Of a stretch of DNA of 42,317 bases, positions 1 through 42,317 are shown one piece after another. The stretch is from Fibrobacter intestinalis. GTDB taxonomy: Bacteria > Fibrobacterota > Fibrobacteria > Fibrobacterales > Fibrobacteraceae. The position numbers and the translations under genes are program-made. The notes beneath the pieces are model-generated. The model did not search any database. It saw only the letters and a program-made list of their open reading frames with translations, and had not been told where the DNA came from. The first letter of the stretch is position 1, and each line of letters starts with the position of its first letter. The DNA is taken from positions 1 to 42,317 of the forward strand of contig NZ_FUWU01000026.1 in assembly GCF_900167415.1 (NCBI RefSeq), read 5' to 3'.

Positions 1-39
1 TTTTGTGGGGTGGAATTGGATATTGCGTCATAGCGAGAA

Positions 40-235
40 GGGGGAATTCGGTTATCAGTTATTAGTTTTCAGTTGTCAGTTTCAACCCTCAACTCCCAAC
101 TTTCAACTAACCACTAATCCCTAACCATGGTTCGACAACCGGTTGCTGAGCCTGTCGAAGCACACCAACCAAGCAAATCGAGGTGGAATTTTATATATAA
201 ATCCCAATCGAAGGGCACTAATCCCTAACTTGCTA
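40..235. repeat. Intergenic mosaic repeat, copy 1
   Basis: This non-coding stretch is built of short recurring phrases: variants of CAGTTATCAGTT and CAACTCCCAACTT, then CTAATCCCTAACC, then a GGTTGCTGAGCCTGTCGAAG unit and CAATCGAAGGGCAC. The same phrases recur at seven or more other intergenic sites in this window, always outside genes. I see no coding potential in it. Nothing else is visible in the first 240 bases. Confidence 0.75.
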
Positions 236-241
236 AGCTCT

Positions 242-279
242 AAAAAACAAGCCGCCGAACTGGGAGAAATTCGGCGGCT
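242..279 (-). terminator. Rho-independent terminator of ahcY
   Basis: Read on the minus strand, a perfect 10-bp stem (AGCCGCCGAA paired with TTCGGCGGCT) with a 10-nt loop is followed by TTGTTTTTT. It lies 19 bases past the ahcY stop codon. Confidence 0.9.
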
Positions 280-298
280 CGAATCCAAATGTGAAAAA

Positions 299-1759
299 TC
301 AGTACCGGTAAAATTCCACTTTATAAGGGCCTTCGACCGGAACGCCAATGTAATCGGCTTGCGCTTGGGTCAGCGTTGTCAAATGAACGCCGAGTTTTTC
401 TAGATGGAGGCGCGCCACTTTTTCGTCCAGAATTTTCGGGAGAGTGTAAACGGTTCCGGACTGGTAATGGCATCCGGCGACAGTCGGCTTGTTGTTGGCG
501 TTGAGCCACAAGTCGATTTGGGCAATGGTCTGGTTTGTAAAGCTAGCGCTCATGACAAAGCTCGGATGTCCGGTTGCGCAACCCAAATTCAAGAGGCGGC
601 CTTCGGCGAGCACCAGAACGCTGTGTCCATCGGGAAAGATCCATTCGTCGTATTGAGGTTTGATTTCGTTGCGGATAATGCCCGGGATTTTCTTTAATCC
701 GGCCATGTCGATTTCGTTGTCAAAATGCCCGATGTTTCCCACGATGGCGCGGTGTTTCATCTTGGACATCTGTGCTGCGGAAATGATCATGGTGTTGCCC
801 GTCGTGGTGACGAAAATATCGGCGAATCCGACGACTTCATCGAGAGTCTTGACTTCATAGCCTTCCATGGCGGCCTGGAGTGCGCAAATCGGATCGATTT
901 CCGTGACGATGACGCGCGCGCCTTGACCGCGAAGGGATTGTGCACAGCCTTTGCCTACGTCGCCGTAACCGCAGACGACGGCGATTTTTCCGGCCATCAT
1001 GACATCTGTCGCTCGGTTGATGCCATCGATCAGGGAATGGCGGCAGCCATAGAGGTTGTCGAACTTGGACTTGGTGACAGAATCGTTCACGTTGATGGCG
1101 GGGAATTTTAAGCGGCCTTCTTTTGCCATCTGGTAAAGGCGATGCACGCCGGTCGTGGTTTCTTCGGAAACGCCCTTCAACGCTTCACGGGCGCGGGTCC
1201 ACTGTTTCGGGTCTTTTTCAAAAATCTTTTTGCAGGTGGCCAAAAAAACTCCCCATTCTTCGGAATCTTTAGCGGGGTCGAAGTCTGGAACTTTCCCGGC
1301 GTCTTCAAATTCCGCACCGCAGGTGACGAGCATGGTCGCGTCGCCGCCGTCATCGACAATGAGATCCGCGGTTTTGCCATCCGGCCAGACAAGAGCTTTG
1401 GCTGTGTTTTCCCAGTATTCTTCGAGGGTTTCGCCCTTCCATGCAAAAACGGGAACGCCCTGCGGATTTTCCACAGTTCCTTTTTTGCCGACGACGACCG
1501 CCGCTGCCGCGTTGTCCTGGGTGCTAAAGATGTTGCAGCTGACCCAGCGGACGTCTGCGCCGAGTTCGGTCAAAGTTTCAATCAGGATGGCCGTCTGCAC
1601 GGTCATGTGGAGAGAGCCCATAATGCGGGCTCCGGCAAGGGGCTTTTGCCCTGCGTATTCTTTGCGGAGTGCCATGAGGCCCGGCATTTCGGTTTCGGCG
1701 AGGTCGAGTTCCTTGCGGCCTTCGACGGCGAGATTCAGATCCTTGACTTTAAATTCCAT
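299..1759 (-). CDS. ahcY: Adenosylhomocysteinase (SAH hydrolase)
   Basis: This enzyme reversibly hydrolyses S-adenosylhomocysteine to adenosine and homocysteine in the cytosol, removing the product inhibitor of SAM-dependent methyltransferases. The 486-residue product has the expected family length. Visible features are the substrate-domain motif [10 protein letters not shown] near the N-terminus, the [14 protein letters not shown] segment, the Rossmann NAD motif GYGDVGKG, and the C-terminal K-x-x-x-Y-R-Y tail whose lysine and tyrosine complete the partner subunit's NAD site. The frame stays open for about 67 codons further upstream, but those codons (including a run of Pro and Lys from a homopolymer tract) do not look like the family. 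The chosen ATG follows AGAGGA at good spacing. It is a single gene, with a terminator behind it and rpmH divergent in front. Confidence 0.96.
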
Positions 1760-1879
1760 CGGTTCCTCTTGAAAAAGAAATTTATATGCGTAAATATAAA
1801 AAAGCGCATAAACCTTCGGAGGCTGCCATTTGATTTTTTCAAGAATCGTGCCGATGGTCAGGGAATCCCGGTAAGCGCG

Positions 1880-1900
1880 TTTTTTTTTGGGGGGGGGGGG
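1880..1900. repeat. Homopolymer tract T9-G12 upstream of ahcY
   Basis: Nine T are followed directly by twelve G on the plus strand (C12-A9 on the ahcY sense strand), about 120-140 bases before the ahcY start. A pure 12-base G tract is long enough to slip during replication. In the ahcY frame it would encode Pro-Lys repeats if translation began at the weakly supported upstream ATG at 1921. Otherwise it sits in the promoter or leader region. A sequencing length error is also possible here. Confidence 0.8.
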
Positions 1901-2082
1901 AGCGAATGGTTCATCGGACATGCTAATTGTTCGTTTTGCGATGAGGAATAAAATCGGCAAATCTTTGACAAGAAATTTTTGTCAATGTGTTCTGGTGGGA
2001 AATTTCTTTGTATTCAACATTCTTTCAACGTTTTGTCCACATTTGATGGCGAAAACGCCCGCATTCCCCAGAACGCTATCCC

Positions 2083-2110
2083 TTGTGAAGTGGATTTTTT
2101 TTACTATCTT
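2083..2110 (+). promoter_or_regulatory. Probable rpmH promoter
   Basis: TTGTGA at 2083-2088, a 16-base spacer and TATCTT at 2105-2110 form a plausible promoter 53 bases before the rpmH start. The downstream box reads TATCTTTA, close to the TATCTTTG seen in front of glgP and prs in this window. Confidence 0.5.
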
Positions 2111-2162
2111 TAGGACTCAAAAGTTTTTCATGGCGATTACTGTCGCCTAAGGGTTTAGAATT

Positions 2163-2318
2163 ATGAAAAGAACATTCCAGCCGCACAATCGCAAGCGTAA
2201 GAACACTCACGGTTTCCGTTCTCGTATGGAAGACCGTTGGGGTCGTGCCGTACTTAGCCGTCGTCGCGCTAAAGGCCGCAAACGCCTCACCGTCAGCGAT
2301 ACCATTTATAAAAAGTAG
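2163..2318 (+). CDS. rpmH: 50S ribosomal protein L34
   Basis: This is a 51-residue, very basic protein of the large ribosomal subunit. The sequence starts [20 protein letters not shown] and ends in the Lys/Arg-rich GRKRLTVSD tail typical of bacterial L34. It opens the conserved rpmH-rnpA-yidD-yidC block. In most bacteria dnaA lies just upstream in the opposite direction; here ahcY holds that place. The first codon of rnpA lies only a few bases downstream, so the two are almost certainly co-transcribed. Confidence 0.97.
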
Positions 2319-2326
2319 GGCTTCGT

Positions 2327-2665
2327 ATCCCCAGCCTTCGCTCTTTTAGGCTCGGTTCGGAGTCTAATTACCGACAAATAGCCCATCAAGGAAAGCGCGT
2401 TCACGCATCGTCTTTGACAATGCGCTGGATGGAAAGCCCGGATGGGGTTTGTCGTTTTTGCTTTTTAGCGAAAAAAAAGAATGGAAATGCGGTTTATCGC
2501 AATCGTTGCCGTCGCATTCTCCGCCCGATTTTTTTTGAAATGGCCAAAACAATTTCCGTTCCTGTCTGGGCGATGATTATTGTCAATGACAAAGAGGACG
2601 AAATGACTTCTGGGCGACTGCACAAGGCGTCGCGAAAGATTTTTGAAAAAATGGGTTGGGTATGA
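2327..2665 (+). CDS. rnpA: Ribonuclease P protein component
   Basis: RnpA is the protein subunit that binds RNase P RNA and helps it mature tRNA 5' ends. The family signature is visible as GNAVYRNRCRRILR, and the N-terminal helix region SLRSFR...YRQIAHQGKRVHASSLTMRW also fits. The frame is closed upstream by TAA at 2309-2311, and no ATG, GTG or TTG occurs before TTG at 2414. Starting there would remove about 29 residues that match the family and leave 83. I place the start at ATC 2327 (112 residues, normal length), six bases after AGGG at 2317-2320, as a non-canonical initiation codon. This start is provisional; a sequence error is the alternative. The stop overlaps the yidD start (ATGA). Confidence 0.85.
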   Translation: MPSLRSFRLGSESNYRQIAHQGKRVHASSLTMRWMESPDGVCRFCFLAKKKNGNAVYRNRCRRILRPIFFEMAKTISVPVWAMIIVNDKEDEMTSGRLHKASRKIFEKMGWV

Positions 2666-2919
2666 GCAAGTTCGACGGACGGCGTTTTCTGGAAGAGGCC
2701 TTGATTTTCCCGATTCGCGTTTACCGGAAAATTCATCCTATTTTTTTTCGTGGAGTCTGTCGCTTTACGCCGACTTGCTCCGCTTATGCGATAGAAGCGG
2801 TTCGGGTGCACGGGATATGCAAAGGTTTTTATCTTGCTGTTTTTCGAGTGTTGCGTTGCAATCCCTTTTGTAAGGGAGGCTACGATCCTGTTCCGCCAAA
2901 GAAAGAGAAGCTAATATGA
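2662..2919 (+). CDS. yidD: Membrane protein insertion efficiency factor YidD
   Basis: This small inner-face membrane-associated protein supports YidC/Sec-dependent insertion of membrane proteins. The 85-residue product has the family core CRFTPTCSAYAIEA, then HGxxKGFYLA, RVLRCNPF and GGYDPVP. An amphipathic, basic N-terminal helix precedes it. The ATG at 2662 overlaps the rnpA stop and its own stop overlaps the yidC start, both as ATGA, so rnpA, yidD and yidC are translationally coupled. Confidence 0.95.
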   Translation: MSKFDGRRFLEEALIFPIRVYRKIHPIFFRGVCRFTPTCSAYAIEAVRVHGICKGFYLAVFRVLRCNPFCKGGYDPVPPKKEKLI

Positions 2920-4748
2920 ACAAGAACACCTTAATCGGACTCATTCTTCTGGTCGGCCTGTTTATTTGGTCGATGTCCTTATCCACGAATCGCGCAAAAG
3001 AAGCGCAAGCCGTTGCGGCGCAAAAAGCGAAAACGGAACAATCGGAAAATCAGCGCAGCGGCGCACTTCGGACTCCCGAACTTTCTCCGCTGGATACGGC
3101 GAATCTTGTCCCGGCGACATTGGCTCCGGCTGCGAAAACTCCGGAAGTGGCTGCGGATTCTGTGAAGGACTCTTCGGTTGCGCTTGCACCGATTGCCCGT
3201 CAAAAAATCAAAGTGGAAACCGAACATTTTACGGCGGTCTTTGACAATCGTGGAGCCAAGATTACGAGCGTCGTGGTCAAGGCTCTCAAGGATTCTGCTG
3301 GAAACTATCCTGAAATTATCGCCGATACGACTTTGGGTGCTTTAGCGCTGAAAGTGGACGGGGTCGATCTTTCCGAACAGATGTTCTCCGTGCCGGAAAA
3401 TACGCCGGATTTTATTCGCGTCGAAAGGGACACGGCTCTCTCCTTTACGTTCCAAGATCCCAACGGAAACAAAATCATTCGCCATTTCGCCTTTACACCA
3501 AAGGGCGTTTCCATTCAGCAAAAGATTTTCTTTGAAGGATTCAAACCCAACGATTACGAACTTCTTTGGTTGGGCGGCATGAAGGAAACCGAAGAATTTC
3601 CAAAGGGAAAAAGCTTTGGCGGAGGCAGCTATTTCTTTAGCGAAGTCGTCTTTAACGATATGGTCGGCGTGGAACGGGAAACGGTCCGCGACCGCGAAAA
3701 ATTCAATGCCGAAACGGGAAAAATGCTTTGGGCGGGAATGCGTCGCAAATATGTTGCCGCCGTCATTAAATTCCCCGAAGCTTCGGAAGCGACCCTTTTG
3801 GCGGAACACTTTACGGCGCGAGGTTCAGATAGCAAGGATCCGGGCACGTACAAACTAACTGTTTCCGACAATATGAACGGAGCCAACACTCTAGCGTTTG
3901 ACTTTATGATTTTGCCGCTGAATTGGCAAGACATCAAGAGCTTTGATTTGGGATTTGAAAAAATCATCGTGAGCGGTTGGAGCTGGTGCGGTGCGGACGT
4001 TTGGTTTGTCGCCCTCTGCGGATTTTTGCTCTGGCTTTTGAAGTTCTTCTATTCCATTATTCCGAATTACGGTGTTGGCATTATTCTGATTACCATTCTG
4101 GTGCGCATGATTACAACACCGCTGACGCTGAAGCAACTCCGTTCGACGAGCGCGATGAGCAAGCTGAAGCCGGAAATCGATGCCATCAATGTGAAATACC
4201 GTTCGGATCCGCAAAAGAAGCAGGCGGCGATTCTGGAACTCTATACGAAGAATCACATCAATCCGATGGCGTCTTGTACGGGCGGCTGCTTGCCCATGCT
4301 GATTCAGATGCCGATTTTCTTTGCGCTCTTTATGGTGTTCGGTCGAGCGATTGAATTGCGCGGAATGCCATTTATCGGTTGGATTACGGATCTTTCTCGC
4401 TCCGATGTGATTTGGAACGGCATAACGATTCCATTCATCATGCCGGACGGCATTGCGATTCTCCCGATTGTGATGGTTTTCACCACTTATTTCCAGACGA
4501 AACAGTCCATGTCTTCGATGACGGATCCTGCGCAACAGAAAATGATGGTCTGGATGATGCCCATTATGATGTTCCTTTTCAGCGCGGTCATGCCGTCGGG
4601 ATTGGTGCTCTACTGGATTATTTCGAATCTGTGGGGAATTGGCCAGTATGCCTTGGTCAATCGGGCGCGCCGGAAAGCAAATGAATTAGAATCTGGAAAG
4701 CTCAAGGGCAAAAATGTTCAAGATGCCGTGATAGTGAAAAAGAAATAA
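2916..4748 (+). CDS. yidC: Membrane protein insertase YidC
   Basis: YidC inserts and folds inner-membrane proteins, alone or with SecYEG. The 610-residue length is that of the Gram-negative form. It has an N-terminal membrane anchor (about residues 6-24), a Ser/Ala-rich linker, a large periplasmic beta-domain (about 95-340), and the conserved 60KD_IMP core. The core begins near YGVGIILITILVRMITTPLTLKQ, continues with a cytoplasmic helical hairpin, and has further membrane segments around GGCLPMLIQMPIFFALFMVF and the C-terminus. The tail is basic (KGKNVQDAVIVKKK), as is common for ribosome contact. It is the last gene of the rpmH block and is followed by a strong terminator. The jag and mnmE genes that often follow are absent. 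Confidence 0.97.
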   Translation: MNKNTLIGLILLVGLFIWSMSLSTNRAKEAQAVAAQKAKTEQSENQRSGALRTPELSPLDTANLVPATLAPAAKTPEVAADSVKDSSVALAPIARQKIKVETEHFTAVFDNRGAKITSVVVKALKDSAGNYPEIIADTTLGALALKVDGVDLSEQMFSVPENTPDFIRVERDTALSFTFQDPNGNKIIRHFAFTPKGVSIQQKIFFEGFKPNDYELLWLGGMKETEEFPKGKSFGGGSYFFSEVVFNDMVGVERETVRDREKFNAETGKMLWAGMRRKYVAAVIKFPEASEATLLAEHFTARGSDSKDPGTYKLTVSDNMNGANTLAFDFMILPLNWQDIKSFDLGFEKIIVSGWSWCGADVWFVALCGFLLWLLKFFYSIIPNYGVGIILITILVRMITTPLTLKQLRSTSAMSKLKPEIDAINVKYRSDPQKKQAAILELYTKNHINPMASCTGGCLPMLIQMPIFFALFMVFGRAIELRGMPFIGWITDLSRSDVIWNGITIPFIMPDGIAILPIVMVFTTYFQTKQSMSSMTDPAQQKMMVWMMPIMMFLFSAVMPSGLVLYWIISNLWGIGQYALVNRARRKANELESGKLKGKNVQDAVIVKKK

Positions 4749-4767
4749 GGTTGTTTTTTTGATTTTG

Positions 4768-4795
4768 AACTGCTCGATATTCGGGCAGTTTTTTT
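4768..4795 (+). terminator. Terminator after yidC
   Basis: A 10-bp stem (AACTGCTCGA with TCGGGCAGTT, one wobble) and a TAT loop are followed by a run of T. It lies 20 bases beyond the yidC stop. Confidence 0.92.
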
Positions 4796-4956
4796 GTTTG
4801 TCGAGGAAGGTCTCCAAGGGTTCTTTGTTTTGAATAATTTGGATGCTTCGCCTTCCCATGGAAAACGGAATGCTAGATCCGTTTCTTCTATTTTCCCAAC
4901 TTTTAACTTTCAACCAATCGAAGGGCACGGACCACTTGTAATAAGCCCCGAAATTT

Positions 4957-6141
4957 TTACCCCTTACTCTTCTCTTTCAGCAAATCATGCCTTTTGGCGT
5001 GGATAAGCCCGAGTGCCAAATAGAAAACGGAAAGCAAAAACAGCTTGAGCAAATTCGGAGCGACTTCTTGAAAATCGGCACCGATGTTTTGAATGCTAAG
5101 CCAAGCGGGAATGGCATAAGTCGAGGGAAAGAATGCTCCAAGCACTTGAAGCCATGCGGGCATATTTCCTTGAGGCCAGCTGAATCCCGAAACGAAAAGC
5201 ACTAAAATCGGAACGGCGGCGAACAGGGCGAGAGCCGATTCTCGGCGGGAAAAGAATTGTGAAATCCACATTCCCATATTGACGACGCTTCCCAAAAAAA
5301 GAATTCCGAAGAGTAACGTCAAAAAAATGTTTCCGCGATCGGGAAAATCGAAAATAGGGTAAATTACGGTTTTATAAAAGAACAGGGCGCAAAGATAGTG
5401 TAGAATAAAAGCGGAAGATCGTCCGAAGTAGCGCAAGAGCAAAGGAGCGTTTTCCGTGTCTTCGTGCCCTTGAAGCCATTTAAAGGGACGATTTTTTTGA
5501 GGGCCGCCCATGACGCAGATTCCGATGAGGCATGTCTGTTGCAAAATAATCATAAGGACTGCGCAAACCGCATAGATGCCGTAGCCTCCAGAACGGTTGA
5601 ACATCCGGAAAAACTGGGTTGGGATGGGGTTGCGAATCGCTTTTGCTTCGGCCAGAGTGTGCCCGTTTGCGACGATGCGCTTGACTTGCGTGGTTGCGCC
5701 GACGGTTTCTGCGGCTGTTGCAAAGGCGCTGGCGATGTTGCCGTATAAAAGGATGAATGCGCCGTGGCAGTAAACGCCCAGAGAGAGATTGTTTCCTTTG
5801 ATAAGGTCCGATTCCATGCCTTCGGGAATTTTCATATAGCAATAGATGGTTTCATCGGCCAGGGCGCGTTGAGCATCGATTTCTTTATCGTAAATGGCGA
5901 CAAGAGTGTCTTCTTGCATTGCCGAAGCCATTCGGATAATTTGCCGGGAAACGGCTGAATGGTCTTCATCGACAATGGCGGCGGGAGCTTTATTGACGAT
6001 TTCATGAACGTAAGGATACGGATAATAGAATGCGTACAAAAGAACGCCGACGACAATGACGAGAAAACATGCGGGATCCCGAAAGAACATTTTCCATTCG
6101 GTCAGGACGATGTGAAAGAACTGGTCTATTCGATGGAACAT
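4957..6141 (-). CDS. ABC-2 type exporter permease (second of pair)
   Basis: This 394-residue inner-membrane protein has the ABC-2 (YhhJ/YbhR-like) layout. There is one N-terminal membrane helix (FLVIVVGVLLYAFYYPY), a periplasmic domain of about 150 residues, then five to six membrane helices, including a conserved FVSGFSWPQGNMPAWLQ segment near the end. The ATG at 6141 follows GGGAGCG and overlaps the end of the preceding permease gene by 16 bases. It is the last gene of the tolC-hlyD-permease-permease operon. No ATP-binding protein is encoded in or next to the operon, so the energising subunit must come from elsewhere. The substrate is unknown; related systems export drugs, lipids or polymers. 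Confidence 0.85.
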   Translation of the reverse strand: MFHRIDQFFHIVLTEWKMFFRDPACFLVIVVGVLLYAFYYPYPYVHEIVNKAPAAIVDEDHSAVSRQIIRMASAMQEDTLVAIYDKEIDAQRALADETIYCYMKIPEGMESDLIKGNNLSLGVYCHGAFILLYGNIASAFATAAETVGATTQVKRIVANGHTLAEAKAIRNPIPTQFFRMFNRSGGYGIYAVCAVLMIILQQTCLIGICVMGGPQKNRPFKWLQGHEDTENAPLLLRYFGRSSAFILHYLCALFFYKTVIYPIFDFPDRGNIFLTLLFGILFLGSVVNMGMWISQFFSRRESALALFAAVPILVLFVSGFSWPQGNMPAWLQVLGAFFPSTYAIPAWLSIQNIGADFQEVAPNLLKLFLLSVFYLALGLIHAKRHDLLKEKSKG

Positions 6142-7271
6142 TTTTCGCGCTCCCGATTCAGATTTTTGCGGATTCGAAATCCTTGAGCCAAAACGGCGAC
6201 CAGAATCCAAAACAGAAATTCCATGGCGAGAATTTCAAAAGAATGTCTTGCCCGCACTGTTCCTATCTGCCCGAAAAAAAATGCCGACTGGAGCTGCATA
6301 AAATGGGTGATGGGTAGCACGAATGCCCAGCAGCGAATAGGAAAGGGCATCGCCATCAACGGAAAAGTTTGCCCGCAAAAGGCGAATGCAGGGCCTCCGC
6401 TTACCGCCGCGGAACTCAAGGCGACTCGCATTTCCCCGACGATGCCGGCGAAAGCAGCTCCTGCGGCAAGGCAAGTCCCCACCATTAAAAATGCGCCTCC
6501 GAACAAAAGGACCTGTTGAATGGCTCCGAGTTCTGGCATGCCGTTTCGGGCAAGCAAAAGCATTCCGCAAAATTCCGTTCCGAGAATGAAAAATGCCGGA
6601 AGGAATCTTCCCCCGAATGCACAAAGCAGAGAATTCTGTGCTGCGATTTCAAACCATTCCCGAGTTTGTTTTTCCCTTGTCGGGTACGAAAAAATGTAGG
6701 CCCCTAAAAGCATCGCGATGACGTGAAAGAGGGCGACCACCAATCCGATTCCCAAAAAGCGTTCGTAGTTTCCCGTCGGATTGCCGATGAGATGAATTTC
6801 TGTAGTGATCGGCGGGGCGACGACGTTCTTGACCAAGACCGCTCCGACGGTGGCAACGGCGATGCGCAGGTCGTTTGTAATCAATTTGCTGGTCAGCAGG
6901 GATTGGCCGTTGGTGTAAACGCTGACGGTTGGCGTTTCGTAACGGAGCGCGTACTTTTCCAAATCGACGGGAATATCGACAAAAGCCAGAATTTCTCCAC
7001 TTCGCATTGCCGATGCGCATTCCGAAATGCTTTGGCAGCGTTTGGATATTTTGACTGTCGGGGTTGCTTCGATGGCGCGCAAAAGGCGGTCCTGCAAGGG
7101 TCCGCCCCCTTCGGCAATGACTCCTACTGGCAGGTTGCTGGGCGATTCTTCGGAAAAAAGCGACAGGATGCCCAGGCATAAAAACAAGGGGAAAATAAAC
7201 AGCAAAATGTGCAGCAGGGGATTCCACTGCAAATAGGCGTCTTTTACTACGGCAAAAAACTTTTGCGGCAA
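6126..7271 (-). CDS. ABC-2 type exporter permease (first of pair)
   Basis: This second ABC-2 permease (381 residues from the chosen start) has an N-terminal helix (LLHILLFIFPLFLCLGILSLF), an extracytoplasmic domain, and about five C-terminal membrane helices. It pairs with the next gene, probably as a heterodimer. Two TTG starts are possible. The one at 7301 would overlap hlyD by 13 bases but has no ribosome-binding site. The one at 7271 follows CGGGAG by eight bases and is preferred. Confidence 0.82.
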   Translation of the reverse strand: MPQKFFAVVKDAYLQWNPLLHILLFIFPLFLCLGILSLFSEESPSNLPVGVIAEGGGPLQDRLLRAIEATPTVKISKRCQSISECASAMRSGEILAFVDIPVDLEKYALRYETPTVSVYTNGQSLLTSKLITNDLRIAVATVGAVLVKNVVAPPITTEIHLIGNPTGNYERFLGIGLVVALFHVIAMLLGAYIFSYPTREKQTREWFEIAAQNSLLCAFGGRFLPAFFILGTEFCGMLLLARNGMPELGAIQQVLLFGGAFLMVGTCLAAGAAFAGIVGEMRVALSSAAVSGGPAFAFCGQTFPLMAMPFPIRCWAFVLPITHFMQLQSAFFFGQIGTVRARHSFEILAMEFLFWILVAVLAQGFRIRKNLNREREKCSIE

Positions 7272-7288
7272 AAGAATATTCTCCCGAA

Positions 7289-8266
7289 TTATTTTTTCCA
7301 AAGAGCGGTCATGCCGGGGCGCAGTCCTTCGACGGGAGCTTTCGGGCGCAGGCGAATTTCAAATGTCTTCAGGTCAAAGCCTCCGCTTTCCCGGCTGCTT
7401 TTCCAGATGGCGTAATTTCCGGCGCTGGCAATGTAATAGACTTCCATCGGTATGGTCTTTTCTAAAGCGGGAATGAAAATGGAAAATTCTTTTCCTTTGG
7501 ATACGTTTTTCAACGCGTCTTCCCGGATGTTGAAAACCGCCCAGGCTTCTTTTAAATCGGTGATGGCGACGACGGGCATTCCGGCTCCGACGACTTCGCC
7601 TTCTTCTGAAATTTTAAGCGTGATTTCTCCGGAAATCGGGGCGAGGATTTTTGTTTCTTTCAAATAAGCATTGACTTCGGCTTTGGCTCCATTCGCTTGC
7701 AGAACGAGAGCGTTTGCTGCCGCTTTGTCTTCGGAACGAGCTCCGTTTAGAGCCATCGTGTATTGCGCCTTGGCCGCTTCCCATTGGGCGTCCGCCGCAT
7801 TTTTTTGGGTTTCCGCTTCGTCGCGCTTTTGAACGGGGAGCACGCTGTCGTCGTATAGTTGCTGCACGCGCTCGTACGTGCTTTTGGCCAGTTTCATCGC
7901 CTGCTCCGCTTTTTCCATCATGGCTTTGGCGGCATCGATTTGTTCGCTGCGGGAACCGTTTTTCGCTTTGGTCGCTTGCGCTTTGGCCGCTTTGTATGCG
8001 CCTTCCGCCTGTAATTTTTTGGCTTCCACTTCGGGGGAGTAGATTTCGGCGATGATATCGCCTGCGGTTACGCTGTCTCCTTCGTGAACGGAAAATTTGC
8101 TGATGCGCCCGGCGAGTTTTCCCGCGACCATGACGCGTCGGGCATCGATTTGCCCTTGCTGATATTCCTGCTGTGGGACAAAGGCAAAATGCCGAATGGC
8201 CCCGAATGCCGCAATGATTAAAGCGACAATGACTGTCAACATCAAAATGGCCGGAATCTTTTTCAT
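7289..8266 (-). CDS. HlyD-family periplasmic adaptor (membrane fusion protein)
   Basis: This periplasmic adaptor links an inner-membrane exporter to a TolC channel. It has 325 residues: an N-terminal membrane anchor (about residues 5-25), a first half biotin-lipoyl domain (AGKLAGRISKFSVHEGDSVTAGD), an Ala/Lys/Glu-rich coiled-coil hairpin (about 80-185), the second lipoyl half (ILAPISGEI), then a beta-barrel domain. The length and layout resemble YbhG/YhiI adaptors of ABC-2 exporters. The ATG overlaps the tolC stop (ATGA) and follows GGAG. Confidence 0.9.
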   Translation of the reverse strand: MKKIPAILMLTVIVALIIAAFGAIRHFAFVPQQEYQQGQIDARRVMVAGKLAGRISKFSVHEGDSVTAGDIIAEIYSPEVEAKKLQAEGAYKAAKAQATKAKNGSRSEQIDAAKAMMEKAEQAMKLAKSTYERVQQLYDDSVLPVQKRDEAETQKNAADAQWEAAKAQYTMALNGARSEDKAAANALVLQANGAKAEVNAYLKETKILAPISGEITLKISEEGEVVGAGMPVVAITDLKEAWAVFNIREDALKNVSKGKEFSIFIPALEKTIPMEVYYIASAGNYAIWKSSRESGGFDLKTFEIRLRPKAPVEGLRPGMTALWKK

Positions 8267-9714
8267 TTTCGATTCTCCAGATATTGGCTGATTTTTTCGA
8301 CTTCTCCGCAGGTTTCCAAAAGCCCGACAAGGGACATCACCGCTTCATAGTTCGCTTTGAGGGTTGCCAGACGCAAGCGCGAAAGGGAAAGTTGCGCATC
8401 AACGACAGCGAGGCTCGTTCCCATTCCTGCATCAAAGGCTTTCTGTTGGTCTTGCAAAGATTCCTTCGCCAGCTCTTCCGTTTTTTGAAGGCTTTCCAGC
8501 TGACCTTTGGCGTGTTCGTATTCGCGGTAGCGTTTTTCCACCAGCAGGGAAATGTTTTGTACTGTCTGGTGCTGCAAACTTTCGACTTCCCGCTCCTGCG
8601 ACTTGGCTTCGGCGATTTTCCCTGTGGTTTCTCCGCCGTGAAAAATGTTCCATTCTACGGCGACTCCCAAAGCCCATTCCGGTTCCAAGATGGTCAGGTC
8701 CTTGGTGTAGAGTTCTTTTTTGCCAAAAAGGGCGACGGTCGGAAAATAGTCGCTGCGAGCTGCCGTAACCGCTCGACCCGCCCGCTTTTTTTCTTGTTCA
8801 AGTTGTTTGATTCCCGGATAATTTTTTTGCGCCCGTTCCTTAAATTCTTTCAGGGACGATTTTAATTCTACAGGTTGAATGGATGTCGTCGCGGTCAATG
8901 CCGTATCGCTGGATCCCAGCGAATTGGCCAGAGCCAACCGGGAAAGCGAAAAATCCCGTTCGGCGTTTTCTTTTTCCGTAACCGCTTCGGCCAAGGCGAC
9001 TTCTGCCCGCAGGCGTTCTGCTCGGGAAATTTGTCCGGCGGCTTCTAGCTTTTGCGCGTGTTCCAAATGCGTTTGAATCGTTTGCAACGCTTCGTTACGG
9101 AGTTCCAGCATTTCTTCGGCCAGTCGCATGGTAAAATAGCGCGCGCAGACTTCGGATAAGACGGCGTTCTCTGTCATGGCGAAGGCGAATTTTTGGGCGT
9201 CGATATTTTCGGAAGAAGCTTTGTATGCTGACAGGATTTTCCCTCCGGTAAAAATCGGCCAGACGAGGGTTGCCGTTGCATTCCAAAACAGGTCGTCTTG
9301 AACTTGGATTTTGAATTTGTCTTCGGGAAGTTGTGCGGCGAATTGATTGCTTCCGGTTCCCGCCGCTTGTTGTGCAAGCATTTGGGCGGTCGCATCGCCG
9401 ACTGTGGGTGCGGTCATCCCATAAACGCTCGCATAGGTGGATGCGTAATTGGAACCGACAATTGCCGTTCGGACGGGGGAAAGGTCGATGGTTATCGGGT
9501 CGTTGATTTTGGTTACTTTGCCGGACAGGGTCAGGGAAGGCATCAAGAGGGAACGCGCTGAAGTTTTCTGGCTTTCCGCTTTTTCTAGATGAGTGCGATT
9601 GACAAGTATTTGCGGATTTTTTTGTTTGGCGACCGCGATGGCGTCGTCGATGGATAAGGGGCTGGCAAAAACGCAAATCCCCCAAAAAGCGATTGAGGCA
9701 AGTACTCGTTTCAT
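8263..9714 (-). CDS. TolC-family outer membrane efflux protein
   Basis: This is an outer-membrane channel of a tripartite exporter. From the chosen start it is 483 residues with a signal peptide (MKRVLASIAFWGICVFA/S), then SIDDAIAVAKQKNPQI, the usual start of the mature TolC fold, and two internally similar helical halves with Ala/Glu-rich coiled coils. The frame extends 12 codons upstream to a TTG at 9750, but the signal peptide begins at ATG 9714. It is the first gene of the minus-strand exporter operon and is divergent from the GH45 gene, with about 225 bases between them. Confidence 0.9.
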   Translation of the reverse strand: MKRVLASIAFWGICVFASPLSIDDAIAVAKQKNPQILVNRTHLEKAESQKTSARSLLMPSLTLSGKVTKINDPITIDLSPVRTAIVGSNYASTYASVYGMTAPTVGDATAQMLAQQAAGTGSNQFAAQLPEDKFKIQVQDDLFWNATATLVWPIFTGGKILSAYKASSENIDAQKFAFAMTENAVLSEVCARYFTMRLAEEMLELRNEALQTIQTHLEHAQKLEAAGQISRAERLRAEVALAEAVTEKENAERDFSLSRLALANSLGSSDTALTATTSIQPVELKSSLKEFKERAQKNYPGIKQLEQEKKRAGRAVTAARSDYFPTVALFGKKELYTKDLTILEPEWALGVAVEWNIFHGGETTGKIAEAKSQEREVESLQHQTVQNISLLVEKRYREYEHAKGQLESLQKTEELAKESLQDQQKAFDAGMGTSLAVVDAQLSLSRLRLATLKANYEAVMSLVGLLETCGEVEKISQYLENRK

Positions 9715-9939
9715 TACGATGAAATTAAAAAAAAATTCAATAGGAGACAAGCGGGTCTCGCTGCTTTTTGTATGGTTTCATTCTGCTTTTTTAACGCTTA
9801 CATTGCAGGAATGCGTGATTCTGGGAACGTTCGCGGAACACTTCTGCAAAGTGTCTATGGAAAATTTACATGGATTTTGGAATTTAGGATTTATTTTATA
9901 GGCTGTTCGAATTTGATTGTCCGACGGGACGAGGTATTT

Positions 9940-11472
9940 ATGAGTGCTCTATTTTCCAAAGCCTTTCTGGCCAAGAATTTTTTGATTTTGTCTTCCGCCA
10001 TTTTTGCATGGAATTGTTCGAGCGATTCCGATTCCAGCACGGGTGGCGATGTAAACCTGCCGGCGGCGGAGTGTGATTTAAGCAAAATTTCTGCGCAATA
10101 TCCCATTTGGACCGGAGCCTATTTTATTTATGCGGACGGTTCGGTGACGGATGGCGCAAATGCGGTCGGCGTTTTTGATTTTGAAAGCGGCAACTTGATG
10201 GACGCCGCGGGCACGGTTATCGGCAATATCCCGAATGTTTTGGAGCAGCCTTATTTTGATGGGACTCATCTGATTTATCGGGATTGCTCGGTGAAGGCTT
10301 TGGATGGCTCTAACGTAGGCATTGTGGATGAAGGCGGGAACATCGTGCCAAATCCCGAATCCTCGTCGTCGGTGGCGGGTGAAGAAAACCCGGCATCTTC
10401 TTCGAGCGAAGCGATGCAGCCCATCGAACCGCAATCTTCATCGTCCGAGGGGATTTCTATACCCGAATCTTCATCGTCGCAAAATGTGGAAAGCTCTTCG
10501 AGTGCAACGAAACCGTCGGGCTCCGGTGAAATGGATCCGAGCGGCTACGAAATTATGAATTACGCTTCGCTTTTAGGAAACGGAAAAGAAGGCTGGAGCT
10601 CCCGCTATTGGGACGCTTGCAAACCGCATTGCTCTTGGCCTGGAAATGTCGATACTTCTAGTCAGGCTGTTTTTGAAGCGAACCACTATGCAGCCAGAAA
10701 CTGCAACATCAACGATTATGAAATTCCCGCTTGGACATTGAGCTACAACGTGCAGCAGTATTGGAAGGGTTATCAGGGAACATCAAGTGCTTGTAGCAGT
10801 GATCGCGGTGGGGGAGCGGGCGGTGCGTTTGTCTGTACCGATATGGCTCCGGTCGCTGTGAATGATACGCTGGCTTATGCTTTTGTGGCTGCTCCGGGTT
10901 CTGGAAACGACGGCTGTGGCAAATGTTACCATATTCAATTCAACGGTGGCAATCACGACGGCAATATCAAGGCGACGCACAAGGCCCTCTCGGGCAAGCA
11001 TATGGTCGTGATGGCTTCGAATATCGGCTATGATGTAGAACAGGGACAATTTGACATGATGGTTCCGGGCGGCGGAGTCGGGTTATACGATGCGCTTTCC
11101 ACCATGGTCAGCGGATCGAATGTAAACTGGGGAGCTCAATTTGGCGGATTCCTTACCGAATGCCAAAAATCCCTCGGTTACGACAACACCGTCGCCAAAT
11201 ACCAATCTTGTATCAAGAGCATGTGCGACGCTGCATTCACCGGTTACAACAACCTGCTCCGCGGCTGCCATTGGTTTGCTGACTGGTATATGGCCGCTGA
11301 CAATCCTACGTATAACTGGGAAGAAGTGGAATGCCCGCAGTATCTGATCGACAAGTATATGACGACTATCAACCGGACGATTTCGACGGATATCGCTTGG
11401 CAAGACGACTGGTCGAGTTATACCGGCGGAGATTTTGAAACGAAGGATTGCGACGACACTGGCTGCCCTTAA
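9940..11472 (+). CDS. GH45 endoglucanase lipoprotein (first of tandem pair)
   Basis: Predicted endo-beta-1,4-glucanase acting on cellulose at the cell surface. The 510-residue protein has a signal peptide ending at Cys26 within FAWNC, an unusual lipobox with Asn before Cys. An N-terminal region with GTVIGNI-type repeats follows, then poly-serine linkers (about 140-190) and a GH45 domain (about 205-510). The catalytic signature is SRYWDACKPHCSW with nucleophile Asp225. The proton donor is Asp372 in GQFDMMVPGGGVG. Many cysteines suggest disulfides. The ATG at 9940 follows GAGG; the frame runs farther upstream, but without a signal peptide. A paralog follows 54 bases downstream. Confidence 0.92.
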   Translation: MSALFSKAFLAKNFLILSSAIFAWNCSSDSDSSTGGDVNLPAAECDLSKISAQYPIWTGAYFIYADGSVTDGANAVGVFDFESGNLMDAAGTVIGNIPNVLEQPYFDGTHLIYRDCSVKALDGSNVGIVDEGGNIVPNPESSSSVAGEENPASSSSEAMQPIEPQSSSSEGISIPESSSSQNVESSSSATKPSGSGEMDPSGYEIMNYASLLGNGKEGWSSRYWDACKPHCSWPGNVDTSSQAVFEANHYAARNCNINDYEIPAWTLSYNVQQYWKGYQGTSSACSSDRGGGAGGAFVCTDMAPVAVNDTLAYAFVAAPGSGNDGCGKCYHIQFNGGNHDGNIKATHKALSGKHMVVMASNIGYDVEQGQFDMMVPGGGVGLYDALSTMVSGSNVNWGAQFGGFLTECQKSLGYDNTVAKYQSCIKSMCDAAFTGYNNLLRGCHWFADWYMAADNPTYNWEEVECPQYLIDKYMTTINRTISTDIAWQDDWSSYTGGDFETKDCDDTGCP

Positions 11473-11526
11473 AAAAATGTCTGGTAAAGTTTTTGGTGAG
11501 AGTGTGTTGGGAAACAAAGAGGATCT

Positions 11527-13407
11527 ATGAAAAAACGTTACTTAGTCACCATTCTGCTGGGCGCTGCGCTTTTGGCGTGGAACTGCGGCGAAAACTCCAG
11601 TTCTTCAGGGACATCGGGCAGTGAAAATCTGCCTGCCACTTCCGACTTTCCTTATTATGTTGGAGGCTTTACCATTGACGCTTCTACGGGTGCCGTCTTT
11701 GATGCGGGCGGAAACGTTGTCGGGCAGCTGAATCCCGATGGCAATGTTCTCAATATGGAAGGGAACATTATCCTTGTCGCCGACACGACGATTCTTCCTG
11801 TGATTACGGATGCGGGATTCCTTGTCAATAAGAATGGTGTTGTCACCGATTTGGAAGGAAACGTTATCGGTTCCTTAAACTCGGACAATTCAACGATTAC
11901 CAAAGAAGATGGTTCGATTATAGATCTTTCGGGCAATGTCATTCAGGAAGGCGATGTGGCGATTTCTAGCGAGGCTATTGAAATTTCGTCGTCGAGCATT
12001 GTCGCGGATACGAGCGCAACCCTCGTTGCTCAAGTTCCTGTCGGGGATGTCTATTCCGATTTGACGGTTCGCGATGCAAATGGAAATGTCATCGGTACAT
12101 TTAATCCGGACACGGGAAATATCACGTTGAACGACGGTTCTGTCGTTACGGTGGATGGAACGCTAGTTTCCGCTCCGTCATCCTCATCCCTCTCGTTGCC
12201 ACTTTCTTCGGCGGTGGACGTGCCTATCTCCAGTTCTTCGCAGACGGCTAGCGTTTCGAGCAGCTCGATGGATACGGGAAACATCACTGTGGTGGGCGAA
12301 TTGACCCAAACGGTTGCCAAGAATGCGCCGATTTCGACGGTGACTTTTAAAAATGTCACTGCAGAACCTTCTCGCAGTTGGAATCTTTACTGGCTGAATA
12401 CGAGTTATGACAAAAATGCGGGAACATATACGGTTTCGGGAACGGTTCCCGAATACTTCTCGGACGGCACGACTAAAGACAATTTTGTCTTTGACGGCGT
12501 GACGATTACTTTGACCATCCATGTTGGCGCAGCTTCCGAAAAGTCTTCTTCTTCTTCGATTCAAGCGGTAAGTTCCAGTTCTTCTGTCCGCTCCAGTTCT
12601 TCGATAGCTCGCAGCAGCTCTTCGGCAAGGTCCAGCTCGTCTGCAAAGAGCAGTTCTTCGGCCAAGTCCAGTTCTTCTGTGATTTCGGGCAACATCGATT
12701 TGGAATACATTTCGGGCGGTGCTTCGGGAAGCGGATTTGCCACGCGTTATTGGGACTGCTGCAAACCGAGCTGTTCTTGGACAGAGAACGCGGGCGCAGG
12801 CAACGAAGCTAAAATGTGTTCGGTAAACGGTAGCGTTATCAGCGATAAAAATGCGCAAAGTGTTTGTCAGGGAGGTTCTGCGGCGACCTGCACCAGCCAG
12901 ATTCCTATCATTGTGAACGACAATCTCGCTTATGCCTTTGCGGCGGTGCCGGCTTCTAACGGCGGCCAGTGCGGGCATTGCTATGCTTTGACTTTCGATG
13001 GAACGGGCAAGTATGAAACGAAAGCCAACCATAAAGCGATAAAAGGCAAGATTCTTGTGGTCATGGCTTCCAATGTGGGAACCGATGTGGCTCAAGGTCA
13101 ATTTGACGTAATGATTCCGGGTGGTGGTGTCGGTATTTATAATGGCTGTGCAAATATGGGTTGGGGCGATATGGGAAAACAGTATGGCGGACTTTTGTCG
13201 GATTGTGAAGATGAAGTCGGCTATAGTGGCGACCTTTTAACCTTGCGTAAAAATTGCTTGACAAAAAAATGCAACAGCGTGTTTGCCAATGATGCCGTGG
13301 CTAAAGAGGGCTGCCTCTTCTTGGCGACTTGGATGCAGGCTGCTGGCAACCCGAATCACACATATCGGGAAGTGAAGTGCCCTGCCGCTCTTCAAGCGCA
13401 ATACTAG
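11527..13407 (+). CDS. GH45 endoglucanase lipoprotein (second of tandem pair)
   Basis: This paralog of the preceding gene has 626 residues. The signal peptide ends LLAWNC (Cys20), with the same Asn-Cys lipobox variant. Next come three repeats containing GNVVG or GNVIG (about residues 55-80, 103-140 and 178-213). A beta-rich, Ig-like module follows (about 252-333, GELTQTVAKNAPISTVTF). Long Ser-rich linkers with Ala/Arg/Lys spacers come next (about 338-385). The GH45 domain closes the protein: ATRYWDCCKPSCSW with nucleophile Asp410, and GQFDVMIPGGGVG with acid Asp527. AGAGGA precedes the ATG. It has more modules than its neighbour, so duplication was probably followed by domain gain or loss. 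A terminator follows. Confidence 0.93.
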   Translation: MKKRYLVTILLGAALLAWNCGENSSSSGTSGSENLPATSDFPYYVGGFTIDASTGAVFDAGGNVVGQLNPDGNVLNMEGNIILVADTTILPVITDAGFLVNKNGVVTDLEGNVIGSLNSDNSTITKEDGSIIDLSGNVIQEGDVAISSEAIEISSSSIVADTSATLVAQVPVGDVYSDLTVRDANGNVIGTFNPDTGNITLNDGSVVTVDGTLVSAPSSSSLSLPLSSAVDVPISSSSQTASVSSSSMDTGNITVVGELTQTVAKNAPISTVTFKNVTAEPSRSWNLYWLNTSYDKNAGTYTVSGTVPEYFSDGTTKDNFVFDGVTITLTIHVGAASEKSSSSSIQAVSSSSSVRSSSSIARSSSSARSSSSAKSSSSAKSSSSVISGNIDLEYISGGASGSGFATRYWDCCKPSCSWTENAGAGNEAKMCSVNGSVISDKNAQSVCQGGSAATCTSQIPIIVNDNLAYAFAAVPASNGGQCGHCYALTFDGTGKYETKANHKAIKGKILVVMASNVGTDVAQGQFDVMIPGGGVGIYNGCANMGWGDMGKQYGGLLSDCEDEVGYSGDLLTLRKNCLTKKCNSVFANDAVAKEGCLFLATWMQAAGNPNHTYREVKCPAALQAQY

Positions 13408-13432
13408 TCGAATCTGAATATCTTTGTTTTTC

Positions 13433-13463
13433 AAATGCTCGGCGAAAAGTCGGGCATTTTTTT
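13433..13463 (+). terminator. Terminator after the GH45 pair
   Basis: A 9-bp stem, AAATGCTCG with CGGGCATTT (one wobble), has a 9-nt loop and a T run. It starts 26 bases after the stop of the second GH45 gene. Confidence 0.88.
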
Positions 13464-13489
13464 AGGGGTTTATATACATAGTCCTCCAA

Positions 13490-13660
13490 GGGACTCAGTT
13501 TTCAGTTGTCAGTTCTAACTCCCAACTCTTAACTCTTAACTCTTAACCGGTCCCTGTCCTTCGGCAGGCTTAGGGTCCGTAGTTTAGTGCACCTCGGCAA
13601 GTTCGGTAACCGCTTGTCGAACTAATCGAAGGGCACTAGTCGCTAATCCCTAACTTTTTG
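13490..13660. repeat. Intergenic mosaic repeat, copy 2
   Basis: The stretch holds CAGTTTTCAGTTGTCAGTT, repeated AACTCTTAACTCTTAACC, then CCTTCGGCAGGCTTAGGG, GCTTGTCGAACTAATCGAAGG and CGCTAATCCCTAAC, the same phrases as copy 1. It fills most of the 346-base gap between the GH45 and GH10 genes. The last 90 bases of that gap are AT-rich and probably hold the GH10 promoter. Confidence 0.75.
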
Positions 13661-13753
13661 TAGATGCGTCATGGATTATTTATCCATAAAATCTGTTTTG
13701 GCGGAAAAATACGGGAAGGGGTTTGAAAATAGATTGAAGAAAAAGGGTACAAT

Positions 13754-15610
13754 ATGAAAAAATTTCTTTTATTTGTGAGCTTCGCCATGTATTCGATGGC
13801 TGCGGCAGAGCCTCTTGCTGGGGGCGGTGCAAAATTTCTGGGAAACATTACGACGAGTGGCCAGATTCGCAGCGACATGGGCGATCTTTGGAATCAGATT
13901 ACGCCGGAAAACGGTTGCAAATGGGGTTCCATCCATTCGCTTTCTAATGGCAACAGTGGTACGAGTCGGTTCGCCTGGGACAATTACGACAAGTGCGAAA
14001 GCGCATACAACTGGGCAAAAGAAAAGCCCGGCGAGCGGCATTTTAAATTCCATGCGCTGGTATGGGGCTCGCAATACCCGAATTTCCTTTGCAAAAAGAA
14101 AAACCCCGGCATTACGGTGGAGCAGACCAGGCAATACATTACGGAATGGTTTGATGCTGTTGCGGCCAAATTTCCTGATTTGGAATACATTGACGTGGTG
14201 AACGAAGCGATTTGGGCCGGAGACAATTACCATTCTGGTTACGGAAAACCTGCTCAAGGTGCAAATGGCATCAGCACGGATGATACCGAATGCGGAGGCT
14301 CTTACATTATTGAAGCGCTCGGCGGCGACTCAATTGTGAATGGCAAGCACCAGTACAATTTTATCACAACGGCGTTTAAGATGGCCCGCGAACGCTGGCC
14401 GAAAGCGGTGCTGATTTACAATGACTACAATACTCTCACTTGGCAGATGAATGAAGGCATCGAACTTATCCAGACGATTGTCAAGAACGGTGCGCCGGTC
14501 GATGTTTATGGCCAGCAGGCGCACGATTGCAAGGGCATGAGCAAAACCGATTTTGAAAACAAGCTGACCAAGATCCATCAAGAAACGGGACTTCCGCTAT
14601 TGATTTCGGAATACGACATTGGTGAAGCGGACGACGAGAAACAGAAAACCGACTATGCAAATCATATTCCCTTTATGTGGGAAACGCCGTGGATTGCAGG
14701 TATTACCATCTGGGGGTATATTGACGGGGCGACTTGGGCAGCGAATACCGGACTTATTAAGAATGGGCAGGATCGCGCAGCGATGACTTGGCTGAAGCAA
14801 TACTTTGCGGAAAATTTGGACAAGGGACGCAATGAAGTGTCGTTCGATCCAGTGGAACCAGAATCGCAGAAACCTTTTAAAGGAATTGCTTCGGCGATTC
14901 CAGGGAAAATTGAAGCGGAAGATTTTGATATTCCGGGCGTCGGGAGCGGGAACGAGTCCTATAGCGATGATGCGGAAAATCACGGCGATTCGGATTATCG
15001 CGAAGGAACCGGTGTAGATCTTTATAAGAAGGCGACGGGTATCGTTGTCGGCTACAATGCCAAAGGCGACTGGCTTGAATGGACTGTGAATGTGCAGAAA
15101 GCCGGAACATATACTTTTTTTGCGGCTGTGGCTGCGGCGAATAGCGGTTCCAGTTTTCAACTCTCATTGGATGGCGTAAATATCTCTTCGGAAATCGCAG
15201 TGCCAGCGGCGTCTTCGGGCGAAGAAAATTACGAAGATTATAACAATGTTTCGGAAAATGTGGAACTCCCTGCGGGCGAACATATTCTGCGATTGACGGT
15301 GACGGGTGCATGGTTCGATTTGGACTACTTCACTTTTGTCGCTGGAGCCAATGCGGATGATCCGGAACCGATTCAAAAAGAAGAACCTTCGGCGATAGCT
15401 TCTGACAATCTGCATTTTGACGCTGCTCATGTTTTGGCGGACTATGATGTCTTTGATATGCAGGGAGTGCGTATGGGACGACTCAGCGCCTACGGCATTC
15501 ACGAAGCGGTTCGTTTGGTCAAGGAAAGCGATTACTTGAAAAATCAAGGCGTCTATTACATCCGTTCCAGAAAGACAAATCAAATGAGGGCCGTTCGCAT
15601 CGTCCGCTAA
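13754..15610 (+). CDS. GH10 endo-beta-1,4-xylanase with CBM6-like module
   Basis: Predicted secreted xylanase attacking the xylan backbone. It has 618 residues with a Sec signal peptide (cleavage near Ala18) and a GH10 barrel (about 25-355). The acid/base Glu151 lies in DVVNEAIW and the nucleophile Glu286 in LISEYD. A CBM6-like carbohydrate-binding module spans about 380-525 (GKIEAEDFD, GDWLEWTVNV, FDLDYFTF). A C-terminal module (about 555-618) contains VFDMQGVRMGRL and GVYYIRS, ends in basic residues, and resembles the basic terminal domain of Fibrobacter fibrolytic enzymes and, more loosely, Por-type sorting tails. The start follows AAGGG. It sits on the same strand as the two GH45 genes but behind its own promoter region. 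Confidence 0.94.
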   Translation: MKKFLLFVSFAMYSMAAAEPLAGGGAKFLGNITTSGQIRSDMGDLWNQITPENGCKWGSIHSLSNGNSGTSRFAWDNYDKCESAYNWAKEKPGERHFKFHALVWGSQYPNFLCKKKNPGITVEQTRQYITEWFDAVAAKFPDLEYIDVVNEAIWAGDNYHSGYGKPAQGANGISTDDTECGGSYIIEALGGDSIVNGKHQYNFITTAFKMARERWPKAVLIYNDYNTLTWQMNEGIELIQTIVKNGAPVDVYGQQAHDCKGMSKTDFENKLTKIHQETGLPLLISEYDIGEADDEKQKTDYANHIPFMWETPWIAGITIWGYIDGATWAANTGLIKNGQDRAAMTWLKQYFAENLDKGRNEVSFDPVEPESQKPFKGIASAIPGKIEAEDFDIPGVGSGNESYSDDAENHGDSDYREGTGVDLYKKATGIVVGYNAKGDWLEWTVNVQKAGTYTFFAAVAAANSGSSFQLSLDGVNISSEIAVPAASSGEENYEDYNNVSENVELPAGEHILRLTVTGAWFDLDYFTFVAGANADDPEPIQKEEPSAIASDNLHFDAAHVLADYDVFDMQGVRMGRLSAYGIHEAVRLVKESDYLKNQGVYYIRSRKTNQMRAVRIVR

Positions 15611-15641
15611 TTTGGCAAGATTCCCATCTCTCACACCAAAG

Positions 15642-15669
15642 AACTCCGCAGAAATCCTGCGGAGTTTTT
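15642..15669 (+). terminator. Terminator after the GH10 xylanase gene
   Basis: A perfect 10-bp stem AACTCCGCAG / CTGCGGAGTT with loop AAATC is followed by T. Confidence 0.92.
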
Positions 15670-15774
15670 GGATGTTATGTCCTACACGGAAAAAACGGGA
15701 ATGATGGACTGTCCTTTACCAAATACATACAAGTTAATTTTTTTTTCACGTCTGAACTTCTTTTCGCAAGGGAA

Positions 15775-15870
15775 ACTCAGTTATTAGTTCCCAGTTCCCT
15801 GTTCCAACTCCCAACTCTTAACCGGTCCCTAGGCCTGTTGAAGGGCACTCGCCGCTGGTCGCTAATCACT
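15775..15870. repeat. Intergenic mosaic repeat, copy 3
   Basis: CAGTTATTAGTTCCCAGTT, CAACTCCCAACTCTTAACC, GGTCCCTAGGCCTGTTGAAGG and GCTAATCACTA repeat the phrases of copies 1 and 2. It lies in the gap between the convergent xylanase and HAD genes. Confidence 0.7.
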
Positions 15871-15903
15871 ACCAGCATTCGCTATTTCTCGTTCTTTGGA
15901 AAA

Positions 15904-16869
15904 TCAGGTGTTCAAATGCGAAGGTGGACGGGATGCACTTTGCTGTATATTTTGCTGTTGTTTTTGTACCAGATTTTCTGCAATGCGAGTCACCTGTTCA
16001 AAGAGCCACATCCCCGTCATCGAATCTTCCCGGTAATCCGCTTCGCCATACATTTGAATCCGACGGTCTTGGCGGAGAGAGTCCACCTGGCGCATCGCTA
16101 CCCGATCCTTTGCCGGATAAATGGCGTAAGTTACACCGCCCGATTGGTTCAAAATGCTGAACGCAGGCACGTCGGACGGTCCATCGGCAATGTAAATCAT
16201 ATTTTCAAAAGGAATCCGACGATTGCTTTTTTCTATTTGGGAATTGACGTCAATGCTATCGGGAAATTTATTGGAACCTTTATTTATTTCAAAAAGGTAG
16301 CGCGTTTTGGACGTGTTGTCCAGAGCCGTCGCAATCTGTGAAATCTCTCCCTCTTCCGCCGGTTTTCCGCTTTGCAAAAATCCGGGTTGAGCAGGCTCTT
16401 CAATAAATTCGCAGCCAAAAATGCCATCGACAAAAGGTGCCACAGCACTGCCCCGAATCGTTTCGGCAAATCCCGTGCTGACCACATAATGCTCCAGCTT
16501 GATTCCGGCTTTCTGAAATTTCTCGTCTTCTTCAATCCGTTTTTTGATGAGCGGGAAAAATTCTGGAAGCCCCGGAAAATATTCCAGCTCTTGCCCGCAC
16601 TCCCGTAAGATTTTATTCGAAAGCCCTTTCATTTTTCCCGACTTGACGTAGGTTAAAATATGATTCAGGTACGATGTGTCCCGATTGACGTGGATTCCTC
16701 GGGCGGCGTAAAATCCGGGGAGCGCATTGACTTCTTTCCAAAACGCTGCGCCGTCTATCCCGAACCGTTTAAAAAGCGGAACCTGCATATAGTCCCGAAT
16801 AAGGGTCTTGTCAAAATCCCAGACCATCGCGATGATGTTCTGTTCAAAGGGCCTTGCCGTTTCTGCCAT
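15904..16869 (-). CDS. HAD-family phosphatase
   Basis: Cytosolic haloacid-dehalogenase-type hydrolase of 321 residues. Motif I is WDFDKTLI near residue 17, where the first Asp would be the phosphorylated nucleophile and the second the acid/base. Motif II is the STG in YVVSTGFAE, and the Mg-binding motif IV is IADGPSDVPAF. A large helical cap lies between motif I and motif II. The substrate cannot be told from sequence. The ATG follows GGAG. It is the last gene of a three-gene minus-strand set with the M23 protein (26-base gap) and a small coiled-coil protein. Confidence 0.85.
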   Translation of the reverse strand: MAETARPFEQNIIAMVWDFDKTLIRDYMQVPLFKRFGIDGAAFWKEVNALPGFYAARGIHVNRDTSYLNHILTYVKSGKMKGLSNKILRECGQELEYFPGLPEFFPLIKKRIEEDEKFQKAGIKLEHYVVSTGFAETIRGSAVAPFVDGIFGCEFIEEPAQPGFLQSGKPAEEGEISQIATALDNTSKTRYLFEINKGSNKFPDSIDVNSQIEKSNRRIPFENMIYIADGPSDVPAFSILNQSGGVTYAIYPAKDRVAMRQVDSLRQDRRIQMYGEADYREDSMTGMWLFEQVTRIAENLVQKQQQNIQQSASRPPSHLNT

Positions 16870-16895
16870 TTTAAATCTCCGCGCGTTGGGAAAAA

Positions 16896-17726
16896 TTACC
16901 GTTCGATAAAATAATCTTCTGGATTGATGGGTTCGCCGTCCATGCGAATTTCATAATGCAGTACGGAACCGGCAGTCCTGCCCGAACGCCCCGCAATGGC
17001 AATCGGTTCACCGCGCCGAACGGTTTCTCCTTGCTTGACAAGAACCCGGTCGAGGTGCGCATAGAATGTGCGAATCCGGTCGGAATGCTGGATTTTCAAG
17101 GTCTGGCCAAATCCTCGGTGGGCGCGGATTTCTATGACTTTGCCCGCTCCGGGCGCAATAACGGTGTCGCCCTCTTCTGCGAAAAAATCCACTCCGCGAT
17201 GCGGCAGTTCCTGATCCGTAAAATGATCGAATACGATGCCAAAGCGATTGGTAATGTATGTCTTTTTTTTGAGCGGTCGTAAAACCGGAATCGCTTCTGC
17301 CAGATTTTTATTGTCGTTCAACGCCTTGCGGAATGCGGAATAAGTTTTATAAGTCTGAAAAAGCGCTTCTGTACGCTCTTGCCTGTAAACGGAATCCGAC
17401 GAATCCGAAGATGTCGGCAAGGGAATGCCTCCGATTTTGTAAACGCTGTCCTGGTGGTTTGCCGTTCGAGTCAGATAATTTTCTGCGCTGTCGTTGTTTT
17501 CCTTCAGCGTTTTGATGTTCTGCCGAATCGACCGGTTCTGCGCTCGCAAATCCACCAGCGTGCCGTCGCTGACCTTTTCCCAAATTTGAAGCGGAGAAAA
17601 GAAAACGAAACCGCAAATGGCGACCAGGGCGGCGACAATCCAAAAAATCGGTTTCCACAGAGGGATCCGTTTCGATTTTACCTTGCCCGTTTTTTTCGAA
17701 AAGATGTGAAATTTCAGTTTTTTCAA
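16896..17726 (-). CDS. M23/LytM-domain protein, possibly non-catalytic
   Basis: This membrane-anchored cell-wall protein has 276 residues. It has a basic cytoplasmic N-terminus, one membrane helix (about 27-45), a periplasmic coiled-coil stretch (about 55-150) and a C-terminal LytM domain. The zinc-site motif HRGVDF is intact and YAHLD carries a second conserved His. The usual HxH motif (typically GPHLHFE) reads GSVLHYE: the zinc-ligand His remains but the preceding catalytic His is Val. It may therefore be a regulatory LytM factor like EnvC or NlpD rather than an active endopeptidase. It starts with TTG after AGGACG, eight bases behind the small upstream gene. Confidence 0.88.
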   Translation of the reverse strand: MKKLKFHIFSKKTGKVKSKRIPLWKPIFWIVAALVAICGFVFFSPLQIWEKVSDGTLVDLRAQNRSIRQNIKTLKENNDSAENYLTRTANHQDSVYKIGGIPLPTSSDSSDSVYRQERTEALFQTYKTYSAFRKALNDNKNLAEAIPVLRPLKKKTYITNRFGIVFDHFTDQELPHRGVDFFAEEGDTVIAPGAGKVIEIRAHRGFGQTLKIQHSDRIRTFYAHLDRVLVKQGETVRRGEPIAIAGRSGRTAGSVLHYEIRMDGEPINPEDYFIER

Positions 17727-17734
17727 CGAACGTC

Positions 17735-18001
17735 CTAAAGATGAAAACCATTTTTCTCTTGTTTTTTCATGTCGCGAATCCGTTTGCGCATTTCCGAGAT
17801 GCAGCCCACGAGCTCCACCACATCGGGATCGTTTTTGAGTTCATCCAAAGCGTCGTTTTCCAATGCGGGCAGCAGGCGTCGCCCCAAAGCTTCGTATTTG
17901 GATTTCAAACGCGATTCTTCGGTGGCGATGGACACTTTGTTCAGCATGGTACTGGCGCAATTCAAAGCACCGGATTTAATCTTGTTCCAAGTTTCGGTCA
18001 T
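17735..18001 (-). CDS. Small helical protein of unknown function
   Basis: An 88-residue, charged, helix-rich protein (MTETWNKIKSGALNCAST...) with heptad-like spacing and no signal peptide or membrane helix. I do not recognise a family. The ATG at 18001 follows AGGA by ten bases; an in-frame TTG at 18010 is too close to that site. It is eight bases upstream of the LytM gene, so the two are very likely co-expressed and may act together in envelope maintenance. It diverges from the dnaN transcript. Confidence 0.7.
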   Translation of the reverse strand: MTETWNKIKSGALNCASTMLNKVSIATEESRLKSKYEALGRRLLPALENDALDELKNDPDVVELVGCISEMRKRIRDMKKQEKNGFHL

Positions 18002-18076
18002 ATTTTTCAAATCCTTTTTCCATTTTTCCCAATAAAATAATAGTTTTTAGCTTGAAAAAAATATGGAGATTTTTTT

Positions 18077-18223
18077 ATGAGCCGTAGAGAACGCAGAAAA
18101 GCAAAGCAGGACGCCAAGCACTTTACTCCGCCGAAACGAAACAAAATGAGTTCCGCGGGCATCGCTATCCTTGCCGTCATTGTGGTCGTCGCTTGGATTG
18201 CTTTTGTCATGGTCAGGAATTAA
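18077..18223 (+). CDS. Small single-span membrane protein upstream of dnaN
   Basis: A 48-residue peptide with a very basic N-terminus (MSRRERRKAKQDAKHF), then one hydrophobic helix (about 26-46, GIAILAVIVVVAWIAFVMV) ending in Arg-Asn. The predicted topology is N-terminus inside. The ATG follows GGAG at good spacing, and its stop is nine bases before the dnaN start, sharing the TAAGGAG junction. The family is not recognised. Codon content, ribosome-binding site and position in the dnaN transcript support a real gene. Confidence 0.75.
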   Translation: MSRRERRKAKQDAKHFTPPKRNKMSSAGIAILAVIVVVAWIAFVMVRN

Positions 18224-18232
18224 GGAGAACTC

Positions 18233-19351
18233 ATGAAATTTCAGATTGAAAAGACAAAATTTCTCGCCGCCCTGAATATGGTCATCGGAGCGGTGCCGAA
18301 TAAAGCCACCATTCAAGTCCTGAATAATTTTTCCCTCCGGCTCGAAGGCAACTCGTTGGAAGTCTGCGCTACGGACTTGGATTTGGGAATTCGCGTTCGA
18401 CTGGACGTTCAAGGGGAAATCGATGGCGCGGTCGTTGTCAATGCCCATAAGCTCTTGGATTTAGTCAAAAGCCTTATCGATCCGAAAATCGAAACCATTG
18501 CCGTCGAAGTTGTCGATTATCTGGTCACGATTCGCTGGAGCGAACGGGGCAAGGCTTCGATTACGGGATTTGACGTTAGCGATTTTCCGGTGCTTCCCGA
18601 GGTGGATGACGGTTCTTCGTTCCAGCTGGGAAAAAGCGAACTGGAATTTCTGGCCTCCAAAACGCTGTTTGCGATTTCTACGGACCCGACCCGCCTGAGC
18701 TTGCACGGGGCATTTATCGAAATCAAGGATGGCAAGCTGATTATGGTGGCGACGGACGGGCATCGTCTGGGAAAATCCTTCATCGATGTCGAAGACGCCG
18801 CGTTGGATAAAGGTGTCATCATTCCGCCCAAAGCCATGCAATACGCGTTGAAAAGCGTTTCTCCCGAAGCGGCTATCGAAGTCCGTATTTCGGACACCTA
18901 CATTCTTTTTGCCAGCGAAGGCGTTCAGATTATTTCCAAGCTCATCGAAGGCCCGTATCCCAAATACGACGCGGTTATTCCGACCAATTTCCAACGGACG
19001 ATTCAGGTCAATCGCACGGATCTGTATAATAAAATCACCACGGTGCTTTCCATGGCGAATATCCGCACTCGCATGATTCGCTTGCAAATCGACGGGAACC
19101 AGATGGAGCTGTCCGCCAACGACCCGAATGTGGGAGGCGATTCCACGGAAGCGATTTCCATTATGCACGAAGGCGAAGGCGTTTTCTGCATCGGTTTCAA
19201 CGGGCAATACTTGCTCGAAGTTCTGAAGCTTTGCCAGAGCGACGATGTCGTTTTAAAGATGAACGGTCCTGTTGCGGCGAGCATCATCGAGCCTGTCGGT
19301 TCCGACATGAACAGCATGTTTCTGTTGATGCCGCTCCGCCTCGTGGAGTAA
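18233..19351 (+). CDS. dnaN: DNA polymerase III subunit beta (sliding clamp)
   Basis: This protein forms the dimeric ring clamp that tethers DNA polymerase III and other repair factors to DNA. The 372-residue length fits a three-domain clamp. Recognisable are the N-terminal MKFQIEKTKFLAALNMV, the VATDGHRLG segment in domain 2, and the C-terminal LLMPLRLVE, which matches the clamp's usual PMRL-type ending. GGAG lies six bases before the ATG. dnaA and recF, its common neighbours, are not in the window. An OLD-family gene runs toward it with only four bases between the stops. Confidence 0.97.
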   Translation: MKFQIEKTKFLAALNMVIGAVPNKATIQVLNNFSLRLEGNSLEVCATDLDLGIRVRLDVQGEIDGAVVVNAHKLLDLVKSLIDPKIETIAVEVVDYLVTIRWSERGKASITGFDVSDFPVLPEVDDGSSFQLGKSELEFLASKTLFAISTDPTRLSLHGAFIEIKDGKLIMVATDGHRLGKSFIDVEDAALDKGVIIPPKAMQYALKSVSPEAAIEVRISDTYILFASEGVQIISKLIEGPYPKYDAVIPTNFQRTIQVNRTDLYNKITTVLSMANIRTRMIRLQIDGNQMELSANDPNVGGDSTEAISIMHEGEGVFCIGFNGQYLLEVLKLCQSDDVVLKMNGPVAASIIEPVGSDMNSMFLLMPLRLVE

Positions 19352-19355
19352 GCAC

Positions 19356-21128
19356 TTACTGTAATCCTTTGGCTCCTTCGATAATCCAATCGCAAAGAGA
19401 ACGGATTTCGTTGTAATTCGGCAGGAACCGGTGCGGATTTTCTCGCCGGACGCGTTCTGTAAATTGATGCCAGACGTGCTCGTTCTTGCCGTTCAAACCG
19501 AGATGCTGCTCGATGGCTCCTCGGGTCCAGACCCAGATTCCGATATCGGCCAATTTCCGATGGATGTTTTTTAAAGGTTTTTGCGCTTCGGGCAGAGCGG
19601 CCATCATGGCATAAGCTTCACTTGCACTGACCCGCGATTTTTTGCTGACCGGGATTCCATGGACCAGGCGGATGTGTTCCTGCAAGGCGAGCTCCCGAAA
19701 CAGGGATTTACAGTATTCCACATCCGGATCGTCGCGAGAGATGAATCCATCTTGTTGGGCATTGTTGAACGCGTAATCCAAATCGACAATCGCCCGGACG
19801 GGCAAATCCATGGCCGACAGTACTTGCATACTTTTTCGGGTATTGCTGACCCCGCCTTGATGAACCAGAGCACAACGGATCAGAGCAAAAGAGAGTCCCG
19901 TCATTTTTTCAAACAGTGTAGGCAAAACCCGCCATTCCGTTTTTCCTTCGGTCAAAAGAACGTAGTCCGCAAAAAGCAGTTCGTTGGAATTGGACAGGGA
20001 AAAAAGCATTTGCAGCTGCGCTTGCGCATCGTTAATCACCGAATGTACGGCGTCTTCCATCCGGCGGCGCATAAAAGTCCCGCGTTCCTTGTTTTTGCGA
20101 ATCAGAAGGGACGTGCTGACATCTTCACTCGTTACCATCTGCGCGGAATGCGTGGCAAATACAACCTGATATCCCTCGTTGGAAAGATTTTTTAAGGCGA
20201 CCCGCACCAGCTCGACCGCCTGTGGATGCAAAAAAAGTTCTGGAGAATCGATGAGCAAAAGAGTTCGGCTCAAGTAGTGATTGTGATGGTGCTTTTTCAC
20301 TTGGTCCAAGTAACGGATAAGTGCCATCTGAATCGCTCGTTTGGAACCGGCGCCCATCAACTGAATGTCCCGTTCAAAGCCGTCGTCCTCGTCGAAAACG
20401 TTCAGCTGCGCCGAAGAAAGGAAGGTGTCGAGGGTCGGGGCCGGAATATCCAGCCGAACATTGACCGATGGGAAAAGCGGACGCAGCTTCTGATTGATTC
20501 CGCGTTCAAAAAGTTTAAACTCCTCGGCTCGGGAATCGCTTTGCGCATCGAGCAGCGTACTGAATTTTTGTATCAACTCGTTGAATTCTTTGCCCAGTCG
20601 TCGCTCTAACGGCTTGAAAATTTCATTCAACAGTTTGGCAAAAGCCTTGTCGCCTTCAAAATCCCAAATTTGAATCGGCGGCGGGAAAATTCGGGAAAAA
20701 GCTTCTTCAAAACCGAAAGGCGCTTTTACCCATTCGCCGCGCCCGTTCGCCCCTTGCCAATCCAAAACCCAAAATTCCACGTCGGCGGAATTTTCTCCCG
20801 GAAGTTTTTGAGATCTCTGCACGCGCACTTTGCCGTCTTTTACAAAAGGCGTAATCACTTTGCGCTCGTCTTCTTCCAGCTTGCCGAGAATCGTTTCGGA
20901 AACGCCGGCAAAAAGTCCTTCGGCTTCGACAGGCTGGCTGGGATTGTCGAAATAGGAATTGTTCAGCGACGATCGAAACAGAAGCCAACGAATCCCCATC
21001 AGGATATTTGTTTTGCCTGCATTATTGTAACCGATTAAAGCCGTAAAATCGCTGAGAGGAAAAGTCTCTTCTCGGATGGAACGGAGATTGCGAATAGTAA
21101 TGGATTTCAGCTGTAGCGATTCTTGCAT
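19356..21128 (-). CDS. OLD-family ATP-dependent nuclease (ABC ATPase plus TOPRIM)
   Basis: A 590-residue protein with an N-terminal SMC/RecF-like ATPase half and a C-terminal TOPRIM nuclease half. Visible are Walker A GYNNAGKTN (residues 33-41), the signature motif MGAGSKRA, Walker B TLLLIDSPELFLHPQA, and the switch His in FATHSAQ. The TOPRIM glutamate is in VLLTEGKTEW and the Asp-x-Asp pair in IVDLDYAF. Members include phage P2 OLD and the Gabija GajA subunit. No UvrD-like GajB helicase is adjacent, so this looks like a stand-alone (class 1-like) OLD protein. Its role may be phage defence or DNA repair. No strong ribosome-binding site precedes the ATG. It is convergent with dnaN. Confidence 0.88.
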   Translation of the reverse strand: MQESLQLKSITIRNLRSIREETFPLSDFTALIGYNNAGKTNILMGIRWLLFRSSLNNSYFDNPSQPVEAEGLFAGVSETILGKLEEDERKVITPFVKDGKVRVQRSQKLPGENSADVEFWVLDWQGANGRGEWVKAPFGFEEAFSRIFPPPIQIWDFEGDKAFAKLLNEIFKPLERRLGKEFNELIQKFSTLLDAQSDSRAEEFKLFERGINQKLRPLFPSVNVRLDIPAPTLDTFLSSAQLNVFDEDDGFERDIQLMGAGSKRAIQMALIRYLDQVKKHHHNHYLSRTLLLIDSPELFLHPQAVELVRVALKNLSNEGYQVVFATHSAQMVTSEDVSTSLLIRKNKERGTFMRRRMEDAVHSVINDAQAQLQMLFSLSNSNELLFADYVLLTEGKTEWRVLPTLFEKMTGLSFALIRCALVHQGGVSNTRKSMQVLSAMDLPVRAIVDLDYAFNNAQQDGFISRDDPDVEYCKSLFRELALQEHIRLVHGIPVSKKSRVSASEAYAMMAALPEAQKPLKNIHRKLADIGIWVWTRGAIEQHLGLNGKNEHVWHQFTERVRRENPHRFLPNYNEIRSLCDWIIEGAKGLQ

Positions 21129-21204
21129 ATTGGTAAATTACACAAAATCGGCGCCAATGCGCAAACATATTATTATGGGCGGCTTTAAAAATCCATTTTC
21201 AAAA

Positions 21205-21325
21205 AATCGGTTGCCGAACTAGTCGAAGCATGGTTGGTGCCCTTCGATTAGTTCGACAAGCTCACTAACCAAAACTCAGGAACCGCCGGTTGGTGAGCCT
21301 GCCGAAGCATTCACCAAAGCCATTT
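21205..21325. repeat. Intergenic mosaic repeat, copy 4
   Basis: The gap between the ktrA stop and the OLD start (about 280 bases) holds GGTTGCCGAACTAGTCGAAG, then CCTTCGATTAGTTCGACAAG in inverted sense, and CGGTTGGTGAGCCTGCCGAAG. These units match the GAGCCTGYCGAAG-type family. The rest of the gap shows nothing I can assign. Confidence 0.7.
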
Positions 21326-21411
21326 TTAGAGGAGCACGATGGAATACGATAATGGGCTGCGTCTTGAACGCTGCCCTCGTTCAAAATCCGAAATTCAAAA
21401 AGGGGTTCCCG

Positions 21412-22068
21412 TCAATCGGGCAAGTCGTTCAGGACGCTGTCCGGCCCCAGCACGAAAAGGATGTCGTTTTCCTTGATCTGGTAATCCGCCAAGTTGCCGA
21501 TAAGCGCGTGAGGTTGCAGCGGATCCCGAATCGCGATAATCTGAATGCCGTATTTGGCGGTGAGCGCCAGTTCTTTTAGAGTTTTGTCCTTGAACTTTTT
21601 CGGGCATACGATTTCGATTATCGAGAATCCTTCCAGAAAAGGCAAGCGGTCGAGCATATTCGGGTGAATCAAGCGTTCCGCCAAGGATATCGCCATGTCC
21701 CTTTCTGGCTGGAAAATATCCGAAACCCCGAAGCGTTCCAGAATAGAAGTGTGCTGGGAACTGGAACTTTTGGCAATGATGTGTTTGACACCTAATTCCT
21801 TCAAATTCAGAATGGTCAAAAGGGAGGCTTCCAGGTCGGCTCCGATGCAGCAAATTACTGCGTCCACTTTGGTCACGGGAAGGGCCGAAAGCTGCGCTTT
21901 GCGAGTCGTGTCGGCGACGACGGCCTGCGCTACGTTCTGGGTGATATCTTGCACTTTTTCGGGAGTATTGTCGACGGCAAGGACTTCGCAGCCGAGACTT
22001 GTCAAATGATTGGCCAGGAAAATTCCCGTATTGCCTAGCCCGATGATGATAAATTGTTTTTTGGCCAT
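21412..22068 (-). CDS. ktrA: Potassium uptake regulatory subunit KtrA/TrkA (RCK)
   Basis: A cytosolic gating subunit of a K+ channel-like transporter, 218 residues. It has an RCK_N Rossmann domain with GLGNTGIFLA near the N-terminus and the ribose-binding acid in LAVDNTPEK, and an RCK_C domain over about residues 140-218. The single-RCK length indicates the KtrA type rather than the double-length TrkA of enterobacteria. It lies one base downstream of ktrB, so the two form an operon. Confidence 0.92.
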   Translation of the reverse strand: MAKKQFIIIGLGNTGIFLANHLTSLGCEVLAVDNTPEKVQDITQNVAQAVVADTTRKAQLSALPVTKVDAVICCIGADLEASLLTILNLKELGVKHIIAKSSSSQHTSILERFGVSDIFQPERDMAISLAERLIHPNMLDRLPFLEGFSIIEIVCPKKFKDKTLKELALTAKYGIQIIAIRDPLQPHALIGNLADYQIKENDILFVLGPDSVLNDLPD

Positions 22069-22069
22069 A

Positions 22070-23461
22070 TTAACCTACCATAATGTCTTCTTCCGCATAC
22101 CAGGCACCGCCTTCTTTCTTTTGAATCACTGCGGAAATCAGGAAGAGCGCGCCCATACGCCCGACGAACATAAAAATACAAACAAAAATCCGGCCAAAGA
22201 TGGAAAGCTCCGGAGTTAGCCCCAACGAAAGTCCGCAAGTAGAAAGCGCACTGGTCACTTCAAAAAAGACAACCAGCAAGTGCGACGGCGACGACCCGAC
22301 CGATGTCCCGGGAAATTCCGTCAACAGCAGAACCAAGGTTCCCACGAACGTCAAAATAATATAGACGATAACGACCCGAATCGCTTTGCCTACGGTTTCT
22401 TCGGGGATTGTCCGCCCTAAAATTTGAGTCCGTTCCCGCCCAAACAAGCGGTTGATTCCGAGAATCGCAATTACCGCCGCCGTCGTCGTTTTGACGCCTC
22501 CGCCGCAACTGCCGGGACTCGCCCCGATGAACATGCAGATAATTAAAATGATTACGCTGGTCTCCCGCAGCGAAAGCATGTCGAAACTGTTGAATCCCGC
22601 TGTTCGGGAAGAGAATGCGATAAACGCCGAGGATTGCAATTTTTGCCCAAAACTTAGACTGGAAAAAGCGCCATTCCATTCCAAAGCGAAAATCGAAAAG
22701 AGCTCAATCAAGGATATAATCGCCGTCGAGAGCAGGACGATTTTGGAATGCAACGAGATTTTTTGAATTGCCCGCGTCGAAAAATTGAAAAGATTCTTGA
22801 TTTCCGACATTGCCAAAAAGCCGACGCCCCCCGAAAGAACCATCAGCATTATCACCGTGTTCACTACAGGATTGAACTGGTAGTCCGTCAAAGAATTGGC
22901 GAACGGTGAAAATCCCGCATTGCAGAATGCGCTCACGGAATGAAACACCGCATAGAGGATGCGTTCGTCTAAAGGAAGGTCGCCGAACTGGGTAAACAGG
23001 GAGGCCGTCCCTAGCCCTTCGAGAACAAAGGTAAACGGCAAAATCGCAATCAGAATTTTTTTAGGTTCTATGTCTTCTTGCGAAGTGAATCCCGACTTGA
23101 AAAGAGCCTGCTGATTGAATCCGGGTCGGATTCCCGAAAAAAGCAAAATCGCCGTTGAAAACGTCATGATTCCCAAACCGCCGACCTGAATAAGCGCGGC
23201 CAGAATCCAGAGTCCTGTATAAGAGAGGACGTTGCCGATGTCGATGACGGAAAGCCCCGTCACGCAAACCGCCGAAGTCGCCGTAAAAAAAGCATCCACA
23301 AAAGAGAGTTCCTGCTTCAGCGAAAACGGGCATTTTAAAAGAATGGTTCCCAGGACGATCAGGATGAGATAACCCCGAATCAAAAAGATCATCGGATTGG
23401 ATGATTTCTTTTTGACGACGGTTCCTGCCGTCGGGATGTCTTTATAGCGCGAAAGTATCAT
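22070..23461 (-). CDS. ktrB: Potassium uptake membrane subunit KtrB/TrkH
   Basis: An inner-membrane K+ translocating subunit, 463 residues. The four filter-like P-loops are visible as TSAVCVTGLS, SVSAFCNAGFS, SRTAGFNS and TSALSTCGLS, each with the key Gly. About eight membrane helices flank them. The frame runs 44 codons further upstream, but ATG 23461 follows GGGGCGAG and starts just before the first hydrophobic segments. It is coupled to ktrA and diverges from the BASS gene, whose start is 34 bases away. Confidence 0.92.
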   Translation of the reverse strand: MILSRYKDIPTAGTVVKKKSSNPMIFLIRGYLILIVLGTILLKCPFSLKQELSFVDAFFTATSAVCVTGLSVIDIGNVLSYTGLWILAALIQVGGLGIMTFSTAILLFSGIRPGFNQQALFKSGFTSQEDIEPKKILIAILPFTFVLEGLGTASLFTQFGDLPLDERILYAVFHSVSAFCNAGFSPFANSLTDYQFNPVVNTVIMLMVLSGGVGFLAMSEIKNLFNFSTRAIQKISLHSKIVLLSTAIISLIELFSIFALEWNGAFSSLSFGQKLQSSAFIAFSSRTAGFNSFDMLSLRETSVIILIICMFIGASPGSCGGGVKTTTAAVIAILGINRLFGRERTQILGRTIPEETVGKAIRVVIVYIILTFVGTLVLLLTEFPGTSVGSSPSHLLVVFFEVTSALSTCGLSLGLTPELSIFGRIFVCIFMFVGRMGALFLISAVIQKKEGGAWYAEEDIMVG

Positions 23462-23495
23462 TTCTCGCCCCAATTTAACTAACTTTCGGCGCACT

Positions 23496-24434
23496 ATGGC
23501 GAAATTGCGTTCCATTTTAATGCTGCTTGCGATTCTTTTAGGCGTTTTGCTGCCGCAAGCGCATATTCTTTCTCCTCTGATGCCATTTTTCATCGGCCTG
23601 ATGATGGCTTTGACTTTTGTTTCTAAAGTGCCTCCGCAAAAACACGGTTACACTTTTAAAATCGAACTCCGGGCGCTCTTGATGGGAATTTTCCTGTGCG
23701 GCTGTCTGCTTGGCATGAAAAAATTTTTCGGGCTTTCGCTTCCCATCGTACTGGGCGGCATGTTGATTTGCTTGTGTCCGCCGGCGAACTCGGCGCCTGT
23801 CATGACCAAAATGCTCGGTGGCAATCCCATTCTCGCTCTCAAAATTTTTCTGGTCGGAAGCATCTTCGCCTGTTTTTCGATTCCTCTGATTTTCGGCTAC
23901 TTTTGCCCGCCACCCGTCGGTATGGAACATCTGGATTTCATGGGGCTTTCCAAAACGATTTTCAATTCAATCCAGCCGATTATCACCATTCCTTTGGCTA
24001 TTGCGCTTGGGCTTCGCAGTTTTTACCCCGAAGTCGCCGACAAAATCGAAAAGCTCCAAAAATACACGATGTTCATCTGGATTTTCAATGTCTTCATTCT
24101 GCTTTCCAAAGCGAGCTACGATGTCCGGGCGATGGGAGTCCAGAAATTGTGGGAAGCCGGCGACTTTCAAAAGACAGCCCTGCTTTCCCTTTCCCTGTGC
24201 GTTCTGCTCTTTTTTCTGGGTTGGGTATGCGAACGGAAGTCACATCCGATTGAAGGCTCGCAAAGCATGGGACAAAAAAATACGATGCTCGTCATTTGGC
24301 TTGCCCAACTTTATGCGGGACCCATTGCCGCTCTTTGCCCGACATTTTATGTCGTATGGCAAAATCTGGTTTTAAGCTGGATGAGCCGAGGGAAAAGAAG
24401 TCCGCGAGAGGTTGGGAGTGCCCAAAGAACATAG
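23496..24434 (+). CDS. Bile acid:sodium symporter (BASS) family protein
   Basis: A 312-residue membrane protein with about nine to ten hydrophobic segments. LCPPANSAPVMTKMLGGNPILAL corresponds to the conserved crossover region, and SMGQKNTMLVIWLA to the second conserved motif of the SBF/BASS fold. The family usually moves organic anions with Na+. The substrate is unknown. It is divergent from ktrAB and convergent with the heat-shock genes. The last 20 residues are basic and unlike the family. Confidence 0.78.
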   Translation: MAKLRSILMLLAILLGVLLPQAHILSPLMPFFIGLMMALTFVSKVPPQKHGYTFKIELRALLMGIFLCGCLLGMKKFFGLSLPIVLGGMLICLCPPANSAPVMTKMLGGNPILALKIFLVGSIFACFSIPLIFGYFCPPPVGMEHLDFMGLSKTIFNSIQPIITIPLAIALGLRSFYPEVADKIEKLQKYTMFIWIFNVFILLSKASYDVRAMGVQKLWEAGDFQKTALLSLSLCVLLFFLGWVCERKSHPIEGSQSMGQKNTMLVIWLAQLYAGPIAALCPTFYVVWQNLVLSWMSRGKRSPREVGSAQRT

Positions 24435-24484
24435 GGATAGTGGCATCAAATCGTAAACGCGATTGCCCTAAAGCACATTCTACT

Positions 24485-24515
24485 AAAATAAAAACCGCCG
24501 GTATTTGCCTGCGGT
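24485..24515 (-). terminator. Terminator of the hsp20 operon
   Basis: On the minus strand, ACCGC-A-GG pairs with CC-G-GCGGT around CAAATA and is followed by TTTTATTTT. It lies 20 bases beyond the stop of the second hsp20 gene. Confidence 0.8.
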
Positions 24516-24534
24516 CTTTGTGAAATCTTGGGAT

Positions 24535-24909
24535 TTACTGGATTTCCAGCTTGTGCGGTTGTGCGCTCTGCTTCTTGACGAATTTGAAAGACAGAATGCC
24601 ATCTTCCAAAAAGGCGTCGATATTTTCCAGATTCAAATCCTCGGACAATTTGAACGCCCGTTCGAACTTGATTTCGGATGTGGCTTTTTTGCGAACGGCT
24701 CGAACAGAAAGCGTATTGCCCTGCACATCGACGTCGATATCGCTCTTTTTTACGCCGGGAAGTTCTACTTCCAAAGTGTAGATTCCGCCCTTTTCCGAAA
24801 CGGAAGCGTGCGGCGAGCAAGTATCGCAGGATTTGACGTCTTCATTGAGCGAATCGAACCAGTCGTTCAATCCAAAGATATTTGTAGGAAGCATCTTGGT
24901 CAGTAACAT
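24535..24909 (-). CDS. Small heat-shock protein, Hsp20 family (second gene)
   Basis: An ATP-independent holdase that binds unfolding proteins, 124 residues. The alpha-crystallin domain runs from about YTLEVELPGVKKSDIDVDV to ILSFKFVKK, including the conserved ELPGV and DGIL(S) elements. The short C-terminal tail holds LEIQ in place of a clear IxI motif. Two in-frame ATGs exist. The one at 24915 abuts AGGAG, while the one at 24909 has six bases of spacing and is chosen. It sits 40 bases downstream of a paralog and is presumably in the same transcript. Confidence 0.93.
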   Translation of the reverse strand: MLLTKMLPTNIFGLNDWFDSLNEDVKSCDTCSPHASVSEKGGIYTLEVELPGVKKSDIDVDVQGNTLSVRAVRKKATSEIKFERAFKLSEDLNLENIDAFLEDGILSFKFVKKQSAQPHKLEIQ

Positions 24910-24949
24910 ATTCATCTCCTTTTTTCAATTTTCACTTTTAATCGATTGC

Positions 24950-25312
24950 TTACTTGATTGCGATTTTGCGTTTTTCTTCCGCCGGTTTCTTCGACAGTCT
25001 GAAGCTCAAAACGCCGTCTTCAAAAGCCGCTTCCGCTGTAGAAGGATCCAAGTCTTTGGCGAGCTTGAAGGTGCGCTCGTAAGACGCCTGCGAGGTTTCC
25101 GTTTTGCGAACCGCCTTGATGGAAAGCGAATCGCCCTCAACATGGACGTCGATGTTTTCCTTTTTGACGCCGGGAAGATCGATTTCCAACGTATAGACGC
25201 CATCTTTTTCGACGACCGCAGCACGAGGCAGATTGGCGTTATCGCCATTAAAAGCGTCCATAAAGCGATCCAGTCCAAAGAAACGAGTCGGAATGATTTG
25301 TGTGTTGTACAT
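24950..25312 (-). CDS. Small heat-shock protein, Hsp20 family (first gene)
   Basis: A 120-residue holdase with an alpha-crystallin domain (YTLEIDLPGVKKENIDVHV through VLSFRLSKK) and a C-terminal KIAIK that supplies the IxI oligomerisation motif. It is about half identical by eye to the downstream paralog, suggesting tandem duplication. The ATG at 25312 follows GGAG by seven bases; the open frame upstream of it is not needed. A sigma-54 promoter lies 39-54 bases upstream of the start. Confidence 0.94.
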   Translation of the reverse strand: MYNTQIIPTRFFGLDRFMDAFNGDNANLPRAAVVEKDGVYTLEIDLPGVKKENIDVHVEGDSLSIKAVRKTETSQASYERTFKLAKDLDPSTAEAAFEDGVLSFRLSKKPAEEKRKIAIK

Positions 25313-25350
25313 AGTGTATCTCCTTTTTTTTGTTTTCGTTCCTGTTAAAA

Positions 25351-25366
25351 GCAAAAGCCGTGCCAA
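25351..25366 (-). promoter_or_regulatory. Sigma-54 (RpoN) promoter of the hsp20 operon
   Basis: Minus-strand sequence TTGGCACGGCTTTTGC followed by T matches the -24/-12 consensus TTGGCACG-N4-TTGCW. The invariant GG and GC are exactly ten bases apart. The expected transcript start is near 25340, giving a leader of about 28 bases before the hsp20 ATG. Confidence 0.85.
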
Positions 25367-25420
25367 ACAAAGCCGGTTCGCTAAAATCAAATGGATTCGC
25401 CGAAAAGAAAGGCGCGGATA

Positions 25421-25476
25421 TTTCAAAATGGCACAAAAGGTTTCAAAACGAAATGATGAATTGATTCGTTTTGAAA
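25421..25476. promoter_or_regulatory. Putative enhancer-binding sites upstream of the sigma-54 promoter
   Basis: A perfect 12-bp inverted repeat, TTTCAAAACGAA at 25441-25452 and TTCGTTTTGAAA at 25465-25476, has a 12-base spacer. A further half-site TTTCAAAATG lies at 25421-25430, exactly 20 bases (two helical turns) from the first arm. The sites lie roughly 55-110 bases upstream of the -24 box, where sigma-54 activators usually bind. Confidence 0.65.
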
Positions 25477-25579
25477 TTTCACTGGGAGCTGACTTCTCAT
25501 TTTTTTCGCTTCTCGCCAAGACGATTGCGCAAAAGCAAAACGGCTGGAAGTCGTTTCTCTTGTGTACAAACCGAAATTC

Positions 25580-25745
25580 AAGGTTAGGGATTAGAGAGAA
25601 GTGATTAGCGACTAGGGATTAGAAGTTGGGGGCCTTCGACCAGTTCGACAAGCGGTTACCGAGCTTGCCGAGGTGCACTAACTAGCGGATTCTGAGCCTG
25701 CCCGAAGGGCAGGGACCGGTTGGGAGTTGGAACTGATAATTGAGT
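25580..25745. repeat. Intergenic mosaic repeat, copy 5
   Basis: This copy reads in the reverse sense of copies 1-3: GGTTAGGGATTAG, GCGACTAGGGATTAG and AGTTGGG, then CCTTCGACCAGTTCGACAAGC, CCGAGCTTGCCGAGG, GAGCCTGCCCGAAGGGCAGG, and GGTTGGGAGTTGGAACTGATAATTG. It forms the first part of a non-coding stretch of about 950 bases between the hsp20 start and the RNase G stop. Confidence 0.7.
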
Positions 25746-25824
25746 GAAAGAAAAAGCCCCGCTTGAAGAAGTTCACCTTCTCGTAACGTAACACATCTTA
25801 TTCCGCCCCAGAATCCAAAATTTC

Positions 25825-26092
25825 CCACAGCAAAGCGTGGCGGGGGATAGGGTGAAGGGAAAAGGGGCTGCCCATGAGTCTTAAGAGTTTTACTCTTTTA
25901 GACGAATTGTCCCTGGAAGGGAGCCTTCGCAAAAGCGTGCAAGGCGAACGTTGCGCCGCAAGCTTGCTTGAAGGCATTACTGAGCCGCAGCCGCGGACGC
26001 AACGCGTCAACTCAGAAGCCCCCTTATCCCTTCCGCCAGCCGCGGCGCTGCACAATTCGCCTAAAGGAAGCGGAGCTTCCAAGGCTCATGGG
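25825..26092. repeat. Hairpin-rich non-coding mosaic element with inverted modules
   Basis: Two copies of a roughly 40-base module lie in opposite orientation, at 25871-25910 (+) and 26052-26092 (-). Each reads CCCATGAG, YCTT, a 6-bp hairpin, T(T)TAG, RCGAATTGT. The hairpins are AAGAGT/ACTCTT and GGAAGC/GCTTCC: four of six base pairs differ and every change is compensated. A second module, a hairpin followed by GGCGG-purines-GGGATA-purine-GG, is also present twice in opposite orientation (25825-25852 and 26020-26050). No convincing protein is encoded. It may be a REP/BIME-like element, a MITE or a structured RNA. Confidence 0.6.
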
Positions 26093-26210
26093 AAAGCGAG
26101 CACCTCGCACTCTGCGAGAAAAAATTCATCTTGTGAAAAGAAATTCTTGTTTTGAAGAAAAAAATTTAATTAAGAGTATTTGGTGGAAGATTATCCATAA
26201 TTCCCAAATC

Positions 26211-26243
26211 AAAAAAAGCCCCGCAGAATTTCCGCAGGGCTTT
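26211..26243 (-). terminator. Terminator of the RNase G gene
   Basis: On the minus strand a 12-bp stem with two wobbles (AAAGCCCTGCGG with CTGCGGGGCTTT) and a 5-nt loop is followed by TTTTTTT. It begins 18 bases after the stop codon. Confidence 0.88.
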
Positions 26244-26261
26244 TGCTGTTTTAATGGAAGG

Positions 26262-27800
26262 CTACACGAAATTGTATTCTTCCGTAATGTCTTCGTCCTT
26301 GTCGTTGAACATGTAGAACTGGCTCGGATACATCTTGTCGTCTTCGACCAGTTCCAGCTGGAGTTCGTGCTTGTATTCCAGGTAGTGGAACATCCGCGCC
26401 ATGTCTTTGCAAAGGAGATCCACCATTTCGGAACTGACGACCATTTTGACCTTTTTGAGCTTGCCTTTGGAGCGGGCGCGCGAGAGCCAGCGGTCGATGG
26501 CGGAAAGGGTCGTTTCCAAACGGAAAACGTGTCCTGTTCCGCGGCAAATCGGGCAGACATGGGTCTTTTCGGTCATCAGGTTGGTGCGCACGCGCTTGCG
26601 GGTCACTTCCATCAGGCCGAATTGCGAAAGCGGCGTCGGCGTAATCGGAGCCTTGTCCTTGCGAATGGCCTTGCGGAATTCCTGGTAAATCGCGTCGCGG
26701 TTTTCCTGAAGTTCCATGTCGATAAAGTCGATGACGACCAGTCCGCCGATGTCGCGCAGGCGAAGCTGCTTGGCGATTTCGTAGCAGGCGTCGATGTTGG
26801 TTTCAAAGATGATTTTTTCCTGATCCTTGCCGTAAACTTTGGGACCCGTGTTCACGTCGATGGCGACGAGTGCTTCGGTCTGGTCAATCACCAGGTTGCC
26901 GCCGTGGGGAAGCGGGACGGAGCGTTGCAGGGAACGGGCGTAGTCGTCTTCGATTTTGAAATATTCGAACAGGCTTTCTTTGGAAGTCCAGAGTTTGACC
27001 TTGTTGATTTTGTCGGAGGACAGCTTTTGCAGCTCCTTGCGAATCGCGATGTATTCGTCGCGGTCATCGACATAGACGTAATCCGTGTTGTCGCTAAAGT
27101 ACTCGCGAATGGTCTGGGCCACGGAGTCGGATTCTTTGAAAATGCAGGTCTCGGCGGGCTGGTTTTCGAAATTGGTTTTGGTTTCTTCCCACTTGGCTTC
27201 CAGTTCGCGCATCTGCTTGGAAATTTCCAATTCGCTTTCAGAGAGTCCGTTGGTGCGGACGATGTAGCCGACATCCGGTCCTTTCAGGCGGCGCACGACC
27301 TTTTTGAATTCCCGGCGCTTTTTGGGGTCGCGTTCCCGCTTGGAAACGCCGATAAAGTTGGTGTTCGGCATGCAGACGAGAAAACGACCGGCAAAGCTCA
27401 GGTGCGTTGTCAAACGGGCACCCTTGGTGCTGATGGGCTCCTTGACCACTTGAACCATAATCTCCTGTCCTTCGTGGAGAATCTGGTCGATGGAAAGTTC
27501 CTCGCCCACGGCTTCGTCGTCGTCCTTGTCCCCATATTCTCGGGAAAGGAGGATGTTGCGGTCGATTGCGTCTTCCTGATGAAGAAAACCGGCCTTTTCA
27601 AGCCCGATGTCGATAAATGCGGCCTTTAGCGCCGGAAGTACTTTTTGCACGACCCCCTTGTAGATATTGCCGAGGACACGATTGGATTCTGCGCTTTCCA
27701 CAACCAGTTCAGCGAGATCTCCACCTTCCATCACGGCAATTCTCTTTTCATAGGGCGTCATGCTGATCAAAATGCCGCGCTTTGAATTTTGGATAGCCAT
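26262..27800 (-). CDS. rng: Ribonuclease G (Rne/Rng family)
   Basis: An endoribonuclease cutting single-stranded RNA, active in rRNA maturation and mRNA turnover. The 512-residue length matches RNase G, without the long scaffold tail of RNase E. An S1-like RNA-binding domain lies at about residues 35-125 (RVLGNIYKGVVQKVLPALKA). Metal-binding aspartates of the DNase I-like domain lie in VAIDVNTG and VVIDFIDM. The zinc-link motif is CPICRGTGHV near residue 420. The ATG at 27800 follows AGGAG with ideal spacing; a farther upstream start would add an unrelated hydrophobic segment. Confidence 0.95.
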   Translation of the reverse strand: MAIQNSKRGILISMTPYEKRIAVMEGGDLAELVVESAESNRVLGNIYKGVVQKVLPALKAAFIDIGLEKAGFLHQEDAIDRNILLSREYGDKDDDEAVGEELSIDQILHEGQEIMVQVVKEPISTKGARLTTHLSFAGRFLVCMPNTNFIGVSKRERDPKKRREFKKVVRRLKGPDVGYIVRTNGLSESELEISKQMRELEAKWEETKTNFENQPAETCIFKESDSVAQTIREYFSDNTDYVYVDDRDEYIAIRKELQKLSSDKINKVKLWTSKESLFEYFKIEDDYARSLQRSVPLPHGGNLVIDQTEALVAIDVNTGPKVYGKDQEKIIFETNIDACYEIAKQLRLRDIGGLVVIDFIDMELQENRDAIYQEFRKAIRKDKAPITPTPLSQFGLMEVTRKRVRTNLMTEKTHVCPICRGTGHVFRLETTLSAIDRWLSRARSKGKLKKVKMVVSSEMVDLLCKDMARMFHYLEYKHELQLELVEDDKMYPSQFYMFNDKDEDITEEYNFV

Positions 27801-28033
27801 TAAAACTCCTAAAAACAAAAAAATCTTTGGGCTTTTGAACAAAGCCCACTGAAATGCAGAAATATAGAATTTCTTTAAAGATGCCTTGGTGATGTCGGGC
27901 GAGTCGCATTGAAAAAAGAGACTTTTGGTCTTCTTGGCTCCGGCATTTTAAAATAGGCGATTGAAAGACTCAAAGGGGTCACCGTCTTTGGGGGACTTAT
28001 TTGAACAAATAGATTCTATATTTCCCATCATGG

Positions 28034-28159
28034 CTGCCTCTAAAAATTCATTTTCTTGTCGTTTTATTCTTTGCCATGACGGCTCTTGTCGCTTGCGCCT
28101 TGACTGGCTTGGCGAAGCATCGCTCTGTCGCTCGCGATTTTTTTCACCGAAGATTTTGA
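28034..28159 (+). other. Possible tiny lipoprotein reading frame without a standard start
   Basis: In the 368-base gap between rng and the ferredoxin gene, one frame reads LPLKIHFLVVLFFAMTALVAC then ALTGLAKHRSVARDFFHRRF and a stop, resembling a type II signal peptide with lipobox LVAC. The only ATG in frame (28076) falls inside the hydrophobic part, and upstream candidates are CTG at 28034 or ATT. No good ribosome-binding site is seen. An A-run at 28042-28046 could hide a frameshift from the ATG at 28030. The rest of the gap holds TATATTTC, a possible -7 box near 28016, and nothing else I can assign. Confidence 0.2.
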
Positions 28160-28168
28160 GGTAGCCGA

Positions 28169-28357
28169 ATGAAAAAGTTGTATCACGATCGGGAAAAATG
28201 CCTGGAATGCGCGGGCTGCGTCGGAGTGTGCGCATCGATGGCTCTGGATATGTTTGGCCTGGATTTGCAAATCGATGATGCGAAATGCGTGCGCTGCGGT
28301 TTGTGCTGCAAGGCGTGCCCGGCGGGAGCGCTGACGCTGCGGGAGGTCGAAGAATGA
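28169..28357 (+). CDS. Two-cluster [4Fe-4S] ferredoxin-like protein
   Basis: A 62-residue electron carrier with two cysteine clusters: CLECAGCVGVC (first, lacking the usual Pro after the fourth Cys) and CVRCGLCCKACP (second). The length and spacing fit bacterial 8Fe-8S ferredoxins. GAGG precedes the ATG. Its stop overlaps the start of the flavoprotein gene (ATGA), so the two proteins are made together and the ferredoxin probably feeds electrons to that enzyme. Confidence 0.92.
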   Translation: MKKLYHDREKCLECAGCVGVCASMALDMFGLDLQIDDAKCVRCGLCCKACPAGALTLREVEE

Positions 28358-29529
28358 AAAAGTCTTCTTATGATGTGCTGGTTATCGGTGCGGGCCCTGG
28401 CGGGAGCGTTGCGGCAAGGAATTTGGCAAAGCAGGGCTTTTCGGTTTTGCTGATTGAAAAGCGGGAAAAAATCGGTTATCCTGTGCGTTGCGGTGAAGCC
28501 AGCACCAAATTGGAACGTCTCCAGGAAGAATTCGGCCCGATTGAACCGGACTGCATCGAAACGGAATTGAACGGGCTCTATGTTTACGGTCCGGGCGGTG
28601 TGGAACTCGACTGCAAAATGCCGGGCGTCGGCGTGATGCTGAACCGCGAAAAATTTGACCCGTGGCTTGCGCATTTGGCCGAGGAAGACGGCGCGGAAGT
28701 CGAGACGAACGCTCGGGCTTCTGCGGTGGGCGAAGTGCAGAACGGCTATCGTACAGTAACCGTGGAAACCTCCCGAGGAACCGAATTCATCCAAGCGAAA
28801 ATGGTCATCGCCGCCGACGGCGTGGAAAGCCGCATCGGGCGCATGGTCGGCTTGAACACCCTCCAGAAACCGGCGACGACTTGCACCGGCGTCGATATTC
28901 AAGTCGAAGGGATTTTGACAAAGCCCGATTACCTCACCTTTTGGCAGGGCGTCGATTACATTAACGACGGCTATATCTGGAGTTTTCCGAAAGAGAAAAG
29001 CAACGTGACGAATTTCGGTGCTGGCTTTTTGATTTCGACAAAATCCGACAAGTGCATAGAAGAAGTGGCGTTCGACTGGCTGAAAAAATTGTTCCCGAAT
29101 GCGAAAGTCGTAGAAAATCACGTAGTTGGCGGACTCATTCCCGTTTCCGGCAATTTGGAACGGACTGTCAAAGACCGCTTCTTGCTTGTCGGCGACGCGG
29201 CGCACCATACAAATCCCTTGACGGGCGGCGGCATTGCGACGGCGATGCGCGCGGGGCTTTTAGCTTCGGCGGTCGTGGGCGACGGGCTTCGCGCGGGGGA
29301 ACTTTCAGAATCGTCCTTGCGCCTCTACGAAAAACTTTGCCGCGAAAACTTTGGGCAAAAGCACTTGCGGTTGATGAAGTTCCGCCGCTTTTTGCTGTCC
29401 CAGACCCGCGACGACCAGATTCGCGTGTATAAACTGATCCGGTCCTATCTCCAGTCGGGCAAAAAATTCATATTCGGAATGCCGTTGGAACTGGCCAAAT
29501 ACGCGTTTCGTTACCTGAAGTTCCATTGA
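28354..29529 (+). CDS. Geranylgeranyl-reductase-family FAD-dependent oxidoreductase
   Basis: A flavoprotein of 391 residues. The FAD dinucleotide-binding motif is VIGAGPGGSVAA (about 10-21), followed by LLIEKREKIGYPVRCGE, where the Cys-Gly-Glu motif is typical of the GGR family. The second FAD motif is FLLVGDAAHHTNPLTGGGI (about 280-298). GGR enzymes reduce double bonds in polyprenyl chains (archaeal lipids, chlorophyll side chains, some menaquinones). The coupled ferredoxin suggests a reduced-ferredoxin donor. In a bacterium of this type a menaquinone or other isoprenoid substrate is plausible but unproven. The start is fixed by the overlap with the ferredoxin stop; the frame is open farther upstream. 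Confidence 0.88.
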   Translation: MKKSSYDVLVIGAGPGGSVAARNLAKQGFSVLLIEKREKIGYPVRCGEASTKLERLQEEFGPIEPDCIETELNGLYVYGPGGVELDCKMPGVGVMLNREKFDPWLAHLAEEDGAEVETNARASAVGEVQNGYRTVTVETSRGTEFIQAKMVIAADGVESRIGRMVGLNTLQKPATTCTGVDIQVEGILTKPDYLTFWQGVDYINDGYIWSFPKEKSNVTNFGAGFLISTKSDKCIEEVAFDWLKKLFPNAKVVENHVVGGLIPVSGNLERTVKDRFLLVGDAAHHTNPLTGGGIATAMRAGLLASAVVGDGLRAGELSESSLRLYEKLCRENFGQKHLRLMKFRRFLLSQTRDDQIRVYKLIRSYLQSGKKFIFGMPLELAKYAFRYLKFH

Positions 29530-29554
29530 CCCTCATTGGCGGGAGTTCTTTTTT

Positions 29555-29660
29555 GGGCGTGCCCCGCTTTCGCGGGTCGGGCTATATTGCTCCAAGGCAA
29601 AAGCCTTTCCGCAACGGAGCCGCAAGCGTCTCCGCCCATCCGGGTAACTATCCCTCACGC
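29555..29660 (+). repeat. Structured intergenic element after the GGR gene
   Basis: Starting 25 bases past the GGR stop, GGGCGTGCCCCGC and GCGGGTCGGGCTATATTGC are followed by hairpins CCCGC-TTTC-GCGGG and AAGGC-AAAA-GCCTT, a GGAG...CTCC stem, and CTATCCCTCACGC. The layout resembles structured intergenic sequences I associate with Bacteroidota genomes; I cannot confirm that by search. No convincing protein is encoded. Confidence 0.45.
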
Positions 29661-29689
29661 AAAATTCGGGCGGGGGAATGCGCCACTCT

Positions 29690-29830
29690 TGTGAACCTGT
29701 CGCCCTTCGATTGGTTCGACAAGCGGTTGCTGAACCCGTCAAAGCATGGTTGCTGAGCCCATCGAAGCACGCCAACCAACGGTTGCTGAGCCTGCCGAAG
29801 GGCAGGGACCGTCAGTCGAAGCATCGCCGA
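29690..29830. repeat. Intergenic mosaic repeat, copy 6
   Basis: At least four tandem variants of GGTTGCTGARCCYRTCGAAGCA are present, ending in GAGCCTGCCGAAGGGCAGG. It lies in the 372-base gap between the GGR gene and the convergent barrel-protein gene. This is the densest block of this motif in the window. Confidence 0.75.
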
Positions 29831-29854
29831 AGCTGTTTTAGCGAATTCCTTTAC

Positions 29855-29882
29855 AAAAAAAGCCCGCCATGCAGACGAGCTT
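29855..29882 (-). terminator. Terminator of the outer-membrane barrel gene
   Basis: On the minus strand AAGCTCGTC pairs with GGCGGGCTT (wobbles allowed) around a TGCAT loop and is followed by TTTTTT. It lies 19 bases after the stop codon. Confidence 0.85.
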
Positions 29883-29901
29883 CCTAAAATAGCGGCTCTG
29901 G

Positions 29902-30498
29902 TTACAGGAACCAGTAGGTCGCGCCAATGGACAGGCGCAGGTTTTGAACATCCGGGGAATAAGAATAGTCTTCTTCTTCGTAATCTTCCGCAATAGAGGT
30001 GAGGCCCAGCATCAAGCGGAAATTGACGTCCAAATTGGGAATGACGGACCAGCCAGCACCCAAAGCGAGGCCGAATTCAAAGGTGCTTATATAGTCGTCG
30101 AGATCTGCTGTAACCTCTACGTCGCCGACTTCCTCTTCGATTTCGGAGGACAAGTTGAATGCGAAGGTGGGACCTGCTTCCAAATAGAATTGCGGAATTG
30201 GGGTCACGCGGGCCAAAACGGGAATTTCCAAATACCATTGGCGAACGGTTGCGTCGTCTTCGGAAACACGGCGGAGGGCGATGTCGATTTCAGGAGTGAC
30301 GGCGAATACGGGAAGAATTTCGATCCCGCCCGTAAGACCGGCGTTAAATCCGAATCCCCAAGGGATGTCTTCGGTGTCATCTCCCCACCAGGTTCCGAAT
30401 GTTCCGGCGGCTCGGGCGCCGAAATGAAATTCTCCGCCGGCAAAGGACAGGGTCGCTGCTACAGCGACCAGGGCGAAAATTTTGAAAATGCGGTTCAT
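29902..30498 (-). CDS. Outer-membrane beta-barrel protein (porin-like)
   Basis: A 198-residue protein with a signal peptide (MNRIFKIFALVAVAATLSFA/G), then alternating polar and hydrophobic beta-strands with acidic loops (EEEVGDVEV, EDYEEEDYSYS) and a C-terminal strand ending in aromatic YWFL. A Phe/Leu-type final strand is what the BAM complex recognises. The size fits an eight-stranded OmpA/OmpW-like barrel without a peptidoglycan-binding domain. AAGGA precedes the ATG. The function is unknown; it is a single gene with its own terminator. Confidence 0.8.
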   Translation of the reverse strand: MNRIFKIFALVAVAATLSFAGGEFHFGARAAGTFGTWWGDDTEDIPWGFGFNAGLTGGIEILPVFAVTPEIDIALRRVSEDDATVRQWYLEIPVLARVTPIPQFYLEAGPTFAFNLSSEIEEEVGDVEVTADLDDYISTFEFGLALGAGWSVIPNLDVNFRLMLGLTSIAEDYEEEDYSYSPDVQNLRLSIGATYWFL

Positions 30499-30649
30499 TG
30501 TTTTCCTTCTGTTTGTGAATTGTTGATTTAGAATCCATTGTTGAAAATAAATGTAGTAAAGCGTAAACAAAAGCGGACCAATTTCTTTCTTTCTTTTTAC
30601 AAAAATCTCTTCTAAAAAATCGATCCCATCGAAAATCGGTTGCTTTAGA

Positions 30650-30860
30650 GTAACTTGTTGTCAGCTATCAGTTGTTAGTTTCCAGTTGTCAGTCCGAATT
30701 GTCTATCTGGCCACTATCCACTATTTACGGATCACTTTTCCTTTCGCCTGGTTTTCTGAACTTAGGTTAGTGCGCTTCGACCGGTTTGACAACCGGTCCC
30801 TGCCCTTCGATAAACTCAGGGACCGCCGGTTGCTGAGCTGGTCGATGCACAGAGAACCAA
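30650..30860. repeat. Intergenic mosaic repeat, copy 7
   Basis: Between the divergent barrel and glgP genes (465 bases) lie CAGCTATCAGTTGTTAGTT and CCAGTTGTCAGTCC, then CGACCGGTTTGACAACCGG, CCCTGCCCTTCGATAAACTCAGGGACC and CCGGTTGCTGAGCTGGTCGATGC. The remaining part of the gap holds the glgP promoter region (30888-30932) and the AT-rich leader of the barrel gene. Confidence 0.75.
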
Positions 30861-30887
30861 ACGCCGTCGTTGCCCGATTTACAGCGC

Positions 30888-30932
30888 AAATGCCGTTTTG
30901 TAAACGGCATTTTAAGAAATTTTCTATCTTTG
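30888..30932 (+). promoter_or_regulatory. glgP promoter region with overlapping palindrome
   Basis: A perfect 11-bp inverted repeat (AAATGCCGTTT, loop TGT, AAACGGCATTT; 30888-30912) is followed by TATCTTTG at 30925-30932, matching the Bacteroidota-type TAnnTTTG -7 element. The palindrome covers the region where the upstream promoter box would lie, so it may be an operator. No T run follows it on the plus strand, which argues against a terminator in that direction. Confidence 0.5.
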
Positions 30933-30963
30933 GGGAAAATTTAAAACTTTGCAAAGGTGACTT

Positions 30964-33441
30964 ATGGCAAAAAAAGAACCGTCCAAGAAACATTCCGAAG
31001 TTCTGGAAAATACTGTCCAGGCTTTCAAGAACGCTTTTGATAATCACATTCACCATTCTCTTGCCCGTGATGAACACACGGTGACAAAACACGAAAAATT
31101 TTTGGCCGTGGCATATGCTGTGCGCGACCGCCTGATCGATCGCTGGATCAAGACGCAGGAAACCTATTACGAAAAGGACGTCAAGCGCGTTTACTACCTG
31201 TCTCTGGAATTTTTGATTGGCCGAACCCTGGGCAATTCCGTTTTGAATTTGGATGTGGAAAGCGCTGTGGAAGAAGCGGTTGCCGAACTGGGCATGACCC
31301 TTGAAGAACTTCGCGAAGAAGAAGTGGACGCGGGGCTTGGCAACGGCGGACTTGGCCGCTTGGCCGCTTGCTTCCTCGATTCGATGGCGACTTTGGAACT
31401 CCCGGCGACGGGTATGGGCATTCGCTATGAATACGGCATGTTCAACCAGAAGATTAAAGACGGCCAGCAGGAAGAACTGCCGGACAACTGGCTTCGCCTG
31501 CCGAACCCGTGGGAAATCGCTCGCCCGGCCAATGCGATTAAGGTGCCGTTCGGCGGTTACGTGGTGACCTGGACGGACGACAAAGGCAAGCTTCGCAACC
31601 GTTGGGAAACGAAGGATTACGTGCTGGCTCTGCCGTATGACACGCCGATTCCCGGCTACCGCAATAACACGGTGAACAACCTCCGTCTTTGGAGTGCGCA
31701 GAGTGCCGACGAATTCGGACTTGCCTATTTTAATAATGGCGACTACTTGGCCGCAGTCCAGGATATGGAGCTTTCGGAAACGATTTCGAAGGTCTTGTAC
31801 CCGAACGATTCCTCCGTGAACGGAAAAATCTTGCGCTTGCGCCAGCAGTATTTCCTTTGCGCCGCTTCTTTGCAGGACATTGTCCGCCGTTTCAAAAAGT
31901 TGCATGACGGCGAATGGAAGCTTTTCCCGGACAAGGTCGCCATCCAGTTGAACGATACGCATCCGGCGATTTCCATTGCGGAACTGATGCGCATTCTTTT
32001 GGACGACGAAAGCTTGGAATGGGACGAAGCTTGGGACATCGTGACGCATACCTTTGCTTACACGAACCACACGCTCATGCCCGAAGCTTTGGAAAAGTGG
32101 CCGGTGAGCTTCTTTGAAAAGCTTCTGCCGCGTCATTTGCAGATTATTTACGAAATTAACGCTCGCTTCCTTGCAAAGGTTTCCCTCAAGTGGCCGGGCG
32201 ACACGGCGCGCCTTTCCCGGATGTCTCTGATTCAGGAAGGCGGAGAAAAGATGATTCGCATGGCTTACCTTTCCATTGTGGGTTCCTATGCGGTGAACGG
32301 CGTGGCGGCTCTCCACAGCGATCTTTTGAAAACGAGCCTCTTCAAGGACTTCTTCGAGTTCTGGCCGGAAAAGTTCAACAACAAGACGAACGGCGTGACG
32401 CCGCGGCGTTGGGTGCGCAAGGCGAATCCGGCGATGTCCGCTCTGGTTTCTTCTAAAATCGGCGACAACTGGGTCAAGGATTTCAGCGAAATCAAAAAGC
32501 TCGAAAAGTTTGCCGAAGATGCCAAGTTCCGCAAGGAATTTATGGCGGTCAAATTGGAAAACAAGAAGCGTCTGGCGGCGTATCTCAAGCAAACGCAAAA
32601 TGTGGATGTCAATGTGAACACCCTCTTCGACATTCAGGTCAAGCGCATTCACGAATACAAACGCCAGCTGTTGAATATTCTCCACGTCATTCACCTTTAC
32701 CTCCAAATCAAGGACGGCAAGAAGGTGACGCCCCGCACCGTGATGATTGGTGGCAAGTCCGCTCCGGGCTACTGGATGGCCAAGCAGATTATTCGCCTTG
32801 CCAACGCCGTGGGCGCTATTATCGACAGCGATCCGGATTGCAAGGGCAAGCTCCAGATGATTTTCTTGGAAAATTACCGCGTGAGCTTCGCCGAAAAAAT
32901 CATTCCGGCTGCCGACCTTTCCGAACAGATTTCGACTTCCGGAACGGAAGCTTCTGGTACGGGCAATATGAAGTTCGCCATGAACGGCGCGCTGACGATT
33001 GGCACTCTCGACGGCGCCAACGTGGAAATGCGCGAAGAGATTGGCGCGGACAATTTCTTCCTCTTCGGCCTTACCGTCGAAGATGTCCAGGAACTTTTGG
33101 CGAAGGGATACCGTCCGCGCGACTTCTACGAAAAGGACGACGATCTGCGTCGCGTGCTGGATCTCATCAACAGCGGATTCTTCTGCCCGGACCATCCGGA
33201 AACCTTCCGCCCGATTGTGGAAAAGCTCCTTTCGAGCGATCCGTTCCTGCTGCTTGCGGACTTCCGCTCCTATGTCGAATGTCAGGAAAAAGTCGCTAAG
33301 GCTTATGCGGATAAGGACAAGTGGGCGAAAATGGCGATTCTCAACGCCGCTCGCATGGGCAAGTTCAGTTCGGACCGCACCATCGAACAGTATGCCAAGG
33401 AAATTTGGCAAACCAAAGCCTGTCCGATTTCTATCAAGTAA
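30964..33441 (+). CDS. glgP: Glycogen/alpha-glucan phosphorylase
   Basis: This cytosolic enzyme releases glucose 1-phosphate from the ends of glycogen or maltodextrin by phosphorolysis. The 825-residue length and sequence are those of GT35 phosphorylases. Visible are GLGNGGLGRLAACFLDS and ATGMGIRYEYG near the N-terminus, VNGVAALHS, KRIHEYKRQLLN, and the pyridoxal-phosphate site EASGTGNMKFAMNGALTIG, with Lys670 as the Schiff-base residue. AAAGGTGA precedes the ATG. Fibrobacter-type bacteria store glycogen, so mobilisation of reserve glucan is the likely role. A terminator follows; prs is next. Confidence 0.96.
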   Translation: MAKKEPSKKHSEVLENTVQAFKNAFDNHIHHSLARDEHTVTKHEKFLAVAYAVRDRLIDRWIKTQETYYEKDVKRVYYLSLEFLIGRTLGNSVLNLDVESAVEEAVAELGMTLEELREEEVDAGLGNGGLGRLAACFLDSMATLELPATGMGIRYEYGMFNQKIKDGQQEELPDNWLRLPNPWEIARPANAIKVPFGGYVVTWTDDKGKLRNRWETKDYVLALPYDTPIPGYRNNTVNNLRLWSAQSADEFGLAYFNNGDYLAAVQDMELSETISKVLYPNDSSVNGKILRLRQQYFLCAASLQDIVRRFKKLHDGEWKLFPDKVAIQLNDTHPAISIAELMRILLDDESLEWDEAWDIVTHTFAYTNHTLMPEALEKWPVSFFEKLLPRHLQIIYEINARFLAKVSLKWPGDTARLSRMSLIQEGGEKMIRMAYLSIVGSYAVNGVAALHSDLLKTSLFKDFFEFWPEKFNNKTNGVTPRRWVRKANPAMSALVSSKIGDNWVKDFSEIKKLEKFAEDAKFRKEFMAVKLENKKRLAAYLKQTQNVDVNVNTLFDIQVKRIHEYKRQLLNILHVIHLYLQIKDGKKVTPRTVMIGGKSAPGYWMAKQIIRLANAVGAIIDSDPDCKGKLQMIFLENYRVSFAEKIIPAADLSEQISTSGTEASGTGNMKFAMNGALTIGTLDGANVEMREEIGADNFFLFGLTVEDVQELLAKGYRPRDFYEKDDDLRRVLDLINSGFFCPDHPETFRPIVEKLLSSDPFLLLADFRSYVECQEKVAKAYADKDKWAKMAILNAARMGKFSSDRTIEQYAKEIWQTKACPISIK

Positions 33442-33481
33442 GCCGGCTTTTAAAAAAGGCAGCGGTTAATCCGAAAATTTT

Positions 33482-33515
33482 AGGCGAAAGCGCGTTAGTG
33501 CTTTTGCCTTTTTTT
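33482..33515 (+). terminator. Terminator after glgP
   Basis: A 10-bp stem AGGCGAAAGC / GCTTTTGCCT (one wobble) with an 8-nt loop is followed by a T run. The T run merges with the candidate prs promoter element TATCTTTG. Confidence 0.85.
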
Positions 33516-33522
33516 ATCTTTG
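33515..33522 (+). promoter_or_regulatory. Possible prs promoter -7 element
   Basis: TATCTTTG lies 27 bases before the prs ATG, directly at the end of the glgP terminator T run. It is identical to the glgP element. No convincing TTTG box is seen at the expected distance, so support rests on similarity and position only. Confidence 0.35.
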
Positions 33523-33549
33523 TTACACCTTTAAAAAAGGATTTCCCGG

Positions 33550-34716
33550 ATGCAAGATCGATTCATAGTTACAGGAACCTTTACGGACGACCCGTTTGCG
33601 ATAGATATGGCGCAGTATATCGGGCTTCGCGAAGATATTTCCGATACCGTTTCGCTCAAAACTTATGCGAATACCGAATTCTGTCCGCGTTACATGCTGG
33701 ATGTTTTCGACGATGAAAATATCGGCAAGCGCTTGGAAGGCAAGATTGTGCTCATCTGCTCGTCCACTACCCACGAGTGGAGCCGCAACGATCTTGCTAT
33801 GCGCGCTTGTATTCTAGCCCGTGCTGCCAAAGAGAACGGAGCTAAAAGCGTTGTTTTGATTGAACCGGATTTGTTTTACAGTGCACAGGATCGCGGCGCT
33901 CATCGCTTTGGCGATTTGGAAAAGGACCGCCCGCTTTCGGACTTGAAAAAGTTTGACGGCCAGCCGTTCACCGCCCTCCTTTACGCCCAGCTTCTCAAAA
34001 CTTCCGGTGTAGATGCTGTGGTGACGGTGCACAACCATTCGGTCAAGGTCCAGAATCTTTACGGCGATATTTTCGGCGGGCATTTCCACAACATGATACC
34101 GACGGAAGTGTATGCGCATTACATCAAGACGTCGAATTTTGTCCAGACCGGCAAAGACGGCGACAATCTGGTCATCGTTGCTCCGGATAAAGGGGCGACT
34201 CCGTTTGTGAATGCGATGTTCGACGCTTTGGAATTGCCGAAGTGCAAACGCGTCATTATGAGCAAGGTGCGTTCCGGCGAACGGGAAGTCAGCATGTCGC
34301 TTTCTCCGGATAGCGAAGTGCAACTGGATTACCTGAAAGGCAAGGATGTCATCGTGTTCGACGATATGGTTCGCACGGGTTCGACGATTGTCCGTTGCTG
34401 CGACTACTTGAAGACCGGCAAACCGAATCGGGTCTGCTTCTGCGTTTCGCATTTTAATTCCAGCCCGGAAGCCCGTGAAAAGCTGAACAGTCCGGCTATC
34501 GACGAAATTTTGACGACGAATACTTTGCCCGATATTACGAACCGGGATTGCCAAGGCCGCTTGCGCCACAAGCTTACCGTCCTGAAAATCGCCAAGTGGA
34601 TGTCTCGCTATGTCATGCGCCTCTACGGTGAAGACGATGGCCGTTACAGCAAGAATTTCTACAAGGTCGATATGAGTTCCAAGAACCCGCGTTGGCCGCC
34701 TCCGCACTTGTATTGA
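33550..34716 (+). CDS. prs: Ribose-phosphate pyrophosphokinase-like protein (PRPP synthetase)
   Basis: Predicted to make PRPP from ribose 5-phosphate and ATP for nucleotide, His and Trp synthesis. The 388-residue protein is longer than the common ~315-residue class I form. Visible are an N-terminal half with STTHEWSRNDLAM, the ATP-loop-like YSAQDRGAHR, a C-terminal Rossmann half with VAPDKGA, and the PRPP/ribose-5-phosphate-binding loop VIVFDDMVRTGSTI (about 266-279). The C-terminal 60 residues (RLRHKLTVLKIAKWMSRYV) are an added helical segment not usual in class I enzymes. It could instead be a phosphoribosyltransferase-like paralog, but the two-half layout favours PRPP synthetase. Confidence 0.85.
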   Translation: MQDRFIVTGTFTDDPFAIDMAQYIGLREDISDTVSLKTYANTEFCPRYMLDVFDDENIGKRLEGKIVLICSSTTHEWSRNDLAMRACILARAAKENGAKSVVLIEPDLFYSAQDRGAHRFGDLEKDRPLSDLKKFDGQPFTALLYAQLLKTSGVDAVVTVHNHSVKVQNLYGDIFGGHFHNMIPTEVYAHYIKTSNFVQTGKDGDNLVIVAPDKGATPFVNAMFDALELPKCKRVIMSKVRSGEREVSMSLSPDSEVQLDYLKGKDVIVFDDMVRTGSTIVRCCDYLKTGKPNRVCFCVSHFNSSPEAREKLNSPAIDEILTTNTLPDITNRDCQGRLRHKLTVLKIAKWMSRYVMRLYGEDDGRYSKNFYKVDMSSKNPRWPPPHLY

Positions 34717-34789
34717 TCAAAGTCGAAAAATCGGTTGCGATTCGTCGCGCCGATACGACTTCAAGGTCGCAAAGGATTTTTTCCTTTAA

Positions 34790-34821
34790 AAAGACCGTCG
34801 TATTTGTGGCGGCCTTTTTTT
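34790..34821 (+). terminator. Terminator after prs
   Basis: AAAGACCGTC pairs with GGCGGCCTTT (one mismatch, one wobble) and is followed by TTTT. The remaining 255 bases before nhaA are AT-rich, contain no repeat copy, and probably hold its promoter. Confidence 0.7.
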
Positions 34822-35076
34822 GTTGCCGACAACTTGAAGAGGAAACTTTTTGTTTTCAGATTTTCCGTTGTAGAACGGAGAGCCTATTCTGCGCAGGATG
34901 ACGTTCGCGTTTTTTTAGTTTGCGGATTTGTGAATCTAGTCGCTGCGTTTATTTTACAAAGCGAAAGTGCCGCACTATTTCGACTTTAGGCGTTTCATCG
35001 TCTTTTTCTAGAATGGGAATTGGATATGACCGTTCTTTTTTTATTTTTTAGTCCCCTTCATTATAAAGGAATCGCG

Positions 35077-36450
35077 ATGGCAGAAAAAAATGTTTTCGAT
35101 ACGGCTATGCCGCATGCGGCTATCGATAAATTTGTCGCTCCCGTTCAGCGCTTTTTAAAAGTGGAATCGACGGCGGGCATTGGCTTAATTGTTGTAACGT
35201 TTTTGGCTCTTCTGTGGGCGAACCTGTCTCCGGAATCCTACAGTGCTTTTTGGAACCTGCCCTTTAATTTTACTATAGGTCCGTGGAGCATCGACAAGGC
35301 TTTGCACGGTCATGTTCCGACCATCGGCTGGTTTGTGAACGACGCCCTGATGACGATTTTCTTTTTTTCCGTCGGGCTGGAAGTCAAAGGAGAAATCGTG
35401 CAGGGGGAACTCCATGACGTGCGCAAGGCTCTTTTGCCGATTCTGGCTGCCGTCGGCGGGATGATTTTTCCTGCGATTATCTATTTGTTGATTTGCCCTC
35501 CCGCAGCGCACCACGGCTGGGGAATTCCGATGGCGACGGATATTGCGTTTACGGTCGGTTGCATGGCTTTGCTCGGCTCTCGCATTCCGCATGGACTTCG
35601 GGTCATGATTCTGACTTTGGCGATTGCCGATGATATCGGATCGATTATCGTCGTGGCTGTCGGATACTCCAGTGGTGTGCAGTGGAGTGCCCTAGCGATC
35701 GCCGCCATATTCCTTTTCTTGACTTGGCTCTCCTTTAAGGTCGGCATCCGCAATTTCTTTGTGCATGGGGTTCTGGCTTTGATCTCCTGGTTCTGCTTTG
35801 TGCAAAGCGGTGTGCATCCGACGATTTGCGGTGTGATTATCGGGCTTTTGACTCCAGTGACGCCGATGGTCGCCAAGACCTACATGGACAAGCTTATTGT
35901 GACTGTGGGGGACGCGGTCAAGGCGAATCGCCCGATGACAAACGATCAGCGCAAAGAAGTTCTGGATATGCTGGAACGGACTTCTCGCGAGAGCGGTTCT
36001 TTGCAGGGACGCTTGAATACGCACTTGCAGCCCTGGGTGAATTTTGTGATTATGCCGCTTTTCGCTTTGGCAAATGCGGGCGTTGTGATTGAACCGGGCG
36101 CAATCAGTGCTGTCACTTTGTCCGTTGCCTTGGGACTTTTAATCGGCAAGCCGCTGGGCATATTCCTTGTGTCCTTTGCGGCGATTAAAGCGAAGATTTG
36201 CAAATTGCCTGCGGGCGTGAACTGGAAAGCTCTTCTGGGCGGAGGAATGCTTGCCGGTATCGGATTCACCATGTCTTTGTTTGTGGCGGGGCTGGCGTTC
36301 AGCGATGCGGACCATGCGTCTTTTCTTGCCGCGGCCAAGGTTGGCATCCTTTCGGGCAGTTTCGCGTCGGCAATCCTCGGGATTGTTTATATGCGCCTGG
36401 TGTCGAAGCCGTCGTCGGTTCCGGACGCTCCTTTGGGACCTACGGAATAG
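35077..36450 (+). CDS. nhaA: Na+/H+ antiporter NhaA
   Basis: This inner-membrane antiporter exports Na+ in exchange for protons for salt and pH homeostasis. It has 457 residues and about twelve hydrophobic segments. Recognisable are FLKVESTAGIGLIVVTFLALLWAN, the FFFSVGLEVKGE region, and the paired aspartates of the ion site: Asp in MATDIAF and the double Asp in AIADDIGSI. GGGMLAGIGFTMSLFVAGLAF lies near the C-terminus. The ATG follows AAAGGA; the frame is open for 19 codons upstream but without a better site. It is longer than the E. coli protein because of a cytoplasmic loop (about 290-330). Confidence 0.95.
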   Translation: MAEKNVFDTAMPHAAIDKFVAPVQRFLKVESTAGIGLIVVTFLALLWANLSPESYSAFWNLPFNFTIGPWSIDKALHGHVPTIGWFVNDALMTIFFFSVGLEVKGEIVQGELHDVRKALLPILAAVGGMIFPAIIYLLICPPAAHHGWGIPMATDIAFTVGCMALLGSRIPHGLRVMILTLAIADDIGSIIVVAVGYSSGVQWSALAIAAIFLFLTWLSFKVGIRNFFVHGVLALISWFCFVQSGVHPTICGVIIGLLTPVTPMVAKTYMDKLIVTVGDAVKANRPMTNDQRKEVLDMLERTSRESGSLQGRLNTHLQPWVNFVIMPLFALANAGVVIEPGAISAVTLSVALGLLIGKPLGIFLVSFAAIKAKICKLPAGVNWKALLGGGMLAGIGFTMSLFVAGLAFSDADHASFLAAAKVGILSGSFASAILGIVYMRLVSKPSSVPDAPLGPTE

Positions 36451-36471
36451 TCTTGCTTGTTTAGAAAATCG

Positions 36472-36493
36472 GGGCGGATTATCCGCCCTTTTT
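36472..36493 (+). terminator. Terminator after nhaA
   Basis: GGGCGGA, loop TTA, TCCGCCC, then TTTTT. Confidence 0.92.
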
Positions 36494-36663
36494 GGTTTGC
36501 CTTTTCCGCGAATTTTTGAAAGCCCCCAAAAAAAGAACGAAAATTCCCGAAAAACGCAAAAAGAACGTAAAAAATCGCTTAAACCCTTTTTTTAAATTTT
36601 ATTTAGGGTGTTTTCTGGAAGATGGATATTTAATTTCAAGTTAGGCAAACATTGGAGCTTTTT

Positions 36664-37347
36664 ATGCTAGATCTTCTCACGGTGCAATCCAGCGCCGCTT
36701 ATCCGACAGTCATCACAATGGTATATACCCTGCTTTTGGCGTTCGTATGCTCGACGGCGATAGGATTTACCTACGAACACACTTTTTTGGGACTTTCCTA
36801 TTCCCGGAATTTTGTCCAGGCGCTGGTGCTAAGCTCCGTTGTGGCCGCCACCGTGATGCAGGCGATTGGCGATAACGTCGGTCGCGGTTTGGGAATGCTT
36901 GGCGCTCTTTCGATTGTGCGCTTTCGGACGAGCTTTAAGGACCCGCGGGACATTATGTTCTTGTTCGCCGCTCTGGGTGCGGGCATCGGCTGCGGCGTTT
37001 TCGCTTGGGGAATCGCTGCGGGTGGAACGCTGACTTTTTGCGTTATCGCTTTTGTACTTTCCCGTTCGGGTCTCGGCACCAAGAATTTTTTTGACGGGAT
37101 GCTCCGCTTTGCCATGACAAACGATTCCGCTTCCCGGGAAGCACTCGAAAAAGTTTTGCGGGCAAATATCAAGACCTTCGTGCTGATTACAATGCGAGAG
37201 GTCGATGGCGGCGAACGCATCGATGTCGCCTACCAGGTGCGCTTGCGCCGCAAGCGTCCGGCAAACGAAGTGCTCAAAGAGCTGACGAAAATCCCCGGGG
37301 TTTCCAACATTCACTTTATGATGCAGGACGCAACGACGGAAGTCTAG
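36664..37347 (+). CDS. DUF4956-family membrane protein (first gene of VTC operon)
   Basis: A 227-residue inner-membrane protein with four predicted helices (about 15-37, 50-68, 97-113, 114-133). A conserved basic loop GMLGALSIVRFRTSFKDPRD lies between helices two and three. A C-terminal soluble domain (about 165-225) has a beta-alpha-beta, ACT-like look reminiscent of MgtC C-termini. DUF4956 genes are known to sit beside VTC-domain and CotH genes; here the VTC gene is three genes downstream. I infer a channel or scaffold for the VTC enzyme. The ATG follows GGAG. HlyD follows at once, and the whole set reads as one operon. Confidence 0.85.
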   Translation: MLDLLTVQSSAAYPTVITMVYTLLLAFVCSTAIGFTYEHTFLGLSYSRNFVQALVLSSVVAATVMQAIGDNVGRGLGMLGALSIVRFRTSFKDPRDIMFLFAALGAGIGCGVFAWGIAAGGTLTFCVIAFVLSRSGLGTKNFFDGMLRFAMTNDSASREALEKVLRANIKTFVLITMREVDGGERIDVAYQVRLRRKRPANEVLKELTKIPGVSNIHFMMQDATTEV

Positions 37348-37356
37348 GAGATGGGA

Positions 37357-38454
37357 ATGTTTTTTAAGAAATTGGACGAATTGGCGGACTTGAATTCTTC
37401 TCGTTTTCATGCCATTGAATCGCACAAGATGCTTTTTGCCTGGATTGTCGCTGTGGTAGCTATCGTCGTTCTCGGGTATTGTTTTCACGGACAGAATATC
37501 GTTTTTTCGGGAATCGCCGAAGCGGACGAAACCATCATCAGTATGCCGGAAGCGGTGGAAGTCGTTAAAATTCACGTGATTCCGGGGCAAGAAGTCAAAG
37601 CGGGCGACACTCTGGTCGAATTGGCTCGCCCCGCCCTTGCCGTGCGCATGAATGAACTCCAGCGGGAACTGGACGCCATCGAAGGGCGCGGAAACATCAA
37701 TTCGGCAAGCATCGATCAGAAAGTCGCGGAAGTCCAATCCGATTTGAATATGCGCCGCAACACCATCAATTTGGAAATTGAAAAACTGAATACGCAGTAT
37801 CAGCAGAATCAGGCACTCTCTTCCAAGCTTAAGAGCATTTCCGGTTCGGTCAAAGCGGACAGCAACAGCGGCATCCTGTTGAGCATCCGGAATCTCAAAA
37901 AGGAATTGCGCGTTGCCGAAGCGAATGCAGCTTCGCAGATCCGTCTTTTGAGGGGGAGCAAAGGTTTGGAGAAAACGAGTAACAAGGCGGAAATCGAAGC
38001 GCTCCATCGCGAAATGGAAATGATTAAACGGCAGATTGACGAGCAGACGATTATCGCCAAGGAAAATTGGATTGTCGCCAGTGTCGATGTGCGTGACGGG
38101 GAAAAGGTTTCGAGTTTTAATCCGATTATCACTCTCACGCATAAAGAGGTGACTCTTGTACGGGGCTACATCAACGAGAAGATTGTGGCGCGTCTGGAAG
38201 TCGGCGATGCAGTCGAAGTCATTTCCAATAGCGGCGAGCACATGATGGGCGCCATTTTAGGAATGTCCAGCCGGATAGTGCCTTTTCCGATTCGTTTGTT
38301 GAAAATGGTAGATATGCCGCTTTACGGGCGAGAAGTGACGATTCGGGTTCCGCAGGGAAATCGATTGCTTTTAGGCGAAAGGGTTTCCATTGCAGAAAAA
38401 ACAAAAATTCCCCAGATTTTCAAGGAATCCGTGATGCAGGGAGATGAAAAATGA
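37357..38454 (+). CDS. HlyD-family periplasmic adaptor of the VTC operon
   Basis: This 365-residue adaptor has an N-terminal membrane helix (about 26-46), a lipoyl half (MPEAVEVVKIHVIPGQEVKAGDTL), a long coiled-coil hairpin (about 90-235, rich in Glu/Lys/Gln), the returning lipoyl half (IIAKENWIVASVDVRDGEKV) and a C-terminal beta-barrel region ending GNRLLLGERVSIAEK. Two ATGs are in frame: 37351 abuts AGGAG, while 37357 has six bases of spacing and is chosen. No ABC, MFS or RND pump is encoded beside it, so its inner-membrane partner is probably the DUF4956/VTC pair. Its stop overlaps the TolC start. Confidence 0.88.
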   Translation: MFFKKLDELADLNSSRFHAIESHKMLFAWIVAVVAIVVLGYCFHGQNIVFSGIAEADETIISMPEAVEVVKIHVIPGQEVKAGDTLVELARPALAVRMNELQRELDAIEGRGNINSASIDQKVAEVQSDLNMRRNTINLEIEKLNTQYQQNQALSSKLKSISGSVKADSNSGILLSIRNLKKELRVAEANAASQIRLLRGSKGLEKTSNKAEIEALHREMEMIKRQIDEQTIIAKENWIVASVDVRDGEKVSSFNPIITLTHKEVTLVRGYINEKIVARLEVGDAVEVISNSGEHMMGAILGMSSRIVPFPIRLLKMVDMPLYGREVTIRVPQGNRLLLGERVSIAEKTKIPQIFKESVMQGDEK

Positions 38455-39758
38455 GATTTTCTGTTTGGGGTCTCGTTCTTTCGGTGTCGGCTTTTGCGAC
38501 CCCTCTGACTTGGGAAAAGCTGATTGCGTCTGCGGAAAACGATCCGGTTTTGCAAGCGTCGGGGAAAAAACAGTCCGCCATTGCTCACCGTTCAGGGACC
38601 AAACTTTGGGACGATTTGGAGTTGGAGTACACATTGGACGGTTTCGGCTTTATGGAACACGATTTTGAATTGAAAATCAAGCCGAAAGCCTTTGGTGAAG
38701 GTTCTGCCGACGATGCTTATTGGAAAAGTCAAGCGGAATACCAGCGGGCGCACCAGAATCTGGATCGGGCGCTCGTCCTTTATGAACGCTACGAACACGC
38801 GCTTCGATTTGTCAAGTGGCAACAGATTTTGCATTTGCATTTGCAGCTTTCGCAAATCGCGGCGGATCGTATAGAAGTTTTGCATGCGCAGAGCGGCTCG
38901 GAAGAATTCCGTTTGCAGGATCTGGTTTCGGCTTTGGAAGAGCAGGTGTCGATTTCGGCAAAGCTTGTCGCCGACTCCAATGCGATTCGGGATTCTAAAA
39001 TGAAACTGCTTTCATGGGTCGAAGGCTACGATGAAGTGGATATTGATTCCACATTTTTACCGTCGATTGAGGAATTGAAAAAAATTCTGACCGAGATGTC
39101 TTTGAATGCAGAAAGATATTCCGAGGTGGCGACGGCTCGCGCAAAATGGGCCGTGGATGAAAAACGCGCCGAACAGGAAACGGCGAGCGATCGCAATTAT
39201 ATTTCAAAAATCGGCGTGGGGTACAAGTATGTGTACGGGCGTTACAAATACAAATGGATAACGAAGGAATGCAGCGGTTCGAGTTGTGTTGAAGAGTGGC
39301 AGTTGCAGCGCACCGATGACGACCGCAGAACGCAGGATAAATTTTACGCATCCATCGCGGTGCGGCTTCCGTTTTTCAGCAATGACAATTCCGGCAATTT
39401 AAAACGGCAAATCGATGTCTTAGAAAGCGAACGGGATTACCAGAAGACCAAGCGAGACGTCTCGCAAAAAGTGGAACGCCGCCGCGAAGAAATTCTAGGG
39501 TTCATCACCCAGCGGGAAGTGCAGCAGAAATTTGTGGAACAGGTCGATCAGGGTGCTTTATTCGAAGACTTTGCGAATCGGGCTGGAAACGATCCCCTTC
39601 TTTTGCTGCGCGCCAAGCAGAGCTCTGTGGAAAGCCAGCTCAAAATCGTGGAATTGGACGACAATATTTTTACCGTGTATCTGGATCTTCTTTTTCAGAC
39701 CGGAGCGCTCGGCAGAACGGATGTGAACAATCATTTGAAAGCGGGACCTGAAAAATGA
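38451..39758 (+). CDS. TolC-family outer membrane protein of the VTC operon
   Basis: A 435-residue protein with a signal peptide (MRFSVWGLVLSVSAFA/T), then TWEKLIASAENDPVLQASGKK like the mature start of TolC proteins, long Glu/Gln-rich helices and a beta-strand insertion (ISKIGVGYKYVYGRYKYKW). It differs from the other TolC in this window (8.3-9.7 kb) and is divergent for the family. The second half has coiled coils ending in LLFQTGALG, typical of the last TolC helix. Overlapping ATGA junctions at both ends couple it to HlyD and VTC. Confidence 0.82.
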   Translation: MRFSVWGLVLSVSAFATPLTWEKLIASAENDPVLQASGKKQSAIAHRSGTKLWDDLELEYTLDGFGFMEHDFELKIKPKAFGEGSADDAYWKSQAEYQRAHQNLDRALVLYERYEHALRFVKWQQILHLHLQLSQIAADRIEVLHAQSGSEEFRLQDLVSALEEQVSISAKLVADSNAIRDSKMKLLSWVEGYDEVDIDSTFLPSIEELKKILTEMSLNAERYSEVATARAKWAVDEKRAEQETASDRNYISKIGVGYKYVYGRYKYKWITKECSGSSCVEEWQLQRTDDDRRTQDKFYASIAVRLPFFSNDNSGNLKRQIDVLESERDYQKTKRDVSQKVERRREEILGFITQREVQQKFVEQVDQGALFEDFANRAGNDPLLLLRAKQSSVESQLKIVELDDNIFTVYLDLLFQTGALGRTDVNNHLKAGPEK

Positions 39759-40597
39759 GCGAAGCGCGCGGTTTCAGTCTGCTTGAAAGGTTTGAACTCA
39801 AGTATCACATTCCTGTGTCCCTCGCCGACGAAATCGGGGATTTTCTGAAACCTTATTGCGAAGAGGATTTCTATTCCAAAAAGACGCCGGGCGGGTTTTA
39901 CTGGATTACGAATTTGTATCTGGATTCCCCGCGGTGGACTTTTCTTAGTTGGAAAAAAGCGGGCAAGTTGGACCGGTTCAATATGCGGGTGCGCTGTTAC
40001 GGCGAACATCCGGACAACGAGGGCTCTTTCCATTTTGAAGTCAAGCGGAAAGTGGCGAATGTCGGCTATAAAAGTCGAGGAACGATTAAAGGCGTGAATC
40101 CTTCTTTTGTGTGGTCCCATCCCGAAGAGGAGTGGCCCTGCAAAACGGAAACGGACAAAATGTATGTGCGTCAGTTTATCGGCAAAACGCATATTTATAA
40201 TGCGCAACCGAGGCTTTTGACGCAATACAAAAGGCGCGCCTGGTTTGGCTTGAACGAGGAATATTCCCGGGTGACAATCGACATGGGGATGCGCTTTCGC
40301 GAAGAAAATGGATTTGATTACAGCGTCGATTCGGCGGAGATGTGGTCCACCAGCCTGCCGCGATTTTTTCAAAGGGATTGCAACGCCGTTTTGGAATTGA
40401 AGTGCCCCGCTTTACAGGTGCCGTTCTGGATGCTCGATTTGATTCACCGGTTCAATTTAAAACATGGAGCGTTTTCTAAATTCGGGAATGCTGCCGCCGA
40501 ATGGAAGCGGGTTTATGAAAATCCCCGAGATTTTCGTGACGCGCGTTTCCCTTATCTGGCTGGCGATTTTGAAGATTCCAAGGAGGTTTTCGCATGA
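39755..40597 (+). CDS. VTC-domain polyphosphate polymerase-like protein
   Basis: A 280-residue cytosolic triphosphate-tunnel enzyme with no membrane helix. The family's tunnel residues are visible: ERFELKY (Lys16), MRVRCY (Arg78, Arg80), FEVKRK (Glu95, Lys97, Lys99), QYKRRAW (Arg160/161), SRVTIDM (Arg172, Asp176), LELK (metal-site Glu214, Lys216) and FSKFG (Lys242), matching yeast Vtc4 positions by eye. Yeast Vtc4 makes polyphosphate from ATP and passes it through a membrane. All catalytic-type positions appear kept, so an active polymerase or polyphosphate-binding enzyme is likely. It is coupled by ATGA overlaps to TolC and the lamin-tail lipoprotein. Confidence 0.9.
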   Translation: MSEARGFSLLERFELKYHIPVSLADEIGDFLKPYCEEDFYSKKTPGGFYWITNLYLDSPRWTFLSWKKAGKLDRFNMRVRCYGEHPDNEGSFHFEVKRKVANVGYKSRGTIKGVNPSFVWSHPEEEWPCKTETDKMYVRQFIGKTHIYNAQPRLLTQYKRRAWFGLNEEYSRVTIDMGMRFREENGFDYSVDSAEMWSTSLPRFFQRDCNAVLELKCPALQVPFWMLDLIHRFNLKHGAFSKFGNAAAEWKRVYENPRDFRDARFPYLAGDFEDSKEVFA

Positions 40598-42159
40598 AAA
40601 AAGAATGGCGGTTACCGTTTTCGACGGTGACTTTGACAGCGGCTTTTGCCTTCGCTTTTATCGGTTGCAGTGACAGCAGCAGCGGAAAGACGCGGGAAGT
40701 GGGAATTGCCGCGATGACTTGCACCGAACTGATGTACAATCCAGCGCCCGGCTATCCGGAATTTGTCGAACTCAAGCTGACGGGGAAATCGCTTTCCAGT
40801 ATGTCGGCGGTCAATTTGCGTTTGGACGGTGCCGTGCAGTATTCTTTTCCCGATGAACCTTTGGATGTCGATGAAATTATCGTCGTGACGGAAGATGCGT
40901 CGCTTTTCCGGGAGAAATATCCCTCTTTCACGGGACGGCTTTTCCAATGGGACGCCGGGTATAAACTTTCCAATTCAGGAGATGTTTTGGAAATCAAATT
41001 GGACGGGAAGGGGGATTTTGACGCCCGCTTTGACAACAATCCGCCTTGGCCGAGCCTTGCCGACGGAAACGGCAGCTCCCTCGTTTTCATTGGAGACAAT
41101 CCCGCTTATGCGGAATCCTGGGCGGCGAGCAAAACCCCGAACGGAAATCCGGGCTCTGCGGAAGACCCGTATTATGCTGCATCGTCGGTGCGCATCAACG
41201 AAATCATGCCGTATCATGGCGGCGAATCGGAATCGTGGATAGAATTTTACAATGCGGGTTCTGCGGAAGCGGATATCGGCGGTTGGAAACTCGTCCGTGC
41301 CGATGTCAAAGACAGCGTGCGTTTCATCCCGGCGGGCACGAAAATTCCGGCAGGCGGCTATGCCGTTCTGGATGCTTTGGAAAATGAATCGGGCGAATTG
41401 GACAGCGTTTCCTTTGTGGCTCGGGGCGAAGCGGTTTACTTGCGGGAAGTGCAAGCGGGAAAGGCGACTGGCGTGGAATCCGGCTTGGAATATGCTGCGG
41501 TTCTTCCGGGGCATTCTGCGGGCGTGATTTCGCTTTCCGACGAGACGAGCCAGCAGGGAATGCTGCAAAAACCGACAAAGGGTGCAGCCAATTCGGAAAT
41601 TTCCCTGGGGCCGCTTTTCATCAGCGAAGTCTTTTACAATCCTCTTGATGGCGACGTGGAATTTTTGGAAATCGTTAACAACTCGGATTCTTCCGTCACT
41701 CTCCGCGCCATGCTGAATACGCTATTCGTCGGTTGGAAAATTTCGGGAGTCGGTTTTGAATTCGGGGAGAGCAATGTGCTTTTGCCGCAGGAAGTCGCCG
41801 TTCTTATTCCTACCAATTATACGGCAGCCGACGGATTTTCTTCGGTTCCCGTAACGGTGGAAGAATTTCGCGCCAAATGGAAGTTGCCCGAATCGCTGCA
41901 GATTTTCCAGTATGCGGGAAAACTTTCCAATCGCGGGGAAAAAATCTCCGTGGAAAATCCGCTGGAAATCGCCAAGAATTTGAAAGATTCTTCGGTCGTC
42001 TATTATCAGGTTTCCGATGCGATACTTTACTCGGATCGGGGGCTTTGGCCCGAAGACGCGGACGGTTACGGTTACAGCCTCCATCGTCGGGATTACGCGG
42101 TTTCGGGTTACGAGCCGTCGAATTGGGATGCGAAGGAGCCTACTCCGGGCAAAATCTGA
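40594..42159 (+). CDS. Lipoprotein with three lamin-tail domains
   Basis: A 521-residue envelope lipoprotein. The signal peptide ends in FIGC (Cys25), followed by a Ser-rich linker. Three lamin-tail (LTD) Ig-like domains follow: about 38-190 (CTELMYNPAPGYPEFVEL), 198-335 (VRINEIMPYHGGESESWIEFYN) and 340-515 (LFISEVFYNPLDGDVEFLEI). Each starts with the LTD pattern I-x-E-h-x-Y/P...E-hEh. SxS after the Cys gives no inner-membrane retention Asp at +2, so outer-membrane location is plausible. Bacterial LTD proteins are often near membrane hydrolases or CotH kinases; no CotH is present here. The start overlaps the VTC stop. It is the last gene of the operon. Confidence 0.87.
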   Translation: MKKEWRLPFSTVTLTAAFAFAFIGCSDSSSGKTREVGIAAMTCTELMYNPAPGYPEFVELKLTGKSLSSMSAVNLRLDGAVQYSFPDEPLDVDEIIVVTEDASLFREKYPSFTGRLFQWDAGYKLSNSGDVLEIKLDGKGDFDARFDNNPPWPSLADGNGSSLVFIGDNPAYAESWAASKTPNGNPGSAEDPYYAASSVRINEIMPYHGGESESWIEFYNAGSAEADIGGWKLVRADVKDSVRFIPAGTKIPAGGYAVLDALENESGELDSVSFVARGEAVYLREVQAGKATGVESGLEYAAVLPGHSAGVISLSDETSQQGMLQKPTKGAANSEISLGPLFISEVFYNPLDGDVEFLEIVNNSDSSVTLRAMLNTLFVGWKISGVGFEFGESNVLLPQEVAVLIPTNYTAADGFSSVPVTVEEFRAKWKLPESLQIFQYAGKLSNRGEKISVENPLEIAKNLKDSSVVYYQVSDAILYSDRGLWPEDADGYGYSLHRRDYAVSGYEPSNWDAKEPTPGKI

Positions 42160-42274
42160 ATTTCAACGGCTTCTAAAATCTGACCGCTAACTAACCACTA
42201 GCTAGTCCTCCCTTAAAATCTCGTCCAACCCGCATAACTATTGGGGAAAATTGATTTCTACCCTGTGAAAATAT

Positions 42275-42317
42275 TGCAAGGTTTTCTAAAATATGACTGA
42301 AAACCTTGCATTTTTTT
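42275..42317 (+). terminator. Terminator after the VTC operon
   Basis: A perfect 12-bp stem TGCAAGGTTTTC / GAAAACCTTGCA with a 12-nt loop and seven T at the window edge. It lies 115 bases past the lipoprotein stop. Between them is a short copy of the CTAACTAACCACTAG-type intergenic repeat. Confidence 0.85.

Follow-up and report, generated by a model that had tools for sequence, protein, structure and literature searches.

A conserved Fibrobacterota operon joining a VTC-type polymerase to HlyD and TolC is a candidate for phosphate polymer export

The window analyzed here, the whole of a 42,317-base contig from the 3.29 Mb genome of Fibrobacter intestinalis, ends in an operon that fills its final 5.7 kb. 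At 36664-42159 on the forward strand, an ORF check and Pfam searches with each product gave five intact, co-oriented genes, in the order DUF4956, HlyD, TolC, VTC and LTD (Table 1). This is the layout that the initial annotation had described, with a three-base gap between the DUF4956 and HlyD genes and ATGA overlaps at the three junctions that follow. Upstream, a terminator-like hairpin closes the gene of an NhaA-type antiporter and sets it apart from the operon; a strong hairpin of the same kind stands after the LTD gene, at the contig end. Since the operon is thus flanked on each side, its transcript most likely comprises the five genes and no more.

Table 1. Positions of the operon genes and of the flanking hairpins in the window
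Feature	Position	Strand	Details
Upstream terminator-like hairpin	36471..36489	+	8 bp stem then Ts, sequence GGGGCGGATTATCCGCCCT TTTT
DUF4956 gene	36664..37347	+	227 aa; PF16316 9e-14; ATG 36664 preceded by GGAG
HlyD/EmrA-type periplasmic adaptor gene	37351..38454	+	PF13437 (HlyD_3) 4.5e-5; 3-base gap after DUF4956
TolC-type outer-membrane channel gene	38451..39758	+	PF02321 (OEP) 1.1e-5; start in ATGA overlap
VTC-domain polyphosphate polymerase-like gene	39755..40597	+	280 aa; PF09359 1.5e-31; start in ATGA overlap
LTD lipoprotein gene	40594..42159	+	PF00932 5.4e-26; start in ATGA overlap
Downstream terminator-like hairpin	42275..42317	+	12 bp stem then T7; -16.9 kcal/mol, z = -6.0

Throughout Fibrobacterota, we gathered the loci around DUF4956 genes and VTC genes and annotated them with profiles made from the window proteins, which amounts to the co-occurrence survey that had been proposed for this locus, run within the phylum; the counts of co-occurrence cover 61 relatives and 14 control genomes. 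The order DUF4956-HlyD-TolC-VTC on one strand was found in 28 of the 28 HlyD/TolC loci examined, spread over five families (f1, f3, f4, f10 and f11), and an LTD gene follows VTC in 25 of them. DUF4956 occurs in 46 of the 61 relatives, 45 of which have a VTC match too; the two mismatches seen (genomes G020 and G014) each have a locus cut by a contig end, and among the controls both families match in the identical three genomes. The constant order, together with a co-occurrence far above chance, identifies a stable co-inherited unit. These observations therefore support the view that the operon is a single functional unit inherited together, and that DUF4956 and VTC are near-obligate partners.

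The survey also placed the operon in a wider evolutionary frame than the initial annotation had given, since VTC-DUF4956 loci of the phylum come in two types, of which the HlyD/TolC form is one. In the second, simpler type, VTC directly adjoins DUF4956 and there is no HlyD or TolC, whereas in HlyD/TolC loci these two genes stand between the partners. Three genomes (G046, G063 and G065) have both types. In a maximum-likelihood phylogeny, VTC proteins from HlyD/TolC loci form a single group (support 99/98; one label change, in 99% of bootstrap trees). The DUF4956 tree agrees with this grouping except for one locus, L082; its contig is cut inside HlyD, which explains the apparent exception to a single origin.

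The polymerase-like protein consists of a VTC domain alone, spanned over its whole length by the Pfam match (profile positions 2-233 of 235). It has no membrane segment, and it comes without an SPX domain or Vtc1-like transmembrane subunits. The protein is 84% identical to a homolog from Fibrobacter sp.; in a PDB profile search the family profile matches yeast Vtc4 at 4.7e-8, and the single sequence gave no real match in the PDB. Alignment to Vtc4 bears out the claim that the protein keeps the basic residues of the tunnel, as well as the glutamate of the metal site, that mark polyphosphate polymerases. R78, R80, K97, K106, R160, R172, E214, S241 and K242 are invariant in 24 orthologs, and their Vtc4 counterparts are, in the same order, R264, R266, K281, K294, R361, R373, E426, S457 and K458; apart from R264, R266 and E426, the names of the tunnel and catalytic positions are those which we take to apply in the Vtc4 structure, and with an offset of three they agree with the alignment. 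The yeast enzyme was inactivated by changes at R264, R266 and E426 (PMC9911596). On this comparison, the polyphosphate-polymerase active site is apparently intact.

The DUF4956 protein scores 52 bits against PF16316 (cut-off 30.6), and its residues 68-217 match the NCBIfam MgtC/SapB model PRK09977 at 6.7e-6, far below the equivalog cut-off of that model. Judged by these matches, it is related to the MgtC/SapB family. Hydropathy indicates about four to five hydrophobic segments, followed by a C-terminal alpha/beta (ACT-like) tail, and the same architecture, an MgtC-type membrane part plus an ACT domain, is known from SIR_1592 of Streptococcus intermedius (PMC12345266). R86 and R88 are invariant, also in the simple loci. 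The AlphaFold model (pLDDT 53) was too low in confidence for a fold search.

The adaptor has one N-terminal membrane helix and is closest to EmrA/MdtN-type models (MdtN and EmrA, 7.5e-11 and 1.4e-10). At the tip of the adaptor hairpin, where the TolC-binding motif RLS/RLT is located (PMC3391258), the window protein lacks this motif, and no alignment column has it in more than 3 of the 27 rows; the alignment has instead an invariant motif of its own, N-x6-L-x-S. In some relatives, HlyD carries, or precedes, an extra domain of ~300 residues with a weak phytase-like match. The channel protein begins with a signal-peptide-like N-terminus, and its AlphaFold model (pLDDT 82.7) retrieved the solved structures of TolC, OprM and relatives with Foldseek (probability 1.00, best E 7.6e-14), which supports, for the predicted structure, a real TolC fold of the kind with long helical hairpins and the strands of a trimeric barrel. 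The last protein of the operon has the lipobox FIGC and LTD (lamin-tail, Ig-like) domains. Three of these had been claimed: Pfam scores two stretches of the window protein as significant, visual inspection makes a third likely, and an ortholog (L107) has three significant stretches.

No ABC, MFS or RND gene is present in the operon, and these families are likewise absent from the 25 most frequent among the 87 neighbor proteins of HlyD/TolC loci. A motif scan of the neighbors picked out a single ABC-type ATPase, at a distance of 8 kb, and a single large protein of an unrelated kind. The earlier statement that the system has no motor thus holds for the operon and for its conserved neighbors; a motor may be encoded elsewhere in the genome. 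One candidate is an OEP-HlyD-ABC2-ABC2 cassette, which in the window lies at 4957-9750, and which stands directly behind LTD in genus g2 (Fibrobacter) and follows LTD at some g5 and g10 loci; it was not seen beside the operon in the other HlyD/TolC loci. Superficially, this looks like the pairing of HlyD/TolC with a separate pump in relatives that the initial annotation had named as evidence against its own reading, but the cassette has an HlyD and an outer-membrane factor of its own. We therefore rejected it as the missing pump and regard it as a neighbor rather than a motor, because it comes with a separate adaptor and channel, is not conserved beside the operon and, in the window, is 27 kb away on the opposite strand.

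The expected association of VTC and DUF4956 with CotH was also recovered. CotH kinase genes lie within about 6 kb of nine HlyD/TolC loci and of most simple loci, and the proteins that they encode often bear T9SS tails or LTD domains. In the window and in most Fibrobacteraceae, the operon adjoins neither CotH nor any other cargo gene; the genome of the window has four CotH genes elsewhere, two of which have genes for an acyltransferase and a polysaccharide flippase beside them. Genes for CotH, a polyphosphate polymerase and DUF4956 stand beside pel in streptococci, clostridia and bifidobacteria (PMC7112168), and a 2025 study of S. intermedius did not find this three-gene synteny outside pel loci (PMC12345266). 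Unlike that statement, the grouping occurs without pel in Fibrobacterota: PelG had no match in the genome of the window nor in any sampled genome with VTC, so that a pel association is absent from the genomes sampled. Because the simple relatives and nine HlyD/TolC loci adjoin CotH, the operon is a form of the CotH/polyphosphate-polymerase/DUF4956 module that extends to two membranes, here without pel. It shares with the pel-locus module the VTC partner and the same DUF4956 (MgtC-type membrane part and ACT domain), as well as CotH neighbors in relatives, but it adds HlyD, TolC and LTD, and in the family of the window CotH is unlinked.

The fixed gene set suggests that a phosphate polymer may be moved out to the cell surface. 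Tentatively, but ahead of the alternatives below, we read it as a transenvelope export apparatus coupled to a synthase; within this general reading we infer the product, the role of DUF4956 as conduit, the direction of transport, the source of energy and the role at the surface. In its specific form, which we hold more tentatively still, this would be a two-membrane machine with no pump, in which the polymer reaches the surface by way of an MgtC-like conduit in the inner membrane and HlyD-TolC, driven by the polyphosphate synthesis of VTC together with the membrane potential. Cytoplasmic VTC would polymerize phosphate at the inner membrane, most likely making polyphosphate from ATP, and DUF4956, MgtC-like with invariant basic residues, would partner it in the membrane, probably as conduit or regulator. 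HlyD would span the periplasm and TolC would open the outer membrane. The polyanion would be driven outward by growth of the chain and by the inside-negative membrane potential, which favors outward passage because the polymer is an anion, with no pump ATPase involved. At the surface, the LTD lipoprotein would bind the polymer, which in relatives might serve or decorate CotH/LTD surface proteins. In favor of this reading are the conserved gene order, the single VTC group, the invariant active-site residues, the TolC fold, the pairing of DUF4956 with VTC, the lack of a conserved motor, and the absence of PPK1 and PPK2 matches from the sampled g2 genomes. Yeast offers a precedent: there, VTC makes polyphosphate and in a coupled step passes it across the membrane by a basic channel, with assistance from the membrane potential (PMC9911596).

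Several observations count against export. Homology of DUF4956 to the Vtc1/3/4 channel was not found, as far as tested, and the adaptor is missing the RLS/RLT motif. Simple VTC-DUF4956 loci of the same diderm phylum manage without HlyD and TolC, and PPK1 is present in the genome of the window itself. Moreover, when the VTC homolog SIR_1593 was deleted in S. intermedius, aggregation and Pel remained in place (PMC12345266).

The proximity of CotH also suits a surface-modification module, in which VTC-DUF4956 would serve secreted CotH kinases and LTD proteins by controlling or supplying their phosphoryl donor or a phosphate polymer, while HlyD-TolC with an unlinked motor would export the protein or glycan acted on, the polymer itself not passing through TolC. 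The T9SS tails of CotH proteins fit this reading, as do the altered Pel amount and aggregation of S. intermedius after deletion of its DUF4956 and CotH homologs (PMC12345266). We consider it somewhat unlikely, however, given that HlyD and TolC sit between DUF4956 and VTC and not beside CotH, that neither the window nor most Fibrobacteraceae have CotH or a cargo gene adjoining the operon, and that pel is absent from every VTC-bearing genome sampled. An ordinary tripartite efflux system would draw on a motor not linked to the operon, such as an ABC-2 exporter like that of the cassette, with VTC and DUF4956 giving the operon a regulatory, MgtC-like part in phosphate or membrane stress. The described tripartite systems all have an energized inner-membrane transporter according to the review PMC8277102, the adaptor is of the EmrA/MdtN type, DUF4956 resembles MgtC, and in genus g2 the cassette comes directly after LTD. 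Against this stand the cassette's own adaptor and outer-membrane factor and its lack of conservation beside the operon, the lack of a motor family among the frequent neighbors, and an adaptor/channel pair that follows one VTC group, so that we judge efflux of this kind to be unlikely.

It is distinctly improbable, in our estimation, that VTC is a phosphotransferase which adds phosphate or short polyphosphate to an exported glycan or lipid, the modified polymer leaving by HlyD-TolC. TTM enzymes are described as varying in substrate (PMC4641920), Gram-positive homologs stand with Pel synthesis genes (PMC7112168), and two of the CotH genes in the genome of the window have the acyltransferase and flippase neighbors noted above; yet the operon has neither a glycosyltransferase nor a flippase, nor is one conserved next to it, and the active site matches that of the polymerase Vtc4.

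Besides the pel-locus module, the operon resembles three other known kinds of system in part. With the eukaryotic VTC complex (Vtc1/Vtc3/Vtc4) it shares a homologous TTM domain in which the tunnel and catalytic residues are the same, the presence of a small partner in the membrane, and possibly the coupling of synthesis to passage. It differs in having neither SPX nor the DUF202-type helices of Vtc1, in an MgtC-like DUF4956 as partner and in the two-membrane adaptor and channel joined to it, and its polymerase activity is putative. An HlyD-type adaptor and a TolC-fold channel, here translationally coupled, are common to the operon and to type I secretion and tripartite efflux (HlyBD-TolC, EmrAB-TolC, MacAB-TolC), but the operon has no linked ABC, MFS or RND motor and no canonical RLS/RLT motif, and VTC and DUF4956 are in the place of the motor. 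In the synthase-dependent secretion of exopolymers (cellulose Bcs, Pel, alginate), an inner-membrane synthase feeds a periplasmic and outer-membrane conduit with no dedicated ATPase. The likeness to these systems lies in that idea; the enzyme of the operon has a TTM fold and is not a GT2-type glycan synthase, and its conduit would be HlyD-TolC rather than a TPR-porin.

Surface polyphosphate has been reported in some bacteria, and to our knowledge no route for its export has been defined. In the open-access literature we found three papers that mention DUF4956 and none that links HlyD-TolC to polyphosphate export. A conserved operon in which a polymerase and its membrane partner stand together with an adaptor and an outer-membrane channel is a directly testable candidate for polyphosphate export, and, if this reading is true, it would be an HlyD-TolC conduit with no classical motor. 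For the unexplained CotH/VTC/DUF4956 genes it also provides a second genomic setting, one that lacks pel, and it hints at how phosphate might be supplied to secreted CotH kinases, whose place of work should be poor in ATP. Matches to PPK1 and PPK2 are absent from all nine sampled genomes of genus g2, each of which has the VTC operon, so that the operon may hold the only polyphosphate synthase of these F. succinogenes-type bacteria, which are major degraders of cellulose in the rumen.

A VTC gene was present in all nine sampled g2 (Fibrobacter) genomes (G006, G016, G021, G025, G027, G029, G031, G033 and G035), and matches to PPK1 and PPK2 were absent from the same nine. An OEP-HlyD-ABC2-ABC2 export cassette lies immediately behind the LTD gene in this genus; within the window, which has its own such cassette, we found no ABC ATPase with Walker A and signature motifs. 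Around the HlyD/TolC loci, NhaA-type antiporters were the joint commonest family (5/87 neighbor proteins). Relatives in families f10 and f3 have an additional domain of ~300 residues, within HlyD or just after it, that looks like a beta-propeller and gives a weak phytase-like match (2e-4).

Coordinates of features in the window and at related loci
Feature	Location	Strand	Position
OEP-HlyD-ABC2-ABC2 export cassette	window, 4957-9750	-	
NhaA-type Na+/H+ antiporter gene	window, 35020-36450		immediately upstream of operon
HlyD-associated extra domain, f10/f3 relatives	L106:5690-7663; L087:7558-9768; L114:6711-7664		

CotH genes stand in rows of two to four at the simple VTC-DUF4956 loci L098, L099, L100 and L125, and some of their products carry T9SS C-terminal tails; L098 additionally encodes FadL-like protein(s), weak Porin_O_P protein(s) and a Cthe_2159 carbohydrate-binding protein. 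The window's own genome has four CotH genes outside the window (contigs C46, C58, C35 and C66), one adjoining a polysaccharide flippase gene and another an acyltransferase gene.

The HlyD/TolC and simple types of VTC gene are able to coexist, since three genomes carry both: G046 (loci L086/L087), G063 (L113/L118) and G065 (L106/L117).
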